Position numbers and translations under genes: made by a program. The notes beneath the pieces are model-generated. The model worked only from the letters and a program-made list of their open reading frames with translations, was not told the origin of the DNA and did no database searches. From assembly GCA_017544005.1 (NCBI GenBank), contig JAFYEZ010000047.1, forward strand, positions 1-59,551: a stretch of 59,551 nucleotides of DNA. Reading direction: 5' to 3'. The stretch is from Bacteroidales bacterium (GTDB lineage: Bacteria > Bacteroidota > Bacteroidia > Bacteroidales > UBA932). How positions within the stretch are numbered: position 1 is the first letter of the stretch; the number at the start of each line of letters is the position of its first letter. This document shows, in pieces, positions 1-59,551 of this stretch.

Positions 1-1
1 C

Positions 2-1423
2 ACCGAGTATGTGGATTCCATCAAGGAAGACATTGCCTGGCTGGGTTTCCATTGGGATAAGGAACTCTATGCGAGCGACTACTTCGACCAGCTCTATGCC
101 TGGGCCGAAGAACTCATCCAGCGCGGCCTGGCCTATGTGGACGACCAGACCCAGGAAGAGATCAGCGCGGGACGCGGCACCGTGGAGACTCCGGGCAAGG
201 AGAGCCCCTGGCGCAACCGCACCCCCGAAGAGAACCTCAGGATCTTCCGCGAGATGCGTGACGGCAAATATCCCGACGGGGCCAAGGTACTCCGCGCCAA
301 GATAGACATGGCACATCCCAACATGATGTTCCGCGACCCTATCCTCTACCGCATCAAACACGCGCATCATCATCGCACCGGGGACAAATGGTGCATCTAC
401 CCGATGTACGACTACACCCACGGCCAGTGCGACTCCATAGAGCATATCACCCACTCCATCTGTACCCTCGAGTTCGACGTGCACCGGCCGCTCTACGACT
501 GGTTTATCGAGAAGCTCGAGATCTTCCCCTCGCACCAGTACGAGTTTGCCCGCCTGAACCTCACCCACACGGTGATGAGCAAGCGCAAGATGCTGGAACT
601 GGTGAAGAATGGCTATGTGGATGGCTGGGACGACCCGCGCATGCCGACCATCTGCGGTCTGCGCCGCCGCGGCTACACGCCGGAGAGCATCCGCGCCTTT
701 GCCGAGAAGGTGGGTGTGGCCAAGCGGGACAATATCATTGACCTCTCGCTGCTCGAGTGGTGCGTCCGCGACGACCTGAACCGCCGCGCCAACCGCTACA
801 TGGCCGTGATCGACCCGGTCAAACTGGTGATTGACAACTGGAAGGAGGGCGAAGTGGAGTGGTTCAACGCCCCGCTCAACCCGGAGGCGCCGGAAGGCCC
901 CTTCCGCCGCGTTCCCTTCACCAAGGAGATGTATATCGAGCGCGCCGACTTCATGGAGGATGCGCCCAAGAAGTACTTCCGCCTGAAACCCGATGGCGAA
1001 GTCCGCCTGAAATACACCTATATTGTCAAGTGTGTCAGCTTCCAGAAAGACGCCGAGGGCAACGTCACCGAGATCCACTGCACCTACGACCCCACCAGCA
1101 AGCCGGGCGCGGGCGAGTGGCGCTCCGTCAAGGGCACGATCCACTGGGCATCGGCTACGCACAGCGAGAAGATCCGCGTCAACCTCTTCGACCGCCTCTT
1201 CACCGAGGAGAAGATGGGCGAACTTCCTGAAGGCGTGGATTATAAGAGCTATCTCAACCCGGATTCCCTCGTCGTGAAGGAGGTTTGCTACGCGGAACCC
1301 GACCTGCTGAAGGACGCCAGCGGCATCGCTGTCCAGTTTGAGCGGCTGGGCTACTTCTTCAAAGACAGCAAGAACGGCGGCTACAACAAAGTCACCGGCC
1401 TGAAGGACACCTTTAAACTGTAA
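2..1423 (+). CDS. glnS: Glutaminyl-tRNA synthetase, 5'-truncated by the window edge
   Basis: Class I aminoacyl-tRNA synthetase that charges tRNA-Gln with glutamine in the cytoplasm. The reading frame enters from outside the window and 473 codons are visible. The visible part starts just after the N-terminal HIGH region. It contains the GlnRS-type stretch FDVHRPLYDWF, the KMSKS-like signature VMSKRK near base 570-590, and the beta-barrel anticodon-binding C-terminus. GlnRS is about 550 residues, so roughly 80 residues are missing. The frame ends in TAA and is followed by a long hairpin shared with the convergent capsule operon. Identification is firm; only the start is unseen. Confidence 0.96.
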   Translation, partial: TEYVDSIKEDIAWLGFHWDKELYASDYFDQLYAWAEELIQRGLAYVDDQTQEEISAGRGTVETPGKESPWRNRTPEENLRIFREMRDGKYPDGAKVLRAKIDMAHPNMMFRDPILYRIKHAHHHRTGDKWCIYPMYDYTHGQCDSIEHITHSICTLEFDVHRPLYDWFIEKLEIFPSHQYEFARLNLTHTVMSKRKMLELVKNGYVDGWDDPRMPTICGLRRRGYTPESIRAFAEKVGVAKRDNIIDLSLLEWCVRDDLNRRANRYMAVIDPVKLVIDNWKEGEVEWFNAPLNPEAPEGPFRRVPFTKEMYIERADFMEDAPKKYFRLKPDGEVRLKYTYIVKCVSFQKDAEGNVTEIHCTYDPTSKPGAGEWRSVKGTIHWASATHSEKIRVNLFDRLFTEEKMGELPEGVDYKSYLNPDSLVVKEVCYAEPDLLKDASGIAVQFERLGYFFKDSKNGGYNKVTGLKDTFKL

Positions 1424-1436
1424 GAAGGTTTCATAA

Positions 1437-1518
1437 GCCGCCGCATGGCGGAGACGCGCAATAGCGAAGCAAGGACTTTTTCGTCCGAGCGAAGCTATTG
1501 CCGCGAAGCCAAGGCGGC
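1437..1518. terminator. Long imperfect hairpin between convergent genes
   Basis: Three nested inverted segments are visible: GCCGCC (1437-1442) with GGCGGC (1513-1518), CAATAGC (1459-1465) with GCTATTG (1494-1500), and GGAC (1473-1476) with GTCC (1483-1486) around a T-rich apex. It fills the gap between glnS and the convergent cpsB-type gene and probably ends transcription from both sides. It has no classical U tract, so a REP-like repeat is an alternative. Confidence 0.5.
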
Positions 1519-1520
1519 TC

Positions 1521-2267
1521 CTAGAAAAGCATCTCGTTATTCTGGGCTAACTCCCTGACCTTCTCAAACTGGGCGGGAGAAACCTTGAAATCCGCATAGC
1601 GGGCCATCTGGCGCGCGGCGTGGATGTCGCTCGCCACGAACGAATACCAGTCGTGGTCCAGGAAATACTTCAGGTTGGCCAGCGAATCGGGGCCGTAGGC
1701 GCCCGAGAGCGACTGGATATTCAGCTGGAACTTGCACCCCATCTCCTGCAACTGCTCCAGCTCCTCCACCCCGCGCGGCCGCTTTTTGCCGCCGAAATAG
1801 AAGATATAGCGCTCCGGATGGGCCAGCACCGGCGTAAAGCCGTCCTGCACCAGCCGGAAAATGGTCTCCAGCAGCCCGGGGCTGCGGACACCGTAGGACA
1901 TCTCCACGAGAATGTGCTGATTGCTGTAGTGCAGCAGGTCCGTCAGCGAATCGAAATACTCGTCCATCATATACTCCGAGGCCAGGTGCAGGGAAATCTT
2001 CCCGGCCAGGTCCTCGGGCAGCGTGGCCACCAGGTGGTCGAAGCGCAGGCGCAGCTCGGCCGCCTTGTTGGGGAACATGGTGGAGACGTGGGGCGTCAGG
2101 ATAAAGCGCTCCACCCCTTTCGCGTGCATGGCGCGCAGGATGGCCACGGAATCCGCAAACTCCCCGGCGCCGTCATCGACACCGGGGAGAATATGGGAGT
2201 GAACGTCGCAGCGGAGTCCGATGTCCGCAAACGAATAGTGGTTTCTATTGGCGAAAAACCGGAACAT
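1521..2267 (-). CDS. CpsB/CapC-type tyrosine-protein phosphatase (PHP fold)
   Basis: Metal-dependent phosphatase of the PHP superfamily, 248 residues, the usual length for the CpsB/YwqE family. Its expected role is to dephosphorylate the tyrosine tail of the partner kinase and so control polysaccharide chain length. The metal-binding signature DVHSHILPGVDDG lies at residues 21-33, TPHV follows near 60, and further His/Asp ligands appear in LAHPERY and SDIHA. It is the last gene of the wza-wzc-type operon, 11 bp after the kinase stop. The substrate assignment rests on family knowledge and position. Confidence 0.9.
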   Translation of the reverse strand: MFRFFANRNHYSFADIGLRCDVHSHILPGVDDGAGEFADSVAILRAMHAKGVERFILTPHVSTMFPNKAAELRLRFDHLVATLPEDLAGKISLHLASEYMMDEYFDSLTDLLHYSNQHILVEMSYGVRSPGLLETIFRLVQDGFTPVLAHPERYIFYFGGKKRPRGVEELEQLQEMGCKFQLNIQSLSGAYGPDSLANLKYFLDHDWYSFVASDIHAARQMARYADFKVSPAQFEKVRELAQNNEMLF

Positions 2268-2278
2268 CTTCCTCAGAA

Positions 2279-4822
2279 TCAGGCATTGTCAGTCGAAGTA
2301 TGCTCGGGGTTGACGGCCTCTTTCTTCTTGCGCTTCTTCTTCCAGAAGGCAATCTTGTCTTTCAGCTTCTCGGGGACCTTGGTCTGCTTGAGCTTGGCCT
2401 CGTCGAAACCGTAGCCATAGCCGTAACCATAGCCGTAGGTACCGCGGCCGCCGTAACCGCCATAGCCGTAGTGGCCATAGCCGTAGCCGTTCGAGTAGCC
2501 GTAGGTATGCGAAGACATGTCAATGCCGTTGAGCACGATAGCCACATTCTTCAGCTTGCCCTGGGCCACGATGTTGTCCAGTTCGGAGACGAACTTCAGC
2601 GCCGTCACGCCCGAGCGGACCACCAGCAGGTTGGCATCCACATAGGAGTTGATCACCACGGAATCGGCCACCGGCAGGTACGGCGAGCTGTCGAAGATGA
2701 TGTAGTCGTAAGGCATCTCCTTGACCTTGCCGATAAACTCCTTCATACGCTCGGACTCAATGAGTTCGGAAGGGTTCGGCGGCACGCTGCCGGCAAAGAT
2801 CACATCCAGGCCGGCGACATTGTTCAGGTCGTGCTGGATCAGCGGTTCAATCTCGTTCGTGCGGCGGATCAGGTAGGAGACTACGCCGTGCGTATGGCTC
2901 TTGATGCCCAGCATCTGGCCCAGACGCGGCTTGCGCAGGTCCACACCGACCAGCAGCACCTTCTTGCCAGCGTGGGCCAGCGAAGCGGCGATGTTGGCGG
3001 CGATGAAGGTCTTACCCTCGCCCGGCGAGGAGGAGAGCACCTGATAGACGCGGTACGGGTAGTAGCGGAAGTTGGAACGCAGCACGCGGAGCGCCTCTTC
3101 GTGCGGGTCGCGGCCGTTCGGGCGGATCAGATGGTCTGCCTCGTCGGTCAGCGGGATGGAGGCGATCACCGGCAGCGAAGTGCGCGTGGTGACATCGGTC
3201 TTGCCGTCCACCGAAACGCGCATCATCTGCTTGAGGTAGAACCAGCCCGGCGGAATGATGAAGCCCAGCAGGAAGGCCAGCAGGAGAATCATCTTCTTGT
3301 TCGGGGCGGTAGGATAAGCCGTATTGGCAGCCGGATCCACGATCTTGCACTGGTCGGAGATGGAATAGAGGGCGATCAGGGCCTCCTCCCGCTTCTGCTG
3401 GAGCAGAATGTAGAGCGGCTCCTTGATCTGCTGCTGGCGCTCGAAGGTGGAGAGGGCGAGCTGCTGCTCCGGAATATTGGAGATGCGGCGCTTGCCTTCG
3501 CGCAGCTTGCTTTCAATATTGGATTTCTGCAGGCCGTAGGATTTCTCCAGGTTCTTGACGGAGGCGCGGATGCTCACGAGCAACTCGTTGATCTGCTGGT
3601 CTGCCGCCACCACCAACGGGTTGGAGTCGCTGGAGCTGGCCGCCATGCGGTTGCGCTCCATGACCAGCGTGTTGTACTGGTTGATGGTTGCATTGAGTCC
3701 CGTGTCGGCAATTCCGATGTTGGCCGGAATCACCGTGCGGGCATTGTTCATGTGCTCGACATATTCGCGGATAATGCCCAGCAGTTCGATCTGCAGGTTG
3801 ACCTTGTTCAGTTCGGATTCATACTGCTGGTCGGTGGTCAGCGAGAGGCTGGACTGCGTGGAAACGTCCACCACGGTCTGGGAACGGCGGTACCGCTGGT
3901 ACTGGCCCTCGATCTGCCCCAACTCCTTGGAGATGGTCTGCAGACGCTCATCCAGGAAAGCGATGGTATTGTTGGTGGACTTGTTGCGGAAGGAACGGGC
4001 GTCCTCGTTGTACTGGTAAATCAGGGCATCCAGGATCGCCTCGCAGCGCTTGGGAAGAATGTCCTTGTAGGTCAGCGCGATGACATCCGGCTGGGTGTAG
4101 GACTTGGCCCCGACGGTGGCCACATTCAGGTTCTTCATCAGGGACTTGGCCATCAGCAGCGAGCTGCGCATCGAGACGGTGTAGGTCTTTTCGTAGTCGA
4201 AACGGGTGACGCCGGTGGGCCGGATGGCGAAGTTGTGTTCCCAGAGGGGAATTTCCTCGCCAAAGGTATATTCCTTGTCTTCAAAGGGATACTTTCCCTG
4301 CTGAAGCTTGATGGCTTTGATGCGGAAGTGGACGCTGTCGGTGGGGACAAAGGAGATCACCGCGTTGGCCGGGGTGGGGAAATTCTCCTCGCCGTCATAA
4401 ATCAGCGTGAAGGGCGAAGCATCGAGGTCGAAGATGATGGGCTTGGCGATCCGGTCGCGGCCGTAGACGTAGTTCAGGCCGAGCTGCTCCACCACCCGCT
4501 GCATCAGCGTGCGGGAGCGCAGGATGGCCATTTCGTTGTCGGCCTTGCTGGTCTTGGTGATACCCGTAATATCCTTCAGCAGCGCAGTTTCCGCAGAACC
4601 CATGTTGTCTCGGTTGACAATCACGATGGTATTCTGCGCCGTGTACTGGGTGCGGGTCACCTTGATATAGGCGAAGGCCGCCACGAGGCAGACCAGCACC
4701 GAGAGGATGATCCACCAGCGGAGTCCCCAGACGACGGAGAGGATGCTCTTTATGTCAAATTGCGAGGAGCCCTGTTCTTCCGTAAGGACTTCCTTGCCAG
4801 GCAGTTTGGAATTGCTGTCCAT
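2279..4822 (-). CDS. Wzc-type polysaccharide co-polymerase / tyrosine autokinase
   Basis: Inner-membrane protein of 847 residues that regulates capsule or exopolysaccharide polymerisation and export. There is an N-terminal Wzz domain with a membrane segment near residues 35-55, a long periplasmic coiled-coil region, a second membrane segment near 505-525, and a cytoplasmic BY-kinase domain. The Walker A motif SSPGEGKT is near residue 600, Walker A' (VGVDLRKPR) near 626 and a Walker B-like IIFDSSP near 711. The C-terminus carries a Tyr/Gly-rich tail with about 12 tyrosines at residues ~769-809, the expected autophosphorylation cluster. It lies between the Wza-type exporter and the CpsB-type phosphatase. 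The length is typical for a fused Wzc. Confidence 0.95.
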   Translation of the reverse strand: MDSNSKLPGKEVLTEEQGSSQFDIKSILSVVWGLRWWIILSVLVCLVAAFAYIKVTRTQYTAQNTIVIVNRDNMGSAETALLKDITGITKTSKADNEMAILRSRTLMQRVVEQLGLNYVYGRDRIAKPIIFDLDASPFTLIYDGEENFPTPANAVISFVPTDSVHFRIKAIKLQQGKYPFEDKEYTFGEEIPLWEHNFAIRPTGVTRFDYEKTYTVSMRSSLLMAKSLMKNLNVATVGAKSYTQPDVIALTYKDILPKRCEAILDALIYQYNEDARSFRNKSTNNTIAFLDERLQTISKELGQIEGQYQRYRRSQTVVDVSTQSSLSLTTDQQYESELNKVNLQIELLGIIREYVEHMNNARTVIPANIGIADTGLNATINQYNTLVMERNRMAASSSDSNPLVVAADQQINELLVSIRASVKNLEKSYGLQKSNIESKLREGKRRISNIPEQQLALSTFERQQQIKEPLYILLQQKREEALIALYSISDQCKIVDPAANTAYPTAPNKKMILLLAFLLGFIIPPGWFYLKQMMRVSVDGKTDVTTRTSLPVIASIPLTDEADHLIRPNGRDPHEEALRVLRSNFRYYPYRVYQVLSSSPGEGKTFIAANIAASLAHAGKKVLLVGVDLRKPRLGQMLGIKSHTHGVVSYLIRRTNEIEPLIQHDLNNVAGLDVIFAGSVPPNPSELIESERMKEFIGKVKEMPYDYIIFDSSPYLPVADSVVINSYVDANLLVVRSGVTALKFVSELDNIVAQGKLKNVAIVLNGIDMSSHTYGYSNGYGYGHYGYGGYGGRGTYGYGYGYGYGFDEAKLKQTKVPEKLKDKIAFWKKKRKKKEAVNPEHTSTDNA

Positions 4823-4831
4823 GTGCGATTA

Positions 4832-5620
4832 CTATTTAAACCGGATTATGAGGGTGATGACGGTGACCAGCGTCGTGATGGAGGAGAGCACCGTGGACCA
4901 GAGCGAGGTGGCGGCGGTGCCCTGCATCACGCGGGTAGCGCTCTGCGGCACGTAAATCACGTCGTTCTGGTGCATATAGAAGTAGGGCGAATTGAGGATG
5001 TCGCTCTTGGTCAGGTCAATCTTGATGTGGGTCTGCTTGCCGTCCACGTCGCGGATCAGGATGATGTCGTCACGCTTGGCGGTCAGCAGCAGGTCGCCCG
5101 CCTTGCCGAGGGCCTGCAGGATGGTATTGCGCTCGCCGTCCATCACATAGGTACCCGGGTTGCGGACCTCGCCGAGGATCGTCACCTTGTAGTTCATGAA
5201 GGAGACCGATACCACCGGGTCCTTGATCAGACCGCCGTCGCGCAGCAGGTCGGTGATCTTCTTGACCAGGTCCACGCGGCGCATGCCCTCCACCTTCATA
5301 CGGCCGAGGCCCGGCATGTCGATGCAGCCGTCCGAATCCACCAGGTAGGGCACCACGGACTGGGAGGTCGTGTAGCCGCTGCTGGTGTTGTCGCTCAGCG
5401 TGAAGTTGTACGGCGAGATGATGGATTTGTCCGGACCGGAAATCAGGATCTGGAGCTTGTCGTCCTTCATGATGACCGGTTCGTACTGTTCCTCGATCTT
5501 TTTCATCTCCGTCTGGTCGATATCCTGGAAATAGAGGATATCCTTGGGAGAGGTGCAGGAAACGGCAAACCACCCCAGGGCGAGGAGCAGCAGCCATTTA
5601 AGATTTGCTATGTTTTTCAT
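4832..5620 (-). CDS. Wza-type polysaccharide export lipoprotein
   Basis: Outer-membrane polysaccharide exporter subunit, 262 residues. The chosen start gives a lipoprotein signal peptide ending in WFAVSC; a longer frame upstream begins with an implausible sequence. A Poly_export domain follows (residues ~40-140), with SLBB-like segments later (VTILGEVRNPGTYVMDGE) and a hydrophobic C-terminal segment typical of the Bacteroidota type. It is shorter than E. coli Wza (about 380), as usual in this phylum. First gene of the operon with the kinase (9 bp gap) and phosphatase. A TATATTTG element at 5648-5655 fits as its promoter. Confidence 0.93.
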   Translation of the reverse strand: MKNIANLKWLLLLALGWFAVSCTSPKDILYFQDIDQTEMKKIEEQYEPVIMKDDKLQILISGPDKSIISPYNFTLSDNTSSGYTTSQSVVPYLVDSDGCIDMPGLGRMKVEGMRRVDLVKKITDLLRDGGLIKDPVVSVSFMNYKVTILGEVRNPGTYVMDGERNTILQALGKAGDLLLTAKRDDIILIRDVDGKQTHIKIDLTKSDILNSPYFYMHQNDVIYVPQSATRVMQGTAATSLWSTVLSSITTLVTVITLIIRFK

Positions 5621-5647
5621 GACGAAAAGATGCTTCTTATCAATCTG

Positions 5648-5655
5648 CAAATATA
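5648..5655 (-). promoter_or_regulatory. -7 promoter element for the capsule export operon
   Basis: On the minus strand the sequence is TATATTTG, matching the Bacteroidota TAnnTTTG element, about 28 bases upstream of the wza-type ATG. A matching -33 TTTG was not found because upstream bases belong to fabG. Confidence 0.55.
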
Positions 5656-5671
5656 ACAAAAGAAAACGGAA

Positions 5672-6418
5672 TTACATCGCCATGCCGCCGTCCACCTGAA
5701 TCACCTGTCCGGAGACATACGAAGCGAGGTCGGAAGCGAGGAAGACGCAGACCTTGGCCACCTCATCCGGCGAGCCGCCGCGGCGCATCGGGATGCCGGC
5801 TTCCCAGGCCTTGAGGGTCTCGGGCGGCATCTGGGCGGTCATCTCGGTGAGGATGAAGCCCGGGGCCACCACGTTGGCACGGACGCCACGCGGGCCGAGT
5901 TCCTTGCCGATGCTCTTGGCCAGGCCGATCATGCCGGCCTTGGAGGCCGAATAGTTGCACTGCCCGGCATTGCCATGAACGCCCACCACGCTGCTGATGT
6001 TGATGATGGAACCGCTGCGCTGCTTCATCATGACCGGCGAGACGGCGTGGATGAAGTTGAAGGCGCTCTTGAGGTTGACCGTCAGCACGCTGTCCCACTG
6101 TGCCTCGGTCATGCGGACCATCAGGCCGTCGCGGGTGATGCCGGCGTTGTTGACCAGAATATCCACCCTCCCCCACTGAGCCACGACCTGCTCCACGGCC
6201 GCGTGCGCCTCGTCAAATGAAGCGGCGTTGGAGGCTACGGCCAATACCTTGACGCCCAGTGCCTCCAGCTCTTTGCAGGTAGCCTGGGCCGTTTCGTCGA
6301 TGGCCAAATCCGTGAATGCAATATCCGCCCCCTCGGCTGCCATCGCCAGCGCGATGCTCTTGCCGATTCCGCGGGCTGCGCCCGTGATGAGGGCAACTTT
6401 TCCTTCGAGCAATTTCAT
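5672..6418 (-). CDS. fabG: 3-oxoacyl-[acyl-carrier-protein] reductase
   Basis: NADPH-dependent short-chain dehydrogenase of type II fatty-acid synthesis, reducing 3-oxoacyl-ACP. The product is 248 residues from the ATG at 6418; a longer upstream frame was rejected because it overlaps rimO and lacks family sequence. The cofactor motif GAARGIG lies at residues 12-18, NNAG near 90, catalytic Ser in NISSVVG and the YSASK active-site pair around 155-159. It lies 10 bp after rimO at the end of the nusB operon. Other SDR reductases look similar, but length and motifs fit FabG well. Confidence 0.9.
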   Translation of the reverse strand: MKLLEGKVALITGAARGIGKSIALAMAAEGADIAFTDLAIDETAQATCKELEALGVKVLAVASNAASFDEAHAAVEQVVAQWGRVDILVNNAGITRDGLMVRMTEAQWDSVLTVNLKSAFNFIHAVSPVMMKQRSGSIINISSVVGVHGNAGQCNYSASKAGMIGLAKSIGKELGPRGVRANVVAPGFILTEMTAQMPPETLKAWEAGIPMRRGGSPDEVAKVCVFLASDLASYVSGQVIQVDGGMAM

Positions 6419-6428
6419 AACCGTTGTT

Positions 6429-7751
6429 TTAAAGCGGCTCGCCGAGCAGGTCGTACTCCCCGGCTGCCGCAATCTTGCAATCAGCAAATGTACCGATAAT
6501 TTGGGAAGATTGCAACCCCCGCGCACGGAATTCAGCTTCGCTGACCAGAATCTCCCCGTCCACTTCGGGCGATTCCCCCTGCGAGCGGCCGGTCAGCACG
6601 CCGTCCGAGACGCTGTCGAAGAGCACGCGGGCGGTGGTACCAATCCGCGAGCGGTTGTACGCCGCGGAGATGGCGCTCTGAAGCTCCATCAGGCGGTCGT
6701 AACGTTCCTGCTTCACCTCGGGCGGAACCTCATCTTTCAGATTCTCAGCGCCCCAGGTCCCCTCCTCTTCCGAGTACTGGAAGGCTCCGAGCCGCTCAAA
6801 ACGGGCCTCTCGGACAAAGTCCAGTAGCTCCGCGAAGGCGGCCTCATCCTCGCCGGGATGGCCCACCATCAGCGTGGTGCGCAGCACGACGCCGGGCACC
6901 TTCCGCCGGATCTTCTCAATCAACGCGCGGATTTCGGCCCCGGTGGTGGAGCGGCGCATTGCCTTGAGCACCGGATCGGCGATATGCTGCAGCGGAATGT
7001 CCAGGTACTTGCAGAGTTTGGGTTCGGTGGCCATCAGATCGAGCACCTCCTCCGGAAACCCGTCGGGATAGGAGTAGTGCAGCCGGATCCACTCGATGCC
7101 GGGAATCTGCGCAAGCTTTTCCAGGAGCGGCGCGAGCATCCGCCTGCCATAGAGGTCCAGGCCGTACCAGGTGGTGTCCTGGGCAATGACAATCAGCTCC
7201 TTGACGCCGGCGGCGGCCAGGCTTTGGGCCTCATCCACCAGTTGTTCCATGGGAACGGAAACGTGCGGGCCGCGAATGAGCGGGATGGCGCAGTAGGAGC
7301 AGCGCCGGTCGCACCCCTCGGCAATCTTCAGGTAGGCATAGTGCGAAGGCGTGGTGAGGTGGCGCCGGGCCCGGAGGTCCGCCCGCTCGGCAACGCCCAG
7401 GGCGGCCAGAATGCCCGCCGTATCGGCAGCGCCGAAGAAACCGTCCACCTCGGGAAGCAGCTCCGGAAGTTCCCGAGCATAACGCTGGGCGAGGCACCCG
7501 AAGACGAACAGCCGGCGGATCTGCCCCTCCCCTTTGGCCCGGGCCGCCTGGAGAATCATCTCGATGGACTCCTCCTTGGCATCCCCGATAAAGCCGCAGG
7601 TATTGATCAGGACGGTATCGACGCCGGCCGAGGCAAGGTCCTCTCCCTCAGGCGAAATCTCCCATCCTGCCGCGGCCATCTGCCGCAACAGGTGTTCGGA
7701 GTCCACCCGGTTCTTGGAGCACCCCATGGTGATCAGCTGCACCTTCGCCAT
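6429..7751 (-). CDS. rimO: Ribosomal protein S12 methylthiotransferase
   Basis: Radical-SAM enzyme that adds a methylthio group to the conserved aspartate of ribosomal protein S12. It has 440 residues. The N-terminal UPF0004 cluster cysteines appear in MGCSKNRVDSE (Cys11), NTCGF and FGCLAQ. The radical-SAM CxxxCxxC is CDRRCSYC near residue 145, followed by a C-terminal TRAM domain. The RVDSE sequence after the first cysteine distinguishes RimO from MiaB. It is flanked by the DUF5606 gene (9 bp) and fabG (10 bp). Confidence 0.95.
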   Translation of the reverse strand: MAKVQLITMGCSKNRVDSEHLLRQMAAAGWEISPEGEDLASAGVDTVLINTCGFIGDAKEESIEMILQAARAKGEGQIRRLFVFGCLAQRYARELPELLPEVDGFFGAADTAGILAALGVAERADLRARRHLTTPSHYAYLKIAEGCDRRCSYCAIPLIRGPHVSVPMEQLVDEAQSLAAAGVKELIVIAQDTTWYGLDLYGRRMLAPLLEKLAQIPGIEWIRLHYSYPDGFPEEVLDLMATEPKLCKYLDIPLQHIADPVLKAMRRSTTGAEIRALIEKIRRKVPGVVLRTTLMVGHPGEDEAAFAELLDFVREARFERLGAFQYSEEEGTWGAENLKDEVPPEVKQERYDRLMELQSAISAAYNRSRIGTTARVLFDSVSDGVLTGRSQGESPEVDGEILVSEAEFRARGLQSSQIIGTFADCKIAAAGEYDLLGEPL

Positions 7752-7760
7752 GGCCGTACA

Positions 7761-8186
7761 CTATTTCGCTTCCTCTTTCTCCTCTTCGTCGTCCGCGAAA
7801 TCCAGCGAAGCGTACTGACGCAGGCAGTTGTACCACTCGAGGACCTTCTTCATGTGCGAGACATAGAAGCGGTCGCCGTCGTAGTCGGGCACGGCCTTGT
7901 CAAAGAAGGCGCGGATGGCCTTGGGATCGGCCTTGGCGGAGAGTGCCTCGCCGCCGGCGAGTTCAGCGGCCATCTTGCGGAAGACCTCCTTCAGCGGAAG
8001 TTCCTCTTCCAGGGTAAAGATGGAGATGTCGCCCAGGGCGGAAACGCGGGCGTGTGCGCCCAGGGTGGTACGTTTGCCGTTCTCAAGGGATTCGACAATC
8101 ATGCCGGCTTTGCCATGGGCCAGGTAACGGAAGAGTCCGTGTTCACCGGAAACGGATACAATTCTTTTTAAATCAGTTTTTTCCAT
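7761..8186 (-). CDS. DUF5606 domain protein
   Basis: A 141-residue Bacteroidota-restricted protein. The N-terminal half (LKRIVSVSGEHGLFRYLAHG) resembles a small beta-barrel, followed by an alpha-helical part and an acidic Glu-rich tail (DDEEEKEEAK). No catalytic motif is visible. Its start overlaps the last 19 bases of coaE, so the two are probably translationally coupled. It is consistently found near coaE and yajC in this phylum. Function unknown; no signal peptide, so cytoplasmic. Confidence 0.85.
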   Translation of the reverse strand: MEKTDLKRIVSVSGEHGLFRYLAHGKAGMIVESLENGKRTTLGAHARVSALGDISIFTLEEELPLKEVFRKMAAELAGGEALSAKADPKAIRAFFDKAVPDYDGDRFYVSHMKKVLEWYNCLRQYASLDFADDEEEKEEAK

Positions 8187-8749
8187 ATACTATTCAATTG
8201 CGGGAGCAAGGGTTGCTCACCATCGTTTTCCAAAATAAAATCGGCTTTTGCGCGCCGCTGCGCTTCGCTCCACTGCGAGGCCATCCGCTGCAGGACCGCC
8301 TCCCGCGGAGCGCCGTCCCGGGCCATCACCCGGGCCAGGCGGATCTCATCGGGCGCGCTGACCACCAGTACTTTGTCATAAATGTCGCGGTACTGCGGAT
8401 GCTCCAGCAGGATGGCGGACTCCAACACGGCGAAGGGGCCGCTCTGGCGGGCCTTCCAGGCCGAAAAGTCGCGAATTACGGCTGGATGAACCTTCTCCTC
8501 CACCTGCGCGCGGAGGGCCGGATCGGCAAACAGACTGGCGGCCAGTGCCTTGCGGTCAAGCTTTCCATCCGCTCCAAGCACATCCCTGCCCGCGAGCGCA
8601 ACCACTTCTGCAAGCAGCTGCGGATCCTCGTCGTAGAGCGCCTTGGCGCGTGCATCGCAGTCATAGGCGGGGCATCCCATGGCACGCAGCATCGCCACGA
8701 CAAAGGATTTGCCGCTTCCGATACCGCCGGTGCAGAGGAGAACCTTCAT
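8168..8749 (-). CDS. coaE: Dephospho-CoA kinase
   Basis: Catalyses the last step of coenzyme A synthesis, phosphorylating the 3'-hydroxyl of dephospho-CoA with ATP. The 193-residue length is normal for the family. The P-loop GGIGSGKS is at residues 8-15, the CoA-binding YDCDARAK near 29-36, and the lid-type region follows with ARVMARDGAPREAVLQRM. The start codon overlaps the ybbR-like stop by one base (TGATG), and the end overlaps the DUF5606 gene. Confidence 0.94.
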   Translation of the reverse strand: MKVLLCTGGIGSGKSFVVAMLRAMGCPAYDCDARAKALYDEDPQLLAEVVALAGRDVLGADGKLDRKALAASLFADPALRAQVEEKVHPAVIRDFSAWKARQSGPFAVLESAILLEHPQYRDIYDKVLVVSAPDEIRLARVMARDGAPREAVLQRMASQWSEAQRRAKADFILENDGEQPLLPQLNSIWKKLI

Positions 8750-9738
8750 CAGTCGGAGACGTTTTCAGAGAGAATGCACTCCACGAAGCGCGGTTCGAAC
8801 GACCACGTATAGAGGAGCGGCGCAATGGCTGCCGCCGGACGCGGCCCCACGAGGGCGCTGCGCGAGAGCAGGAAGTCGTTGTAATCCACCACGAAAGCGC
8901 CGGGCGCACGCAGCGGTTCCAGCTCCCCGCCGAAGGGGATCCGGCAGGTCACCTCCAGTTTGGAGGGCAGCAGGATCAGCTGCTTGCCGGAGGGCACGTT
9001 CACCGCGGAGAGATCCACCGTGAAGCGCTGTTCCACATAGCGGGCGACGGGGGCATAATAGGCCACCGCAGCAGGCTCCACCCGCAGGCCGCGCCGCGTC
9101 TCGAGCGGCACGTAGCCGCGCAGGGACTTGTCCACCCGCGAGAGCGACAGGGTCCGCGTGGCGACGGTCGAGACCGCCTCCAGCTCGTCCGTGTTGCCAT
9201 AGACCAGCACGGAATCCGGCGTCAGCTGCAGTTCAGCCGTTTCCATATACTGCGGCCGGCAGGAAACCGAGAGCCGCGAAGTGACGGGCACCTTCTTGCA
9301 GGACTGCGGCACAAACGTGAAGGAGAGCGGGGTGGAAGGAATGTAGTTCACATCAAAGGAGCTGCCCACGGCATCGTCCAGCTGGTCGCGGAACTGCGAC
9401 AGATCCAGCAGGAAGACGTCCGGGCGCGTGGGATCGGCCGTAAAATAGCGGGCATCCGCCTTGATTTCCAGCGGCTTCCCGCGGCCGTCCCGGTGGCCCA
9501 GGATATAGAACCCGGCCGCCTGGCCGCCCAGCACCAACTCTTCTTCGGATACCGCCGTCGGGGCGTATCCCTCCAGATTGGCGGTGACGCGGACGCGGTA
9601 CTGCAGGTACACCATGTAGTCCTGCGTCAGGTTGTGGGCCGTCCAGGTGACGAAAGCCAGCAGAAAGGAGAGTATCAACAAGATGACATCTCCTTTCTTC
9701 AGGCTGATTCTGAGCCTTCTATGGGCTTTTCGGGCCAA
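8749..9738 (-). CDS. YbbR-like domain protein
   Basis: A 329-residue single-pass membrane protein with an N-terminal membrane helix at residues ~18-36 (VILLILSFLLAFVTW) and an extracytoplasmic region built of YbbR-type beta repeats. YbbR/CdaR proteins of Firmicutes regulate c-di-AMP cyclase, but no cyclase gene is adjacent here, so that role is not implied. The order yajC-ybbR-coaE is common in Bacteroidota. It lies 4 bp after yajC and overlaps coaE by one base. Confidence 0.85.
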   Translation of the reverse strand: MARKAHRRLRISLKKGDVILLILSFLLAFVTWTAHNLTQDYMVYLQYRVRVTANLEGYAPTAVSEEELVLGGQAAGFYILGHRDGRGKPLEIKADARYFTADPTRPDVFLLDLSQFRDQLDDAVGSSFDVNYIPSTPLSFTFVPQSCKKVPVTSRLSVSCRPQYMETAELQLTPDSVLVYGNTDELEAVSTVATRTLSLSRVDKSLRGYVPLETRRGLRVEPAAVAYYAPVARYVEQRFTVDLSAVNVPSGKQLILLPSKLEVTCRIPFGGELEPLRAPGAFVVDYNDFLLSRSALVGPRPAAAIAPLLYTWSFEPRFVECILSENVSD

Positions 9739-9742
9739 GATG

Positions 9743-10075
9743 TTATGCGTTCTGCTGCGCGTCGGAATAGTCCTTCACGAGCGAAGCCTTGTCCACCGTA
9801 ATGGTGACGTTCTTGTCGATGTCGAGGGACACGCGGGGACCCTTGACCTCGTTGACCGTGCCGTAGATGCCGCCGACGGTGACCACTTTGTCACCCTTCT
9901 TGAGGCTGTCACGGAACTTGTTCATCTCTTTCTGCTTCTTCTGCTGCGGACGGATCATGAAAAACCACATGACCACAAAGATCAGCACGAGCATCAGGAT
10001 GAAGGAGAGGCCGCCGCCTTTCTGCTGCACGGGAGCAGCTTCAGCAGCCTGGAGGAAAAATGTCAGGAAATTCAT
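9743..10075 (-). CDS. yajC: Preprotein translocase subunit YajC
   Basis: Small (110-residue) inner-membrane accessory subunit of the Sec translocon that associates with SecDF. It has one membrane helix (residues ~24-42, LSFILMLVLIFVVMWFFMIR) followed by the family signature RPQQKKQKE and a cytoplasmic beta domain (KKGDKVVTVGGIYGTV). It lies between nusB (40 bp) and the ybbR-like gene (4 bp). Size and motif leave little doubt. Confidence 0.95.
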   Translation of the reverse strand: MNFLTFFLQAAEAAPVQQKGGGLSFILMLVLIFVVMWFFMIRPQQKKQKEMNKFRDSLKKGDKVVTVGGIYGTVNEVKGPRVSLDIDKNVTITVDKASLVKDYSDAQQNA

Positions 10076-10115
10076 AATTAGCTAATTATTAATTAAATAT
10101 TCGTAATCTAAACGT

Positions 10116-11084
10116 TTATTCTTCGCGCAATCCACGGTCGACCTTGGTAATCTCGCCCGATTCCAGCTTTAGGCGGATCAGGCGGTCCAGCATGCCGTTG
10201 ACAAAGATCCGGCTGTTGGGCGTGCTGTAATACTTGGCAATCTCCACGTACTCGTTGATGGTCACCTTCACCGGAATGGTCGGGAAAGAGACGGCCTCTG
10301 CCAGTCCCATGACGATCAGGGCGATATCGGTGGAAACCAGGCGGTCCGGATCCCAGTTGGAGAGGTTGCCGGAAATCAGCCGGCTGTACTCGTCATAGCC
10401 TGCGATCGACTCCTGCAGCAGGGTCTGCGCAAAGAGGCTGTCGTCTTCATTCTTAAAGACTTTCCTTACCGGAAGGGCGCCCCGGGCCGCAATGCCCGGC
10501 AGGTCGGAGATGATGACATTCAGCACGAAGGAGAGTTCATCCGCCCAGTCGTCCAGCCCCTCCTTCCAGGGACGCTTCAGGGAGATGTCCTCAAAAATCG
10601 ACTCCAGCAGCTCGTTGTCCTCGAATTCCTCCTCGAAGATGCGGCCGAAGAGCCGGCAGTCAGCCTCGATGGAATCCTCCGCGGAGGCCATATATTCCTT
10701 ATAGTAATCCGACGCGGTGACCGAAGCGAAGAGCTTCTTCACGAAGATGTCGTATTCGCCCCAGGTGAGTTTGTGCTTCTGGCAGAAACGGCCGAACTCG
10801 GGGTCGTCGTCAATCAGCTTGGAGAGCCGGTTGTTGACAAACTTGTAGTTGGGGTTTGCCTCCTCTTCCGTGGGATGGAACTTGTGGAGACCGGTATCGA
10901 TTCTCTCCTGCGCAAGCCGGACCAGCGATCCGGAGATATTGAGCAGAAAACAGTATAGTTCAACGGTCTTTTCGCAGGAGCGGGCCAGCATGTCGGACGC
11001 CGTGGTGGCGGAGTCCGCGCCCGAATTCTCGAAAGCAAAGAGCGCCTTGAAGACCTTGATCCGAATCAAACGACGGTTCAGCAT
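10116..11084 (-). CDS. nusB: Transcription antitermination protein NusB, long Bacteroidota form
   Basis: NusB-family RNA-binding protein that joins the antitermination complex on rRNA transcripts. The product is 322 residues from the ATG at 11084, about twice E. coli NusB; the N-terminal extension (LNRRLIRIKVFKALFAFEN) and the C-terminal NusB fold with PTIPVKVTINEYVEIAKYY are standard in Bacteroidota. A longer upstream frame was rejected because it runs through the divergent promoter region and antisense to the PurA-like gene. It heads the seven-gene operon. A TATCTTTG element at 11107-11114 on the same strand fits as promoter. Confidence 0.92.
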   Translation of the reverse strand: MLNRRLIRIKVFKALFAFENSGADSATTASDMLARSCEKTVELYCFLLNISGSLVRLAQERIDTGLHKFHPTEEEANPNYKFVNNRLSKLIDDDPEFGRFCQKHKLTWGEYDIFVKKLFASVTASDYYKEYMASAEDSIEADCRLFGRIFEEEFEDNELLESIFEDISLKRPWKEGLDDWADELSFVLNVIISDLPGIAARGALPVRKVFKNEDDSLFAQTLLQESIAGYDEYSRLISGNLSNWDPDRLVSTDIALIVMGLAEAVSFPTIPVKVTINEYVEIAKYYSTPNSRIFVNGMLDRLIRLKLESGEITKVDRGLREE

Positions 11085-11106
11085 ATCAATTTTTATAAAT
11101 CTTTTG

Positions 11107-11114
11107 CAAAGATA
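11107..11114 (-). promoter_or_regulatory. -7 element of the nusB operon promoter
   Basis: TATCTTTG on the minus strand, 23 bases upstream of the nusB ATG. It lies back to back with the element of the divergent PurA-like gene at 11138-11145. No clean -33 TTTG was found at the usual spacing. Confidence 0.55.
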
Positions 11115-11137
11115 ACCTTTGTAATCGAATAAAAATT

Positions 11138-11145
11138 TATCTTTG
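11138..11145 (+). promoter_or_regulatory. -7 element for the PurA-like gene
   Basis: TATCTTTG on the plus strand, about 30 bases upstream of the ATG at 11175. A TTTG at 11118-11121 could be the -33 element but is spaced 16 bases away instead of about 19. Confidence 0.55.
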
Positions 11146-11174
11146 TCAAAGATTATTAAAAAAAGTAGAGAGAA

Positions 11175-11495
11175 ATGTATTTTGAAGATTACGACAACAA
11201 TGCTCAGAATGAGCATGGTGGGGACGATGTCTATTCCAAACCGGTAAGAGCTGGCAAGCGAACCTATTTCTTTGATGTCAAGGCCACTAAGGGCAATGAC
11301 TACTACCTGACGATTACCGAGAGCAAGCGCCGCGTGGAGCACGACGGCCGCTACGTGTACGACAAGCACAAGATTTTCCTGTACAAAGAAGATTTTGAAA
11401 AATTTGCGGACGGCCTCCAGGAGGTGGTGAACTACATCCGCGAGCGTTGCCCGGTCACGGAGACCAAGCACGACGTCAATTTTGAAGATTTATAG
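11175..11495 (+). CDS. PUR family DNA/RNA-binding protein (DUF3276)
   Basis: A 106-residue protein of the bacterial PurA-like family (DUF3276), an almost universal Bacteroidota protein with a PUR repeat fold that binds single-stranded nucleic acid. Visible features are an acidic N-terminus (MYFEDYDNN), the core KRTYFFDVKATKGNDYYLTI, and the KHKIFLYKEDFEKF segment. Its last six bases overlap the convergent pseudouridine synthase stop. Family assignment is firm; the cellular role is not established. Confidence 0.9.
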   Translation: MYFEDYDNNAQNEHGGDDVYSKPVRAGKRTYFFDVKATKGNDYYLTITESKRRVEHDGRYVYDKHKIFLYKEDFEKFADGLQEVVNYIRERCPVTETKHDVNFEDL

Positions 11496-12746
11496 TCTCG
11501 GTTCCGACGTGAAACTCATCCGTGCCCCGCTGCCCGGATGACGGAACGCCAGAAATGAGGCATGCAGCATGAGCCGGCCGGAGAAATCCGCGCCGGCTTT
11601 TATTCCGCCATAGAGTCGGTCCCCCACGATGGGCCGGCCAAGCCCGGTTTCATGCGCGCAGTGCACCCGGAGCTGGTGCGTGCGGCCGGTGTGGGGCATC
11701 AGGCGGACCAGCGCCGTGCCGTCGGCGGCCTCTTCCAACAGTTCATAGCCCGTCACGGCGGGTTTTCCGTTCTGCGGATCGACCATCTGCCGCGGGCGGT
11801 CGTAGTAATCCGCGCTGAGCGGCAGGCTCAGGGTGCCCTTCACCGGAGAGAGTGGGCGGCCGGGAACGAGCCGCGCCAGGTAGGCCTTGGTCACCTCGCG
11901 GTGCTCAAACTGCTGCTGCAGGGCGCTTTGCGCCGCAACGCTCTTGGCATACACCATCAATCCGGAGGTATCCATATCAAGGCGGTGGCAGGGATAGACG
12001 GGGCCGCCGCAGGCGCGCGACAGCCAATCGGCCAGCGATTCGCGGGGCGTTCTGCCCGGCACGGCCAGCATGCCCGCAGGCTTCTCCACCACAACGAGCG
12101 TTTCATCTTCATAGCGGATGACCGGGCGGTCCAGCTGCCAGAGGGCGTCGCTCTCGAGCGGATTGGGTTCTACCGCAACGCCTTGCAGCATATAGGCGAG
12201 CAACGGGCCGCACTTGCCGGTGCAGGCGGGATAGAAACACCCCGCGCGGCGGACCTCCTTGCGGGGCGGCCGTCCGTACCAGAACTCCCCGATCGCGAGC
12301 GGTTTACAGCCTTGCTGGAAGGCTGCTTGCAACAGCTTCGGTGCCGCGCAGTCTCCGGTTCCGCCGGGCGGCACCAGGCCGCGGTCCGCAAAGATCTCCA
12401 GAATGGAGCGGCGCTCGCCCCGCCCGTTCAGAACGACATACTGCTCGAACAGCCAGCGCTGCAGCCGCTTCGATTCTTCCGGCGAGGCGGCCACAATCGC
12501 GGCCGGATCATAATCGAAAATCGGGGGCACAAAGCCCTCCATCACGGATTTCTCCCCTGCCCGCCCGGAAAAGGCGTACAGAAAGTCCCGGGTCCCGTCC
12601 GGCCGCTCCACCTGCAGGACGCCCAGCATCTTGCCCTCCGCAAACAGGGCGCTGAGCTCCGGTGAAGCGTCGATACGCGCCGAGAGGGCACGGGCCGCCT
12701 CCGCTATCTCCGCACTGGGGACATAGCAGAAGGGATTATTCAACAT
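11490..12746 (-). CDS. RluA-family pseudouridine synthase with N-terminal extension
   Basis: Probable pseudouridine synthase acting on rRNA or tRNA, 418 residues. The catalytic RluA domain is in the C-terminal half: DETLVVVEKPAGMLAVPG, catalytic Asp in HRLDMDTSGLM, and the late GRTHQLRVH motif. The first ~200 residues form an extension seen in a Bacteroidota subgroup, with a cysteine cluster (CFYPACTGKCG) that may bind metal. Its ATG overlaps the end of the upstream methyltransferase by 11 bases, suggesting coupled translation. The exact target uridine cannot be read from sequence. Confidence 0.88.
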   Translation of the reverse strand: MLNNPFCYVPSAEIAEAARALSARIDASPELSALFAEGKMLGVLQVERPDGTRDFLYAFSGRAGEKSVMEGFVPPIFDYDPAAIVAASPEESKRLQRWLFEQYVVLNGRGERRSILEIFADRGLVPPGGTGDCAAPKLLQAAFQQGCKPLAIGEFWYGRPPRKEVRRAGCFYPACTGKCGPLLAYMLQGVAVEPNPLESDALWQLDRPVIRYEDETLVVVEKPAGMLAVPGRTPRESLADWLSRACGGPVYPCHRLDMDTSGLMVYAKSVAAQSALQQQFEHREVTKAYLARLVPGRPLSPVKGTLSLPLSADYYDRPRQMVDPQNGKPAVTGYELLEEAADGTALVRLMPHTGRTHQLRVHCAHETGLGRPIVGDRLYGGIKAGADFSGRLMLHASFLAFRHPGSGARMSFTSEPRL

Positions 12747-13974
12747 AGAGCAGGAGTCCCTTCAGGTACTCGCCTTCCGGGTGATAGATATTGATGGCGT
12801 GATCCGCGGGCTGGCCGAGCCGCGCCAGGATCCGCACGCGGCGGCCGGTCTCAGCGGCAGCGGAGAAGACGGCCAGCGTAAAGGCTTGCTTGTCAACCGC
12901 CTGCGAACAGCTGAAGGTGAATATGAAGCCGCCCGGCGCCACCTTGGCGATGGCATCGGCGTTGAGCCGGCGATAGGCCCGGAGGGCGTTGGGCAGCGCG
13001 CCGCGGTGCTTGGCGAAGGCCGGCGGATCCACAATCATCAGATCGTACTTTCCCTCGGGCGCCTCATGCAGAAAATCCAGGGCATCACAGCAGTGCGACG
13101 CGTGGGGCGCTGCAGCCGGGCCACCCTGCGCTTCCGCCTCCCGGGCGAAGAGCGCCACGTTGCGGTCCGTCATCTCGATGGCGCGGGCCGAACTGTCCAC
13201 CGAATCCACGCTCAGCGCACCGCCTGCAAGGGCATACACCGAGAATCCACCCGTATAGCAGAAGAGATTCAGTACGCGGCGTCCCCGGGCATAGCGCTCC
13301 ACCAGGGCGCGGTTCTCCCGCTGGTCCAGGAAGAAACCGGTCTTCTGCCCTTTCTCCCAGTCCACCAGGAACCGGTGGCCGTTTTCCAGTACGGATTCCG
13401 GCAGGGCCGCCCGGCCGCTTTCCAGGGCCGGAGAACGCCAGAGATAGCCGTCGGCCAGCTCCAGTCCGGCCTTGTAGGGAGCCGTTCCCTCACTTTTGTC
13501 ATAGACGGCCAGCAGACGGTCTCCGTACACTTTTACGAGCGCCGCGGCAATCCGGTCGCGGCTGCGGAACATGCCGGCCGAATGGGCCTGCAGCACGCAG
13601 ACGCCGGCATAATAATCCAGGATGAGCCCGGGCAGGCCGTCCCCTTCCCCATGCACCAGCCGGTAACAGTCGGTGGCCGGATTCTCAGCCAGGCCGAAAG
13701 CCTGACGGGCCGCATAGGCCGCCTGGAGCCGCTCCTCCCAGAAGTCGGGCAGCAGGGCCGGCGCTCCAAAATCCAGCATCCGCACGGTGATGGAGCCCAC
13801 CTGGTAGTGGCCGCATCCCAGACAGTTCCCGGAGGCGGACCAGACGCTCACCAGGTCGCCCTCGGCCGGTTCGCTCCCCTCAATCCGCGCCACCGCCCCG
13901 GAGAAAACCCAGGGGTGGAAGCGGCGGAGGGATTCGTCGCGGCCTTTTTTCAGGATGACTTTTGCGGGGGCCAT
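12736..13974 (-). CDS. Class I SAM-dependent rRNA methyltransferase, RlmI-like
   Basis: Probable 23S rRNA 5-methylcytosine methyltransferase of the YccW/RlmI family, 412 residues from the ATG at 13974. An N-terminal PUA-like domain (KVILKKGRDESLRRFHPWVFSGAV) precedes the Rossmann domain with the SAM-binding stretch VLNLFCYTGGFSVYA and the catalytic-region DPPAF. A longer frame upstream was rejected because it is out of character and overlaps the exonuclease gene. It lies 11 bp after the RNase D-like gene and is coupled to the pseudouridine synthase. RlmI is the closest named family; the modified position is inferred. Confidence 0.88.
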   Translation of the reverse strand: MAPAKVILKKGRDESLRRFHPWVFSGAVARIEGSEPAEGDLVSVWSASGNCLGCGHYQVGSITVRMLDFGAPALLPDFWEERLQAAYAARQAFGLAENPATDCYRLVHGEGDGLPGLILDYYAGVCVLQAHSAGMFRSRDRIAAALVKVYGDRLLAVYDKSEGTAPYKAGLELADGYLWRSPALESGRAALPESVLENGHRFLVDWEKGQKTGFFLDQRENRALVERYARGRRVLNLFCYTGGFSVYALAGGALSVDSVDSSARAIEMTDRNVALFAREAEAQGGPAAAPHASHCCDALDFLHEAPEGKYDLMIVDPPAFAKHRGALPNALRAYRRLNADAIAKVAPGGFIFTFSCSQAVDKQAFTLAVFSAAAETGRRVRILARLGQPADHAINIYHPEGEYLKGLLLYVE

Positions 13975-13985
13975 AGCCGTAATCG

Positions 13986-14612
13986 TTAAAACACGGGGGC
14001 AGGATCGCCGGGCAGGTGTTCCAGCCGCACGAAGGGAGAGCCCAGCAGTTTCCGGTAGAGCTGCACGCAGATCCACGCATCGGTAGCGGCGTAGAGCAGC
14101 TGCGCCTCGTTCAGCGGTTCGGCCTCCCAGTTGGAGCACTGCTGCGCCTTGGAGACGCGGCGCCCCAGCACGATAGCCGTCAGCTTCCGGATGCTCTTCT
14201 CCCGCACGCCATAGCGGTAGGCGAAGGTCTGCAGGTCGATAAAGCGGTTGGGATGGACGGTGCGATAGTGGCAGAGCCCGTAGATGTCGTCGAGCACCGC
14301 CGCCCCGACCTTGGTAATGTAGGGATCGCTCAAAACCTCCACCACGGAGGCGGGCAGCCCCAGGTGGTTCAGGCGGAACAGGTAAGCGTCACTCTCGCTC
14401 GAGAGCTGCAGCAGGGCCGTGTGGTTGCGCGGAGCGTGGGGCTGGAAGACCGGGCGGGTCTCGGTGTCGAACCCGATGACACGCTGTGCCTTGAGGTGTT
14501 CCACCGCCGCGTCCAGCTCGGGTCCCTCTTCCGTAATGACATGAATCGTACCCGGGAAGGCGATCAGCTCAAGGGGCTCGATCGCCTCCGGGGTGATGGT
14601 TTCAGCGAACAT
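13986..14612 (-). CDS. RNase D-like 3'-5' exonuclease domain protein
   Basis: A 208-residue DEDDy-type 3'-5' exonuclease. The first motif is VIGFDTETRP (Asp, Glu near residues 48-50), the second is near DDIYGL, and the third is YAATDAWI with the Y-x3-D pair. There is no HRDC domain, so it is a compact family member and not full-length RNase D. The ATG at 14612 overlaps the upstream stop by one base (TAATG), which decided this start over one 12 codons earlier. The operon context with rRNA-modifying enzymes suggests an RNA-processing role, which is inference. Confidence 0.86.
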   Translation of the reverse strand: MFAETITPEAIEPLELIAFPGTIHVITEEGPELDAAVEHLKAQRVIGFDTETRPVFQPHAPRNHTALLQLSSESDAYLFRLNHLGLPASVVEVLSDPYITKVGAAVLDDIYGLCHYRTVHPNRFIDLQTFAYRYGVREKSIRKLTAIVLGRRVSKAQQCSNWEAEPLNEAQLLYAATDAWICVQLYRKLLGSPFVRLEHLPGDPAPVF

Positions 14613-16099
14613 TAATGCATCGTGGGATAGATGAGCGAATAGGAGCACGGAAGCAGTTTCTCGATCCGCTTCAGGTTGGTCTCGTCGATATTCGACTTGG
14701 AGAAAGGAACCGGTTTGGTGGTGATCTCCTCCGTGCCGACTTCGCGGCCGTACTTGTACTCGTATTTCAGGCTGCCGTCTTCGGTCAGGTGGCTGGCGTC
14801 CAGGTCGCCCGCAGGCACGGAGATGTAGGGTTCAACCTTCATCTCGGTGATGCGGAAGGCCAGATTGCCGTCTTCGCGCAGCGTGCGGTAGCACTCGATG
14901 GCCGTATAGACGGCCGGATCGATAAAGGCGAAGTCATCCGCAATCAGGTGGCGGTAGATGTGGATGCCGTCCACGGTATAGTCACGCAGTTCGGCAATCA
15001 CCTGCTGCAGCGTCTCGATCAGGAACGGATAGTGGGTGCAACCCAGAATCACGGCCTTGAGCGGAACCGTGCTGCCGCTCTGCCGGTGGCGCTCCACCAG
15101 CGAGACGAGGTTGAAGCGCGCGTAGTTGATGGCGTTGTTCAGCTGGAATTCCGTAAACTGGCCATTCTCGCCGACAGCGGTCAGCACGCGGCCCTGCGTC
15201 ATGTCGAAGTTGTAAACCGGAAGCAGCGCCGGCTTGATGTCGGCATCCGCCTCGCCGAAGCGCGGGCCGCGGTAGGATGCGCGCGGCGCCTTGAGGTACA
15301 CGTTCACGTAATCCGGCTCACTGTCCACCGATTCCGCAAATCCGTAGCCGCTCTGGTTGACCACCGTGATCTCCTGCTTCAGGCCTCGCTCGGCCGCCAT
15401 CTCGCGGATGGTGCGCTCGTAAGCGCCCGAGGAGATGGTGCCCTGGGTGGCCAGCACGCCGATCGCATAGGGTGCCGTTTCCCCGGCGAACTGGTCGAGG
15501 GTGGCCTTGACGCCGGCATTGATCACACCGATCACCTTGACGCCCGTACCGCTCTGAGCCAGCATGGACTGCACGTATTTCAGACCGTAGGCGGTAGCCG
15601 TGTTGCAGGCGATCACCATGATCTTGACGCGCGGCTTCACACCGGCTGCAGGTGCCTGGAAGGGGTTTTCGTAGTATTTGTCGCCCATCAGAAAGAGCGC
15701 ATCCTTCACCACCAGTTCCCGCAGGTAATCCGCCTTGCCGCAGGCATCATACACGCCGTAGGGCATGTTCGCCTGGTCTGCCAGGTAGATGAAATGTTCC
15801 CCGGCAAAATCCGGAATGTTGTCCTTGCCCGCTTTGCCGGTGATGTTCTGGAAGCCGTCCAGCGAGAGAATCTTCTCCAGCACGGTCAGTCCGCCGGTAC
15901 CGCTGTCGAACACGCCGATGGGCAGTTCCTTGAGGTCGGTCGGGTAGGCGCTGAAATTCGCATAGAAGGCCGAAGTCTCCTCGGAGAGCGCCTTGTCGAT
16001 AATGGGGATGTTGTCGTAAACTTCCTGCTTCTTGCCCTTGCAGCCGGGGAGCAGCAGGGCGCCGGCCAGCAGAAGAATCGCAAAATTTCTGATTTTCAT
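14612..16099 (-). CDS. Lipoprotein with a glutamate-racemase (Asp/Glu racemase) fold
   Basis: A 495-residue predicted lipoprotein: signal peptide with lipobox LLLPGC, Cys at about residue 20. It is followed by an expanded MurI-type domain. Racemase signatures are GVFDSGTGGLTVL, YLADQANMPYG, ACNTATA with Cys165 and GCTHYPF with Cys354, so both catalytic cysteines are kept. MurI is normally cytoplasmic and about 270 residues; here roughly 200 extra residues are spread in insertions and a C-terminal tail. It could be a periplasmic racemase of D/L-Glu, or a cell-wall-linked protein that reuses the fold. It sits between the aminotransferase (9 bp) and the exonuclease (1 bp overlap). Confidence 0.82.
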   Translation of the reverse strand: MKIRNFAILLLAGALLLPGCKGKKQEVYDNIPIIDKALSEETSAFYANFSAYPTDLKELPIGVFDSGTGGLTVLEKILSLDGFQNITGKAGKDNIPDFAGEHFIYLADQANMPYGVYDACGKADYLRELVVKDALFLMGDKYYENPFQAPAAGVKPRVKIMVIACNTATAYGLKYVQSMLAQSGTGVKVIGVINAGVKATLDQFAGETAPYAIGVLATQGTISSGAYERTIREMAAERGLKQEITVVNQSGYGFAESVDSEPDYVNVYLKAPRASYRGPRFGEADADIKPALLPVYNFDMTQGRVLTAVGENGQFTEFQLNNAINYARFNLVSLVERHRQSGSTVPLKAVILGCTHYPFLIETLQQVIAELRDYTVDGIHIYRHLIADDFAFIDPAVYTAIECYRTLREDGNLAFRITEMKVEPYISVPAGDLDASHLTEDGSLKYEYKYGREVGTEEITTKPVPFSKSNIDETNLKRIEKLLPCSYSLIYPTMH

Positions 16100-16108
16100 T
16101 GGGTAAGC

Positions 16109-17305
16109 TTATTTGAGTTTTGCCAAAGCAGCCTTGATGCGGGAGATGGCCTCGACGATGTTTTCATCCGAGGTTGCGTAAGACATGCGGATGCACTCGG
16201 GGGAACCGAACGCGTCGCCGCCCACCGTTGCCACGTGGCCTTCTTCAAGCAGATACATGGCCAGGTCGCTGGAGGTGTTGATCACGCGGTCACCGGCCTT
16301 CTTGCCGAAGTACGAGGAGCACTTGGGGAAGAGGTAGAAAGCGCCTTCCGGCACGTTGACCTCGAAGCCCGGGATCTCCTTGGCGAGGCGGACGATCAGG
16401 TCGCGGCGGCGCTGGAAGGCCTGGCGCATCGTTTCGACGCAGGTCTGATCCGCATTCCAGGCCACGGTAGCAGCCTTCTGGCTGACGGAGCACGGTCCGC
16501 TGGTGTACTGGCCCTGGAGCTTGTTGCAGCCCTTGATGATCCACTGCGGAGCGGCCATGAAACCGATACGCCAGCCGGTCATGGCATAGGCCTTTGAGAC
16601 ACCGTTGATGATGATGGTGCGCTCGCGCATGCCCTCGATCGATGCGATGGAGGCGTGCTTGCCGATATAGTTGATGTGCTCGTAGATTTCGTCAGCAAGG
16701 ACGAAGAGGTTGTCGTGCTTCTTGATCACTTCTGCGAGGCCTTCGAGTTCCTTGGCGGAATAGACCGAACCGGTCGGGTTGCTCGGCGAGCAGAGGATCA
16801 GCATCTTGGTCTTGGGGGTGATGGCAGCCTCGAGCTGAGCCGGGGTAATCTTGAAGTCCGCTTCAATCTTGGCCTCGACATAGACCGGGGTACCCTCGGC
16901 CAGTTTGACCATCTGCGGGTAGCTGACCCAGTAGGGAGCCGGGATGATCACCTCGTCGCCGGCGTTGACCAGGGCGAGCACGGCGTTGCAGACGCACTGC
17001 TTGGCACCGTTGGAGGTCAGGATCTCGTCCGGGCTGTAGTTCAGGCCGTTCTCGCGGGCGAGCTTGTCGCTGATGGCCTTCCTCAGGTCGGGATAACCCG
17101 GCACCGGAGAGTAGCGCGACCAGTTGTCGTCGATGGCCTTCTTGGCAGCCTCTTTGATGTGATCCGGAGTATTGAAATCAGGTTCGCCGACAGAAAGGTT
17201 GATGACGTCGACGCCCTGCGCCTTGAGCTCACCGCTGCGCTGCGACATAGCCAGCGTGGCAGACGGAGAAAGCTTGTTCAAGCGATCAGAAAGAATGTTA
17301 TTCAT
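16109..17305 (-). CDS. PLP-dependent aspartate aminotransferase
   Basis: Fold-type I aminotransferase of 398 residues that moves amino groups between aspartate or related amino acids and 2-oxoglutarate. Sequence marks are NLSVGEPDFNTPDHI at the N-terminus, SPSNPTGSVY, the PLP-binding ADEIYEH, and the Schiff-base lysine in INGVSKAYAMTGWRIG near residue 235. The sequence matches the thermophilic-type (class Ib) AspC better than E. coli AspC. It is the first gene of the operon with the racemase-like lipoprotein. A TATATTTG element at 17361-17368 fits as promoter. Confidence 0.92.
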   Translation of the reverse strand: MNNILSDRLNKLSPSATLAMSQRSGELKAQGVDVINLSVGEPDFNTPDHIKEAAKKAIDDNWSRYSPVPGYPDLRKAISDKLARENGLNYSPDEILTSNGAKQCVCNAVLALVNAGDEVIIPAPYWVSYPQMVKLAEGTPVYVEAKIEADFKITPAQLEAAITPKTKMLILCSPSNPTGSVYSAKELEGLAEVIKKHDNLFVLADEIYEHINYIGKHASIASIEGMRERTIIINGVSKAYAMTGWRIGFMAAPQWIIKGCNKLQGQYTSGPCSVSQKAATVAWNADQTCVETMRQAFQRRRDLIVRLAKEIPGFEVNVPEGAFYLFPKCSSYFGKKAGDRVINTSSDLAMYLLEEGHVATVGGDAFGSPECIRMSYATSDENIVEAISRIKAALAKLK

Positions 17306-17360
17306 GATGAATCGGTATTAAGAATTGTTAGGTTGTACGATGTGTTCGCGATTTATCCTG

Positions 17361-17368
17361 CAAATATA
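17361..17368 (-). promoter_or_regulatory. -7 element of the aminotransferase operon
   Basis: TATATTTG on the minus strand, 56 bases upstream of the aminotransferase ATG and divergent from the tRNA-Cys promoter. Confidence 0.5.
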
Positions 17369-17381
17369 ACACTTATTTATA

Positions 17382-17412
17382 TTTGGCGTATTGGAAAAGT
17401 TTTGTACCTTTG
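17382..17412 (+). promoter_or_regulatory. Consensus promoter of tRNA-Cys
   Basis: TTTG at 17382-17385 and TACCTTTG at 17405-17412, separated by 19 bases. This matches the Bacteroidota TTTG-N19-TAnnTTTG consensus exactly and ends 11 bases before the tRNA. Confidence 0.75.
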
Positions 17413-17423
17413 CATCGTAAAAT

Positions 17424-17497
17424 GGTGCTTGGGCCGGGAGGTTAGGCACTGGTCTGCAAAACCAGGTAGAGCGGTTCAATTCCGCTAGGCACCTCCA
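17424..17497 (+). tRNA. tRNA-Cys (anticodon GCA), CCA encoded
   Basis: A cloverleaf can be drawn by hand. The acceptor stem GGTGCTT pairs with AGGCACC (one G-T pair), the D stem is GCC/GGC, the anticodon stem CTGGT/ACCAG holds loop CTGCAAA (anticodon GCA), the variable loop has four bases, and the T arm is AGCGG-TTCAATT-CCGCT. The discriminator is T, followed by an encoded CCA. Position 8 reads G and position 14 reads G where U8 and A14 are nearly invariant. The 3' end is the start of a long hairpin. Confidence 0.9.
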
Positions 17498-17543
17498 AAA
17501 TAAGCAGCTCGCCGTGGGGCGGGCTGCTTATTTTGGAGGTGCC
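17488..17543 (+). terminator. Long hairpin overlapping the tRNA-Cys 3' end
   Basis: A 21-base arm at 17488-17508 is perfectly complementary to 17523-17543, and the inner bases (17509-17513 with 17518-17522) extend the stem to about 26 pairs around a GTGG loop. The left arm includes the last ten bases of the tRNA. The right arm contains TTATTTT but no terminal U run. It is probably a processing or termination structure. Confidence 0.5.
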
Positions 17544-17625
17544 GGGGCACTCGCTTCCACCGGGGGACACCCCCAGACCCCCGCGCTTCGCGGGGAGCTT
17601 TCTCGCGGGTAGCTTTCTCGTCACG

Positions 17626-17650
17626 GCCGTCTCCCTCGCAGACGGCTTTT
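17626..17650 (+). terminator. Rho-independent terminator after tRNA-Cys
   Basis: GCCGTCT (17626-17632) pairs with AGACGGC (17640-17646), with a seven-base loop and a following TTTT. Confidence 0.6.
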
Positions 17651-17680
17651 CCTATTGGCGAGCGCCACCGTCGCGGGCGT

Positions 17681-17849
17681 TTTGCAACCATCGCGCGGAT
17701 GGAAATAATGTTAATCACTGAATCACTGATAGTTAGGATTTCGACGTCCGCGCGGTGTCGCGCCGGATGACAGACCGCGCGGGCTCTCAAAAATCAACAC
17801 ACTGACAATCAGGCCGTTCCAGAAAACCATTCCGCGCGATGGTTGCAAA
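17681..17849. repeat. Inverted-repeat pair bracketing 124 bp
   Basis: The arms at 17681-17702 and 17827-17849 are complementary over 22 bases with a single inserted base (core GCAACCATCGCGCGGAT). The space between holds further palindromic CCGCGCGG motifs at about 17749 and 17791. No target-site duplication is visible, so a MITE is only one possibility. Confidence 0.5.
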
Positions 17850-17874
17850 TGAGCGCAGTTTCCGCCAGATTGTT

Positions 17875-17882
17875 TATCTTTG
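17875..17882 (+). promoter_or_regulatory. -7 element for the thiol peroxidase operon
   Basis: TATCTTTG, 30 bases upstream of the ATG at 17913. It lies just beyond the right arm of the inverted repeat. Confidence 0.55.
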
Positions 17883-17912
17883 AAGTAAGAATTATCAGCG
17901 AGAATACTACCC

Positions 17913-18359
17913 ATGATGAAAATCGGAGACAATATGCCGGAGTTTTCGGCGAAAGATCAGAACGGAACGATCTGGACGGCAGAGGCGCTGCGCGGAAAGA
18001 AGACCGTGCTGTATGCCTACCCCAAAGACAGTACGCCCGGGTGCACGGCCGAGGCCTGCGACCTGCGGGACAATTACAACCGCTTCCTGGCGCTCGGCTA
18101 CAACGTGCTGGGAATCAGCAAAGACAGCATGGAGTCGCACGTGAAGTTTGCGGCGAAATATGCGCTCCCCTTCCCCCTGCTCTCGGACCCGGACCACACC
18201 CTGCTCGAGGCGCTCGGCGCCTGGGGTGAGAAGAAACTCTACGGCAAAGTCTCGATGGGAACCCTCCGGAAGACGTTCCTCTTTGACGAAGAGGGCCGCT
18301 GCACGGAAATCATCGAGAAAGTTGATACCAAGAACCACACCGCCCAGATCCTGAAATGA
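17913..18359 (+). CDS. bcp: Thioredoxin-dependent thiol peroxidase (Bcp/PrxQ type)
   Basis: Peroxiredoxin of the Bcp/PrxQ class that reduces hydrogen peroxide and organic hydroperoxides using thioredoxin. It has 148 residues, normal for the class. The peroxidatic cysteine lies in STPGCTAEACDLRD, with the second cysteine five residues on, the arrangement of atypical 2-Cys PrxQ. The conserved KLYGKVSMG lies later, where other family members have KMYGRKYMG. The stop overlaps the ATG of the Nudix gene (ATGA). A start two codons apart (two adjacent ATG) is possible. Confidence 0.93.
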   Translation: MMKIGDNMPEFSAKDQNGTIWTAEALRGKKTVLYAYPKDSTPGCTAEACDLRDNYNRFLALGYNVLGISKDSMESHVKFAAKYALPFPLLSDPDHTLLEALGAWGEKKLYGKVSMGTLRKTFLFDEEGRCTEIIEKVDTKNHTAQILK

Positions 18360-18922
18360 TCCCCGAACTGAAAAACAGAAAGTGGAAGGTGCTCTTGAGC
18401 GAGAAGATGCTCGACCGGGGCGTCTGGATGCGTCTCCGGAAGGAGCGGGTGCAACTGCCCTCCGGCGTGGAAGTCCCTGAATGGTTCATCCTGGATTTCC
18501 CGGACTGGGTCAACGTGATTGCCATCACCCGGGAGGGACAGTTCGTGCTGGAAGACCAGTACCGCCATGCAGTGGGCGAGACCCATTTCGAGCTGGTGGC
18601 CGGGGTGATTGACGAGGGCGAAACACCGCTGGAGGCCGCTCAGCGCGAGCTCAGCGAAGAGAGCGGCTACGGCGGAGGCCACTGGGAACTCTTCATGACG
18701 GTAGCCCCGAATCCCACCAACCAGAGCAATTACAGCTATACGTTCCTGGCCACCGGCGTTGAAAAGACCGGCGCGCAGCACCTGGATGCTTCAGAAGATA
18801 TCCAGGTCCATCTTTTTTCCCGCGATGAAGTCCGGGAACTGCTTGAGACCGGGCAGATTATCCAGGCCATGCACCTGGCGCCGCTCTGGAAATACTTTGC
18901 AGAAGCACCGAAAACCAAATAA
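18356..18922 (+). CDS. Nudix hydrolase, ADP-ribose pyrophosphatase-like
   Basis: A 188-residue hydrolase of nucleoside diphosphates linked to another moiety. The Nudix box GVIDEGETPLEAAQRELSEE with the following SGY fits GX5EX7REUXEEXGU exactly and lies near residues 82-104. The N-terminal beta sheet (LLSEKMLDRGVWMRLRKERV) resembles ADP-ribose pyrophosphatases. Its start overlaps the thiol peroxidase stop, so the pair is translationally coupled. The substrate is inferred from resemblance only. Confidence 0.88.
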   Translation: MIPELKNRKWKVLLSEKMLDRGVWMRLRKERVQLPSGVEVPEWFILDFPDWVNVIAITREGQFVLEDQYRHAVGETHFELVAGVIDEGETPLEAAQRELSEESGYGGGHWELFMTVAPNPTNQSNYSYTFLATGVEKTGAQHLDASEDIQVHLFSRDEVRELLETGQIIQAMHLAPLWKYFAEAPKTK

Positions 18923-18928
18923 AAATCG

Positions 18929-18936
18929 TACCTTTA
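18929..18936 (+). promoter_or_regulatory. Likely -7 element of the histidine-degradation operon
   Basis: TACCTTTA, one mismatch from TAnnTTTG, 17 bases before the first ftcD ATG. No second recognisable promoter lies before hutU. Confidence 0.4.
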
Positions 18937-18952
18937 CTGATTACAATTTATA

Positions 18953-20668
18953 ATGAATATGAAACAACTGATTGAATGTGTCCCCAATTATAGCGAGGGA
19001 CGTGACCGGGCTGTGATTGACAAGATTGTCGCCGCCGTTGCCACCGTGAAGGGAGTCAAGGTGTTGGATGTGGATCCGGGCGAAGCGACGAACCGGACGG
19101 TCGTCACCTTTGTCGGAACGCCCGCAGACGTCTGCGAAGCCGCTTTCCGCGGTGCTGCCAAAGCGCAGGAACTCATTGATATGCGCGTCCATCACGGCGC
19201 CCATCCCCGGTCGGGAGCGACGGATGTCCTCCCGCTGATTCCGGTGTCGGGCATCACGCTCGAAGAGTGCGCTTCATTGGCCAGAGAGCTTGCGAAGCGC
19301 CTTTTTGTTGAATTGGGGATCCCCTGCTACTGCTACGAGGCGGCCGCTTACAAGCCGGAGCGAAAAAATCTGGCGGTCTGCCGCGCCGGCGAATACGAGG
19401 CCCTTCCTGAAAAGATTGCCGATCCCGAGCGCCGGCCGGATTTCTCGCCGGAGAGCTGGAACGAGGTCGCTGCCCGCAGCGGCGCCACCAACGTGGGCGC
19501 CCGCAACTTCCTGGTAGCGGTCAACTACAACCTGAACACCACCTCCACCCGCCGCGCCATGGCCATCGCCTTTGACGTCCGCGAGAAGGGTCGCAAGGCC
19601 CGCGAGGGCGGTTCGCTGACCGGCAAGCTGCTCAAGGATGAGAACGGCGAGCAGATCTGGATTCCCGGAACGCTCAAGGGTTGCAAGGCAATCGGTTGGT
19701 ATATAGATGAATACGGTATCGCACAGGTTTCCATGAATATCACGGATATCGAGGCGACGCCGCTCCATGTGGCCTACGAGGAGGTCTGCCGCGCTGCAGC
19801 CGCCCGTGGCCTGAAGGTAACGGGTGCCGAAATCGTGGGCCTCGTGCCCAAGAAGGTGCTGATGGAGGCCGGCAAGTTCTACCTGGCCCGCCAGCAGCGT
19901 TCGAAGGGCATTTCGGAAGAGGAGATCATGAAGATTGCCGTGAAATCGATGTCGCTGGACGACCTCAAGCCCTTCAATCCCAAGGAGAAAGTCATTGAAT
20001 ATCTGATGCAGGACGAGGCCGAGGAGGCGCGCCGCCACCGGCTCATCCGCATGACCGCAGAAGGCTTTGCCCGCGAAACTGCGTCCGAATCGCCCGCACC
20101 GGGCGGAGGCTCCATTTCCGCCTACATGGGTGCGCTGGCTTCGGCCCTTGCCACGATGGTGGCCAACCTTTCCGCCCACAAGCGCGGCTGGGACGACCGC
20201 TGGGAAGAGTTCTCCCTCGTGGCCGAGAAGGGCCAGGCGCTGATGCAGGAACTGCTTGATCTGGTGGACGAAGACACCGCCGCCTTCGACCGCATTATGG
20301 ATTGCTTCTCCATGCCCAAGAATACGGAAGAGGAGAAGGCCGCCCGCGCCGCTGCGCTGGAAGAGGCAACGCTTTATGCCGCTTCGGTTCCGCTTCGCAC
20401 CATGGAGGCCTGCCTGAAGGCCCTGCCGCTGGCCAGGGAGATGGCCGAGAAGGGCAATCCCGCTTCCGCATCGGATGCGGGCGTGGCCGCGCTGGCCGCC
20501 TTTGCCGGCATCCGGGGCGCAGAACTCAATGTCCGCATCAACGCCTCCGGCCTGAAGGACAAGACCCCTGCCCTGCCGCTGATCGAGCGCGCCGCCGAGA
20601 TCGTGCGCGAAGCCGCCGTTCTCCAGGGCGAGGTGCTCGAAGCCGTGAACGGCCATATCGACGCCTAG
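18953..20668 (+). CDS. ftcD: Bifunctional glutamate formimidoyltransferase / formimidotetrahydrofolate cyclodeaminase
   Basis: Fused folate enzyme, 571 residues. The N-terminal part (residues ~1-330) moves the formimino group from formiminoglutamate to tetrahydrofolate; it begins LIECVPNYSEGRD and contains VHHGAHPRSGATDVLP. The C-terminal part (~370-571) releases ammonia to give methenyl-THF and starts ASESPAPGGGSISAYMGALA. The fusion matches the vertebrate FTCD layout and is common in Bacteroidota. It is first in the order ftcD-hutU-hutH-hutI and replaces the need for HutG. Two ATGs six bases apart are possible starts. Confidence 0.95.
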   Translation: MNMKQLIECVPNYSEGRDRAVIDKIVAAVATVKGVKVLDVDPGEATNRTVVTFVGTPADVCEAAFRGAAKAQELIDMRVHHGAHPRSGATDVLPLIPVSGITLEECASLARELAKRLFVELGIPCYCYEAAAYKPERKNLAVCRAGEYEALPEKIADPERRPDFSPESWNEVAARSGATNVGARNFLVAVNYNLNTTSTRRAMAIAFDVREKGRKAREGGSLTGKLLKDENGEQIWIPGTLKGCKAIGWYIDEYGIAQVSMNITDIEATPLHVAYEEVCRAAAARGLKVTGAEIVGLVPKKVLMEAGKFYLARQQRSKGISEEEIMKIAVKSMSLDDLKPFNPKEKVIEYLMQDEAEEARRHRLIRMTAEGFARETASESPAPGGGSISAYMGALASALATMVANLSAHKRGWDDRWEEFSLVAEKGQALMQELLDLVDEDTAAFDRIMDCFSMPKNTEEEKAARAAALEEATLYAASVPLRTMEACLKALPLAREMAEKGNPASASDAGVAALAAFAGIRGAELNVRINASGLKDKTPALPLIERAAEIVREAAVLQGEVLEAVNGHIDA

Positions 20669-20685
20669 GCAGGCACTCGCAACCG

Positions 20686-20715
20686 TAACTAAACGTAACT
20701 AAACGTAAACAAACG
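20686..20715 (+). repeat. Three tandem 10-bp repeats upstream of hutU
   Basis: TAACTAAACG occurs at 20686-20695 and 20696-20705, followed by TAAACAAACG at 20706-20715. They fill the 58-base gap between ftcD and hutU and end 11 bases before the hutU ATG. They may be a protein-binding or mRNA-level element. Confidence 0.6.
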
Positions 20716-20726
20716 GATCATCCCGT

Positions 20727-22748
20727 ATGAAAAATACCTTCCAAGAAGCCATCCTGGCCGGCATTCCGGACATCCTGCCGGAGCCGCGCCCCTATGACCC
20801 GGAAATCAACCACGCCCCCAAACGCAAAGAGATTCTCTCCGGGGAGGAGAAGGTGCTCGCGCTGAAAAACGCCCTGCGCTACTTCCCGGCCAGGCATCAC
20901 GCTACGCTGGCACCGGAGTTCGCCGCCGAACTGGAACAGTACGGCCGCATCTACATGTACCGCTTCCGCCCGACGTACGAGATGTACGCCCGGCCGATCG
21001 ACGAATACCCGGCCCGCTGCCGCCAGGCGGCCGCCATCATGGCCATGATCCAGAACAACCTGGACCCGCGCGTGGCGCAGCATCCCCACGAACTGATCAC
21101 CTACGGCGGCAACGGCGCCGTCTTCCAGAACTGGGCGCAGTACCTGCTCACCATGCAGTATCTGGCCACGATGACGGAAGAGCAGACGCTGGCCATGTTC
21201 TCCGGCAATCCCATGGGGCTTTTCCCGAGTCACAAGGATGCCCCGCGCGTGGTGGTGACCAACGGCATGGTGATTCCCAACTACTCGAAACCGGACCACT
21301 GGGAGAAATTCAACGCCCTGGGCGTGAGCCAGTACGGCCAGATGACCGCCGGCTCCTATATGTATATCGGCCCGCAGGGCATCGTCCACGGCACCACCAT
21401 CACGGTGATGAATGCCGCCCGGATGCAGCTCCGCAAGCGGGGCCTCAACGGCGATGACCGCGGCGGCGTGCTCTTCGTGACCGCCGGCCTCGGCGGCATG
21501 TCTGGCGCACAGCCCAAAGCCGGCAACATTGCCGGCGTGGTGAGCGTCACCGCGGAAATCAACCCCAAGGCGGCCGAAAAGCGCTACGAACAGGGCTGGG
21601 TGGACGAGCTTCACCGCGACCTGGACGAGCTGCTCCCGCGCATCCGCCAGGCCGTGGCGGCCAAGGAGGTGGTCTCGCTGGCCTATGTCGGCAACGTGGT
21701 GGACCTCTGGGAGCGGCTCGCCGACGAGCAGCTGCCGGTGGATCTGGGCTCCGACCAGACCTCGCTCCACAATCCGTGGGCGGGCGGCTACTATCCCGTG
21801 GGCTACAGCCTCGAAGAATCCAAGCGCATGATGGCCGAGGAGCCTGAGCGCTTCAAAGAGGCGGTACAGGCATCGCTCCGCCGCCAGGTGGCTGCCATCA
21901 ACCGCCTGACTTCGAAGGGAATGTACTTCTTCGACTACGGCAACGCCTTCCTGCTCGAGAGTTCCCGCGCCGGCGCGGATATCCTGCTGCCCGACGGCCG
22001 CTTCCGCTATCCCTCCTATGTGCAGGACATCATGGGTCCCTTCTATTTCGACTACGGATTCGGGCCGTTCCGCTGGGTCTGCATGAGCCAGGATCCGGCC
22101 GATCTGGCCAAGACCGACGCGATCTCCGTCAAGGTGTTGCGCTCCCTGGCCACCGAGGCGCCGGATTCCATCCGCGGACAGATGCTCGACAACGTGCGCT
22201 GGATTGAAGAGGCCGGCCGCAACCACCTGGTGGTGGGATCGCAGGCCCGCATCCTCTATGCGGACTGCCAGGGCCGTACGAAGATTGCGCTGGCCTTCAA
22301 CGAGGCCATCCGCAAGGGCGAAATCAGCGCACCGATTGTCCTGGGCCGCGACCACCACGACGTTTCGGGTACCGACTCCCCCTTCCGGGAAACCTCGAAC
22401 ATCTACGACGGCTCGCAGTTCACCGCCGACATGGCCATCCAGAACGTAATTGGCGACAGCTTCCGCGGCGCCACCTGGGTCTCGATCCACAACGGCGGCG
22501 GCGTAGGCTGGGGCGAAGTGATCAACGGCGGATTCGGCATGGTGATCGACGGCAGCGCCGATGCGGACCGCCACATCCGCGAGATGCTTTTCTGGGATGT
22601 CAACAACGGCATCAGCCGCCGCAGCTGGGCACGCAACGAAGGGGCGATGGAAGCCATCCGCCGCGAGATGGAGCGCACGCCGCTCCTGCGCGTCACCCTG
22701 CCCAACCTGGCAGACGAAAACCTGATCAGAAACGTTTTAAAGAAATAA
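20727..22748 (+). CDS. hutU: Urocanate hydratase
   Basis: NAD-dependent lyase that converts urocanate to imidazolonepropionate, step two of histidine degradation. It has 673 residues, the long form found in Bacteroidota and eukaryotes; the Pseudomonas type has about 557. Family sequences include YGGNGAVFQNW, LFPSHKDAPRVVVTNGM, the NAD-binding FVTAGLGGMSGAQ and the late NVIGDSFRGATWVSIHNGGG. The stop is one base before the hutH ATG. Upstream lies the 10-bp repeat array. Confidence 0.96.
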   Translation: MKNTFQEAILAGIPDILPEPRPYDPEINHAPKRKEILSGEEKVLALKNALRYFPARHHATLAPEFAAELEQYGRIYMYRFRPTYEMYARPIDEYPARCRQAAAIMAMIQNNLDPRVAQHPHELITYGGNGAVFQNWAQYLLTMQYLATMTEEQTLAMFSGNPMGLFPSHKDAPRVVVTNGMVIPNYSKPDHWEKFNALGVSQYGQMTAGSYMYIGPQGIVHGTTITVMNAARMQLRKRGLNGDDRGGVLFVTAGLGGMSGAQPKAGNIAGVVSVTAEINPKAAEKRYEQGWVDELHRDLDELLPRIRQAVAAKEVVSLAYVGNVVDLWERLADEQLPVDLGSDQTSLHNPWAGGYYPVGYSLEESKRMMAEEPERFKEAVQASLRRQVAAINRLTSKGMYFFDYGNAFLLESSRAGADILLPDGRFRYPSYVQDIMGPFYFDYGFGPFRWVCMSQDPADLAKTDAISVKVLRSLATEAPDSIRGQMLDNVRWIEEAGRNHLVVGSQARILYADCQGRTKIALAFNEAIRKGEISAPIVLGRDHHDVSGTDSPFRETSNIYDGSQFTADMAIQNVIGDSFRGATWVSIHNGGGVGWGEVINGGFGMVIDGSADADRHIREMLFWDVNNGISRRSWARNEGAMEAIRREMERTPLLRVTLPNLADENLIRNVLKK

Positions 22749-22749
22749 T

Positions 22750-24234
22750 ATGCACGCAATATCCCATACGCATCTCTCCCTCGAGAGACTGCAGGAAATC
22801 CTGGAAAACGGGGAAAAACTGACACTTTCCCAAGAGGCGGTGGATGCCATCAACAAATGCCGCAAGTATCTGGACGACAAAATGGAAGACCTTGACCGGC
22901 CCATCTATGGCGTCACCACCGGATTCGGCTCGCTCTACAATGTCACCATCCCCAAGGAGGACCTCTCCCAACTGCAGCACAACCTCGTGATGTCGCACGC
23001 CTGCGGCACCGGCGAGGAGGTCCGCCCGGCGATCGTCAAGCTGATGCTGCTGCTCAAGGTGCAGAACCTCTCCTACGGCCATTCCGGCGCGCAGCTCATT
23101 ACGGTGCAGCGCCTGGTGGATATGTTCAACAACGACATCCTGCCGGTGGTTTACCAGCAGGGGTCGCTGGGCGCTTCGGGCGACCTCGCCCCGCTGGCAC
23201 ACCTCTGCCTGCCGCTGATCGGTCTGGGAGAAGTGCGCTATCAGGGCGCCGTCCGGCCGGCCCTCGAGGTCTGGAACGAACTGGGCTGGGAGCCGATCCG
23301 CCTGCAGTCCAAGGAGGGCCTCGCGCTGCTCAACGGCACGCAGTTCATGAGCGCGCACGCCATCTGGTCGCTGCTGCAGGCCAAGCGCCTTTCCCAGTGG
23401 GCGGACCTGATCGGCGCCATGTCGCTCGACGCCTATGACGGCCGGATCGAACCGTTCCTGCCCCTCACCCACCAGATCCGTCCGCACTACGGTCAGATCG
23501 CGACGGCGGAGCGCTTCCTCAAAATCTTGGAAGGCAGCGAGTTGATCCGCCGTCCCAAGGAGCATGTGCAGGATCCCTATTCGTTCCGCTGCATCCCGCA
23601 GGTGCACGGGGCCGTCAAGGACAACCTGCGCTACGTGCAGTCCGTCATCGAGAATGAAATCAACTCGGCCACCGACAATCCGAACGTCTTCCCGGACGAG
23701 GACATGGTGATTTCGGCCGGCAACTTCCACGGCGAGCCCATCGCCATTCCGATGGACACGATGGCCATCGCCCTCTCGGAACTGGCCAGCATCTCGGAGC
23801 GCCGCGTCTATCTGCTGATCCACGGCTACCGCGACCTGCCCAAGTACCTGGTGGCCAAGTCGGGACTCAACAGCGGATTCATGATTCCGCAATACACGGC
23901 CGCCTCGATTGTCAGCCAGAACAAGGGACTCTGCTGGCCCGCTTCGTGCGACTCGATTCCCTCGTCGAACGGCCAGGAGGACCACGTCAGCATGGGTTCC
24001 AACTCCGCCACCAAGCTGGTGCGGATTGTGGACAACGTGGAGACGGTACTCGCCATTGAGCTGTTCAACGCCGCCCAGGCGCTGGAGTTCCGCCGCCCGG
24101 CCAAGAGTTCTCCGCTGATTGAACAGATTCACAAGGACTTCCGAGAACTGGTCCCGTATCTGGAAGTGGATACCTATATGCACCCGCTGATCATGAAGGC
24201 GGCGGAATTCATCCGCACGAGAAAGTACCTTTAA
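22750..24234 (+). CDS. hutH: Histidine ammonia-lyase
   Basis: Catalyses the first step of histidine degradation, elimination of ammonia to urocanate. It has 494 residues, near the usual ~510. The self-cyclising MIO triad Ala142-Ser143-Gly144 lies in GSLGASGDLAPLAHL. Other marks are YGVTTGFGSL near residue 53 and QDPYSFRCIPQVHGA. The gene is packed between hutU (1 bp gap) and hutI (1 bp overlap, TAATG). A tyrosine ammonia-lyase is excluded by the operon and the catalytic-region sequence. Confidence 0.96.
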   Translation: MHAISHTHLSLERLQEILENGEKLTLSQEAVDAINKCRKYLDDKMEDLDRPIYGVTTGFGSLYNVTIPKEDLSQLQHNLVMSHACGTGEEVRPAIVKLMLLLKVQNLSYGHSGAQLITVQRLVDMFNNDILPVVYQQGSLGASGDLAPLAHLCLPLIGLGEVRYQGAVRPALEVWNELGWEPIRLQSKEGLALLNGTQFMSAHAIWSLLQAKRLSQWADLIGAMSLDAYDGRIEPFLPLTHQIRPHYGQIATAERFLKILEGSELIRRPKEHVQDPYSFRCIPQVHGAVKDNLRYVQSVIENEINSATDNPNVFPDEDMVISAGNFHGEPIAIPMDTMAIALSELASISERRVYLLIHGYRDLPKYLVAKSGLNSGFMIPQYTAASIVSQNKGLCWPASCDSIPSSNGQEDHVSMGSNSATKLVRIVDNVETVLAIELFNAAQALEFRRPAKSSPLIEQIHKDFRELVPYLEVDTYMHPLIMKAAEFIRTRKYL

Positions 24235-25475
24235 TGAGACGGCTGTTTACCCATATCGCCACGCTGGCCGGCATCCTGCCGGAAGGCATTCTGCGCAAGC
24301 AGGGGGCGGAAATGGACCAGGTCGGCACACTGGAGAATGCCTGGCTGCTGACGGACGGGGGGCGGATTGCCGCCTTCGGCAGGGCTGGCGAACCGCTGCC
24401 CTGCGGTGCGGACGGCGCGCCGCTTCAGCCCGATGAAACGGTGGACTGCGCAGGGGGCCTCCTGATGCCCGCCTTCTGCGACAGCCACACCCATATCGTC
24501 TATGCCGGCAGCCGCGAGGGTGAATTCCTCGACAAGATCAACGGCCTCTCCTACGAGCAGATCGCCGCGCGCGGCGGCGGAATCCTCAACTCCGCCGACC
24601 GGCTTCACGAGACCTCGGAAGACGAACTCTTCGCCCAGGCCCTGGAGCGCGTGCAGGAGATGACCGCCAAGGGGACCGGTGCCCTCGAAATCAAGAGCGG
24701 CTACGGCCTCAACCCGGCGGACGAACTGAAGATGCTGCGCGTGATCGACCGCCTCAAAAAAGCCACTCCGGCGCTGGTCAAAAGCACCTTTCTGGGGGCC
24801 CATGCCGTGGGACGCGGCTATACGCATGACGCTTATGTCCAGGCCGTCTGCGACATGATTCCCGAAGCGGCCCGCACTGCGGATTTCGTGGACGTCTTCT
24901 GCGACGAAGGCTTCTTCACGGTGGAGGATACCGCCCGGATCCTGGCGGCCGGAAAGGCCGCCGGCCTGCGGCCCAAGATTCACGCCAACGAACTGGCGGA
25001 GAGCGGCGGCGTACAGGTGGGTGTCCGCTTCAATGCGCTCTCAGTGGACCATCTGGAGCGCACCGGCGCCGCTGAAATCGAAGCGCTGCGCGGCACAGAG
25101 ACCATGCCCACGATGCTGCCCGGCTCCTCCTTCTTCCTGGGAATCCCCTACGGCCGCGCCAAAGAATTCATCGCCGAAGGGCTCGGCATCGCGCTGGCAT
25201 CGGACTACAACCCCGGCTCCTCCCCGTCGGGCGATATGCGGTTCGTGATGGCCCTGGGCTGCATCCGGATGCGTCTCACCCCCGCCCAGGCCTTCAACGC
25301 CGTGACCCTCAACAGCGCGTATGCCATGGGCGTCAGCGCAGAAACCGGCTCCATCACCCCTGGCAAACGGGCCGATCTGATCCTTACCCACCCGGGCTGG
25401 AACCTCACCAAAATTCCCTACCTGCACCACACGCCTTTCATTCGGAAAGTGTATATCCGTGGAAATGCAATGTAA
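24234..25475 (+). CDS. hutI: Imidazolonepropionase
   Basis: Zinc or iron-dependent amidohydrolase opening imidazolonepropionate to formiminoglutamate, the substrate of the FtcD gene upstream. It has 413 residues. The metal site begins with FCDSHTHIVYAGSREGEF; further marks are EIKSGYGLN, the metal histidine in FLGAHAVGRGYTHD, and LASDYNPGSSPSGDM. The start overlaps the hutH stop. It ends the hut operon; the next promoter follows within 20 bases. Confidence 0.96.
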   Translation: MRRLFTHIATLAGILPEGILRKQGAEMDQVGTLENAWLLTDGGRIAAFGRAGEPLPCGADGAPLQPDETVDCAGGLLMPAFCDSHTHIVYAGSREGEFLDKINGLSYEQIAARGGGILNSADRLHETSEDELFAQALERVQEMTAKGTGALEIKSGYGLNPADELKMLRVIDRLKKATPALVKSTFLGAHAVGRGYTHDAYVQAVCDMIPEAARTADFVDVFCDEGFFTVEDTARILAAGKAAGLRPKIHANELAESGGVQVGVRFNALSVDHLERTGAAEIEALRGTETMPTMLPGSSFFLGIPYGRAKEFIAEGLGIALASDYNPGSSPSGDMRFVMALGCIRMRLTPAQAFNAVTLNSAYAMGVSAETGSITPGKRADLILTHPGWNLTKIPYLHHTPFIRKVYIRGNAM

Positions 25476-25476
25476 T

Positions 25477-25501
25477 TTATATATCTTTTTATATATCTTT
25501 G
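25477..25501 (+). promoter_or_regulatory. Promoter with a 12-bp tandem repeat before the signalling operon
   Basis: TTATATATCTTT occurs twice in tandem (25477-25488, 25489-25500). The second copy plus the next G makes the consensus TATCTTTG at 25494-25501, 29 bases upstream of the ATG at 25531. Confidence 0.6.
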
Positions 25502-25530
25502 TGCTTTATTACTGATAGACCGCCTACCCT

Positions 25531-26607
25531 ATGAAACGATTCTCCAGAATCCTGCTTCTCCTCTCCCTCGCATCTTTTGCCACCGTTTCGTGCATGTCAT
25601 TCGACCAGGAGGGTGAGCGGACAGCCGACCAGAAAAAAATCGGGTTCGACATCAGCGTCACCCGCGATGGAACCCCCATCCCCAAAGAGCGGATCGTCAC
25701 GCGTAACGGCATGGTGGACGCCCAGGATTATATCGCCACGATGGACCCGAACCGCCCCTTCGGCCTGATCGGTATCGAAAAGGACAGCGGCGCCATCTAC
25801 CTGGAGAACGCCTCCGTATATCAGCGGGAAGGTTCCTATTCCCTCTCCCTGGATCCCAACAGCTGGTCGCTGCCCACGCCAATCGTTTTCAGCGCCTACT
25901 ATCCGCACATTGAGGGCGTTGCCTACGGTGCCGGCAACACGACCTATTCCCTGGCATTCGGTGTGAGCGAGACAGACGCAGGTCCGCTCGTTTCCAAGAC
26001 GGTGGAGCGCTATGTCTCTCAGATCAACATGCTTCCGCTCGAGTTCAACCATATCACCAACGACATCGGCTTCAAGGTCTGCGACGTCACCCCGACCAAA
26101 GAACTCCAGGGTCTGATTCACCTGCGCGAGCTCCGGGCCATCAACGTGGCCTCCGCCGGCGTCTATGTGAACGACCTCAAGAAAGGCCTCGGCCGCTGGT
26201 CCTTCAGCGGATACTACCGGGATGTCACCGTCTTTGCGGGCGATGCCCTGGTGGGCGTCGGCTCCGAGAACGAACGGTTCGTCGGTTCCTCCAGCCTGGT
26301 GGAGCACATGGCGGAAAGCAAGCGCTATTACGCCGTGCCGGATGAACTCGAACCCGGCAAGCAGTTCGTGGAGGTCGTCTTCGACGTAGACGGCTTCACC
26401 CTCAACGGATTCCACTACGCTCCCCTCAAGCACCAGATTCGCAAATACATGCTCTATGGCTTGCTGGAAGACAACCTGTGCGTCCCCGGAAAGCAGTACA
26501 CCTTCCACATTGGCATCGACCTGACTTCCGTCTATAAGGAGATCGTCTTCTCGGCGACGATTTCTGACTGGGAGACCGCCATCTACGAGAACAACGACGA
26601 CTTTTAA
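25531..26607 (+). CDS. Fimbrillin-like surface lipoprotein
   Basis: A 358-residue predicted lipoprotein with a signal peptide ending FATVSC (Cys21). The body resembles the two-domain beta-sandwich of fimbrillin/Mfa1-type proteins of Bacteroidales, with FSAYYPHIEGV and an interdomain region around ITNDIGFKVCDV; identity to a named pilin is not clear. It probably sits on the outer membrane. It is the first gene of an operon with a TPR sensor kinase 11 bp downstream, so it may be the surface component of a signalling system. Function unproven. Confidence 0.7.
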   Translation: MKRFSRILLLLSLASFATVSCMSFDQEGERTADQKKIGFDISVTRDGTPIPKERIVTRNGMVDAQDYIATMDPNRPFGLIGIEKDSGAIYLENASVYQREGSYSLSLDPNSWSLPTPIVFSAYYPHIEGVAYGAGNTTYSLAFGVSETDAGPLVSKTVERYVSQINMLPLEFNHITNDIGFKVCDVTPTKELQGLIHLRELRAINVASAGVYVNDLKKGLGRWSFSGYYRDVTVFAGDALVGVGSENERFVGSSSLVEHMAESKRYYAVPDELEPGKQFVEVVFDVDGFTLNGFHYAPLKHQIRKYMLYGLLEDNLCVPGKQYTFHIGIDLTSVYKEIVFSATISDWETAIYENNDDF

Positions 26608-26618
26608 TCCCGAATCCC

Positions 26619-28562
26619 ATGGGCAAAAGATTCGCGTTACTGTTCCTGCTCTCCTTCTCCTTCCTGAGTGCCGGCGCACAGAACAATCCCTTTGACCTGG
26701 ACGACGAATGCTACGCGTGCTACCTCGAGGCCGAGGCGCGCGTCGGCAAAGAGGGCTTCCTGGAAGCCAACGACAAGCTGCTGCATAAGGCGCTGGAAAA
26801 GGGCGATACCAAAGCCCAGACCCTCTATTATGTAGAACGGCTCAAGAACCAGATCCGCGTGCTGCGTTCCGCACAGAAAGGCCTCGACGGAGACAGTATC
26901 GATCCCAAGGACGATTCGCTGGTCATGAAGTGCATGAACGAGCTTCAGACCATCGCCCGGAAATACAATTTCCCGCAGTATTTCTACTATTCTTACGACC
27001 TGGTCCAGAATTACTACTATAATTCGCACCGTTTCCTGAAGGTGGCGGCGCTGGTCCAGAAGATGCAGCACGAGGCCCAGGTGAACGATGAGCCCTACGG
27101 CATCTGGATGGGCTACCGCTACCTGGCCAGCATGTATATTGCCCAGAACGACTACGTATCGGCGAAAAAGTACATCCAGACAGCGCTCGACCTCTATCAG
27201 ACGACCGACGATCCCACCATTCTCCGGCAGTCTGCCACCCGTCTCTACTGTGACCTGGCCGACACCTATCCCATCGGGTCGGACTCGGTGCGCGTCAACA
27301 TCGCCCTGGCCAAGGCAAACTGCAAGCAGCATCTCGATACCCTGCGCTGCGCTTACACGGAGGCCAAACTGCATGCGCTGGACAAGGATATCGACGCTTA
27401 CGAAAAGGACCGCGACTACTGCCTTTCCGACCGCTTTATCACCCAGATCAGCTCGACGGCCAAGCGGATGTTCAAGTATATCGACGCCATTGTCTATGCC
27501 AAGCCCGGCCAGTCCCCGGTCATCGATATCTCCAGCATGACCCGCCACCTGAGGGAGGTCAAGTATATCGCCAATATCGCGGAAGTCTATGGTTTTGAAA
27601 CCCTGGCCTTCGACGTCGAAAAGCGGCTGGCCGCCTACTACGAAGGCGAAATTTCCAAATCCAACCAGTCCAAGCTGGTGGAGCTGGACGCCGCCCTCGG
27701 CAACCGGGAACTCTCCGAAAAGGTGGACCAGGAGACCCACCGCGCCGAAATGCTCCGCCGGATCGAGGTCATCCTCATTCTGGTGATTCTGCTCGGCGCC
27801 CTGGCTTTCCTGTGGATGCACAACCGCCGCCTGCGTCATGCCAACGAGCAGGTCCGCCACGCCAACGAGGCCAAGACCCGCTTCATCCAGAACATGAGCC
27901 ATGAGGTCCGCACGCCGCTCAACGCCATCGTGGGATTCTCGCAGCTGCTCTCGCTGCCCGACGGCTCCTTCAGCGCCGAGGAAAAAGATGAATTCGCCGC
28001 CCATATCGTCAACAACTCCAAGATGCTGACGATGTTGCTCGATGATATCCTCAACACCTCCGCGATGGACTCCGGAAGCTACAGCATCATCAACGAGCCG
28101 GGCGAATGCAAGGCGATGTGCGAGGCGGCCCTCTCCAGCGTGGAGCATCGCGTCCAGCCCGGGGTCAAGCTCTACTTTGTCCCGGAGACAGAGGCCCCCT
28201 GCCCCGTCACCACCGATCCGCGCCGCGTGCAGCAGATTCTCATCAACCTGCTGACCAACGCCTGCAAGCACACCGCGCAGGGCGAAATCAAACTGACCTA
28301 CTCCACCACGGAGGAGCCCGGATTTGTCCAGTTCTCCGTGACGGATACCGGAACCGGCGTGCCCGCCGACCAGGCGGAAGCCATTTTTGAGCGCTTCACC
28401 AAACTGAATGATTTCGTGCAGGGTACGGGTCTCGGTTTGAGCATCTGCCGCGAGATTGCCGTCAAGATGGGCGGCCGCGTCTGGCTCGATACCACCTATA
28501 CGCAGGGCGGCGCCCGGTTCGTCTTCTCGATTCCGGTCGAGGCGCCCGTACAAACCGCTTAA
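26619..28562 (+). CDS. TPR-type membrane sensor histidine kinase
   Basis: A 647-residue kinase. A signal peptide (to about residue 20) precedes a ~360-residue helical periplasmic region of TPR type, one membrane helix at ~383-402 (VILILVILLGALAFLWM), a coiled linker, then DHp and ATPase domains. The phospho-accepting His428 lies in NMSHEVRTPLNAIVGFSQLL. The N box is NLLTNACKH (~543), with DTGTGVP (~574) and GTGLGLSI (~602). There is no receiver or DNA-binding domain, unlike Bacteroides hybrid regulators. The adjacent 139-residue receiver protein is the likely partner. Confidence 0.92.
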   Translation: MGKRFALLFLLSFSFLSAGAQNNPFDLDDECYACYLEAEARVGKEGFLEANDKLLHKALEKGDTKAQTLYYVERLKNQIRVLRSAQKGLDGDSIDPKDDSLVMKCMNELQTIARKYNFPQYFYYSYDLVQNYYYNSHRFLKVAALVQKMQHEAQVNDEPYGIWMGYRYLASMYIAQNDYVSAKKYIQTALDLYQTTDDPTILRQSATRLYCDLADTYPIGSDSVRVNIALAKANCKQHLDTLRCAYTEAKLHALDKDIDAYEKDRDYCLSDRFITQISSTAKRMFKYIDAIVYAKPGQSPVIDISSMTRHLREVKYIANIAEVYGFETLAFDVEKRLAAYYEGEISKSNQSKLVELDAALGNRELSEKVDQETHRAEMLRRIEVILILVILLGALAFLWMHNRRLRHANEQVRHANEAKTRFIQNMSHEVRTPLNAIVGFSQLLSLPDGSFSAEEKDEFAAHIVNNSKMLTMLLDDILNTSAMDSGSYSIINEPGECKAMCEAALSSVEHRVQPGVKLYFVPETEAPCPVTTDPRRVQQILINLLTNACKHTAQGEIKLTYSTTEEPGFVQFSVTDTGTGVPADQAEAIFERFTKLNDFVQGTGLGLSICREIAVKMGGRVWLDTTYTQGGARFVFSIPVEAPVQTA

Positions 28563-28580
28563 TTCATTCCGATACCCGAT

Positions 28581-29000
28581 ATGATTCCGCTTTACGCCCA
28601 AGATCACGACTACAGCAAGTACAACGTGCTGGCTGTCGATGACATTCCCATCAACCTGCTGCTGGTGCAGAAGATGCTGGCGCGCTACAACTTCACCCTT
28701 CGCACCGCCGCCAACGGCCAGCAGGCGCTCGACGCCATCGCCGAGCAGAAACCGGACCTGATCCTGCTGGATCTGATGATGCCGGTCGTGGACGGATTCG
28801 AGGTAATTCGCCGTCTGAAGGAAAACCCGGAAACCGCTGACATCAACATCGTGATTCTCAGCGCGCTGAACTCCAACGAAGATGTCGTCAAAGGGTTCAG
28901 TCTCGGGGCCAACGACTTCATCATGAAGCCCATCATCATGGAACGCCTGCTGACCTGCGTCTCCACCCAGCTCCAGCTCGTCGAAGCCAAAAAGAAATAG
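28581..29000 (+). CDS. Stand-alone response regulator receiver protein
   Basis: A 139-residue single-domain receiver without an output domain. The acidic pair is Asp20-Asp21 (AVDDIPINLLL), the phospho-acceptor is Asp64 in LILLDLMMPVVDGFEV, the switch residue is Ser94 and the conserved Lys is Lys116 in DFIMKPI. All catalytic residues are present, so it should be active. It lies 18 bp after the kinase and 6 bp before the kinase-less TPR protein. CheY-like action by protein contact, or a phosphorelay role, is likely. Confidence 0.93.
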   Translation: MIPLYAQDHDYSKYNVLAVDDIPINLLLVQKMLARYNFTLRTAANGQQALDAIAEQKPDLILLDLMMPVVDGFEVIRRLKENPETADINIVILSALNSNEDVVKGFSLGANDFIMKPIIMERLLTCVSTQLQLVEAKKK

Positions 29001-29006
29001 CCGAAG

Positions 29007-30323
29007 ATGCGTCTGACGCTGCGCCACCTCCTTCCGGCACTCCTCCTGCTACTTTTCGCGCAGGTGGCGGAAGGACAGATCGTCAACCGGCTCAAAGTCG
29101 ATGCGCCGACCTTCGAGCGGTATGCCTACTGCCGCATGCAGCGCTTCAACCCGGACAACCTGCCCTTCGCGGATTCGCTCTACCGGGCCGGAGCGCAGGA
29201 CGGCAACTTCCGCTACATGTGCATGGCCCTCGCGCTGGAATTCCCGGTGCGATTCGCCCTGGACGACTTCGACCGGATGGACGCCGCCGTGGCGGAAATC
29301 AAGACCCTGCTGGCGGACAAGAAAGAGTTCCGCTCCTTCTATTTCTCTGTGCTTCACGAGTATTGCGAATACCTGCTGCAGGCGGATCGCATGTCCGTGG
29401 CCATGCTGGAAGCACGCGCCATGGAGCGGCTGGCCGCAGAAGAAAAGCAGCCCGCCGGCATGATGTACGCCTACCGGATCGTCGGTCTGATCCAGAGCTA
29501 CCGCGACAACTCCTACCTGGCCATCCGCAACTTTGAAAAGGCTGCCCGCTATTGCAAAGAGGCCCGCAGCGAGCAGGAACTTCCCAGCCTGCAGATTCTG
29601 ATGGCGCAGGAGTACATCCGGCTCCGGGAATTCGAAAAGGCGGAGGAGCATTGCGCACTGGCGGAGGCCTACCAGGACTTCTTCCCCTCCATCCGCATCA
29701 AGGCGCTGATGACGCGCGCCATCCTCTACAACGCGGAGAAGGATTGGAAATCGTTCGACGACTGCTACGCGGAACTGCTCGCCAGCCCGCTCTACGCCGT
29801 GCAGGCGGATGCCGATGCGCGCTACGGGATTGACATCTTCTACCTGCTCTCCCGCAAGCGCTATGACGAGGCCCTCTCCAAGGCGGATTCCCTGGGGACG
29901 GCCCGCGACCGGTACGACACCCGCCAGAGCATCTACGCCGCCCAGGGGCGCTACGACCGTGCCTACGGCGAACTGCTGGCGCTCGTGAATGAAAAAGACT
30001 CTATCTATATCAAGGTGCAGAACGAAGACCTGGCCATCCTGGACGCGGAGATGAACAACGCCCAGCTGCGGGAGGAGGCCGAACGGCTGCGCCACCAGAA
30101 CCAATACACGATCCTCCTGGGCTTTCTCGTGATGTTCGTCATCGCCTTCTTCGCCATCCTGATGGGACAGTGGCGGCTGCGCCAGAACCTCGAGGAGATG
30201 AAACAGAAGAACATCCAGATGCTCTCTGCCCGCCGCGCTTATCGCCGGGCACTGGAGCACAAGGAGAATGAGAACGCGACCAAAATCAAGATATTACAGA
30301 ACAGCAAGGCTGCACGGTTATGA
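29007..30323 (+). CDS. TPR membrane protein resembling a kinase sensor but without kinase domains
   Basis: A 438-residue protein with a signal peptide (to about residue 23), a ~330-residue TPR-like helical periplasmic region (for example the stretch FEKAARYCKEA), one membrane helix at ~367-388 (ILLGFLVMFVIAFFAILMG) and a ~45-residue charged cytoplasmic coiled coil that ends before any His box. The layout copies the sensor half of the kinase two genes upstream. It may be a co-sensor, a heterodimer partner or a decoy. It shares an ATGA overlap with the next gene. Confidence 0.8.
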   Translation: MRLTLRHLLPALLLLLFAQVAEGQIVNRLKVDAPTFERYAYCRMQRFNPDNLPFADSLYRAGAQDGNFRYMCMALALEFPVRFALDDFDRMDAAVAEIKTLLADKKEFRSFYFSVLHEYCEYLLQADRMSVAMLEARAMERLAAEEKQPAGMMYAYRIVGLIQSYRDNSYLAIRNFEKAARYCKEARSEQELPSLQILMAQEYIRLREFEKAEEHCALAEAYQDFFPSIRIKALMTRAILYNAEKDWKSFDDCYAELLASPLYAVQADADARYGIDIFYLLSRKRYDEALSKADSLGTARDRYDTRQSIYAAQGRYDRAYGELLALVNEKDSIYIKVQNEDLAILDAEMNNAQLREEAERLRHQNQYTILLGFLVMFVIAFFAILMGQWRLRQNLEEMKQKNIQMLSARRAYRRALEHKENENATKIKILQNSKAARL

Positions 30324-30748
30324 AAAAGAACAAACCCTCCCTCCTGAAGTATTACAAGAATGAACTGCTGGCTTTTGCGCTATTCCTGACGGGCGCCACG
30401 CTGGCCATGCTGGGACTGATCCGGATCGTTCCGCTCGTTGCGGGCATCCTGGGGGTCGTCATCCTGTCGGCCGGCCTGTTCTTCTTCTGCCTCCGCTATA
30501 CCTCCGAGACCACCTACAAGGATTTCTACAAGGAGAATTATGAGATCGAGCACGAGACCATCGAGGAGGATATCCGGCAGTCGATGGCTTATCACCGCTA
30601 TCAGGAAGCGGTCATCAACCGCTACGAAAGCGCCTGCCGCGACCTCGGCATCAGCGAGGAGCAGAAGAACTGGCTCCTCCGCCTCCTGACCGACGAAAAA
30701 GACCGCGTGGACGAAGAGCTCAAGGCCGCCGGCGGCGGGCATATTTAG
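30320..30748 (+). CDS. Small membrane protein of the signalling operon, unknown function
   Basis: A 142-residue protein with two closely spaced membrane helices (residues ~16-33 and ~37-58) and a ~80-residue charged, helical cytoplasmic tail rich in Glu and Arg. No family was recognised. It is translationally coupled (ATGA) to the kinase-less TPR protein and is the last gene of the operon. The arrangement suggests a membrane partner of the TPR proteins, which is inference. Confidence 0.75.
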   Translation: MKKNKPSLLKYYKNELLAFALFLTGATLAMLGLIRIVPLVAGILGVVILSAGLFFFCLRYTSETTYKDFYKENYEIEHETIEEDIRQSMAYHRYQEAVINRYESACRDLGISEEQKNWLLRLLTDEKDRVDEELKAAGGGHI

Positions 30749-30929
30749 CGGCGGTGCTGAGAGGTGGCCGCGCGGCGGTGGCGCGGCGGTGGCGGCAGTG
30801 GCGGCGGCGGTTGCGGTTGCGGTTGCGGCGGGGCGAGCGCGGCTGCTGCATCTTAGATATCTTCGCTCCCCCTCTCGAAGCGGCTTCTCGCGTGGCGGTT
30901 AAACTCCTGACACTCAACGATGTGACGAT

Positions 30930-30961
30930 AATCGGTCAGCCATTTTCGCCGACCGATTTTT
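30930..30961 (+). terminator. Rho-independent terminator of the signalling operon
   Basis: AATCGGTC (30930-30937) pairs with GACCGATT (30951-30958), and the T run continues to 30961. It lies about 180 bases after the last gene. Confidence 0.6.
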
Positions 30962-31258
30962 ACGTTCTCCCTGTCTATCAACACGTTACCCGCCACGGCC
31001 TCCTCTGCCCCGCTGCTGCTTCCCAGCCACTTCCGGGGCTCTTCCAGGACACGGCCGGGTCACTGCTGGTGCTCTGCAGGTCCACTGCAGGTCCACCGCA
31101 GAGCACTGACAGAGTCACGCTCTTTCCTCCCGCCCCCCGAGGAGCACGTCAACTGGATGATTTACAGCGAATTACTAAAATCAAGTATCCCATTTTCGCC
31201 GACACAAAATCCACAACTACCTCTCCTCCACCACTTTACCGTGCTCCTCCAAAAGCGA

Positions 31259-31282
31259 AGGGAACCCGCCCACGCGGATTCC
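31259..31282 (-). terminator. Terminator of the beta-helix lipoprotein gene
   Basis: A ten-base stem (GGGAACCCGC with GCGGATTCCC, one mismatch) around loop CCAC. On the minus strand it is followed by TTCGCTTTT. It lies about 40 bases past the stop of the 1080-codon gene. Confidence 0.6.
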
Positions 31283-31319
31283 CCTCGAAAGAATAAACTT
31301 GTTAACGATATTTGTTACA

Positions 31320-34300
31320 CTAAGGAGTCGTGTCAACCTTATAGTTATATGATAGCGTCTTTTTCGTCACAGAATTGAGTTGAGTCACTGCCGGATCTAC
31401 ATTTTGAACAGAAGTTCCTGTAGCAAAAGTCGGGTAATATGTACCACTCTTAGGTTCTACGTTGAAATAGCCACTCGAGATAGTGAGGTGGGGCAATTGT
31501 GTCGAGGAGGTATATCCTCGGCCAAAGATTTTGCCATAATAATAACCGCCATTAACTGAAAGAGTTCCGGCGCTTTCACTCGTTCCGATGTAAAATATAC
31601 CTCTGGAAGCAGTAGTGGATGTAGTGTATACTCGACAATTCGTAAGTGTCGTATTCGCATTGGAGCCACCCGTGAAAACGCCCACCAAACCGTCAGATTC
31701 TGAGCCAGAAGTAATCTCCGTGTCAGTTATAGTTAAAGTACCCGCTGCATTGGAGACGCCTGTTAGCATGCCTGTAGAATAGAGAATACAGTCAGTAATT
31801 ATCAAAGTGGAGCTAGAATTGTTAACCCGAACAACTGCTTGAGCACCATACGTTCCGGACGCAACGGTTTTAGTAGTTTTAATTAATATACCAATTAACG
31901 AGACCGTGCCTGTTCCAATCTTATTCACCACATTTGATTCGCTACTACTAATCATTCCTTTAGGGCTTCCTGAGTCAATAACAGTAAGACTATTATTGCT
32001 ATTTAGCAAAGAAGAGACAGATGTCTCAATCGTACGGCCATTCAAATCAAGTTTTATAGGTTTTGTGGAGTGAGTGAGATTCACAGCAGCATCTGTAATA
32101 ATACTCTCCAAAAGCTGTATTCTTATTGTGTCTTCGGATCCATTATAAGAGCAAGCGGCAGCAACAGCGGCACCCCATGAACCATAATTCTTGCCTGCAA
32201 CCGTAGCTACCACGGAAGAAGCCTTAACCTGATAATCATATGAGCGGGCCTTGAATACCTCGGAGGCAGCTGCAGAAGCATAACCATCCGCCATCCACGC
32301 GTCATCGGGCTCATAACGATAATAACCGCCGGAGAGCGCAAGGGTGCCGCCCGTCTTTACGATATCCGCTGCACCACCACCGTAGAAATGGCCGTCATAA
32401 ATATCCAGCGTACCGCCCGAGACATTCACCGCATTTGTGGTGCCATAGAAGGAGCCGCTGTTGAAGGAGGTGGAACCATCAGAGACGCTCAATGCGACGG
32501 CTCCGGTCGTCGTCAGTTCGCCGCTGGAACCCAAATCATTGATAACCAGCTTTCCTGCAGCAGAGATAGCTGGAGAAGCCGTGGAAGAAATCGTATGGCC
32601 GTTCAGATCGAGGACTACATTGTAGGTATTACCAGAATTGACTGCCATCGTCCGGGAAGCAGTTGCATCTGCTTTTAACGTCAGCGTGGCTGGGCCATAT
32701 CCTTTTGCTCTTTGGTCCGCGCCCTTGAAGGCGCTCTCGATGGAGCCGTGATTCCAGCTATAGGTACTCTGCTTTACATCTGCCACCGTAGGCGTGGCGG
32801 AGACGTCAGAAACGGTAAACGGATAAGTATCGGAAGTGCCCGCATCAGGATTGAGCACATTTGTATAGATGACATCTGTACTGCTCTTGGCATAAGTTTC
32901 TTGTATAGGTTTGTTGAAACAGCCTCCCGTAACATAAGCAACCCCGTTGGCAGCCGTAGTACCATTTGAACCGACCGGATTGACACCGGTTGAATTAAAG
33001 AATCCGCCGGAAACGTTGATGACACCGCCATCGGAACCCGCATAAATCAACGTACCAGCGCTCGTCGATTCGGTGTTGTCGAAAACGCCGCCGGTTATAT
33101 TCACGACAGCACCGGCGCCACCTACGCGGACTACATTGTAACCGCTGGAACCACCCCTGCTGAAAGTACCGCCGGAAATACGAATCATCGCTGACTCTGT
33201 AGCGACAATCGTATGTCCAGTTGACCACAAGACGATTGAACCACTGAGCTCAGCCTCAGCACCTGTCACAACGGATATCGCCCGATAATTCTCCGAAATG
33301 GCCTTTCCGGCAGAGAGATATCCTCTCGTACCGTCACCAGTCAGATAAATGGTACCATAACTGGAAGAACTGTGGGTAATCGTGCAGCCCTGATAATAGA
33401 GCGTACCGCCAGCTTCCACATAGATGGCGCGGCCGCCCGCGTAGGTAGATGTAATCGTACCCTGTTCTGCCAGCGTAGCCGAAGAAGAGTCCAGGATGGT
33501 CAGCGTACGTCCGGTTGCACGAATCTGTTTCGAAGTCGTCAGATTGTGGCCGTTCATATCGATTGTAACAGCGCCCGAACCCGCATCATCGATATCGAAA
33601 CGGGTAGTGGTCGAGCAGTCTGCAAGCAGGGTAAGCGTCACGTTGACGGTAGCCAGATTGGCAGCATTGAAAGCATCTTCGATGGCACCATATTTCACAC
33701 CGTTCACGTCAGCGACCGGGGCGCCGAGATTCTTCTGCATATAGTAGTAGTTGCCGGCCACGATGTCCGTTGCGGCGATGCTTGCCAGGTTGCCGTAATC
33801 GTTGGCACCGTCGCTGGCACGAAGGGCGATCTTGGCACCCGCCGTCGGGAGGGTCGCAAAGTAGATGGCCGTCTCGCAGATGTTACCGGCGCCGGTAGCC
33901 CAGCTGCCCGTAGCCGTGGCTGTGGCAGGCGCAGTTGCCGGTGTCAGCACCAGGTTGCCGCCTCCATCGACCTCGAACGTCCCCGAGGTGATCAGACCGT
34001 CCACAGAGATCGAAGTAACCGTAGCTGCCGCGGGAAGTTTGAACTTGGTGACGCCGATGATGGCCGTCTGGTTCTCGAAGCTCAGCGATGCACTGCCGGC
34101 GGTAATCTCCGCCGTCGCGCACATCAGCACGGGAGAGTCGTCATCCAGGACGCCGCTCTGGGTGCCAAGATTAACGGTCAGTTTGCCCCCCGCAATGTCA
34201 CCCTCCACGTTGTCAGGAGAGTAAATCGCATAAAGTTTTGTGGCTGCACCCGGCACATAGCTACCGGCATCCAGCGTCGCACGGCCGGAGCCGTCCACTG

Positions 34301-34562
34301 CCGCCACCGAGAAGGTGAACGTCTCACCCTGGTCGTCCCAGCCGATGATCTCGTCACCGACTGTCCAGGACGGGGTAATCGTGTGGGTTGACGCATTATC
34401 CACGTCGTACGTCACGCGGGTAGCATCCGGAGCTACAATCGTCGCCGTCAGGTTCAGTTTTCCATTGTCGATGGTCTGTCCGCCATCAATATCACTGTTC
34501 TGGCAGGAAGCTGCAAAAAGCAGAATCGCCAGAATCGAAACAAATCTCGTAATCTTTTTCAT
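31320..34562 (-). CDS. Large beta-helix surface lipoprotein with fimbrillin-like N-terminus
   Basis: A 1080-residue predicted lipoprotein: signal peptide ending LFAASC (Cys20). The N-terminal ~270 residues resemble a fimbrillin-like module with TRVTYD and SWTVGDEIIGWDD. The rest is a right-handed beta-helix type region with many GGTF, SGGYY and NGGYYYG turns. It is arranged in three units, each opening with an AIEDAF/SIESAF/SWGAAV segment and a hydrophobic strand followed by DMNGHNL, DLNGHTI or DLNGRTI. The last third of the gene (31320-32200) is clearly more AT-rich than the rest. Likely a surface-exposed adhesin or binding protein; ligand unknown. A 54-residue peptide gene lies 21 bp upstream. 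Confidence 0.8.
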   Translation of the reverse strand: MKKITRFVSILAILLFAASCQNSDIDGGQTIDNGKLNLTATIVAPDATRVTYDVDNASTHTITPSWTVGDEIIGWDDQGETFTFSVAAVDGSGRATLDAGSYVPGAATKLYAIYSPDNVEGDIAGGKLTVNLGTQSGVLDDDSPVLMCATAEITAGSASLSFENQTAIIGVTKFKLPAAATVTSISVDGLITSGTFEVDGGGNLVLTPATAPATATATGSWATGAGNICETAIYFATLPTAGAKIALRASDGANDYGNLASIAATDIVAGNYYYMQKNLGAPVADVNGVKYGAIEDAFNAANLATVNVTLTLLADCSTTTRFDIDDAGSGAVTIDMNGHNLTTSKQIRATGRTLTILDSSSATLAEQGTITSTYAGGRAIYVEAGGTLYYQGCTITHSSSSYGTIYLTGDGTRGYLSAGKAISENYRAISVVTGAEAELSGSIVLWSTGHTIVATESAMIRISGGTFSRGGSSGYNVVRVGGAGAVVNITGGVFDNTESTSAGTLIYAGSDGGVINVSGGFFNSTGVNPVGSNGTTAANGVAYVTGGCFNKPIQETYAKSSTDVIYTNVLNPDAGTSDTYPFTVSDVSATPTVADVKQSTYSWNHGSIESAFKGADQRAKGYGPATLTLKADATASRTMAVNSGNTYNVVLDLNGHTISSTASPAISAAGKLVINDLGSSGELTTTGAVALSVSDGSTSFNSGSFYGTTNAVNVSGGTLDIYDGHFYGGGAADIVKTGGTLALSGGYYRYEPDDAWMADGYASAAASEVFKARSYDYQVKASSVVATVAGKNYGSWGAAVAAACSYNGSEDTIRIQLLESIITDAAVNLTHSTKPIKLDLNGRTIETSVSSLLNSNNSLTVIDSGSPKGMISSSESNVVNKIGTGTVSLIGILIKTTKTVASGTYGAQAVVRVNNSSSTLIITDCILYSTGMLTGVSNAAGTLTITDTEITSGSESDGLVGVFTGGSNANTTLTNCRVYTTSTTASRGIFYIGTSESAGTLSVNGGYYYGKIFGRGYTSSTQLPHLTISSGYFNVEPKSGTYYPTFATGTSVQNVDPAVTQLNSVTKKTLSYNYKVDTTP

Positions 34563-34583
34563 TTGCTTTCTGTGTTAAATCGT

Positions 34584-34748
34584 TTATCCTAAATCATCTT
34601 CGCCGAGGCCTGAGCCCGGATAATTGGGAATCGGCGGCATGCTGAACGGGCTGACCGCCTGACAGCAGCCCCCTTCGAGGGTGATCTGGAAAAGCTTGAG
34701 CGCCGGAGCCTGGTAGCGGGCGCGGGATTGGATCTGTTCCTGTTTCAT
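34584..34748 (-). CDS. Small peptide (54 aa) preceding the beta-helix lipoprotein
   Basis: A 54-codon gene, ATG at 34748 and TAA at 34584. It starts MKQEQIQSRARYQAPALKLF, has a Cys-Cys pair (GGCCQAV) near residue 28 and a Pro/Gly-rich, acidic end (PPIPNYPGSGLGEDDLG). It has no signal peptide. The RYQAP-x5-F pattern resembles a second small gene at 42675-42806, also just upstream of a fimbrillin-like lipoprotein. Such tiny genes are common beside Bacteroidales surface-protein genes but are unassigned. Conserved pattern and position support it as real. Confidence 0.65.
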   Translation of the reverse strand: MKQEQIQSRARYQAPALKLFQITLEGGCCQAVSPFSMPPIPNYPGSGLGEDDLG

Positions 34749-34799
34749 TTCTCTAACTTTTTGATCTATTGTTGTTATTATTTAAAACTTGCTCGACAC

Positions 34800-34836
34800 A
34801 AAACAAAAATGCGCACCGCCCTCACGGGCGACGCGC
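34800..34836 (-). terminator. Attenuator-like terminator in the lipoprotein leader
   Basis: The minus-strand hairpin at 34811-34836 pairs GCGC and CGCCC with their complements around a GTGA loop and a two-base internal mismatch. It is followed by ATTTTTGTTTT. It lies between the leader frame and the 54-codon gene, so it could end transcription before the operon. Confidence 0.5.
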
Positions 34837-34843
34837 AATATAT

Positions 34844-34957
34844 CTAAATCATTGATTTATAGCTACATAATACCCCCCCCCATACAATATTGGCCGTAAG
34901 GCCTCGCGGAGAGAGCGTGCGGGAATCGGAAGAAAGCGACTTGCAGTATTCTTTCAT
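34844..34957 (-). CDS. Candidate 37-residue leader peptide crossing a nine-base G tract
   Basis: The frame runs from ATG at 34957 to TAG at 34844 and begins MKEYCKSLSSDSRTLS. The G tract (34873-34881 on the plus strand as C9) is read inside TGG-GGG-GGG-G, giving VWGGV. One base fewer would move the stop to 34849 and one more to 34863. The ATG lies five bases after a TAATTTTG promoter element, so the message would be nearly leaderless. There is no family match; the call rests on position and open frame only. Confidence 0.4.
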   Translation of the reverse strand: MKEYCKSLSSDSRTLSPRGLTANIVWGGVLCSYKSMI

Positions 34958-34962
34958 GCCTA

Positions 34963-34970
34963 CAAAATTA
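34963..34970 (-). promoter_or_regulatory. Candidate -7 element of the lipoprotein leader
   Basis: TAATTTTG on the minus strand. A TTTG at 34994-34997 could serve as -33, at a spacing of 23 instead of about 19. Confidence 0.4.
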
Positions 34971-35094
34971 TAAAAAAATCTCCCGTTATGAACCAAATTG
35001 AACCAGCAAATTTGAAGAAAGAACGCACTGCAAAAACATATTCCGCAGCAACTGCCATTTTGTCGCACGTGCGCGATTGGCAAACAATTTGCCG

Positions 35095-35102
35095 TATCTT
35101 TG
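35095..35102 (+). promoter_or_regulatory. -7 element of the grpE-dnaJ promoter
   Basis: TATCTTTG, 39 bases before the grpE ATG. TTGG at 35077-35080 may be the upstream element. Confidence 0.6.
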
Positions 35103-35141
35103 CGCGACGGAAAAAGCATCCGCCAATGAAATATCGTGATT

Positions 35142-35723
35142 ATGAGCAAAAAAAATAAAGATACCAAGAAGCACAACCCGGAAGAATCCACGCAGCAGGA
35201 GCAGAGCGTAAACGAAAAAACACAGTCCGCGGCAGATAATGCGCAGGCGGCTGCCGAAAATGCAGCGCCCGCACCGGAGACGGACACCCTGCGGGCCGAA
35301 CTCGAGGCCGCCAACGACAAATACCTGCGTCTGATGGCCGAGTTCGACAATTACCGCCGGCGCACGGCACGCGAACGGCTGGAACTGATTGAAACGGCCG
35401 ACAAGGAAGTCCTGACCGGCTTCCTCCCGGTGGTGGACGACTGCGAGCGCGCCCTTGATACGCTGCGCAACTCAGAAGCCTCCGAGGCGGCAGTCGAGGG
35501 TACCGAACTGATCCTCAACAAATTGATGAGCTATCTGAAATCCAAGGGCGTGGAGAAGATCGACGCCAAGGGCAAACCCTTCAATACCGATGAGCACGAA
35601 GCGGTGGCCCAGTTCCCCGCGCCGGCCCCGGAGCAGAAGAATATAGTGATTGACGTCACGCAGAACGGCTACAAGCTGCGCGGCAAGGTGATTCGCTATG
35701 CCAAGGTGGTAGTAGGTATTTAA
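35142..35723 (+). CDS. grpE: Nucleotide exchange factor GrpE
   Basis: Cofactor that drives ADP release from DnaK during protein folding. It has 193 residues from the ATG at 35142; a GTG six bases earlier is less likely. A charged, disordered N-terminus ([20 protein letters not shown]) leads into the long helix with [19 protein letters not shown], then the beta domain with [17 protein letters not shown] at the end. It lies 17 bp before dnaJ, and dnaK is at the right end of this window. Confidence 0.95.
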
Positions 35724-35740
35724 TTCGAGGAGAAGCAGTT

Positions 35741-36907
35741 ATGGCAGAGAAAAGAGATTACTACGAAGTGCTGGGCGTTGACAAGAACGCTTCGCCGGAA
35801 GAGATCAAGAAGGCCTACCGCAAGAAGGCCATCCAGTACCACCCGGACAAGAATCCGGGCGACAAGGAGGCGGAGGAGAAGTTCAAGGAGGCGGCCGAGG
35901 CCTACGATGTGCTGAGCGACCCGAACAAGAAGGCGCGCTACGACCAGTTCGGCCATGCGGGCATGGAGGGCCAGGGCGGATTCAGCGGCGGCGGTTTCTC
36001 GATGGAGGACATTTTCTCGCACTTCGGCGACATATTCGGCAGCGCCTTCGGCGGCAGCGGTTTCGGTGGATTCGGAGGGTTCGGTGGATTCGGAGGCGGC
36101 GGCCGGCAGCGGGTGCAGCGCGGCAGCGATATTCGTATCCGCGTGAAACTCAGCCTCGAAGAGGTCGTGCACGGCGTAGAGAAGAAGGTCCGGATCAACA
36201 AGACGGTGGCCTGCCCGGATTGCGGCGGCCGCGGCGCGGCATCCAGTGCGGACATCAAGACCTGCGACCGTTGCCACGGCACCGGTACGGTGACGCGCGT
36301 GCAGCAGACCATCCTCGGACAGATGCAGACCAGCTCCCCCTGCCCCGATTGCGGCGGCACCGGGCGCAAGATTACCAAGCCCTGCCCGCATTGCGGCGGA
36401 TCGGGTCTGGTCAAGAAATCGGAAGAAATCTCCTTCAAGATTCCCGCCGGTGTGGCCGACGGCATGCAACTGACGGTTCAGGGCAAAGGCAACGCCGCTC
36501 CGAACGGCGGTATCAACGGCGACCTGCTCGTGGTCATCGAAGAGGAGAACACCACCGAACTCGTGCGCGAGGGCAACGACCTGGTTTACACGCTCTACCT
36601 CTCCATTCCGGACGCCGTGCTCGGCTGCTCGGCCGAGGTTCCCGGCGTGGACGGCAAGCTGAAGGTCAAGATTGATCCCGGCACCCAGCCCGGCAAGATC
36701 CTCCGCCTGCGCGGCAAAGGCGTGCCGGACGTGAACGGCTATGGCACCGGCGACATGCTCATATATATACAGGTATGGATGCCGAAGAAGCTTTCCCGCA
36801 CCGAGAAGGAGATGATCGAATCCCTGCGCGGGAGCGACTCCTTCAAGCCCGAACCAGAGCGCGAAGAGAAGAATTTCTTTGACAGATTCCGAAAAATGTT
36901 CGGATAA
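35741..36907 (+). CDS. dnaJ: Chaperone DnaJ
   Basis: Hsp40 co-chaperone that delivers substrates to DnaK and stimulates its ATPase, 388 residues. The J domain holds the HPD motif in [16 protein letters not shown] (near residue 33). A Gly/Phe-rich linker follows with repeated GFGGFGG. The zinc centre has four CxxCxGxG units ([32 protein letters not shown]). The C-terminal substrate domains follow. It is a complete type I DnaJ in an operon with grpE. Confidence 0.97.
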
Positions 36908-36910
36908 TAT

Positions 36911-36940
36911 TTTGTAGTACAGAAATTTTTTCTACCTTTG
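36911..36940 (+). promoter_or_regulatory. Promoter of rplS
   Basis: TTTG at 36911-36914 and TACCTTTG at 36933-36940, 18 bases apart, close to the phylum consensus. About 70 bases of leader follow before the rplS ATG. Confidence 0.7.
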
Positions 36941-37011
36941 CGGTCCCAAAAATAGCAACCTCTAGCGTCTCCGGAAGTCCGCCGTACATGTTGCACTAAA
37001 GAAAGAAGACA

Positions 37012-37383
37012 ATGGATTTGATGAAAATTGCACAGGAAGCATGTGCACAGGAAAGCAAGAATCTCCCTGATTTCAAGGCAGGTGACACCATCACGGTGAC
37101 CTACAAGATCAAGGAAGAGAATAAGGAGCGCCTTCAGAAGTTCCGCGGTATCGTGATTCAGAAGCGCGGTCATGGCGCCACCAAGACCTTCACCGTTCGC
37201 ACGATGTCCAACGGTGTCGGCGTAGAAAGAATTTTCCCGATCTCCTCCCCGTTCATCGACAGCATCGAGATCAACAAGGTCGGTAAGGTTCGCCGGGCAC
37301 GCATCTTCTACTTCCGTGACCTCACGGGTAAGAAGGCCCGCATCCGCGAAAAGAAATTGAACGTTTCTGCATCCGCTGAATAG
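37012..37383 (+). CDS. rplS: 50S ribosomal protein L19
   Basis: Ribosomal protein at the 30S-50S interface, 123 residues. Family marks are FKAGDTITVTYKIKEENKER, FRGIVIQKRG and the basic C-terminus (KVGKVRRARIFYFRDLTGK). The preceding ~70-base leader could carry autoregulatory structure, but none stands out. The tRNA-Arg starts 10 bases after the stop, so the two are probably co-transcribed and share the terminator at 37473-37504. Confidence 0.97.
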   Translation: MDLMKIAQEACAQESKNLPDFKAGDTITVTYKIKEENKERLQKFRGIVIQKRGHGATKTFTVRTMSNGVGVERIFPISSPFIDSIEINKVGKVRRARIFYFRDLTGKKARIREKKLNVSASAE

Positions 37384-37393
37384 TCAATACCCT

Positions 37394-37467
37394 GGCTCCT
37401 TAGCTCAACTGAATAGAGCATCTGACTACGGATCAGAAGGTTACAGGTTTGAATCCTGTAGGAGTCA
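37394..37467 (+). tRNA. tRNA-Arg (anticodon ACG)
   Basis: Acceptor stem GGCTCCT/AGGAGTC (one G-T pair), D stem GCTC/GAGC, anticodon stem TCTGA/TCAGA with loop CTACGGA (anticodon ACG, read as ICG after deamination), T arm ACAGG-TTTGAAT-CCTGT, discriminator A. CCA is not encoded. U8 is present. Confidence 0.95.
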
Positions 37468-37472
37468 CTTCG

Positions 37473-37504
37473 AAACCCCTCTAGAGGCGTCTCTAGAGGG
37501 GTTT
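37473..37504 (+). terminator. Strong terminator after tRNA-Arg
   Basis: A perfect 14-base stem (37473-37486 with 37491-37504) around loop GCGT, followed by TCTT. The convergent regulator gene ends inside it: its stop codon is at 37493-37495. Confidence 0.85.
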
Positions 37505-37747
37505 TCTTATATATTTGCCCGACATTTGCCCCACAGAATCCTCCTCATCCGGCTGATAATCCAAAATATCCCCGGGCAGACAATCCAACTCCTTACATAT
37601 TTTATTGAGCGTGGTGAAGCGGATGGCGCGCCCTTTCCCCGTCTTGAGCAGGGAAAGGTTGGTCATTGAGATGCCGATCCGTTCGGACAGCTCCGAGAGT
37701 TTCATGTGGCGCTCCCAGAGCATTTTATCAAGGTTGACAGTAATCAT
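37493..37747 (-). CDS. XRE/Cro-family helix-turn-helix regulator
   Basis: An 84-residue DNA-binding protein of the compact YozG-like type. The helix-turn-helix is in MKLSELSERIGISMTNLSLL (residues 15-34), followed by KICKELDCLPGDILDY, a typical Cro/XRE tail. Its ATG overlaps the DUF2975 stop by four bases (ATGA). XRE plus DUF2975 is a widespread two-gene module. Its last residues and stop lie in the tRNA-Arg terminator. It probably represses its own operon through the tandem repeats at 38269-38309. Confidence 0.9.
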   Translation of the reverse strand: MITVNLDKMLWERHMKLSELSERIGISMTNLSLLKTGKGRAIRFTTLNKICKELDCLPGDILDYQPDEEDSVGQMSGKYIRKPL

Positions 37748-38220
37748 ATCGCAAGGTTGCTGTCTTCTGCGGCCAGGTAAGCCAGTTTGTAGAGCCCTGC
37801 AAACAGCAGGACAACGAGCGGGAATAAAATGAAGTTGGAATCGATCATCAAGGCCGATTCGCCGCGCACGACTGCCTCGTAATTCGCATTGGCAAAGGCT
37901 AAAAGCGCCGCAACCAGCGCCGTCCAGCGGATCAGCGCGATGTTTGACTTCGGGAAGATAATGCCGTCTTTCAGCCCTTTGTTCGTGCGACACAGGAATA
38001 TGCAGCACATCAAGTAGAGCAGCGTAACACCAATGAAGCGCGCTGCGAGAATAAAGATCTGCCAGCCCTTGACGTCCGGATTCCAGACCATGGGCGTAAT
38101 GAAGTTGTCCAACCACAGCTGGGATACCATCTGCATGTACGTGTAAAGAAGTGTCAGCCCTCCGATAATCAGGATGGCGACGGAAAGCCGTTTAATGCTC
38201 TTTTGCGTTGAAGAATTCAT
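37744..38220 (-). CDS. DUF2975 membrane protein
   Basis: A 158-residue protein with about four membrane helices (near residues 10-30, 50-70, 95-112 and 128-150). The ATG at 38220 was chosen over one ten codons upstream because the promoter element at 38255-38262 leaves a leader in front. The family is a frequent partner of XRE regulators, perhaps sensing a membrane signal or conferring protection, but no function is established. Base composition is lower in GC than neighbouring housekeeping genes, consistent with transfer. Confidence 0.83.
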   Translation of the reverse strand: MNSSTQKSIKRLSVAILIIGGLTLLYTYMQMVSQLWLDNFITPMVWNPDVKGWQIFILAARFIGVTLLYLMCCIFLCRTNKGLKDGIIFPKSNIALIRWTALVAALLAFANANYEAVVRGESALMIDSNFILFPLVVLLFAGLYKLAYLAAEDSNLAI

Positions 38221-38254
38221 ATCGTTGTCTGTTTTGATTTGCCATACCAACAGA

Positions 38255-38262
38255 CAAAGATA
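38255..38262 (-). promoter_or_regulatory. -7 element of the DUF2975-XRE operon
   Basis: TATCTTTG on the minus strand, 34 bases upstream of the DUF2975 ATG. The tandem repeats begin seven bases further upstream. Confidence 0.65.
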
Positions 38263-38268
38263 GTGCCA

Positions 38269-38309
38269 ATTTTACGAAATTCATAAAATCATTTTACGAA
38301 TTCCATAAA
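38269..38309. promoter_or_regulatory. Tandem operator-like repeats upstream of DUF2975-XRE
   Basis: ATTTTACGAAATTCATAAA (38269-38287) and ATTTTACGAATTCCATAAA (38291-38309) differ at two positions and start 22 bases apart, that is two helical turns. They cover the -33 region of the promoter and are a likely binding site for the XRE protein. Confidence 0.6.
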
Positions 38310-38318
38310 TTATAAACG

Positions 38319-39302
38319 TTATCGAACCACGATAAACGCGTCGCGGACGCGCTCGCCCGCGTGATCATATTTACTATTGTCGGTGGGATAGTTCACTACA
38401 TGCGTGACGGGATCGCCTTCTCCTTTGACACAGAGGGTCGAGGAGCCACCGCCATCGAGATTGAGTGCATACTGCGGGTTGAACCATGTGACCAGGAAGA
38501 GGGTCAACTCCCGGGCATTCATTCCTGTGCTTTTCTGCCGGCCGTCCACCACGAAGAGAATCAGGTGGTTATTCTCTGTCAGGGCCACTGCGCTGCGCGG
38601 ATGCGCGACCCGCTGATGCCGTTCCGGATCTTCGCCGGAAAGCGTATTGACTTGCGTCAGAGGAATCGTATAGTCGCAGAAATCCTCACCCACCGGATTG
38701 AAATTGTCAATAAGCAATGGAGCGCTGGAAATGAAGTTGGGATATTCCGTCACCGAGAGATTCCGGTAATACGCCCGCTGCTGCGGAACGGTCACCTCCC
38801 CTTTCTTCTGGGAGCCTGCGAAGAGGATCTTCGGATTCCCAGCAGCCGTGAGGCAAAAGGCCGCTTCGCTCTTCCAGTTCGGCACAGTCGTGCCGTTAAT
38901 TACCTCATTTTGAAGTCCAAAGACTTCTTCCCCGTTGATTCGCATATAAATGGAAGAGGATTCGTAACTCGCGTTGATGGCGGCTATGGCGTTGTGCTTC
39001 AGAAAGGCGGCGGAAGTCGTAACCATGGGCTTCTCATACACCAGCGCCACCTGATGCAGCCCTTTGTTCAAATCGACATCGACCGCAAACACCTCCTGGT
39101 ACTGACCGGAAATCTCATCCGTGCCGGCAAACGCATGGTACACAGCATCATTTGCGATATGACGGGACGTCCAGCCCGTGCCCAGCGAAGGAATCTCCCG
39201 GCCACCGCCACCCGGCCGATGCGGATCCGGCTCAAGCGTCGGCGGATCGCATCCGCAGAGTGCCAAGATGGCCAACAACAATATGCTCCGCTTCCAGTTC
39301 AT
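38319..39302 (-). CDS. Phosphodiester glycosidase family lipoprotein
   Basis: A 327-residue predicted lipoprotein (lipobox ILALCGC) with a NAGPA/phosphodiester glycosidase domain (PF09992 type). That family removes sugar caps from phosphodiester-linked glycans, for example uncovering mannose-6-phosphate in animals. Conserved stretches are HPRSAVALTENNHLILFVVDGR and the glycine motif ALNLDGGGSSTLCVKG near the C-terminus. The ATG at 39302 gives a clean signal peptide; an upstream ATG-less extension was rejected. No neighbour suggests a substrate. Confidence 0.85.
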   Translation of the reverse strand: MNWKRSILLLAILALCGCDPPTLEPDPHRPGGGGREIPSLGTGWTSRHIANDAVYHAFAGTDEISGQYQEVFAVDVDLNKGLHQVALVYEKPMVTTSAAFLKHNAIAAINASYESSSIYMRINGEEVFGLQNEVINGTTVPNWKSEAAFCLTAAGNPKILFAGSQKKGEVTVPQQRAYYRNLSVTEYPNFISSAPLLIDNFNPVGEDFCDYTIPLTQVNTLSGEDPERHQRVAHPRSAVALTENNHLILFVVDGRQKSTGMNARELTLFLVTWFNPQYALNLDGGGSSTLCVKGEGDPVTHVVNYPTDNSKYDHAGERVRDAFIVVR

Positions 39303-39406
39303 CGCGTGCCGGTCAAATACTTTTGCCGCTCGGCTGCTGGATTCTACTCTGAATTGCAACGCTAGGAAGTTTGACAGTTTGGAAGCCGTTGCTCACCGAA
39401 TTGAAC

Positions 39407-40579
39407 CTAATACAGGAACCCAAACATCCAAAGCGGGATCTGGTTGTCAAAGGCATATTCTGTATTGTCCTTGACTACATAGCCGTTTTTGACATCTTCA
39501 ATCTGCTTCTTTCCCTTTTTCCGACCACCCAACTCAAAGGTCCTGCCGTCAATCTCAAAATCAGAAACCGGGGACTCCAGTGTTTCATACTTCTGCTTGG
39601 TCCAGCAATAGAAGATGGTCTCGCGGGCATTGCCAGTCTCTGGCTTCTCCCCAGAAAGGACGTTTGCCATATTGGGATTGTGAAGATAGAGTTTGTCCAT
39701 CTTGCGCAGAATGGCGTCACCATTAGCTCTTATTCGTAGGATGGAGACCAGTTCGGCCTTCTCCAGATACTCCAGGTATTTGGGCAGTTCATCTCGGTCC
39801 AGTTCCAGGTCCCGGGCCATATCGGAAAAGTTGATTTTGACGGGGACGCTCTTGGAGATATAGAACAAGAATTTCTTGAGTTTCTGCGTGGCAGCAAGGG
39901 TCATCTTGGCGTATTTGGGGATATCCACCTCAACGGATGTGTTGATGATTTGGCGCAGGCGGGTTTCAAACTCCAGCTCCAGAGAGAAGGGATAACAGCC
40001 TCTCTTCATGTAGTCCTCGAAATATTTGAGCGGACGCTCTGGGCCGTAAGGGAAATCGACTTTGCCGTTCAGGACCTCTTCCAGGGTGGCTGGCTTCAGG
40101 GACCAGCCTTTGCGGAGGTTGAGATATTCACGGAAAGACCAGACCGGCAGATGGTATTCGATGATGCGACGGCTAAGGTCCGCTCCGCCCTCTTTCAAGT
40201 CAAGCATGGAGCTTCCGGAATAGACCACGTGCAGCAGGGGCAGGGAGTCGTAGATATTCTTGATTTCGGTGCTCCAGTTCTCGTATTTATGAATCTCGTC
40301 AATGTAAAGGTATTTGCCTCCGCGGGCAAAAAAAGCTCTTGCAGTATCCAGCAGGGTGTGGGCGCTGAAATAGATATCATCGGCAACTACATATAGAGAC
40401 TCATCTTTGTTCCCGGCCCGCTTGATGTGCTGCAGGATAAGCGTAGATTTTCCGACGCCTTTCTGGCCCAGGATGCCCAGGATGCGGACGTTCCAGTTGA
40501 TGGTATCGTGCTGCTCCCGGAAGAAGTTCATCGGGGTGAGTTCCAGGAGCTGGTTGAATTGGTCGTAAAGTGTTCGCAT
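39407..40579 (-). CDS. AAA-family ATPase of the AAA_14 type
   Basis: A 390-residue ATP-binding protein. Walker A is GQKGVGKST (residues ~38-46), Walker B-like LYIDEIHK near 92-98, and a sensor-like VVYSGSSML follows. The C-terminal half has the fold seen with DUF4143-type proteins and a nuclease-like tail (FEIDGRTFELGGRKKGKKQ). These genes are scattered and often horizontally moved in gut Bacteroidota; function is not established. GC content is visibly lower than in neighbours. Palindromic elements overlap its promoter. Confidence 0.85.
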   Translation of the reverse strand: MRTLYDQFNQLLELTPMNFFREQHDTINWNVRILGILGQKGVGKSTLILQHIKRAGNKDESLYVVADDIYFSAHTLLDTARAFFARGGKYLYIDEIHKYENWSTEIKNIYDSLPLLHVVYSGSSMLDLKEGGADLSRRIIEYHLPVWSFREYLNLRKGWSLKPATLEEVLNGKVDFPYGPERPLKYFEDYMKRGCYPFSLELEFETRLRQIINTSVEVDIPKYAKMTLAATQKLKKFLFYISKSVPVKINFSDMARDLELDRDELPKYLEYLEKAELVSILRIRANGDAILRKMDKLYLHNPNMANVLSGEKPETGNARETIFYCWTKQKYETLESPVSDFEIDGRTFELGGRKKGKKQIEDVKNGYVVKDNTEYAFDNQIPLWMFGFLY

Positions 40580-40604
40580 AGCGTGTCGCAGTATTTATTC
40601 GGCA

Positions 40605-40612
40605 CAAATATA
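40605..40612 (-). promoter_or_regulatory. -7 element of the AAA ATPase gene
   Basis: TATATTTG on the minus strand, 25 bases upstream of the ATG. Confidence 0.6.
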
Positions 40613-40628
40613 AGAAACTGCGGAAAAG

Positions 40629-40672
40629 ATCCCGCAATATTTTAAAAAAATTGCGGGATTTTACCCGCAATT
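40629..40672. promoter_or_regulatory. Three alternating ATTGCGGG / CCCGCAAT boxes
   Basis: ATCCCGCAAT (40629-40638), ATTGCGGGAT (40650-40659) and CCCGCAATT (40664-40672) form two overlapping palindromes just upstream of the ATPase -7 element, covering the expected -33 region. Strong operator candidate for an unlinked or self-encoded regulator. Confidence 0.6.
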
Positions 40673-40729
40673 CGATGTCGAATTCTATTCCCATTCATGA
40701 GACAAGTACTTGACAGGCCCATCTACAAA

Positions 40730-40768
40730 GTGCTCCCCGCGTCCCAAATTCCGGGGCGCGGGGAGCAC
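40730..40768 (-). terminator. Terminator of the fimbrillin-like lipoprotein gene
   Basis: A perfect 12-base stem (GTGCTCCCCGCG at 40730-40741 with 40757-40768), with a partly paired 15-base loop. On the minus strand it is followed by TTTGT. Confidence 0.75.
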
Positions 40769-40780
40769 CTCGCAAGACTA

Positions 40781-42658
40781 CTATTCCGTAACGATCTTCT
40801 GGCAACGGACGAAACCGCCGGTTGCACGGTTTCCGTTGGACGAGTTTGTGACGGAGTTGCCGGTATTCGTGTAATAGCTCATGTAGAACATACGACCACG
40901 GTAGTAGCCACCCTGCATAGCGACATCGTTGCGGCACCAGTACCAGCCACCGGTATAATACTTACCGTCGTTGCCGGAGGCATAGGAACCGCGCGGCATG
41001 AAGAAGGGCTGCGTAGCGTCCGTGGTGACATTGAACCAGTAGCCTTTGAGATTATCAAAGTAACCGGCCGCGTCTTCGGTCGAATTGCCGTCCCACTCCT
41101 TGAGCACATTGCTCTTGAAGTCAATGGTAGCCCAGAAGGAGCTGGAACCACCTTCCGGTACGCGATAGCCTGCCGGGCAGGGATCCCAGATGGTCTTCTC
41201 GTTGCCGGCCCAGAGATTCTTCGTGCCTTCCCACAGCCAGTCCCCGAACCATTGCTGGTGTTCTGCCAGCGTAGTATCGAGCGGCTGAATGAATGCAGCG
41301 GGGTGATGCACGACATAATCCAGGGTACCCACCTCCACAGAGGTCTCGATCTTGTTGGTAGAGGGGTTAAAGACAGGATCCTTACGACCAAACTGGAAGC
41401 GGAGGCCCCAGTTCTCCGAGAAAGCGACCACCGTATCTTTCGGATACGCGCAGACGGCACCGATATTGCGGTCCAGCAGGATGGTCTTTCCGTCTTTCAG
41501 GGTGACATCCTTCGGCGTATCGGTAATCCAGATAATCCAGTCCCAGAGGATGGTTTCATCCGCATCCCTGGCTTCCAGGATATAGTCACCTTTGTATTCG
41601 CCGGCCGTTACCTTGCAGTAGTTGGCGTAGGTGCTGATACTGATCGACGGGGCCTGACCATTGATCTGGGTATAGTAACGGGGCTTGCCGTAACCGGCGC
41701 TCTTTACGTGACCGATCAGCTTGCCGTCCGGACGGAACGGACCGATTTCCATAGAGGCATTCGGTTCAAGGATATAGGTGTTTGCCAGTCTTTCCTTTGT
41801 AAACATGAAGCGGACCTCGGCAGCCGGCATCTCCTGAATGGTACTGCGGACAATGGTATTCTCAACCAACGTACGGTTCAGGGAGAGATAGGCAGGGGTC
41901 TGGTCGGTCGTCAGGGAAACGGAGAGACCTGCGGCAAAAGCATTTACAGGAACGACTGCATAAACGACGGTCGGGTTGGCCTCGTCCGCGCTGATGACGG
42001 TGTTCTCCGGAAGGGTCACGGTGATGACCTTGGTGGTGTTCCCGGTGAATTCGAGGGACGGTTCGTTGCCGCTGGCGGTGACGACGGCCTTACCTGCGAG
42101 CGGCTCGTTGGCAGCGATCTGGATGAACTTGATCGGACGCTCGGAGAGACCGAAGAGTTGCAGCTTGAGCAGACCCATCACGTTCTTGAATTCCAGGGAA
42201 CCGTCACCCACGGCCACGGCCAGATTGGCGTTGTTCGGCATATTGCCGACCACACCTTCCTGCACGTCGGGAATGACGACCGGGAGATAGAAAGTTCCGT
42301 TGTTCGCTTCCCCCATCGATTCGGTGTCGAAATAACTTGCGGGATAAACGGCTGCCTTGAGAGCGTCTGCGATGGCATCGCCTTCGAATACACCGGCGTC
42401 GGTGCCTTCACCGGCCACGAGGTCGTAAACGACTGCGTTTTCAGGGGCAGAAGAGCCGACGACTGCGATCTGGTCGCCAGCGCTCCACAGGACGGAGAGT
42501 TCGCCGTCCAGCGAAGTACGGGTAGCTGCCACAGGCTGCTCCAAAGAGGCCTTGAGGGTGGCTTTTTCTACGGGTTTAACCGAAGGGTTTTCGATGTCAT
42601 TCTGGCATCCGACCACGGTGAGCAGTGCGACTGCTGCAAGAATCAGTACTTTTTTCAT
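40781..42658 (-). CDS. Fimbrillin-like lipoprotein with C-terminal FISUMP-type domain
   Basis: A 625-residue predicted lipoprotein; ATG at 42658, lipobox LTVVGC. The N-terminal ~280 residues resemble fimbrillin-like proteins (ATRTSLDGELSVLWSAGDQI). The C-terminal part has the Fibrobacter succinogenes major paralogous domain signature (KTIWDPCPAGYRVPEGG, then MPRGSYASG and FVRCQKIVTE at the end). It is likely exposed on the surface and may bind polysaccharide or another cell. A 43-codon peptide gene lies 16 bp upstream, with the Shine-Dalgarno-like GGAGGAAAG in the gap. Confidence 0.8.
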   Translation of the reverse strand: MKKVLILAAVALLTVVGCQNDIENPSVKPVEKATLKASLEQPVAATRTSLDGELSVLWSAGDQIAVVGSSAPENAVVYDLVAGEGTDAGVFEGDAIADALKAAVYPASYFDTESMGEANNGTFYLPVVIPDVQEGVVGNMPNNANLAVAVGDGSLEFKNVMGLLKLQLFGLSERPIKFIQIAANEPLAGKAVVTASGNEPSLEFTGNTTKVITVTLPENTVISADEANPTVVYAVVPVNAFAAGLSVSLTTDQTPAYLSLNRTLVENTIVRSTIQEMPAAEVRFMFTKERLANTYILEPNASMEIGPFRPDGKLIGHVKSAGYGKPRYYTQINGQAPSISISTYANYCKVTAGEYKGDYILEARDADETILWDWIIWITDTPKDVTLKDGKTILLDRNIGAVCAYPKDTVVAFSENWGLRFQFGRKDPVFNPSTNKIETSVEVGTLDYVVHHPAAFIQPLDTTLAEHQQWFGDWLWEGTKNLWAGNEKTIWDPCPAGYRVPEGGSSSFWATIDFKSNVLKEWDGNSTEDAAGYFDNLKGYWFNVTTDATQPFFMPRGSYASGNDGKYYTGGWYWCRNDVAMQGGYYRGRMFYMSYYTNTGNSVTNSSNGNRATGGFVRCQKIVTE

Positions 42659-42674
42659 AGTCTTTCCTCCGGCA

Positions 42675-42806
42675 TTAAGCAGTCCAACTTCCCGTGTTTT
42701 GACCGAATCCTTCCGTGGATCCGCTCGAAGCAAGAACGGCAGTCTCCGCTTCCGTCAGGACGATATCCGTCTCCGGAGCGATGTAAAAGCGTTTTTCGAG
42801 ATGCAT
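42675..42806 (-). CDS. Small peptide (43 aa) preceding the fimbrillin-like lipoprotein
   Basis: A 43-codon gene from ATG 42806 to TAA 42675, starting MHLEKRFYIAPETDIVLTEA and ending in a Ser/Gly-rich stretch. The RFYIAP-x4-V pattern matches the RYQAP-x5-F of the 54-residue peptide at 34584-34748, and both stand directly before fimbrillin-like lipoproteins. It has no signal peptide and no cysteine. It is co-transcribed with the lipoprotein from a TATTTTTG promoter at 42860-42867. Function unknown. Confidence 0.65.
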   Translation of the reverse strand: MHLEKRFYIAPETDIVLTEAETAVLASSGSTEGFGQNTGSWTA

Positions 42807-42859
42807 GGTACAAGTGGTATAAAATGAATGAATGTATCTGTCAATCCTCAGATTTTTGC

Positions 42860-42867
42860 CAAAAATA
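42860..42867 (-). promoter_or_regulatory. -7 element of the peptide-lipoprotein operon
   Basis: TATTTTTG on the minus strand, 53 bases upstream of the small-peptide ATG, inside the gap after the AlkD-like gene. Confidence 0.5.
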
Positions 42868-42918
42868 ATAGTTTTTTAGCAATTCTAAAAGCAGCTACAG
42901 GATTCTTCAAGCGTGATT

Positions 42919-43650
42919 CTATTCCTGCCCGGCTAAATCCCGCCTGCTGCATGAAAGCCACGCACGGCGTTCTGCCTCCGGGAATTTCTCGATGGCATAG
43001 CGGAGCATCGTGCGGGGCATGGTGTGGTAGCGGGGGCGCAGGAAGGCCTCCAGCGCAGCCTTGTCGCGTTTTCCCGCCTCGCGGAGCATCCACCCTACAG
43101 CTTTGTGAATCAAATCATGTGGATGATGCAGAAGGATATCCGCGATAGCGAAGGTATCCTCCAGCTGGCCGTGGCGAATGAATTGCATCGTGCTCACGAT
43201 CCCGATGCGCTGCTCCCAGAGGGTCCGGCCCTCGCGGGCCAGCTTGTAGAGCAGCGAACGATCCTTGTCCAGCAGCCAGACCCCCAAAAGCGGATAGCAG
43301 CTCAGATCCACCAGGTCCCAGTTGTTGATGAAATCCGTATGGGACAGATAGATATCGACGCATTGCCGCTGCCGCTCCGGGTCTTTCCGGGCATGACTGA
43401 AAAGCTCCACCAGCGTGAGCAGCGCGGCCAGACGCACTTCGTGGAACTCGCTCGCCAGGCACTCCTCCAGAGCGGAGAAGCCGGTCTCCCGCCAGGTCGC
43501 CTTCACCACCGCCCTCGTATCGGGAACCTTGATACCCAGAAATTTATCTCCTTCGCCATACTGTCCGGGACCGGTCTTAAAGAAGCGCATCAGCCCTTCG
43601 ACCTGCGAAGGGTCGCGCCGGGCGAGCATCGCTTCGTATAACGGATTCAT
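42919..43650 (-). CDS. DNA alkylation repair protein, AlkD-like
   Basis: A 243-residue helical HEAT-like repeat protein of the AlkC/AlkD DNA glycosylase superfamily, which removes alkylated bases without base flipping. Marks are FFKTGPGQYGEGDKFLGIKV at the start, the active-site region INNWDLVDLSC with the conserved Trp-Asp, and HKAVGWMLREAGKRD. Length and motif order match AlkD. It is divergent from the DUF4954 gene and separated by a promoter. Activity is inferred. Confidence 0.88.
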   Translation of the reverse strand: MNPLYEAMLARRDPSQVEGLMRFFKTGPGQYGEGDKFLGIKVPDTRAVVKATWRETGFSALEECLASEFHEVRLAALLTLVELFSHARKDPERQRQCVDIYLSHTDFINNWDLVDLSCYPLLGVWLLDKDRSLLYKLAREGRTLWEQRIGIVSTMQFIRHGQLEDTFAIADILLHHPHDLIHKAVGWMLREAGKRDKAALEAFLRPRYHTMPRTMLRYAIEKFPEAERRAWLSCSRRDLAGQE

Positions 43651-43693
43651 CTGTACGTCTTTCTTTTGACGGTTTAAAGATATGAAAATTGAT

Positions 43694-43701
43694 TAAATTT
43701 G
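43694..43701 (+). promoter_or_regulatory. -7 element for the DUF4954 gene
   Basis: TAAATTTG, 18 bases before the ATG at 43720. Confidence 0.5.
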
Positions 43702-43719
43702 CATGAATAAACCAAGGCT

Positions 43720-45696
43720 ATGTACAAGAGACTTACTGAAGAAGAGATTGCGCTACTGACGGCCGCCGGCTGCAAGGCGGAAGATTGGGACCGGGTGAAA
43801 ACCTCCTCCCCCGAAACGCTCAAGTATATCAAGAACGTCCGTTTCTCCGGCGACGTCTGCTTCGGCCGCTTCGAGGCCGCATTCACGCTGCCCGGCGGGC
43901 TCAGGAAGCACTCCGGCCTGCGGAATGTCACCCTGCACAACGTGACCATCGGCGACAACACCCTCGTGGAAAATGTCACCGACTATGTGGCGAACTACAA
44001 CATCGGCAGCGACTGCTACATCGAAAATATCGACCTGCTCTACAACGACGGCCCGTGCCGGTTCGGCAACGGCATCGAGATCTCCGTTCTCAGCGAGACG
44101 GGTGGCCGCGAGGTGCCCATCTACGACCGCCTCAGCGCGCAGACCGCCTATATCCTGGCCATGTATCGCCATGAGACGGAGGTCGTTGCGGCGCTCAACA
44201 GGATGATTGCCGACTATGCCGCTTCCGTGGAGTGCGAGCGGGGCACGATCGGCAACAACGTCAAGATCCGCAACGCCAAGGTCATCCACGGCGTACGGAT
44301 CGGCGACTGCGCCGTCGTCAGCGGAACCAGCCGGCTTCGCAACGGCAGCATCAACAGCAATGCCGATGCGCCGGTCCGCGTGGGCCACGGCGTGATCGCG
44401 GACGATTTCATCATCTGCAGCGGCGCCAAGGTGGAAGACAATACCACGCTGAACCGCTGCTTCGTGGGACAGTGCTGCACCCTGGGCCACGGCTACAGCG
44501 CCTCCGATTCCCTCTTCTTCTCCAACTGCCAGGGAGAGAACGGGGAAGCCTGCGCCATCTTCGCCGGCCCCTTCACCGTGACGCACCACAAGAGCACCCT
44601 GCTGATCGCCGGCATGTTCTCCTTTATGAACGCCGGTTCCGGCTCGAACCAGTCCAACCACATGTACAAGCTCGGCCCGATCCACCAGGGCATCCTGGAG
44701 CGCGGCGCCAAGACCGCATCGGACTCCTATATCCTCTGGCCTTCGCGCATCGGCGCCTTCTCGCTCGTGATGGGACGCCATGTGACGCATTCCGACACCA
44801 CCAACCTTCCCTTCTCGTACCTGATCGAGCAGCAGAACACCACCTACCTGGTGCCGGGCGTAAACCTGCGCAGCGTGGGTACCATCCGCGACGCCCAGAA
44901 GTGGCCCAAGCGCGATGCCCGCAAGGATCCCGACCGGCTCGACTGCATCAACTACAACCTGCTGAGCCCCTTCACCATCCAGAAGATGTTCAAGGGCATC
45001 AAGCTCCTCCAGAACCTGCAGTACTCCTCCGGTGTGCTCTCCGATGTCTATTCTTACCACAGCACCAAGATCCGCAACAGCGCCCTGCGCAGCGGTATCA
45101 ACTTCTACCGGACCGCCATCACCAAGTTCCTGGGCAACTCCATCATCAAACGGCTGGAAAACCTGCCGGAGGGCGCAACGGACGAACAGTTGCGGGCCGC
45201 CCTCATCCCGACCACGTCGCACGGAACCGGTTACTGGGTGGATATCAGCGGCATGATTGCTCCCAAGAGTGTGGTGGACGACCTGCTCGGGCGCATCGCC
45301 TCCGGCGAGGTATCCTCCATTGAAGAGGTGCACAGGACCTTCGCCGACATGCACGCCCACTACTACGAATACGAGTGGACCTGGGCCTATGAGCACTTTC
45401 AGGAGTTCTTCGGGGTGGACATGGATACGATCACCAAACAGCAGGTGGTCGATATCGTAAAGCAGTGGAAAGAGGCCGTGATCGGCCTGGACCGCCAGCT
45501 CTACGAGGATGCGCGCAAGGAGTTCGACCTGGCCGCCATGACCGGATTCGGTGCGGACGGCACCAAGGAGATCAAGGAGCAGGACTTCGAGCAGGTGCGC
45601 GGCGCCTTCGAGTCCAACTCCTTCGTCACCGCCGTCCTGGACCACATCAAAGTCAAAGAGGCACTGGGTGACGAATTGATTGCACGTCTCAGTTAA
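43720..45696 (+). CDS. DUF4954 protein with left-handed beta-helix
   Basis: A 658-residue Bacteroidota family protein. The N-terminal two thirds carry many hexapeptide-type turns of a left-handed beta-helix (VTIGDNTLVENV, GTIGNNVKIRNAKVIHGVRI, RVGHGVIADDFIICSGAKV), the fold of acyl and nucleotidyl transferases. The final ~160 residues are helical. No signal peptide, so cytoplasmic. It may act on sugar nucleotides, but the reaction is unknown. A CorC-type transporter gene follows 22 bp after the stop, with its own promoter element between. Confidence 0.85.
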   Translation: MYKRLTEEEIALLTAAGCKAEDWDRVKTSSPETLKYIKNVRFSGDVCFGRFEAAFTLPGGLRKHSGLRNVTLHNVTIGDNTLVENVTDYVANYNIGSDCYIENIDLLYNDGPCRFGNGIEISVLSETGGREVPIYDRLSAQTAYILAMYRHETEVVAALNRMIADYAASVECERGTIGNNVKIRNAKVIHGVRIGDCAVVSGTSRLRNGSINSNADAPVRVGHGVIADDFIICSGAKVEDNTTLNRCFVGQCCTLGHGYSASDSLFFSNCQGENGEACAIFAGPFTVTHHKSTLLIAGMFSFMNAGSGSNQSNHMYKLGPIHQGILERGAKTASDSYILWPSRIGAFSLVMGRHVTHSDTTNLPFSYLIEQQNTTYLVPGVNLRSVGTIRDAQKWPKRDARKDPDRLDCINYNLLSPFTIQKMFKGIKLLQNLQYSSGVLSDVYSYHSTKIRNSALRSGINFYRTAITKFLGNSIIKRLENLPEGATDEQLRAALIPTTSHGTGYWVDISGMIAPKSVVDDLLGRIASGEVSSIEEVHRTFADMHAHYYEYEWTWAYEHFQEFFGVDMDTITKQQVVDIVKQWKEAVIGLDRQLYEDARKEFDLAAMTGFGADGTKEIKEQDFEQVRGAFESNSFVTAVLDHIKVKEALGDELIARLS

Positions 45697-45702
45697 TCTG
45701 CT

Positions 45703-45710
45703 TACCTTTG
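45703..45710 (+). promoter_or_regulatory. -7 element almost touching the CorC-type start
   Basis: TACCTTTG, eight bases before the ATG at 45719, so the message would have almost no leader. Confidence 0.5.
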
Positions 45711-45718
45711 CAGTCTCT

Positions 45719-46750
45719 ATGGCGCTACTGTTAGTCTTCCTGCTCGGAGCGTTGCTCATCTCGTTCCTCTGCTCGATCCTTGAAGCCACATTGATGAGCA
45801 CGCCCCTCTCCTACATCACCCTGCGGGAAGAAGAGGGCTACCGCTTTGCCAAGCGGATGAAGGGCTACAAGCAGGACCCCTCCCGCGCCATCGCCGCCAT
45901 CCTCTCGCTCAACACCATTGCCAATACCATCGGCGCCGCCGGCGTGGGCCGTCAGGCGCAGCTGGTCTTCGGATCGGCCTGGTTCGGCGTAGTGAGTGCC
46001 GTGATGACCATCCTGATCCTGGTCTTCGCGGAGATCATCCCCAAGACGATCGGTACCACCCACTGGAAGAAGCTGATGGGCTTCGCCGCCGTGATGATCC
46101 GCGCACTGATTGTCTGCCTCTGGCCCATCGTGGTCTGCGTGGAGTATTTGCAGAAACTCATCACCCCCAAGAATGCCGAAACCGCCATCTCGCGCGAGGA
46201 AGTGGGCGCCATGGCCGACGTGGCCGAGGAGTCGGGCGAACTGGATGAGGATGAGAACGAGATTATCCAGAACCTGATCAACATCGACGAGATCACCGCC
46301 GCCGATGCGATGACGCCCCGCGTGGTGGCCGCCATCGCTCCGGAGAAGATGACCATCAAGTCGTTCTACAAAGACCGCCGCTACTACCACCACAGCCGGA
46401 TTCCGGTCTATGCGGATAACGACGAATACATCACCGGCTACATCCTCCGCCTGGACGCCCTCCAGCTGATGGCCGAGGACAAATACGACATGACCCTGGG
46501 CGACATCCGCCGCCAGGTGGACAGCTTCCCGGAGGAGACTCCCATCGACCGCATCTGGGACAAGATGCTCAAGAAGAAGGAGCAGATTGCCATCATCATC
46601 AACGAATACGGCTCCTTCCAGGGCATCGTGACGATGGAAGACATCATCGAGATGGTGCTCGGCGATGAAATCGTGGACGAGCGGGACGTCGTCGTGGACA
46701 TGCAGCAGCTGGCCCGCGAGAAGTGGAAGAAACTCAAGAAGAAACAATGA
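45719..46750 (+). CDS. CNNM/CorC-type membrane transport protein
   Basis: A 343-residue membrane protein of the CorC/HlyC (DUF21 plus CBS) family, linked to magnesium or cobalt efflux. It has about four helices in the first 150 residues ([19 protein letters not shown] and others), then two CBS domains ([19 protein letters not shown] and [20 protein letters not shown]). The usual C-terminal CorC_HlyC domain is missing, as in a shorter subgroup. The ATG at 45719 keeps the first helix and avoids an upstream TTG start. It overlaps pfkA by four bases (ATGA). Confidence 0.88.
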
Positions 46751-47727
46751 AAACCATCAATACCATCGGCGTTCTGACCTCCGGCGGTGACGCACCGGGC
46801 ATGAATGCCTGCATCCGCGCAGTCACCCGCAGCGCCATCTATTCCGGGTGGAAAGTCATCGGTATCTACCGGGGCTACGAGGGACTCATCAGCGGCGACT
46901 GCCGCGAGATGACCACCGAATCGGTCAGCAACATCATCCAGCGGGGCGGCACCATCCTCAAGACCTCCCGCAGCGAAGAGTTCTTGACGCCGGAGGGGCG
47001 CAAGAAGGCCTACGACAATCTGATCAAGTTCGGCATCGACGCCCTGATCGTGATCGGCGGCAACGGCTCGCTTTCCGGCGCGCAACAGCTTGCGCTGGAG
47101 TACGATATCCCCTGTATCGGCCTGCCGGGCACCATTGACAACGACCTCTACGGCACCGATTCCACCATCGGCTACGACACGGCCCTCAACACCATCGTCG
47201 GCGCCGTGGACAAGATCCGCGATACGGCCTCCTCGCACGATCGGATCTTCTTCGTGGAGGTGATGGGACGCGACGCGGGCTTCCTGGCCCAGAACAGCGC
47301 CATCGCGGCCGGCGCGGAAGCGGCCATCATTCCGGAGGAGCTGACGACCGACGACCAGCTGGCGCGCTTTATCGGGCGCGGCATGCGCAAGAGCAAGAAC
47401 AGCAGCATCGTGATCGTTTCCGAGAGCCCCAAGAGCGGCGGCGCCATGCACTACGCCGAGCGCATGCGCAAGGAGTATCCCGAATATGACGTGCGCGTCA
47501 CCATCCTCGGCTACCTGCAGCGCGGCGGCACGCCGAGCGCCGTGGACCGCATCCTGGCCAGCCGGCTGGGCGTGGCCTCGATCGAGGCGCTCAAAGAGGG
47601 CCAGCGGAACATCATGGTGGGCATCGACAACGACAAGATTGTCTATGTCCCCTTCTCGCGGGCCATTAAGATGGACAAGCCGATCAACCAGGAGCTGATC
47701 GACGTGCTGGGCATCCTTTCTATCTAA
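46747..47727 (+). CDS. pfkA: 6-phosphofructokinase
   Basis: Glycolytic enzyme phosphorylating fructose-6-phosphate to fructose-1,6-bisphosphate, 326 residues. Motifs are [10 protein letters not shown] (residues 11-20), [18 protein letters not shown] with the catalytic aspartates, and [11 protein letters not shown]. The nucleotide-site motif reads GGNGS (Asn106) where E. coli has GGDGS, so the donor might be ATP, another nucleotide or pyrophosphate. It is translationally coupled to the CorC-type gene. The aldolase fba is nearby but in another operon. Confidence 0.93.
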
Positions 47728-47730
47728 AGT

Positions 47731-48783
47731 TTATTTCTTTCCCCAGTGGATGCAGATATCGTAGAGGATACCTGCGTCGAAGGCTACGCCCTTGTAGTAG
47801 TTGTTGGTGCTGCCCACCAGGTGGAAGCGCAGCGAACGGTCCTTGAGCGGGAACCAGTAGGTGTAGAATCCGCCGAAGAAGAGGTCCTTGTCGGCTGCCA
47901 GCAGCAGCGGCGTGATGCTGAGCGGACCGTAGCAGGTTGCGGTCAGCGAAGGATCGAAGAGCTGCTTGCCGTCGCGGCGGGCATCCCAGCCGCCCTTGAG
48001 GTGAAACTCGAACCGGTCGCCTTCGTAGGCCACCTTCAGCGTCACGGTCGATTCATTGTTGAAGAAGCGCTTCATATCCACCGTGGAGACCGTATAGTCG
48101 AGCTCGGCGCTGAGCCGGTCGTAGGTAAACCGGTTGCCGAGGGCGAGCGTCTTGATGAAGGATTTGTCGTCGCGCTGGGTCATCGTAAAGGCCCAGAGCG
48201 GCGCGTAGTTGTTGCCGATCTTGCCGGTCCAGGAACCGCTGAGGGTCACCAGACCGTCGCTGAGCACCTTCTTGCAGAAGGGCGAGTCGGCCACCTGGAA
48301 GCAGAGGGTATTGCCGGGCGCCACCTTGTAGCCCAGTTTGATGCCCCAGAGGTAGGGCTGGATCGTCTGCCACCAGGAAGATTCGATATCGTAATGGAAC
48401 TCGGTCGCTACCGCATCGATCTCATATCCGCCGTAGATGACATATCCTTTGCCGATGCCGGCCAGGAAGCGGCCGTTGCGATAGGTCAGGATGCCCGTGT
48501 CAATCCAGTTGATGGCCTTCGGATCACCCAGCGAGGTGTAGAGCGCGCCGGCATTCTGGCGGAACCAGCGGTTGCACATCCTGAAGGAGAAGTGCTCGTC
48601 GAAATTGGCCTGGAATACGCTGTTGAGTGAACTGTAGGCGATGCTCTCCTGGTAGCCGTCGGTCTGGTTCCAGGTTACGCGCGTTTCAGCGCGCGGATGG
48701 AGATGGAGGGTGTAGTCACCGGCCAGGCAGAGCGTAGAGGCGGGAAGAAGGGCGAGAAGGAGAAGGAGTGTTTTGCGAATCAT
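47731..48783 (-). CDS. Predicted outer-membrane beta-barrel protein
   Basis: A 350-residue protein with a signal peptide ending near residue 22 (LLLLALLPASTLCLAGD). The mature part has alternating aromatic beta strands and ends in an aromatic-rich strand, DICIHWGKK, as in a porin-like barrel. No specific porin family was recognised; a phosphate-selective or substrate-specific porin is possible. The ATG at 48783 was chosen over an upstream TTG. It follows the nuclease gene by 14 bp, and both are preceded by fba. Confidence 0.7.
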   Translation of the reverse strand: MIRKTLLLLLALLPASTLCLAGDYTLHLHPRAETRVTWNQTDGYQESIAYSSLNSVFQANFDEHFSFRMCNRWFRQNAGALYTSLGDPKAINWIDTGILTYRNGRFLAGIGKGYVIYGGYEIDAVATEFHYDIESSWWQTIQPYLWGIKLGYKVAPGNTLCFQVADSPFCKKVLSDGLVTLSGSWTGKIGNNYAPLWAFTMTQRDDKSFIKTLALGNRFTYDRLSAELDYTVSTVDMKRFFNNESTVTLKVAYEGDRFEFHLKGGWDARRDGKQLFDPSLTATCYGPLSITPLLLAADKDLFFGGFYTYWFPLKDRSLRFHLVGSTNNYYKGVAFDAGILYDICIHWGKK

Positions 48784-48797
48784 GTTTACGTGTTTAT

Positions 48798-49850
48798 TCA
48801 AAAACCCCAGTCTGTTTTATTGTAAGACGATTTGGGGGCGTTGGGAACGTTGACAAAGTAGTTCAGGCCGGTCAGCGCCTCGAGTTCCGTGACGCTGTAC
48901 ATATCCTGAACGGAAGGCTTGTGTTTGACATTGGTATAGTGCCCGAGGATGAAGGCCACGCACTGCAGTTCATCCGCCGTGCAGTCGGCCACCCGCTTGC
49001 CGCTGTTGCCGGCCTTCGTGCGCAGCAGCACCTTGTACCACGCCGTAGGAACCTGGCAGGTGCCGACGGCATTCGTGGTGGTGCAGGCGCTGGTCCTGAC
49101 CCCATAACGGTCGGTGAAATCGGCAAAGATGCACCCGACCACCTGATAGAGCGTATCGGAGCACCAGTAGGTATCTACCTTCTCTTCCAGGTTGTTCCAG
49201 GCGCCGCCGCCCGTATTGAAACCGGCCTGCAGCTGCGCGCCGATATTGGAATAGAAGAAGACCTGTTTGTTGGTGGGCACCGAGACGGTGCGGTCGGAGG
49301 AGCCGATCATGTGGCCCCGGGTGTAGCCTGTGAACTTCGGGCTCTGGTTAAAGGGAATCTGCGGGTCGTTCTGGTAGGAATCGTTGCGGCCCGAGGAGCC
49401 CTTGTAGCAGCTGTGCATCGGCGCCGCCACCCACACGGGGTGAAGCATGCCGCGCGAATAGCAGCTGGAAAAATTGCGGACCTGCTGCGCGTCGGCGCGG
49501 AAGGTATGCGAATAATAATAATCGGGATTGGCGTCGTCGATTCCGTTGCGGTCGGCATCCCGCTGGGCGGGCAGTTCCGGCCAGCCATAATCGGCCGAGG
49601 GAACGGGATCGGGATCGGGCGTGGGAGTCGGAGTCGGTTCGGGCTCCGGCGTGGGAGTAGGAGTGGGAGTCGGCGTGGGTTCCGGCGTGGGTTCCGGCGT
49701 GGGTTCCGGGGGAACAACCGGCCCCAACGGCTCGTCGGGACCGGTGTTCACCGGGTCGGGCAAAGGCTCACAGGAGAGGACCGTCAGCGCGCAGATCGCG
49801 ACGGCTACAGCCCCTCTGAACCATTGTAACCAATTACGCCTCAACGACAT
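48798..49850 (-). CDS. Secreted DNA/RNA non-specific endonuclease lipoprotein
   Basis: A 350-residue predicted lipoprotein (ALTVLSC) whose first ~90 residues after the Cys are a low-complexity Pro-Thr-Glu linker. The nuclease domain follows, with the His-Me finger-like motif GYTRGHMIGSSDR near residue 180 and WYKVLLRTK later. The linker is coded by near-identical short repeats (49621-49720) and so may vary in length. The enzyme would act outside the cell on DNA or RNA. The porin-like gene follows in the same operon. Confidence 0.87.
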   Translation of the reverse strand: MSLRRNWLQWFRGAVAVAICALTVLSCEPLPDPVNTGPDEPLGPVVPPEPTPEPTPEPTPTPTPTPTPEPEPTPTPTPDPDPVPSADYGWPELPAQRDADRNGIDDANPDYYYSHTFRADAQQVRNFSSCYSRGMLHPVWVAAPMHSCYKGSSGRNDSYQNDPQIPFNQSPKFTGYTRGHMIGSSDRTVSVPTNKQVFFYSNIGAQLQAGFNTGGGAWNNLEEKVDTYWCSDTLYQVVGCIFADFTDRYGVRTSACTTTNAVGTCQVPTAWYKVLLRTKAGNSGKRVADCTADELQCVAFILGHYTNVKHKPSVQDMYSVTELEALTGLNYFVNVPNAPKSSYNKTDWGF

Positions 49851-49853
49851 CCC

Positions 49854-50855
49854 TTAGCGGGCCTTTCCGGCGGAACCCAGCACGTTGACAATCTTCTCTG
49901 CGTAGAGCTTTTTCATCTCGTCACGTGCCGGACCGAGGGACTTGCGCGGGTCAAACTCGCCGGGTTTTTCAGCGAGCACCTTGCGGACGGCGGCCGTCAT
50001 GGCCAGGCGGGAGTCGGAGTCGATGTTGATCTTGCAGACCGCGCTCTTGGCCGCCTTGCGGAGCTGCTCTTCGGGGATACCCACGGCGTTGGGCATCTTG
50101 CCGCCGTACTTGTCAATCATATCGACATATTCCTGCGGAACGCTGGAGGAACCGTGGAGCACGATCGGGAAACCGGGCAGGTTCTTCTCGATGGCCTTCA
50201 GCACGTTGAATGCGAGGGGCGGCGGCACGAGCTTGCCGGTCTTCGGGTCGCGGGTGCACTGCTCCGGGCGGAATTTGTAAGCGCCGTGGCTCGTTCCGAT
50301 CGAGATGGCGAGCGAATCGCAACCGGTCTTCTTCACGAAATCGAAGACCTCCTCGGGACGGGTGTAGTGCGACTCCTCTGCGGAGACTTCGTCTTCCACG
50401 CCGGCCAGCACGCCGAGTTCAGCCTCGACGGTGACATCATACTTGTGGGCGTAGCGGACCACCTTCTTGGTGAGGGCCACATTCTCGTCATAAGGCAGCG
50501 CGCTGCCGTCGATCATCACGGAGCTGAAACCCATGTCCACGCAGCTCTTGCAGGTTTCATAAGTGTCACCGTGGTCGAGGTGCAGTACAATCTGCGGACG
50601 CTTCCAGCCCAGTTCCTTGGCGTATGCCACAGCACCTTCCGCCATATAACGCAACAGCGTCTGGTTGGCATAGTTGCGGGCGCCCTTGGAGACCTGAAGA
50701 ATCACCGGGGACTTGGTTTCCGCCGAAGCCTGGATGATGGCCTGCAGCTGCTCCATGTTATTGAAATTGAAGGCGGGAATCGCATAACCGCCCTTGACTG
50801 CCTTGGCGAACATTTCGCGGGTGTTCACCAGACCGAGTTCTTTGTAAGAAATCAT
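49854..50855 (-). CDS. fba: Class II fructose-bisphosphate aldolase
   Basis: Zinc-dependent glycolytic aldolase, 333 residues, splitting fructose-1,6-bisphosphate into two triose phosphates. The N-terminus IPAFNFNNMEQLQAI, the zinc-binding HLDHGDTYETC (His at ~96-99), EAELGVLAGVEDE and VLHGSSSVP are typical. It is the first gene of a short operon with the nuclease lipoprotein (3 bp gap) and porin-like gene, an unexpected mixture. Divergent from gmk. Confidence 0.95.
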   Translation of the reverse strand: MISYKELGLVNTREMFAKAVKGGYAIPAFNFNNMEQLQAIIQASAETKSPVILQVSKGARNYANQTLLRYMAEGAVAYAKELGWKRPQIVLHLDHGDTYETCKSCVDMGFSSVMIDGSALPYDENVALTKKVVRYAHKYDVTVEAELGVLAGVEDEVSAEESHYTRPEEVFDFVKKTGCDSLAISIGTSHGAYKFRPEQCTRDPKTGKLVPPPLAFNVLKAIEKNLPGFPIVLHGSSSVPQEYVDMIDKYGGKMPNAVGIPEEQLRKAAKSAVCKINIDSDSRLAMTAAVRKVLAEKPGEFDPRKSLGPARDEMKKLYAEKIVNVLGSAGKAR

Positions 50856-50915
50856 ATCGAGGTTGTTTAGTTGATTGTACGTTGTTTATTAAAATGTAAA
50901 GTTAACACTATTTGT

Positions 50916-50923
50916 TATCTTTG
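50916..50923 (+). promoter_or_regulatory. -7 element of the gmk-nadD operon
   Basis: TATCTTTG, 17 bases before the gmk ATG. Confidence 0.6.
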
Positions 50924-50940
50924 TAGCAAACAATTGTAAA

Positions 50941-51507
50941 ATGAAAGAGAAGGTCATCATCTTTTCCGCCCCCTCGGGATCGGGCAAAAGCACCGTGGTC
51001 AAGCATTTACTGGATACATTCGACTGCTTTGAACTCTCCGTCTCCTGCACCTCGCGCGCCCCGCGCGGCGTGGAGCAGCACGGCCGCGAGTACTATTTCA
51101 TCACGCCGGAGGAGTTCCGCGCGCTGATTGCGGAAGATGCCTTCGTGGAGCATGAGGAAGTGTACAACGGCGTTTTCTACGGCACCCTCAAGAAGGAGGT
51201 CCGCCGCATCTGGGATGCCGGCCACGCCATTCTCTTTGACGTGGATGTCAAGGGCGGCGTAAACCTCAAGCGCTACTTCGGCGACAAGGCCCTCTCGGTC
51301 TTCGTGCAGGCCCCGTCGGTGGAAGTGCTGCGCGAGCGGCTCATCAAGCGGGCTACCGACAGCCCGGAATTCATTGAGGAACGCGTGCGCAAGGCGGCCG
51401 AGGAGATGACCTACGCCCCCAAATTCGACTACCGGCTCGTCAATGACGACCTGCAGACCTGCCTGGACGAGGCCGACCGCCTCATCACCGATTTCCTCGC
51501 ACGATAA
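50941..51507 (+). CDS. gmk: Guanylate kinase
   Basis: Phosphorylates GMP to GDP with ATP, 188 residues. The P-loop APSGSGKST is at residues 10-18, the GMP-binding SCTSRAPRGVEQHGREYYF at ~38-56, and the lid region EERVRKAAEEM later. Normal family length. It is followed by nadD after 3 bp, a usual Bacteroidota pair. Confidence 0.96.
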   Translation: MKEKVIIFSAPSGSGKSTVVKHLLDTFDCFELSVSCTSRAPRGVEQHGREYYFITPEEFRALIAEDAFVEHEEVYNGVFYGTLKKEVRRIWDAGHAILFDVDVKGGVNLKRYFGDKALSVFVQAPSVEVLRERLIKRATDSPEFIEERVRKAAEEMTYAPKFDYRLVNDDLQTCLDEADRLITDFLAR

Positions 51508-51510
51508 GCG

Positions 51511-52086
51511 ATGACCCCCTCCGCCCTTCCCCAGCGCCGCGTGGCTCTCTTTTTCGGGTCGTTCAACCCGATTCACAAGGGTCATTACGCCATTGCCAAA
51601 TACCTGCTCGAGCGAACTGACGCGGACGAGGTACGGCTCGTCGTAACCCCGCGCAATCCATTCGGCAAGAAGGACTTGGCTGACGCGCAGCAGCGGCTCG
51701 ACACCGTCCGCGAAGCGATGACCCGCACCGGCCTGGCCGTGGCCGTCTCGGACGTGGAGTTCCACCTGCCCGAGCCCAACTACACCCTCCGCACGCTGGA
51801 GTTTCTGGACGCCCGGGAGCCCGACTGCCAGCACATCCTCGTCATGGGCGCCGACAACCTGATCCGGCTGGACCGCTGGTACGGCTACCAAAGGCTGATT
51901 GACAACTACGAGATCTGGGTCTATCCCCGCCCCGGCTACCCGTTCGAAACCCTTTGCGCCGAACACGCCGCCCGGAGCGCAAATCCCCGCATCCGGCCTC
52001 TCACCGGGGAATTACACAATCTCTCCTCCACGGAGATCCGCGAAGGAGAGAAAGCCGGCCGCGACATGAGCGGCCTCAAACCGTAG
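51511..52086 (+). CDS. nadD: Nicotinate-nucleotide adenylyltransferase
   Basis: Transfers AMP to nicotinate mononucleotide in NAD synthesis, 191 residues. The nucleotidyltransferase signature FFGSFNPIHKGHYAI holds the HxGH-type motif (residues ~15-29), and the late NLSSTEIREG carries the ISSTxIR-type motif. It ends 5 bp before the convergent HerA-like gene. The length and both motifs fit NadD. Confidence 0.95.
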   Translation: MTPSALPQRRVALFFGSFNPIHKGHYAIAKYLLERTDADEVRLVVTPRNPFGKKDLADAQQRLDTVREAMTRTGLAVAVSDVEFHLPEPNYTLRTLEFLDAREPDCQHILVMGADNLIRLDRWYGYQRLIDNYEIWVYPRPGYPFETLCAEHAARSANPRIRPLTGELHNLSSTEIREGEKAGRDMSGLKP

Positions 52087-52091
52087 GGTTC

Positions 52092-53687
52092 CTATTTCAA
52101 CAGATTTCCCAGCAAGCTGCGCGTCAGCGAGTTGGTCGCCTTCCGGGTGACCGAGGTCGTGGTGTTCTTCAGCGCACGGGCGGCAATGCTCTTGCCGGAG
52201 ACTTTCTTGCCGGAGATGGCCCGGCCGACCTCCGTGGCGAGTGATCCGCTGACTGCGGTCACGGCACTGCCGATCAGCGTACCGAGCAGCGCGCCACCGA
52301 TCCGGCAGCTCTTGGAGCCCGCCTTTTCCGCCTTGGCTTCCGCCTCGGCGGCCTTCTGTCGAACCGCCTCCTCCTGCTGCGCCTGAATGGCGGCCTGCTC
52401 CTCCTGGCTCATCCGCATCAGGTCTTCAAACGCGCTCTGGCGGTCGATCACCGTGTCATACTTGCCCCAGATGCGGCTGGAACGCATCGCCTGGTCGCGC
52501 TGCTGCGGGGTGATGGCGCCGATCTGGCTGAGCGGGAAGAGGACGCGCGCGCGCTCCACCATGCTCGGAATGCCCTTTTCGTCGAGGAACGAGACGAGCG
52601 CCTCGCCCGTCGCAAGCTCGGTGATGGCATCCTCCGTCTTGAAGGAGGGATTGGCGCGGAAGGTCTCCGCTGCCGCGCGGACGGCCTTCTGGTCCTTGGG
52701 CGTATAGGCCCGCAGGGCATGCTGCACCCGGTTGCCGAGCTGGCCCAGGATCACATCGGGAATATCAGCCGGATTCTGGGTGACGAAATAGACGCCGACG
52801 CCCTTGCTCCGGATCAGGCGAACCACCTGTTCGATCTTGTCCACCAGGGCTTTAGGCGTATCGTCGAAGAGGGTATGTGCCTCGTCGAAGAAGAAAACCA
52901 GCTTGGGCAGCTCGAGGTCTCCGACTTCCGGCAGCCGGGCATAAATGTCCGAGAGCAGCCAGAGCAGGAAGGTCGAGTATAGCTTGGGATTCATCATCAG
53001 CCGGTCAGCGGCGAGGACGCTCATCACGCCCTTGCCCCCCTGCACCATGAAGAGGTCCTGGATGTCGAACGAGGGCTCGGCGAAGAACTGCTCCGCCCCC
53101 TGGTTCTGAAGTTCGAGCAGTCCGCGCTGGATGGCGCCAATGGAAGCCGAAGTGACATTGCCGTAGGTGGCGGTATATTCCGCAGCGTGGTCGGCCACAT
53201 AGGCCAGCATCGCGCGCAGGTCCTTCAGGTCTATCAGCAGAAGTCCCTGGTCGTCAGCCACCTGGAAGACGATATTCAGCACGCCGGTCTGGACGTCGTT
53301 GAGCCCCATCAGGCGCGCAAGCAACTGCGGACCCATGTTGGAGATGGTGGTGCGCATCGGGTGGCCCTGCTCGCCGAATACATCGAAGAACTGCACCGGG
53401 CAGCCCTGGAACTGCGGGCTTTCGATGCCGAATTCCGCGCAGCGCTTCTCGATAAAGCCGCTCATGGCACCGCTCTGGCTGATGCCGGAGAGGTCGCCCT
53501 TCATATCGGCCATGAAACAGGGAACGCCGGCCTGGCAGAAAGTCTCTGCCAGCACCTGCAGCGTGACGGTTTTACCGGTACCGGTGGCGCCGGCAATCAG
53601 GCCGTGGCGATTGGCCATCTTTCCACAGATGGAGATGGGGCCGTTGGGGCCGTGCGCCACATATAATCCTTGGGTTGAATCAAACAT
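52092..53687 (-). CDS. HerA-like ATPase of the YjgR family (DUF853)
   Basis: A 531-residue P-loop ATPase of the FtsK/HerA superfamily. Walker A GATGTGKT is near residues 32-40 (GLIAGATGTGKTVTLQVLAE), the Walker B region is LVFFFDEAHTLFDD, and the stretch VYFVTQNPADIPDVILGQLG follows. A basic, glycine-rich C-terminal tail with helical segments (LTRSLLGNLLK) completes it. It is presumed cytoplasmic; the substrate is unknown though DNA handling is the family guess. It lies 21 bp after the epimerase, so both may form an operon. Confidence 0.9.
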   Translation of the reverse strand: MFDSTQGLYVAHGPNGPISICGKMANRHGLIAGATGTGKTVTLQVLAETFCQAGVPCFMADMKGDLSGISQSGAMSGFIEKRCAEFGIESPQFQGCPVQFFDVFGEQGHPMRTTISNMGPQLLARLMGLNDVQTGVLNIVFQVADDQGLLLIDLKDLRAMLAYVADHAAEYTATYGNVTSASIGAIQRGLLELQNQGAEQFFAEPSFDIQDLFMVQGGKGVMSVLAADRLMMNPKLYSTFLLWLLSDIYARLPEVGDLELPKLVFFFDEAHTLFDDTPKALVDKIEQVVRLIRSKGVGVYFVTQNPADIPDVILGQLGNRVQHALRAYTPKDQKAVRAAAETFRANPSFKTEDAITELATGEALVSFLDEKGIPSMVERARVLFPLSQIGAITPQQRDQAMRSSRIWGKYDTVIDRQSAFEDLMRMSQEEQAAIQAQQEEAVRQKAAEAEAKAEKAGSKSCRIGGALLGTLIGSAVTAVSGSLATEVGRAISGKKVSGKSIAARALKNTTTSVTRKATNSLTRSLLGNLLK

Positions 53688-53708
53688 AGTTTATTGTGTA
53701 TTAAATAA

Positions 53709-54764
53709 TTATCGAAGCGGATTCTTATCAGAACGATACCAGGCGATAAAGCGGGTGATGCCCTCGTGGAGCGTGACGTGCGGCTTGTAGCCCACCGCCT
53801 GCTCGAGCGCCGTGGTGTCGGCATAGGTCTGATAGACATCGCCCGGCTGCATCGGCATCAACTGCTTGAGGGCCGTCTTGCCGAGGGCCGATTCCATCTC
53901 CGCGATAAAATCCATCAGCCGCACGGGATTCGAGCAGCCGATGTTGAAGACGCGGTGCGGAACGCCCTTCGGGCTGGCATCCGCCTGGGGCGGGCAGTCC
54001 AGCACACGGACCGTTCCCTCTACGATATCATCCACATAGGTAAAGTCGCGGATCATGTCGCCGCCGTTGAAGACCTTGATGGGTTCGCCCTTCGAAATGG
54101 CCCGGGCAAAGAGCATCGGCGCCATGTCCGGACGGCCCCAGGGGCCATACACGGTAAAGAATCGCAAGCCCGTGGCTTTCAGGCCATACAGCTTGGAATA
54201 GGTGTAGGCCATCAGTTCGTTGGACTTCTTGGTGGCAGCATAGAGGCTCACCGGGCAGTCCACGCGGTCCGCCTCGGAGAAAGGGACCTTCTCGTTGCCG
54301 CCATAGACGCTGCTGGAGGAGGCGTAAACCAGGTGGGAGACGGCGTGGTGGCGGCAGCACTCGAGGATGTTCACGAATCCCACGAGGTTGGAATCCACAT
54401 AGGCGAAGGGATTCTCAATCGAATAGCGTACGCCGGCCTGCGCGCCGAGGTGCACGACGGCGTCAAAGCGCTCGCGAGCAAAGATCTCCGGCAGCCGCAC
54501 GCGGTCCGCCAGGTCGCACAGGACAAAGCGGAAGGGCCCGCAGAAACGGCTGGGGACGGGGTAGTTCCCGTCGTCGCCCGGCTTTTCGGAAAGCATCTGC
54601 GCCGCATCGGTAATACCCAGCTCCGCCAGACGCGCATATTTCAACTCCCTGGGATAGTAGTCATTGATGTTGTCGAGTCCGACAACCGTGTCGCCGCGGC
54701 CCAGCAGCCAGCGTACCACCTGCGACCCGATAAACCCGGCCGCCCCGGTAACCAAAATTTTCAT
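53709..54764 (-). CDS. NAD-dependent sugar-nucleotide epimerase, UDP-glucuronate 4-epimerase-like
   Basis: Short-chain dehydrogenase-like epimerase of 351 residues. The NAD motif GAAGFIGSQV is at residues 7-16, the catalytic YAATKKSNELM with Tyr-x3-Lys is near 160, and GLDNINDYYPRELKYARL matches UDP-glucuronate 4-epimerases of the CapI type. It would supply UDP-galacturonate for surface polysaccharides, but the capsule genes are 50 kb away. The ATG lies five bases after a TACCTTTG element. UDP-glucose 4-epimerase is the main alternative. Confidence 0.85.
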   Translation of the reverse strand: MKILVTGAAGFIGSQVVRWLLGRGDTVVGLDNINDYYPRELKYARLAELGITDAAQMLSEKPGDDGNYPVPSRFCGPFRFVLCDLADRVRLPEIFARERFDAVVHLGAQAGVRYSIENPFAYVDSNLVGFVNILECCRHHAVSHLVYASSSSVYGGNEKVPFSEADRVDCPVSLYAATKKSNELMAYTYSKLYGLKATGLRFFTVYGPWGRPDMAPMLFARAISKGEPIKVFNGGDMIRDFTYVDDIVEGTVRVLDCPPQADASPKGVPHRVFNIGCSNPVRLMDFIAEMESALGKTALKQLMPMQPGDVYQTYADTTALEQAVGYKPHVTLHEGITRFIAWYRSDKNPLR

Positions 54765-54769
54765 AACCT

Positions 54770-54777
54770 CAAAGGTA
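54770..54777 (-). promoter_or_regulatory. -7 element directly before the epimerase ATG
   Basis: TACCTTTG on the minus strand, five bases before the ATG. It abuts the T run of the tRNA-Glu terminator. Confidence 0.5.
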
Positions 54778-54810
54778 CAAAAAAAACACGACTGACATGC
54801 CAGTCGTGTT
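54778..54810 (-). terminator. Terminator of tRNA-Glu
   Basis: A ten-base stem (AACACGACTG at 54785-54794 with its complement at 54801-54810), a six-base loop, then a run of T on the minus strand. Confidence 0.85.
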
Positions 54811-54814
54811 ATTT

Positions 54815-54889
54815 TGGTAGCCCCAACGAGATTCGAACTCGTATTTCAACCTTGAGAGGGTTGCGACCTAACCCTTAGTCGATAGGGCC
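54815..54889 (-). tRNA. tRNA-Glu (anticodon CTC), CCA encoded
   Basis: Read on the minus strand: acceptor GGCCCTA with TGGGGCT (G-T pairs present), D stem GACT/GGTC, anticodon stem CAACC/GGTTG with loop CTCTCAA (anticodon CTC, reads GAG), T arm ACGAG-TTCGAAT-CTCGT, discriminator A and encoded CCA. Normal U8 and A14. A CTC isoacceptor fits a GC-rich genome. Confidence 0.93.
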
Positions 54890-54943
54890 ATTACGCAGAA
54901 GCGGACTGCAAAAGTAGTATAATTCCGCAAACCTGCAAAATTT

Positions 54944-55684
54944 TTATCGCTTGAGGATCGGCGACCAGTCCACGGGGGCCTCGAAGACGATCTCCTCCTT
55001 GCGGACCGGGTGAACCATCCGCAGCGTGCGGGCGTGCAGGCAGATGCCGCCGTCCGGGTTGGAGCGGGGCGCGCCGTATTTCAGGTCGCCCTTGATGGGG
55101 CAGCCGATGGCCGAAAGCTGGCAGCGGATCTGGTGATGGCGGCCGGTCAGCAGTTCGACCTCCACCAGGTGGTAGCGGGTGGTATCTTCCAGCACGCGGT
55201 AGCGGAGCCGCGCCTCCTTGGCGCCTTCGGAAATGCCGTTCCGGCCGCCGGCCTTGCGGGCAGAGGCCTCATCCGCGTAGGCGTACGACTTATTCTGTTT
55301 CTCGTTACGGACCAGGAAGTGGCGCAGTTCGCCCTCCGCCGGTTCGGGCCTCGCACAGGTCAATGCCCAGTAGGTCTTGTGCACGTCACCGCTGCGGAAG
55401 AGTTCGTTGAGCCTCTCCAGCCCCTTGGAGGTCTTGGCAAAGAGGGCGATACCGCTTACGGGACGGTCCAGCCGGTGCGGGACTCCCATGAAGACGCGGC
55501 TGGGCTTGGCGTCGCGCTGCGCGATAAAGGCCTTGAGGGTCTCACTGAGGGGCTCGTCGCCGGTCTTGTCGCCCTGCACGATCTCCCCGACCCGCTTGTT
55601 AAAAGCCAGTAAATGATTGTCTTCGTAGAGGATTCGCGAGGCGATGTCCGCAAATTCCTGCTCGTCCAGTTCCCGGTATTCCAT
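54944..55684 (-). CDS. RluA-family pseudouridine synthase
   Basis: A 246-residue pseudouridine synthase, short form without S4 domain. The catalytic Asp is in PHRLDRPVSGIALFAKT; other motifs are ILYEDNHLLAFNKRVGE at the start and VELLTGRHHQIRCQLSAIG. The ATG at 55684 was chosen because a TAATTTTG promoter element at 55709-55716 leaves room for a leader; an upstream TTG start would overlap it. Target RNA unknown. It is divergent from the BspA-type lipoprotein gene. Confidence 0.9.
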   Translation of the reverse strand: MEYRELDEQEFADIASRILYEDNHLLAFNKRVGEIVQGDKTGDEPLSETLKAFIAQRDAKPSRVFMGVPHRLDRPVSGIALFAKTSKGLERLNELFRSGDVHKTYWALTCARPEPAEGELRHFLVRNEKQNKSYAYADEASARKAGGRNGISEGAKEARLRYRVLEDTTRYHLVEVELLTGRHHQIRCQLSAIGCPIKGDLKYGAPRSNPDGGICLHARTLRMVHPVRKEEIVFEAPVDWSPILKR

Positions 55685-55708
55685 CTTTTTCAATAGCGAT
55701 TTCTCCGG

Positions 55709-55716
55709 CAAAATTA
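55709..55716 (-). promoter_or_regulatory. -7 element of the pseudouridine synthase gene
   Basis: TAATTTTG on the minus strand, 24 bases before the ATG. Confidence 0.5.
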
Positions 55717-55739
55717 GGGATATTCTTCTCTTTTTTTAC

Positions 55740-55747
55740 TATTTTTG
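55740..55747 (+). promoter_or_regulatory. -7 element of the BspA-type lipoprotein operon
   Basis: TATTTTTG, 18 bases before the ATG at 55766. It is divergent from the element at 55709-55716. Confidence 0.5.
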
Positions 55748-55765
55748 TTGGATACAACTGAAACT

Positions 55766-57502
55766 ATGGACCGGTTCATTTCGAAAATACCTTTGTTTCT
55801 GGCCGCCGTCGCACTTGCGGCAGGCTGCGCCGAGAAATACCCCGCACCGGATCACGTTGTCGGCGTGATTGCCAAGGACTTCACCCGCACCGCCTACACC
55901 GCGGCGGACGATACCCTAAAGGGCGAATGGAAAGCGGGAGATGCCATCAGCGTCAACGGGCAACTGTTCCTGGCCGATGCCGCCGGCCGCTCTTCCGATT
56001 TCTATCCCGTGGAGGAATTCGCAGGTCCGCAGGCCCCCTGCACCGCCTGGTATCCGGCAGAGATTGCCCGGATGGAACTGCCGCAGACACAGTCCTGGCA
56101 GGCCGGAGGTCCCTTCGACGTGCCGATGATGGCCACCTCCCCCACGCTGTATCTGGAATTCAAACCCATCTGCGGCCTGCTTGAAATCTGCCTCTCGACC
56201 GCGCTCGAAGGGATCGAGGTCCAGACGCTCGAGATTTCGGCGGACAAGCCGCTCTCCGGTGCGTTTCGGGTTGACGAGGGCCGCATCGTTCTCACCGGAG
56301 AGGCGGAGAACGGTATCGTGATGGACTGCGGCGCCGGCGTTCCCCTCGGAGCGGAGCCCGTCTCCTTCTGGGCCGTGCTGCCGCAGGGCATCTATGGCAG
56401 CCTGGATATCCTGTTGACCACCACGGACGGCCGCACGCAGACCTTCTCTCTGCAGGAGGGCGAGAGGGCGCCGATTGAGATCAGCCGCATCACCCGCTGC
56501 GCCATCCAGATGGAGAATATGATTTCCAAAGAGGAGGACGCAACCGCTTATCTTCCTGTCGGACAAGATTTTAATATCGCCATCAAACGCATCGCCAAGC
56601 AGGACACGGCTATCGAGCCGAACACCATCGAGACCACCACCACGGACTCTACGATTCGCAGCATCGTCTTTCTGACCAACCAGCCGGAGGCAGCGGGCAC
56701 CCTGCTCAATTCCACCGGCGCACCCGTCTATGCCGCCTTCGATGCCGCCACCGGCACAATGACCATCTCCACCCCGGCCAGCCACCTGCACACCGCTACG
56801 GACTGCTACGGCATGTTCCGGTACCTGGCGGCGCTGGAATCTTTTACCTTCGACGGCCTCGAGACCGAAGGGGTGGCGGATATCTCCTATCTGTTCAACA
56901 ACTGCCATAACCTCAAAACACTGGATCTCAAGGGGCTCAAGACCTCGCAGATCCGCACGATGGACAACGCCTTCAGCTACTGCCTGCAACTGGAGGTTCC
57001 CGACCTGAGCGGATTCGACACCCGCAGCGTCCGGTCCATGCGCAGCCTGTTCAACCACTGTTCATCCTTCAATAAGCTGGACCTGCGCAACTTCCGTACG
57101 GAACAGTGCACCATCATGACCTACATGTTTTACTACTGCTCGAATCTCGAATCGGTTGACCTGACCTCGTTCGACCTGCAGAACGTCAAGGGCGAGGGAA
57201 TGAATTACATGTTCTTCTCGCTGCCGGCCCTGAAAGAGGTCCGCACCTCGGACAAGTTTGTTCCCAACGATGCCGCGCTGCCGACCAGTTTCTTTACGAA
57301 CAGCACCACGTCCCAGTCCCTCCGCACGGGCAACAAGAACAACGGCATTACCTTCTACACCACCCAAAACGCGGCAAGCTGGCTGGCTGCCACCAACCTG
57401 CGCTGGCTCCGCAGCGGATATAGCGGCAAGACCGCACTGGGCATCCGCTTTATTGATATCAACACGAACAAGGGGATCTCGGTAACGTGGCCGGAAGATT
57501 AA
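55766..57502 (+). CDS. BspA-type leucine-rich repeat surface lipoprotein
   Basis: A 578-residue predicted lipoprotein (lipobox LAAGC) from the ATG at 55766. The N-terminal ~240 residues are fimbrillin-like (FTRTAYTAADDTLKGEWKAG). The C-terminal ~220 residues contain DUF285/BspA leucine-rich repeats such as ISYLFNNCHNLKTLDLKGLK, the YMFYYCSNLESVDLTSF unit and MRSLFNHCSSFNKLDLRNF. BspA-type repeats mediate attachment to host proteins or other bacteria in related species. It is followed 16 bp later by the GATase-like lipoprotein gene. Confidence 0.85.
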   Translation: MDRFISKIPLFLAAVALAAGCAEKYPAPDHVVGVIAKDFTRTAYTAADDTLKGEWKAGDAISVNGQLFLADAAGRSSDFYPVEEFAGPQAPCTAWYPAEIARMELPQTQSWQAGGPFDVPMMATSPTLYLEFKPICGLLEICLSTALEGIEVQTLEISADKPLSGAFRVDEGRIVLTGEAENGIVMDCGAGVPLGAEPVSFWAVLPQGIYGSLDILLTTTDGRTQTFSLQEGERAPIEISRITRCAIQMENMISKEEDATAYLPVGQDFNIAIKRIAKQDTAIEPNTIETTTTDSTIRSIVFLTNQPEAAGTLLNSTGAPVYAAFDAATGTMTISTPASHLHTATDCYGMFRYLAALESFTFDGLETEGVADISYLFNNCHNLKTLDLKGLKTSQIRTMDNAFSYCLQLEVPDLSGFDTRSVRSMRSLFNHCSSFNKLDLRNFRTEQCTIMTYMFYYCSNLESVDLTSFDLQNVKGEGMNYMFFSLPALKEVRTSDKFVPNDAALPTSFFTNSTTSQSLRTGNKNNGITFYTTQNAASWLAATNLRWLRSGYSGKTALGIRFIDINTNKGISVTWPED

Positions 57503-57518
57503 AGGGGAGGATACGAAT

Positions 57519-58853
57519 ATGAAACGACTGAACTTGTTTTGCTGGGCCCTTCTGGGAATGATTCTTCTCGGAGCCTGTGACCGCACGGAACCGCTTCCGC
57601 GGGAAGAAAAGATTCCCCCGATGCCTGAAATCGGCAACGACGCCTGGAAAGAGGAGGTGCAAGCCACCATCCGCACGGACGTCCTGAACGACGCCTATTA
57701 TAAAGATGTGTTCCTGGACGGAGGTATGTACCTCTCCTCCCGCCACATTCTCCCGGCCTGCGACTCCTTCCACTTCTCGCAGGAGTATTTCAACGCAAAC
57801 TCCAGCGAGGCCGACTCGCTGCGCCAGATCCGGATCTTTTCCGGAGATGATACGGACCACAACGGCATTCTCCTCTTCCCGGACGGAGAACCGCGCTACA
57901 AGGTCTTCTACTCCTGCGGCGGCAGTTCCGCCAACCACGGCCGGTCGCTGAGCGCGCCGGGCCGCAACGCCGTGCGCAGTTTCAACTTTGCGGGCGGCAG
58001 CTATATCGGTTCCTGCGCAGGGGCCTTTCTGGCGGCAGCCAAGCGCAGCGGCAGCTACACTCCCAACTACTACGGCATCTGGCCCGGTACGACGACACCC
58101 TCCGGCCTGTCCGGCTCCGCCACCGGCATGTTCGTGGATGAAGGCAGCCCGCTGCTGCAGTACTTCGATTTCGGCGGGGACCACTATATCGACAGCGTAC
58201 GCCACAACGGCGGATGCTACAACGTGGATATGTATCCGGGCACCGAAGTTCTCACCCGCTACGACAAGCCGGGATGGGCCATGCATGAGCACGCCGCCAT
58301 CTGGGCCTGGAAAGCCTCGGAAAAATACGGGCGCGTGATCTGCTGCGGTTCCCACCCGGAAGAGGTGCTCGCCGGTGAACGGATGCACCTGATGGCCTCG
58401 ATGATCTACTACGCGATTGACGGCCGCGGAATCGCCAAGGTGAAATCCATCCTCGGCAACGGGGAGGTCTATACGGCTGACAAAGACTCGCGCGACGAGG
58501 ATCCCGCCCACGCAAAGATTGGAGACGGCCAGTGCCACCATTATGTGACCGCGCTCCCCAAGGGGGCCCGGAACATCCGGTTCCGCCTCTCGTATGAGGG
58601 CGACTACGACATCCGTCTGATGATCCGGAAAGACTCCTTCGCCTTTGACGGCGTGGCCGATTACACGGACCTGCGCGCGGTGTGCGAGAAGGAACTGACC
58701 TTTGAATCCCTGCCTTCGGGCACTTGGTATATCGGCGTCTGGAACAACTCCCGCCCCACCGCCTACATCGGCGTCAACGGACTCTGCGCCTACAGCAAGG
58801 GACTCGAACTTCTGAACGGTATCTCCTACACCGTCTCCGTCTCCTGGGACTGA
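57519..58853 (+). CDS. Lipoprotein with class I glutamine amidotransferase-like (BPL_N) domain
   Basis: A 444-residue predicted lipoprotein (LLGAC, Cys at ~20). The centre has the glutamine-amidotransferase-like fold of BPL_N-type proteins, with nucleophile elbow YIGSCAGAFLAAA (Cys166), YYGIWPGTT and CCGSHPEE as the probable histidine-glutamate pair. The C-terminal ~120 residues look like a pre-peptidase-type beta domain (FRLSYEGDYDIRLM, LPSGTWYIGVWNN). An extracellular hydrolase or transferase is likely; the substrate is unknown. It shares an operon with the BspA-type lipoprotein. Confidence 0.75.
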   Translation: MKRLNLFCWALLGMILLGACDRTEPLPREEKIPPMPEIGNDAWKEEVQATIRTDVLNDAYYKDVFLDGGMYLSSRHILPACDSFHFSQEYFNANSSEADSLRQIRIFSGDDTDHNGILLFPDGEPRYKVFYSCGGSSANHGRSLSAPGRNAVRSFNFAGGSYIGSCAGAFLAAAKRSGSYTPNYYGIWPGTTTPSGLSGSATGMFVDEGSPLLQYFDFGGDHYIDSVRHNGGCYNVDMYPGTEVLTRYDKPGWAMHEHAAIWAWKASEKYGRVICCGSHPEEVLAGERMHLMASMIYYAIDGRGIAKVKSILGNGEVYTADKDSRDEDPAHAKIGDGQCHHYVTALPKGARNIRFRLSYEGDYDIRLMIRKDSFAFDGVADYTDLRAVCEKELTFESLPSGTWYIGVWNNSRPTAYIGVNGLCAYSKGLELLNGISYTVSVSWD

Positions 58854-58966
58854 CACAATGGCAGTCTCCGGGGCCGTTTCCAGCCTTGGCACAATAATCG
58901 ATGTGTTTCCCGTGCCGCCGCCGAAAAGGCGGCTGTGACTGACAAATTGTAAAAAACAAAAAATAG

Positions 58967-59551
<585 letters not shown>

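Follow-up and report, generated by a model that had tools for sequence, protein, structure and literature searches.

A G tract in a leader reading frame as a candidate phase-variable attenuator ahead of a Bacteroidales lipoprotein gene

Anatomy of the leader and the genes behind it

Why would a short reading frame run through nine consecutive G residues immediately ahead of a terminator-like hairpin and a lipoprotein gene? We addressed this question in a 59,551-nucleotide contig of a Bacteroidales bacterium (GCA_017544005.1, JAFYEZ010000047.1), referred to here as the window. A sequence-only reading had proposed that slippage at the tract moves the stop of a leader frame relative to the hairpin and thereby switches the genes behind it on or off. 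The features of the locus, in the order in which the minus strand is read, are as follows.

35136-35723: neighboring gene, divergent from the leader (position from the ORF list)
34970-34963, minus strand: −7 box TAATTTTG (TAnnTTTG), by direct reading
34957-34844, minus strand: leader ORF at G9, 37 codons, with its ATG at 34957-34955 and its stop ending at 34844
34908-34915, minus strand: pyrimidine run CTCTCTCC, which can pair with the G tract according to the fold
34881-34873, minus strand: G9 tract, the proposed slippage site, by direct reading
34861-34845, minus strand: 3'-end motif TATAAATCAATGATTTA, containing the G8- and G9-phase stops
34837-34810, minus strand: predicted terminator hairpin of 12 pairs (9 G-C) with the loop GTGA
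34809-34800, minus strand: T-rich tail TTTTTGTTTT
34748-34584, minus strand: small ORF of 54 aa (MKQEQIQSRARYQAPALKLFQITLEGG..), the first gene past the terminator
34562-31320, minus strand: lipoprotein gene of 1080 aa (MKKITRFVSILAILLFAASC, then QNSD..), the presumed switched product

Upon re-reading, every coordinate of the 37-codon frame that crosses the G9 tract at 34873-34881 matched the earlier description, and the recomputed stops were identical to those reported: they end at 34844 at G9, 34849 at G8, and 34863 at G10, which is 29, 24, and 10 nt after the tract, respectively. The promoter-like sequence that had been placed at 34963-34970 is a good −7 box, TAnnTTTG being the Bacteroidota −7 consensus, but inspection of the window revealed no clear −33 element upstream of it. 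Since the ATG lies just 5 nt past the box, the leader ORF is possibly leaderless or nearly so. At G9 it encodes MKEYCKSLSSDSRTLSPRGLTANIVWGGVLCSYKSMI followed by the stop, with the C-terminal end GGVLCSYKSMI. A conserved YKS peptide derived from TATAAATCA was considered and dropped, as the codon frame is not kept in other leaders. Pairing between CTCTCTCC and the G tract may form a pause hairpin. By eye, a sequence resembling GTTCAATTTGGTTCAT, in one orientation or the other, is found close to the promoter box at 34988-35003 of the window and in two related loci introduced below (L034 and L046); it is possibly an operator.

The hairpin and its T-rich tail also stood as described, except that the hairpin begins 6 bases after the G9 stop and not eight. 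At G8 and G10 the corresponding distances are 11 nt and 25 nt, and the frame stays short of the hairpin in all three phases. Together with its flanks, the hairpin folds at −23.8 kcal/mol (z = −4.35), a value equaled by 0 of 200 shuffles, and from sequence and fold it is predicted to be a strong canonical terminator. Rfam covariance models gave no match up to an E value of 5 in 34500-35200. The neighboring gene at 35136-35723, presumably GrpE-like, is divergent from the leader, so we see no same-strand upstream gene for the terminator to serve. Furthermore, no TAnnTTTG box is present within 110 nt downstream of the window tract. In light of these two observations, it is most likely that transcripts of the lipoprotein gene start at the TAATTTTG box and have to cross the hairpin.

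What had been called an operon does consist of genes behind the leader, and its extent is one small ORF and one lipoprotein gene. The small ORF had no Pfam or NCBIfam match, and no family of either collection scored above its cut-off for the lipoprotein. The latter is 35 to 40% identical to the lipoproteins that follow L034 (G000) and both L046 leaders (G021), and a search of named genomes returned no relative. The lipobox and these relatives lead us to call the product a surface lipoprotein, and it is presumably surface exposed.

Judged from sequence, this leader is probably a phase-variable transcription attenuator, in which slippage of a G tract in a leader peptide frame controls termination. 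With transcription beginning at the TAnnTTTG box, the leader ORF would be translated by a ribosome that crosses the G tract. A stop near or beyond the hairpin would leave the ribosome in a position to block terminator folding, and polymerase would then continue into both downstream genes (high expression); a stop far upstream would allow the terminator to fold (low expression). The gain or loss of one G during replication would shift the frame and result in a heritable, reversible change of state. The upstream pyrimidine pairing could act as a pause hairpin, giving the ribosome time to catch up.

A switch based on a shifted stop has a precedent, the closest one known to us, established experimentally in another phylum. 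The report on S. gallolyticus pil1 and pil3 (Danne et al. 2014, PMC3894217) describes GCAGA repeats in a leader ORF, 22 copies in the case of pil1 of UCN34, that set the position of the stop. Expression there is low when the stop lies 39 to 49 bp before the terminator and high when it lies within the terminator or 4 bp ahead of it, and the mechanism was confirmed by chloramphenicol and by start-codon and hairpin mutants. By this rule, the window would be high at G9 (6 nt), intermediate or high at G8 (11 nt), and low at G10 (25 nt). We infer this on/off assignment of tract lengths, together with slippage of the tract in one population, termination in vivo, and translational control of the terminator.

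Recurrence in related genomes

The G run alone is unremarkable for the composition of the window (4.5 occurrences of G8 expected from dinucleotide shuffles, 2 overlapping matches observed); its arrangement exceeds chance. By our own count, the window genome, a 1.57-Mb draft that is 86% complete, contains 15 runs of at least 7 G, 8 of which have at least 9. Three of these 8 show the leader arrangement, and a fourth lies within a similar small ORF. The two further leaders are on contigs C1 and C43 (L034 and L043). A genome of the same genus (G021) carries two leaders (L046), and the one at 9553 is identical, over the compared stretch, to a leader from a goat-rumen Bacteroidales genome (L202, JAFSWO010000006). 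When the first five leaders were aligned, the segment from tract to hairpin was common and the upstream part differed. The recurring order is promoter box, leader ORF, G7 to G11, 3'-end motif, hairpin, and lipoprotein gene.

A search pattern of at least 7 G, a short gap, and WAATCANNNNKTTA, composed after the first leaders had been seen and counting these among its matches, identified 23 distinct tracts (33 overlapping, by our own count), spread over 13 of the 299 family genomes and 7 of the 25 genera. The reversed-pattern control gave 0 matches across the 299 family genomes. Among the matches listed, a lipoprotein-type start was found at most 420 nt downstream of 26 of the 79 tracts with enough downstream sequence, compared with 131 of 2835 random positions in the same loci; the filter behind these counts is rough and produced both false and missed rows. 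An uncontrolled scan of named genomes yielded at least 118 stretches. Among the 80 loci listed from it, 57 were, by our own count, Bacteroidota according to their titles, and 21 whose titles name other phyla were excluded from the follow-up, the lipoprotein-start count included. Some tracts from that scan, among the matches listed, sit in coding genes.

Other leaders precede, among others, genes for proteins with BspA-type repeats (L043) and for DUF6562 proteins (L211, L236, and L200, the last of which lacks its upstream part and stands outside the 33-leader set compared below). Of the 33 leaders, 22 are followed by a small ORF that matches a loose motif, according to a filter that took the wrong frame in two leaders and missed L034. 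In L033 (G000 contig C1), a G9 tract at 2470-2478 on the minus strand lies inside a similar small ORF (MNQEFKNVMGGGSLTYSAPQ..), and a lipoprotein-like gene follows immediately; slippage in this tract would therefore affect the small ORF itself. In L178 (G210), a G9 leader at 5782 stands ahead of a three-gene set that includes a small peptide; we take its members to be a radical-SAM-like gene, the small peptide, and a PqqD-like gene, and a switch of this type may serve a peptide-modification operon.

Some ordinary genes carry the WAATCANNNNKTTA motif between stop codon and terminator. A covariance model built from five leaders (R1) returned its own members as the top five matches, and the next matches were new leaders (L141, L142) mixed with ordinary terminators bearing an AATCA motif. 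These matches at ordinary terminators indicate that the motif marks gene ends too and is not exclusive to the switch. In a comparison of motif sites that drew on just 25 of the named loci, a frame of at least 60 nt was open at 7 of 22 sites without a G tract and at 26 of 44 sites beside tracts. The leader thus looks like a miniature gene, with a promoter, a short ORF, a 3'-proximal G tract, and a gene end, placed ahead of an operon. Separately, TGATAATCAATAAGTTA is a gene-end motif in L077 (3484), L078 (5383), and L093 (472), where it directly follows the stop codons of ordinary genes and precedes their terminators.

Other G tracts came to light in the same searches. Leader-like tracts of a second kind (Type 2) occur in genomes G008, G011, G013, G026, and G030, at L127 524, L131 3453, 6198, and 8686, L134 697, L135 500, and L137 557; all were kept out of the 33. 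They precede a partly common peptide frame, KYLYISKIER..RLPEE and a stop, and those of L127 and L131 adjoin what we take to be a DUF1016/YhcG-like gene or its fragments. L134 (G011) and L135 (G013) are near-identical over the compared stretch, with G10 in the former and G11 in the latter. In L227 (7238), L237 (7338), and L262 (7023), from Capnocytophaga and Tannerella, G9 to G10 tracts apparently lie, by eye, in the region of SusC-like receptor genes that encodes the N terminus; slippage at this position would truncate the frame. L176 (629, G270) has a G tract within a gene, presumably a type I restriction specificity gene. Tracts directly beside GTGATAATCAGCGAGTTATG-like motifs were seen in L203 (444), L209 (519), L261 (4109), L232 (2659), and L244 (6818); on the other strand, some of these five are, by eye, C tracts soon after promoter-like boxes.

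Frames, tract lengths, and competing explanations

Thirty-three leaders were compared. They were picked by hand as those before a small ORF, a lipoprotein gene, or a secreted-protein gene (with the exception of L178 at 5782), and the set was reached from 36 inspected leaders by removing eight and adding five, a choice made after the frames had been seen. Seven of the 33 belong to genome G178. Tract lengths were G7 in 4, G8 in 5, G9 in 16, G10 in 7, and G11 in 1. An ATG 36 to 80 nt upstream, with its frame open into the tract, was present in 27 of the 33 leaders, compared with a shuffle mean of 7.8 (maximum 14 in 400 shuffles); the remaining 6 have five GTG codons and one TTG codon at about the same place. 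Relatedness was handled solely in cluster-collapsed shuffles, where the ATG-led frame was found in 21 of 25 clusters, compared with 6.4 (maximum 14 in 1000 shuffles). The longest phase reached at least 80 nt in 26 of 33 leaders versus 13.3 expected (maximum 23), and after collapsing in 15 of 18 versus 7.0 (maximum 13).

In all 33 leaders, one phase stops at most 17 nt from the tract, and in 30 a phase extends for at least 50 nt, often for 90 to 120 nt; the stops of many leaders are regularly spaced at about 3 to 7, 14 to 17, and 90 to 120 nt. The leaders without a read-through phase are those of the window, L046 at 3305, and L142, which represent an atypical or decayed form. Seventeen of the 33 leaders carry the strict box at −110 to −60 of the tract (1.8 expected) and 16 lack it; within 110 nt downstream of the tract it was found in none of the 33 (2.2 expected). 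For the hairpins of the 33 leaders, the mean fold z was −2.0, with 16 of 33 below −2 and 2 of 33 above 0.

A wider set of 44, composed of the 33, the eight removed leaders, and L128, L196, and L199, gave an ATG frame in 32 (12.0 expected, maximum 20), a long phase in 31 (17.4 expected, maximum 26), and a box upstream in 18 (1.8 expected) and downstream in 2 (3.1 expected). Taken alone, the 11 added candidates were at chance, with an ATG frame in 5 (3.9 expected) and a long phase in 5 (4.0 expected). As a control, 57 other tracts with enough flanking sequence, the 11 included, were scored in the same terms: an ATG-led frame was open in 22 (14.6 expected, maximum 24), a box was present in 2 (1.6 expected), and a long phase occurred in 36 (22.8 expected, maximum 31), the last partly because some of these tracts sit in coding genes. 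We conclude that leaders are distinguished by the ATG frame and the box, and not by a long phase on its own.

Tract length differed in 4 of 4 homologous pairs aligned between assembled genomes, the pairs having been chosen non-systematically for similar leaders and the lengths coming from draft assemblies that may contain homopolymer errors. L172 (G178, G8) and L174 (G252, G9) are identical at 424 of 455 aligned columns; the frame of L172 runs 103 nt on, beyond the predicted hairpin, whereas that of L174 stops at the tract. Similarly, L173 has G8 (read-through) and L307 has G9 (early stop). The pairs L170 (G7) and L175 (G8), and L305 (G10) and L308 (G7), are alike behind the tract and unlike before it. 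Some related leaders are equal in length, such as L172 at 1305 and L175, both G8. About a third of the leaders having a phase of at least 50 nt (9 of 30, by our own count) are assembled in the read-through phase, so no frame is favored. Tract differences between homologous loci are established, as are the anatomy of the leader and its recurrence. L173 at 4041 and L307 at 585 are near-identical leaders behind which the small ORFs and lipoproteins have diverged; identity drops sharply in the small ORF, and the leader was thus possibly exchanged as a module.

The main rival explanation, which we consider unlikely, assigns the G tract a role as RNA target or structural element. Its pairing partner would be either a C/U-rich small RNA or the pyrimidine run of the leader itself; expression would be tuned gradually by the length of the tract, and the ORF would be incidental. 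The 45-nt segment preceding the tract is indeed pyrimidine rich (a fraction of 0.62 in the 33 leaders versus 0.50 in the control), its pairing with the tract is stronger than the shuffle mean in 28 of the 33 (mean duplex z of −0.98), and the folds contain G:pyrimidine helices. RepG provides a precedent: in Helicobacter pylori, this small RNA pairs with a G repeat in the tlpB leader and exerts gradual control (PMC8295292). In both cases an mRNA leader carries a homopolymeric G repeat of variable length, but a reading frame crosses the tract here, whereas a small RNA pairs with it there. Pairing leaves unexplained both the retained ATG-led frame into the tract and the regular spacing of the stops.

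More doubtful still is translational coupling, by which the terminator would be leaky, the long phase would end before the small ORF and permit re-initiation, and slippage would act on translation and not on termination. The long phase ends about 20 to 40 nt before the small ORF start in several leaders, and in several from other genera the hairpin folds modestly and its T tail is weak. However, the window hairpin is strong, canonical, and followed by a tail, and no phase of the window approaches the small ORF. We regard as equally improbable an ordinary attenuator or small terminated transcript whose G tract varies neutrally in evolution and plays no part in switching. Such runs are expected from composition, the 3'-end motif beside the tract occurs at ordinary gene ends too, and the 11 less typical candidates carry no signal; these points are to be set against the 0 matches of the reversed pattern in 299 genomes, the enrichment before lipoproteins, and the position of the tract, which stays similar across several genera though the upstream sequence differs. 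An inverton was rejected, as 34560-35760 has short imperfect arms only and the pair flanking the promoter is 14 nt long (86%). By comparison, the originally proposed switch by a shifted stop gains support from recurrence before lipoprotein genes, frame retention, box placement, differences in tract length, and the S. gallolyticus precedent.

Related systems and significance

Phase variation in the Bacteroidales is known mainly via DNA inversion, and invertible promoters (invertons) drive the stochastic control of Bacteroidales surface structures. The attenuator proposed here would share with invertons the stochastic control of the surface and the bacterial order, but its promoter in the window lacks a long clean flanking inverted repeat. 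Amino acid attenuators of the trp type consist of a leader peptide and a terminator. Those two elements are present here as well; unlike trp-type leaders, however, this one has no run of codons for a single amino acid except the glycines of the tract, and what varies is tract length and not tRNA charging.

The leaders resemble S. gallolyticus pil1 and pil3 (PMC3894217) in having a promoter, a short leader ORF with a slippable repeat, a stop set by the frame relative to a premature terminator, and a surface operon behind. They differ in having a single G7 to G11 run, in their occurrence in Bacteroidales with several copies in some genomes, and in the common 3'-end motif that adjoins the tract; moreover, the pil1/pil3 mechanism was demonstrated with mutants, whereas the Bacteroidales leaders are known from sequence alone. 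A transcript map of B. thetaiotaomicron mentions short ORFs in long 5' UTRs that recall leader peptides (PMC7366714). Our searches of open-access papers, most of them judged by title and the start of the abstract, turned up no account of leaders with homopolymer tracts in this order. By term search, a phase-variation review (PMC11868660) contains neither "leader peptide" nor "attenuation," and a review of the Bacteroidales (PMC12632263) contains neither "slipped" nor "homopolymer."

The locus appears to be best read as a homopolymer-G version of pil1-type leader attenuation, here in Bacteroidales. We also lean, by a small degree, toward a wider proposal, in which members of the family carry several such G-attenuator switches per genome, each before a different surface lipoprotein, giving rise to many combinations of surface states, with the leader serving as an exchangeable module. 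If the attenuator reading is true, the attenuation-type switch of S. gallolyticus would appear to have arisen more than once. Surveys based on inversion would miss the switch, and tract lengths in metagenome reads could reveal its state. Slipped-strand switching through a leader peptide and terminator would then give gut bacteria another means, besides inversion, of varying their surface.
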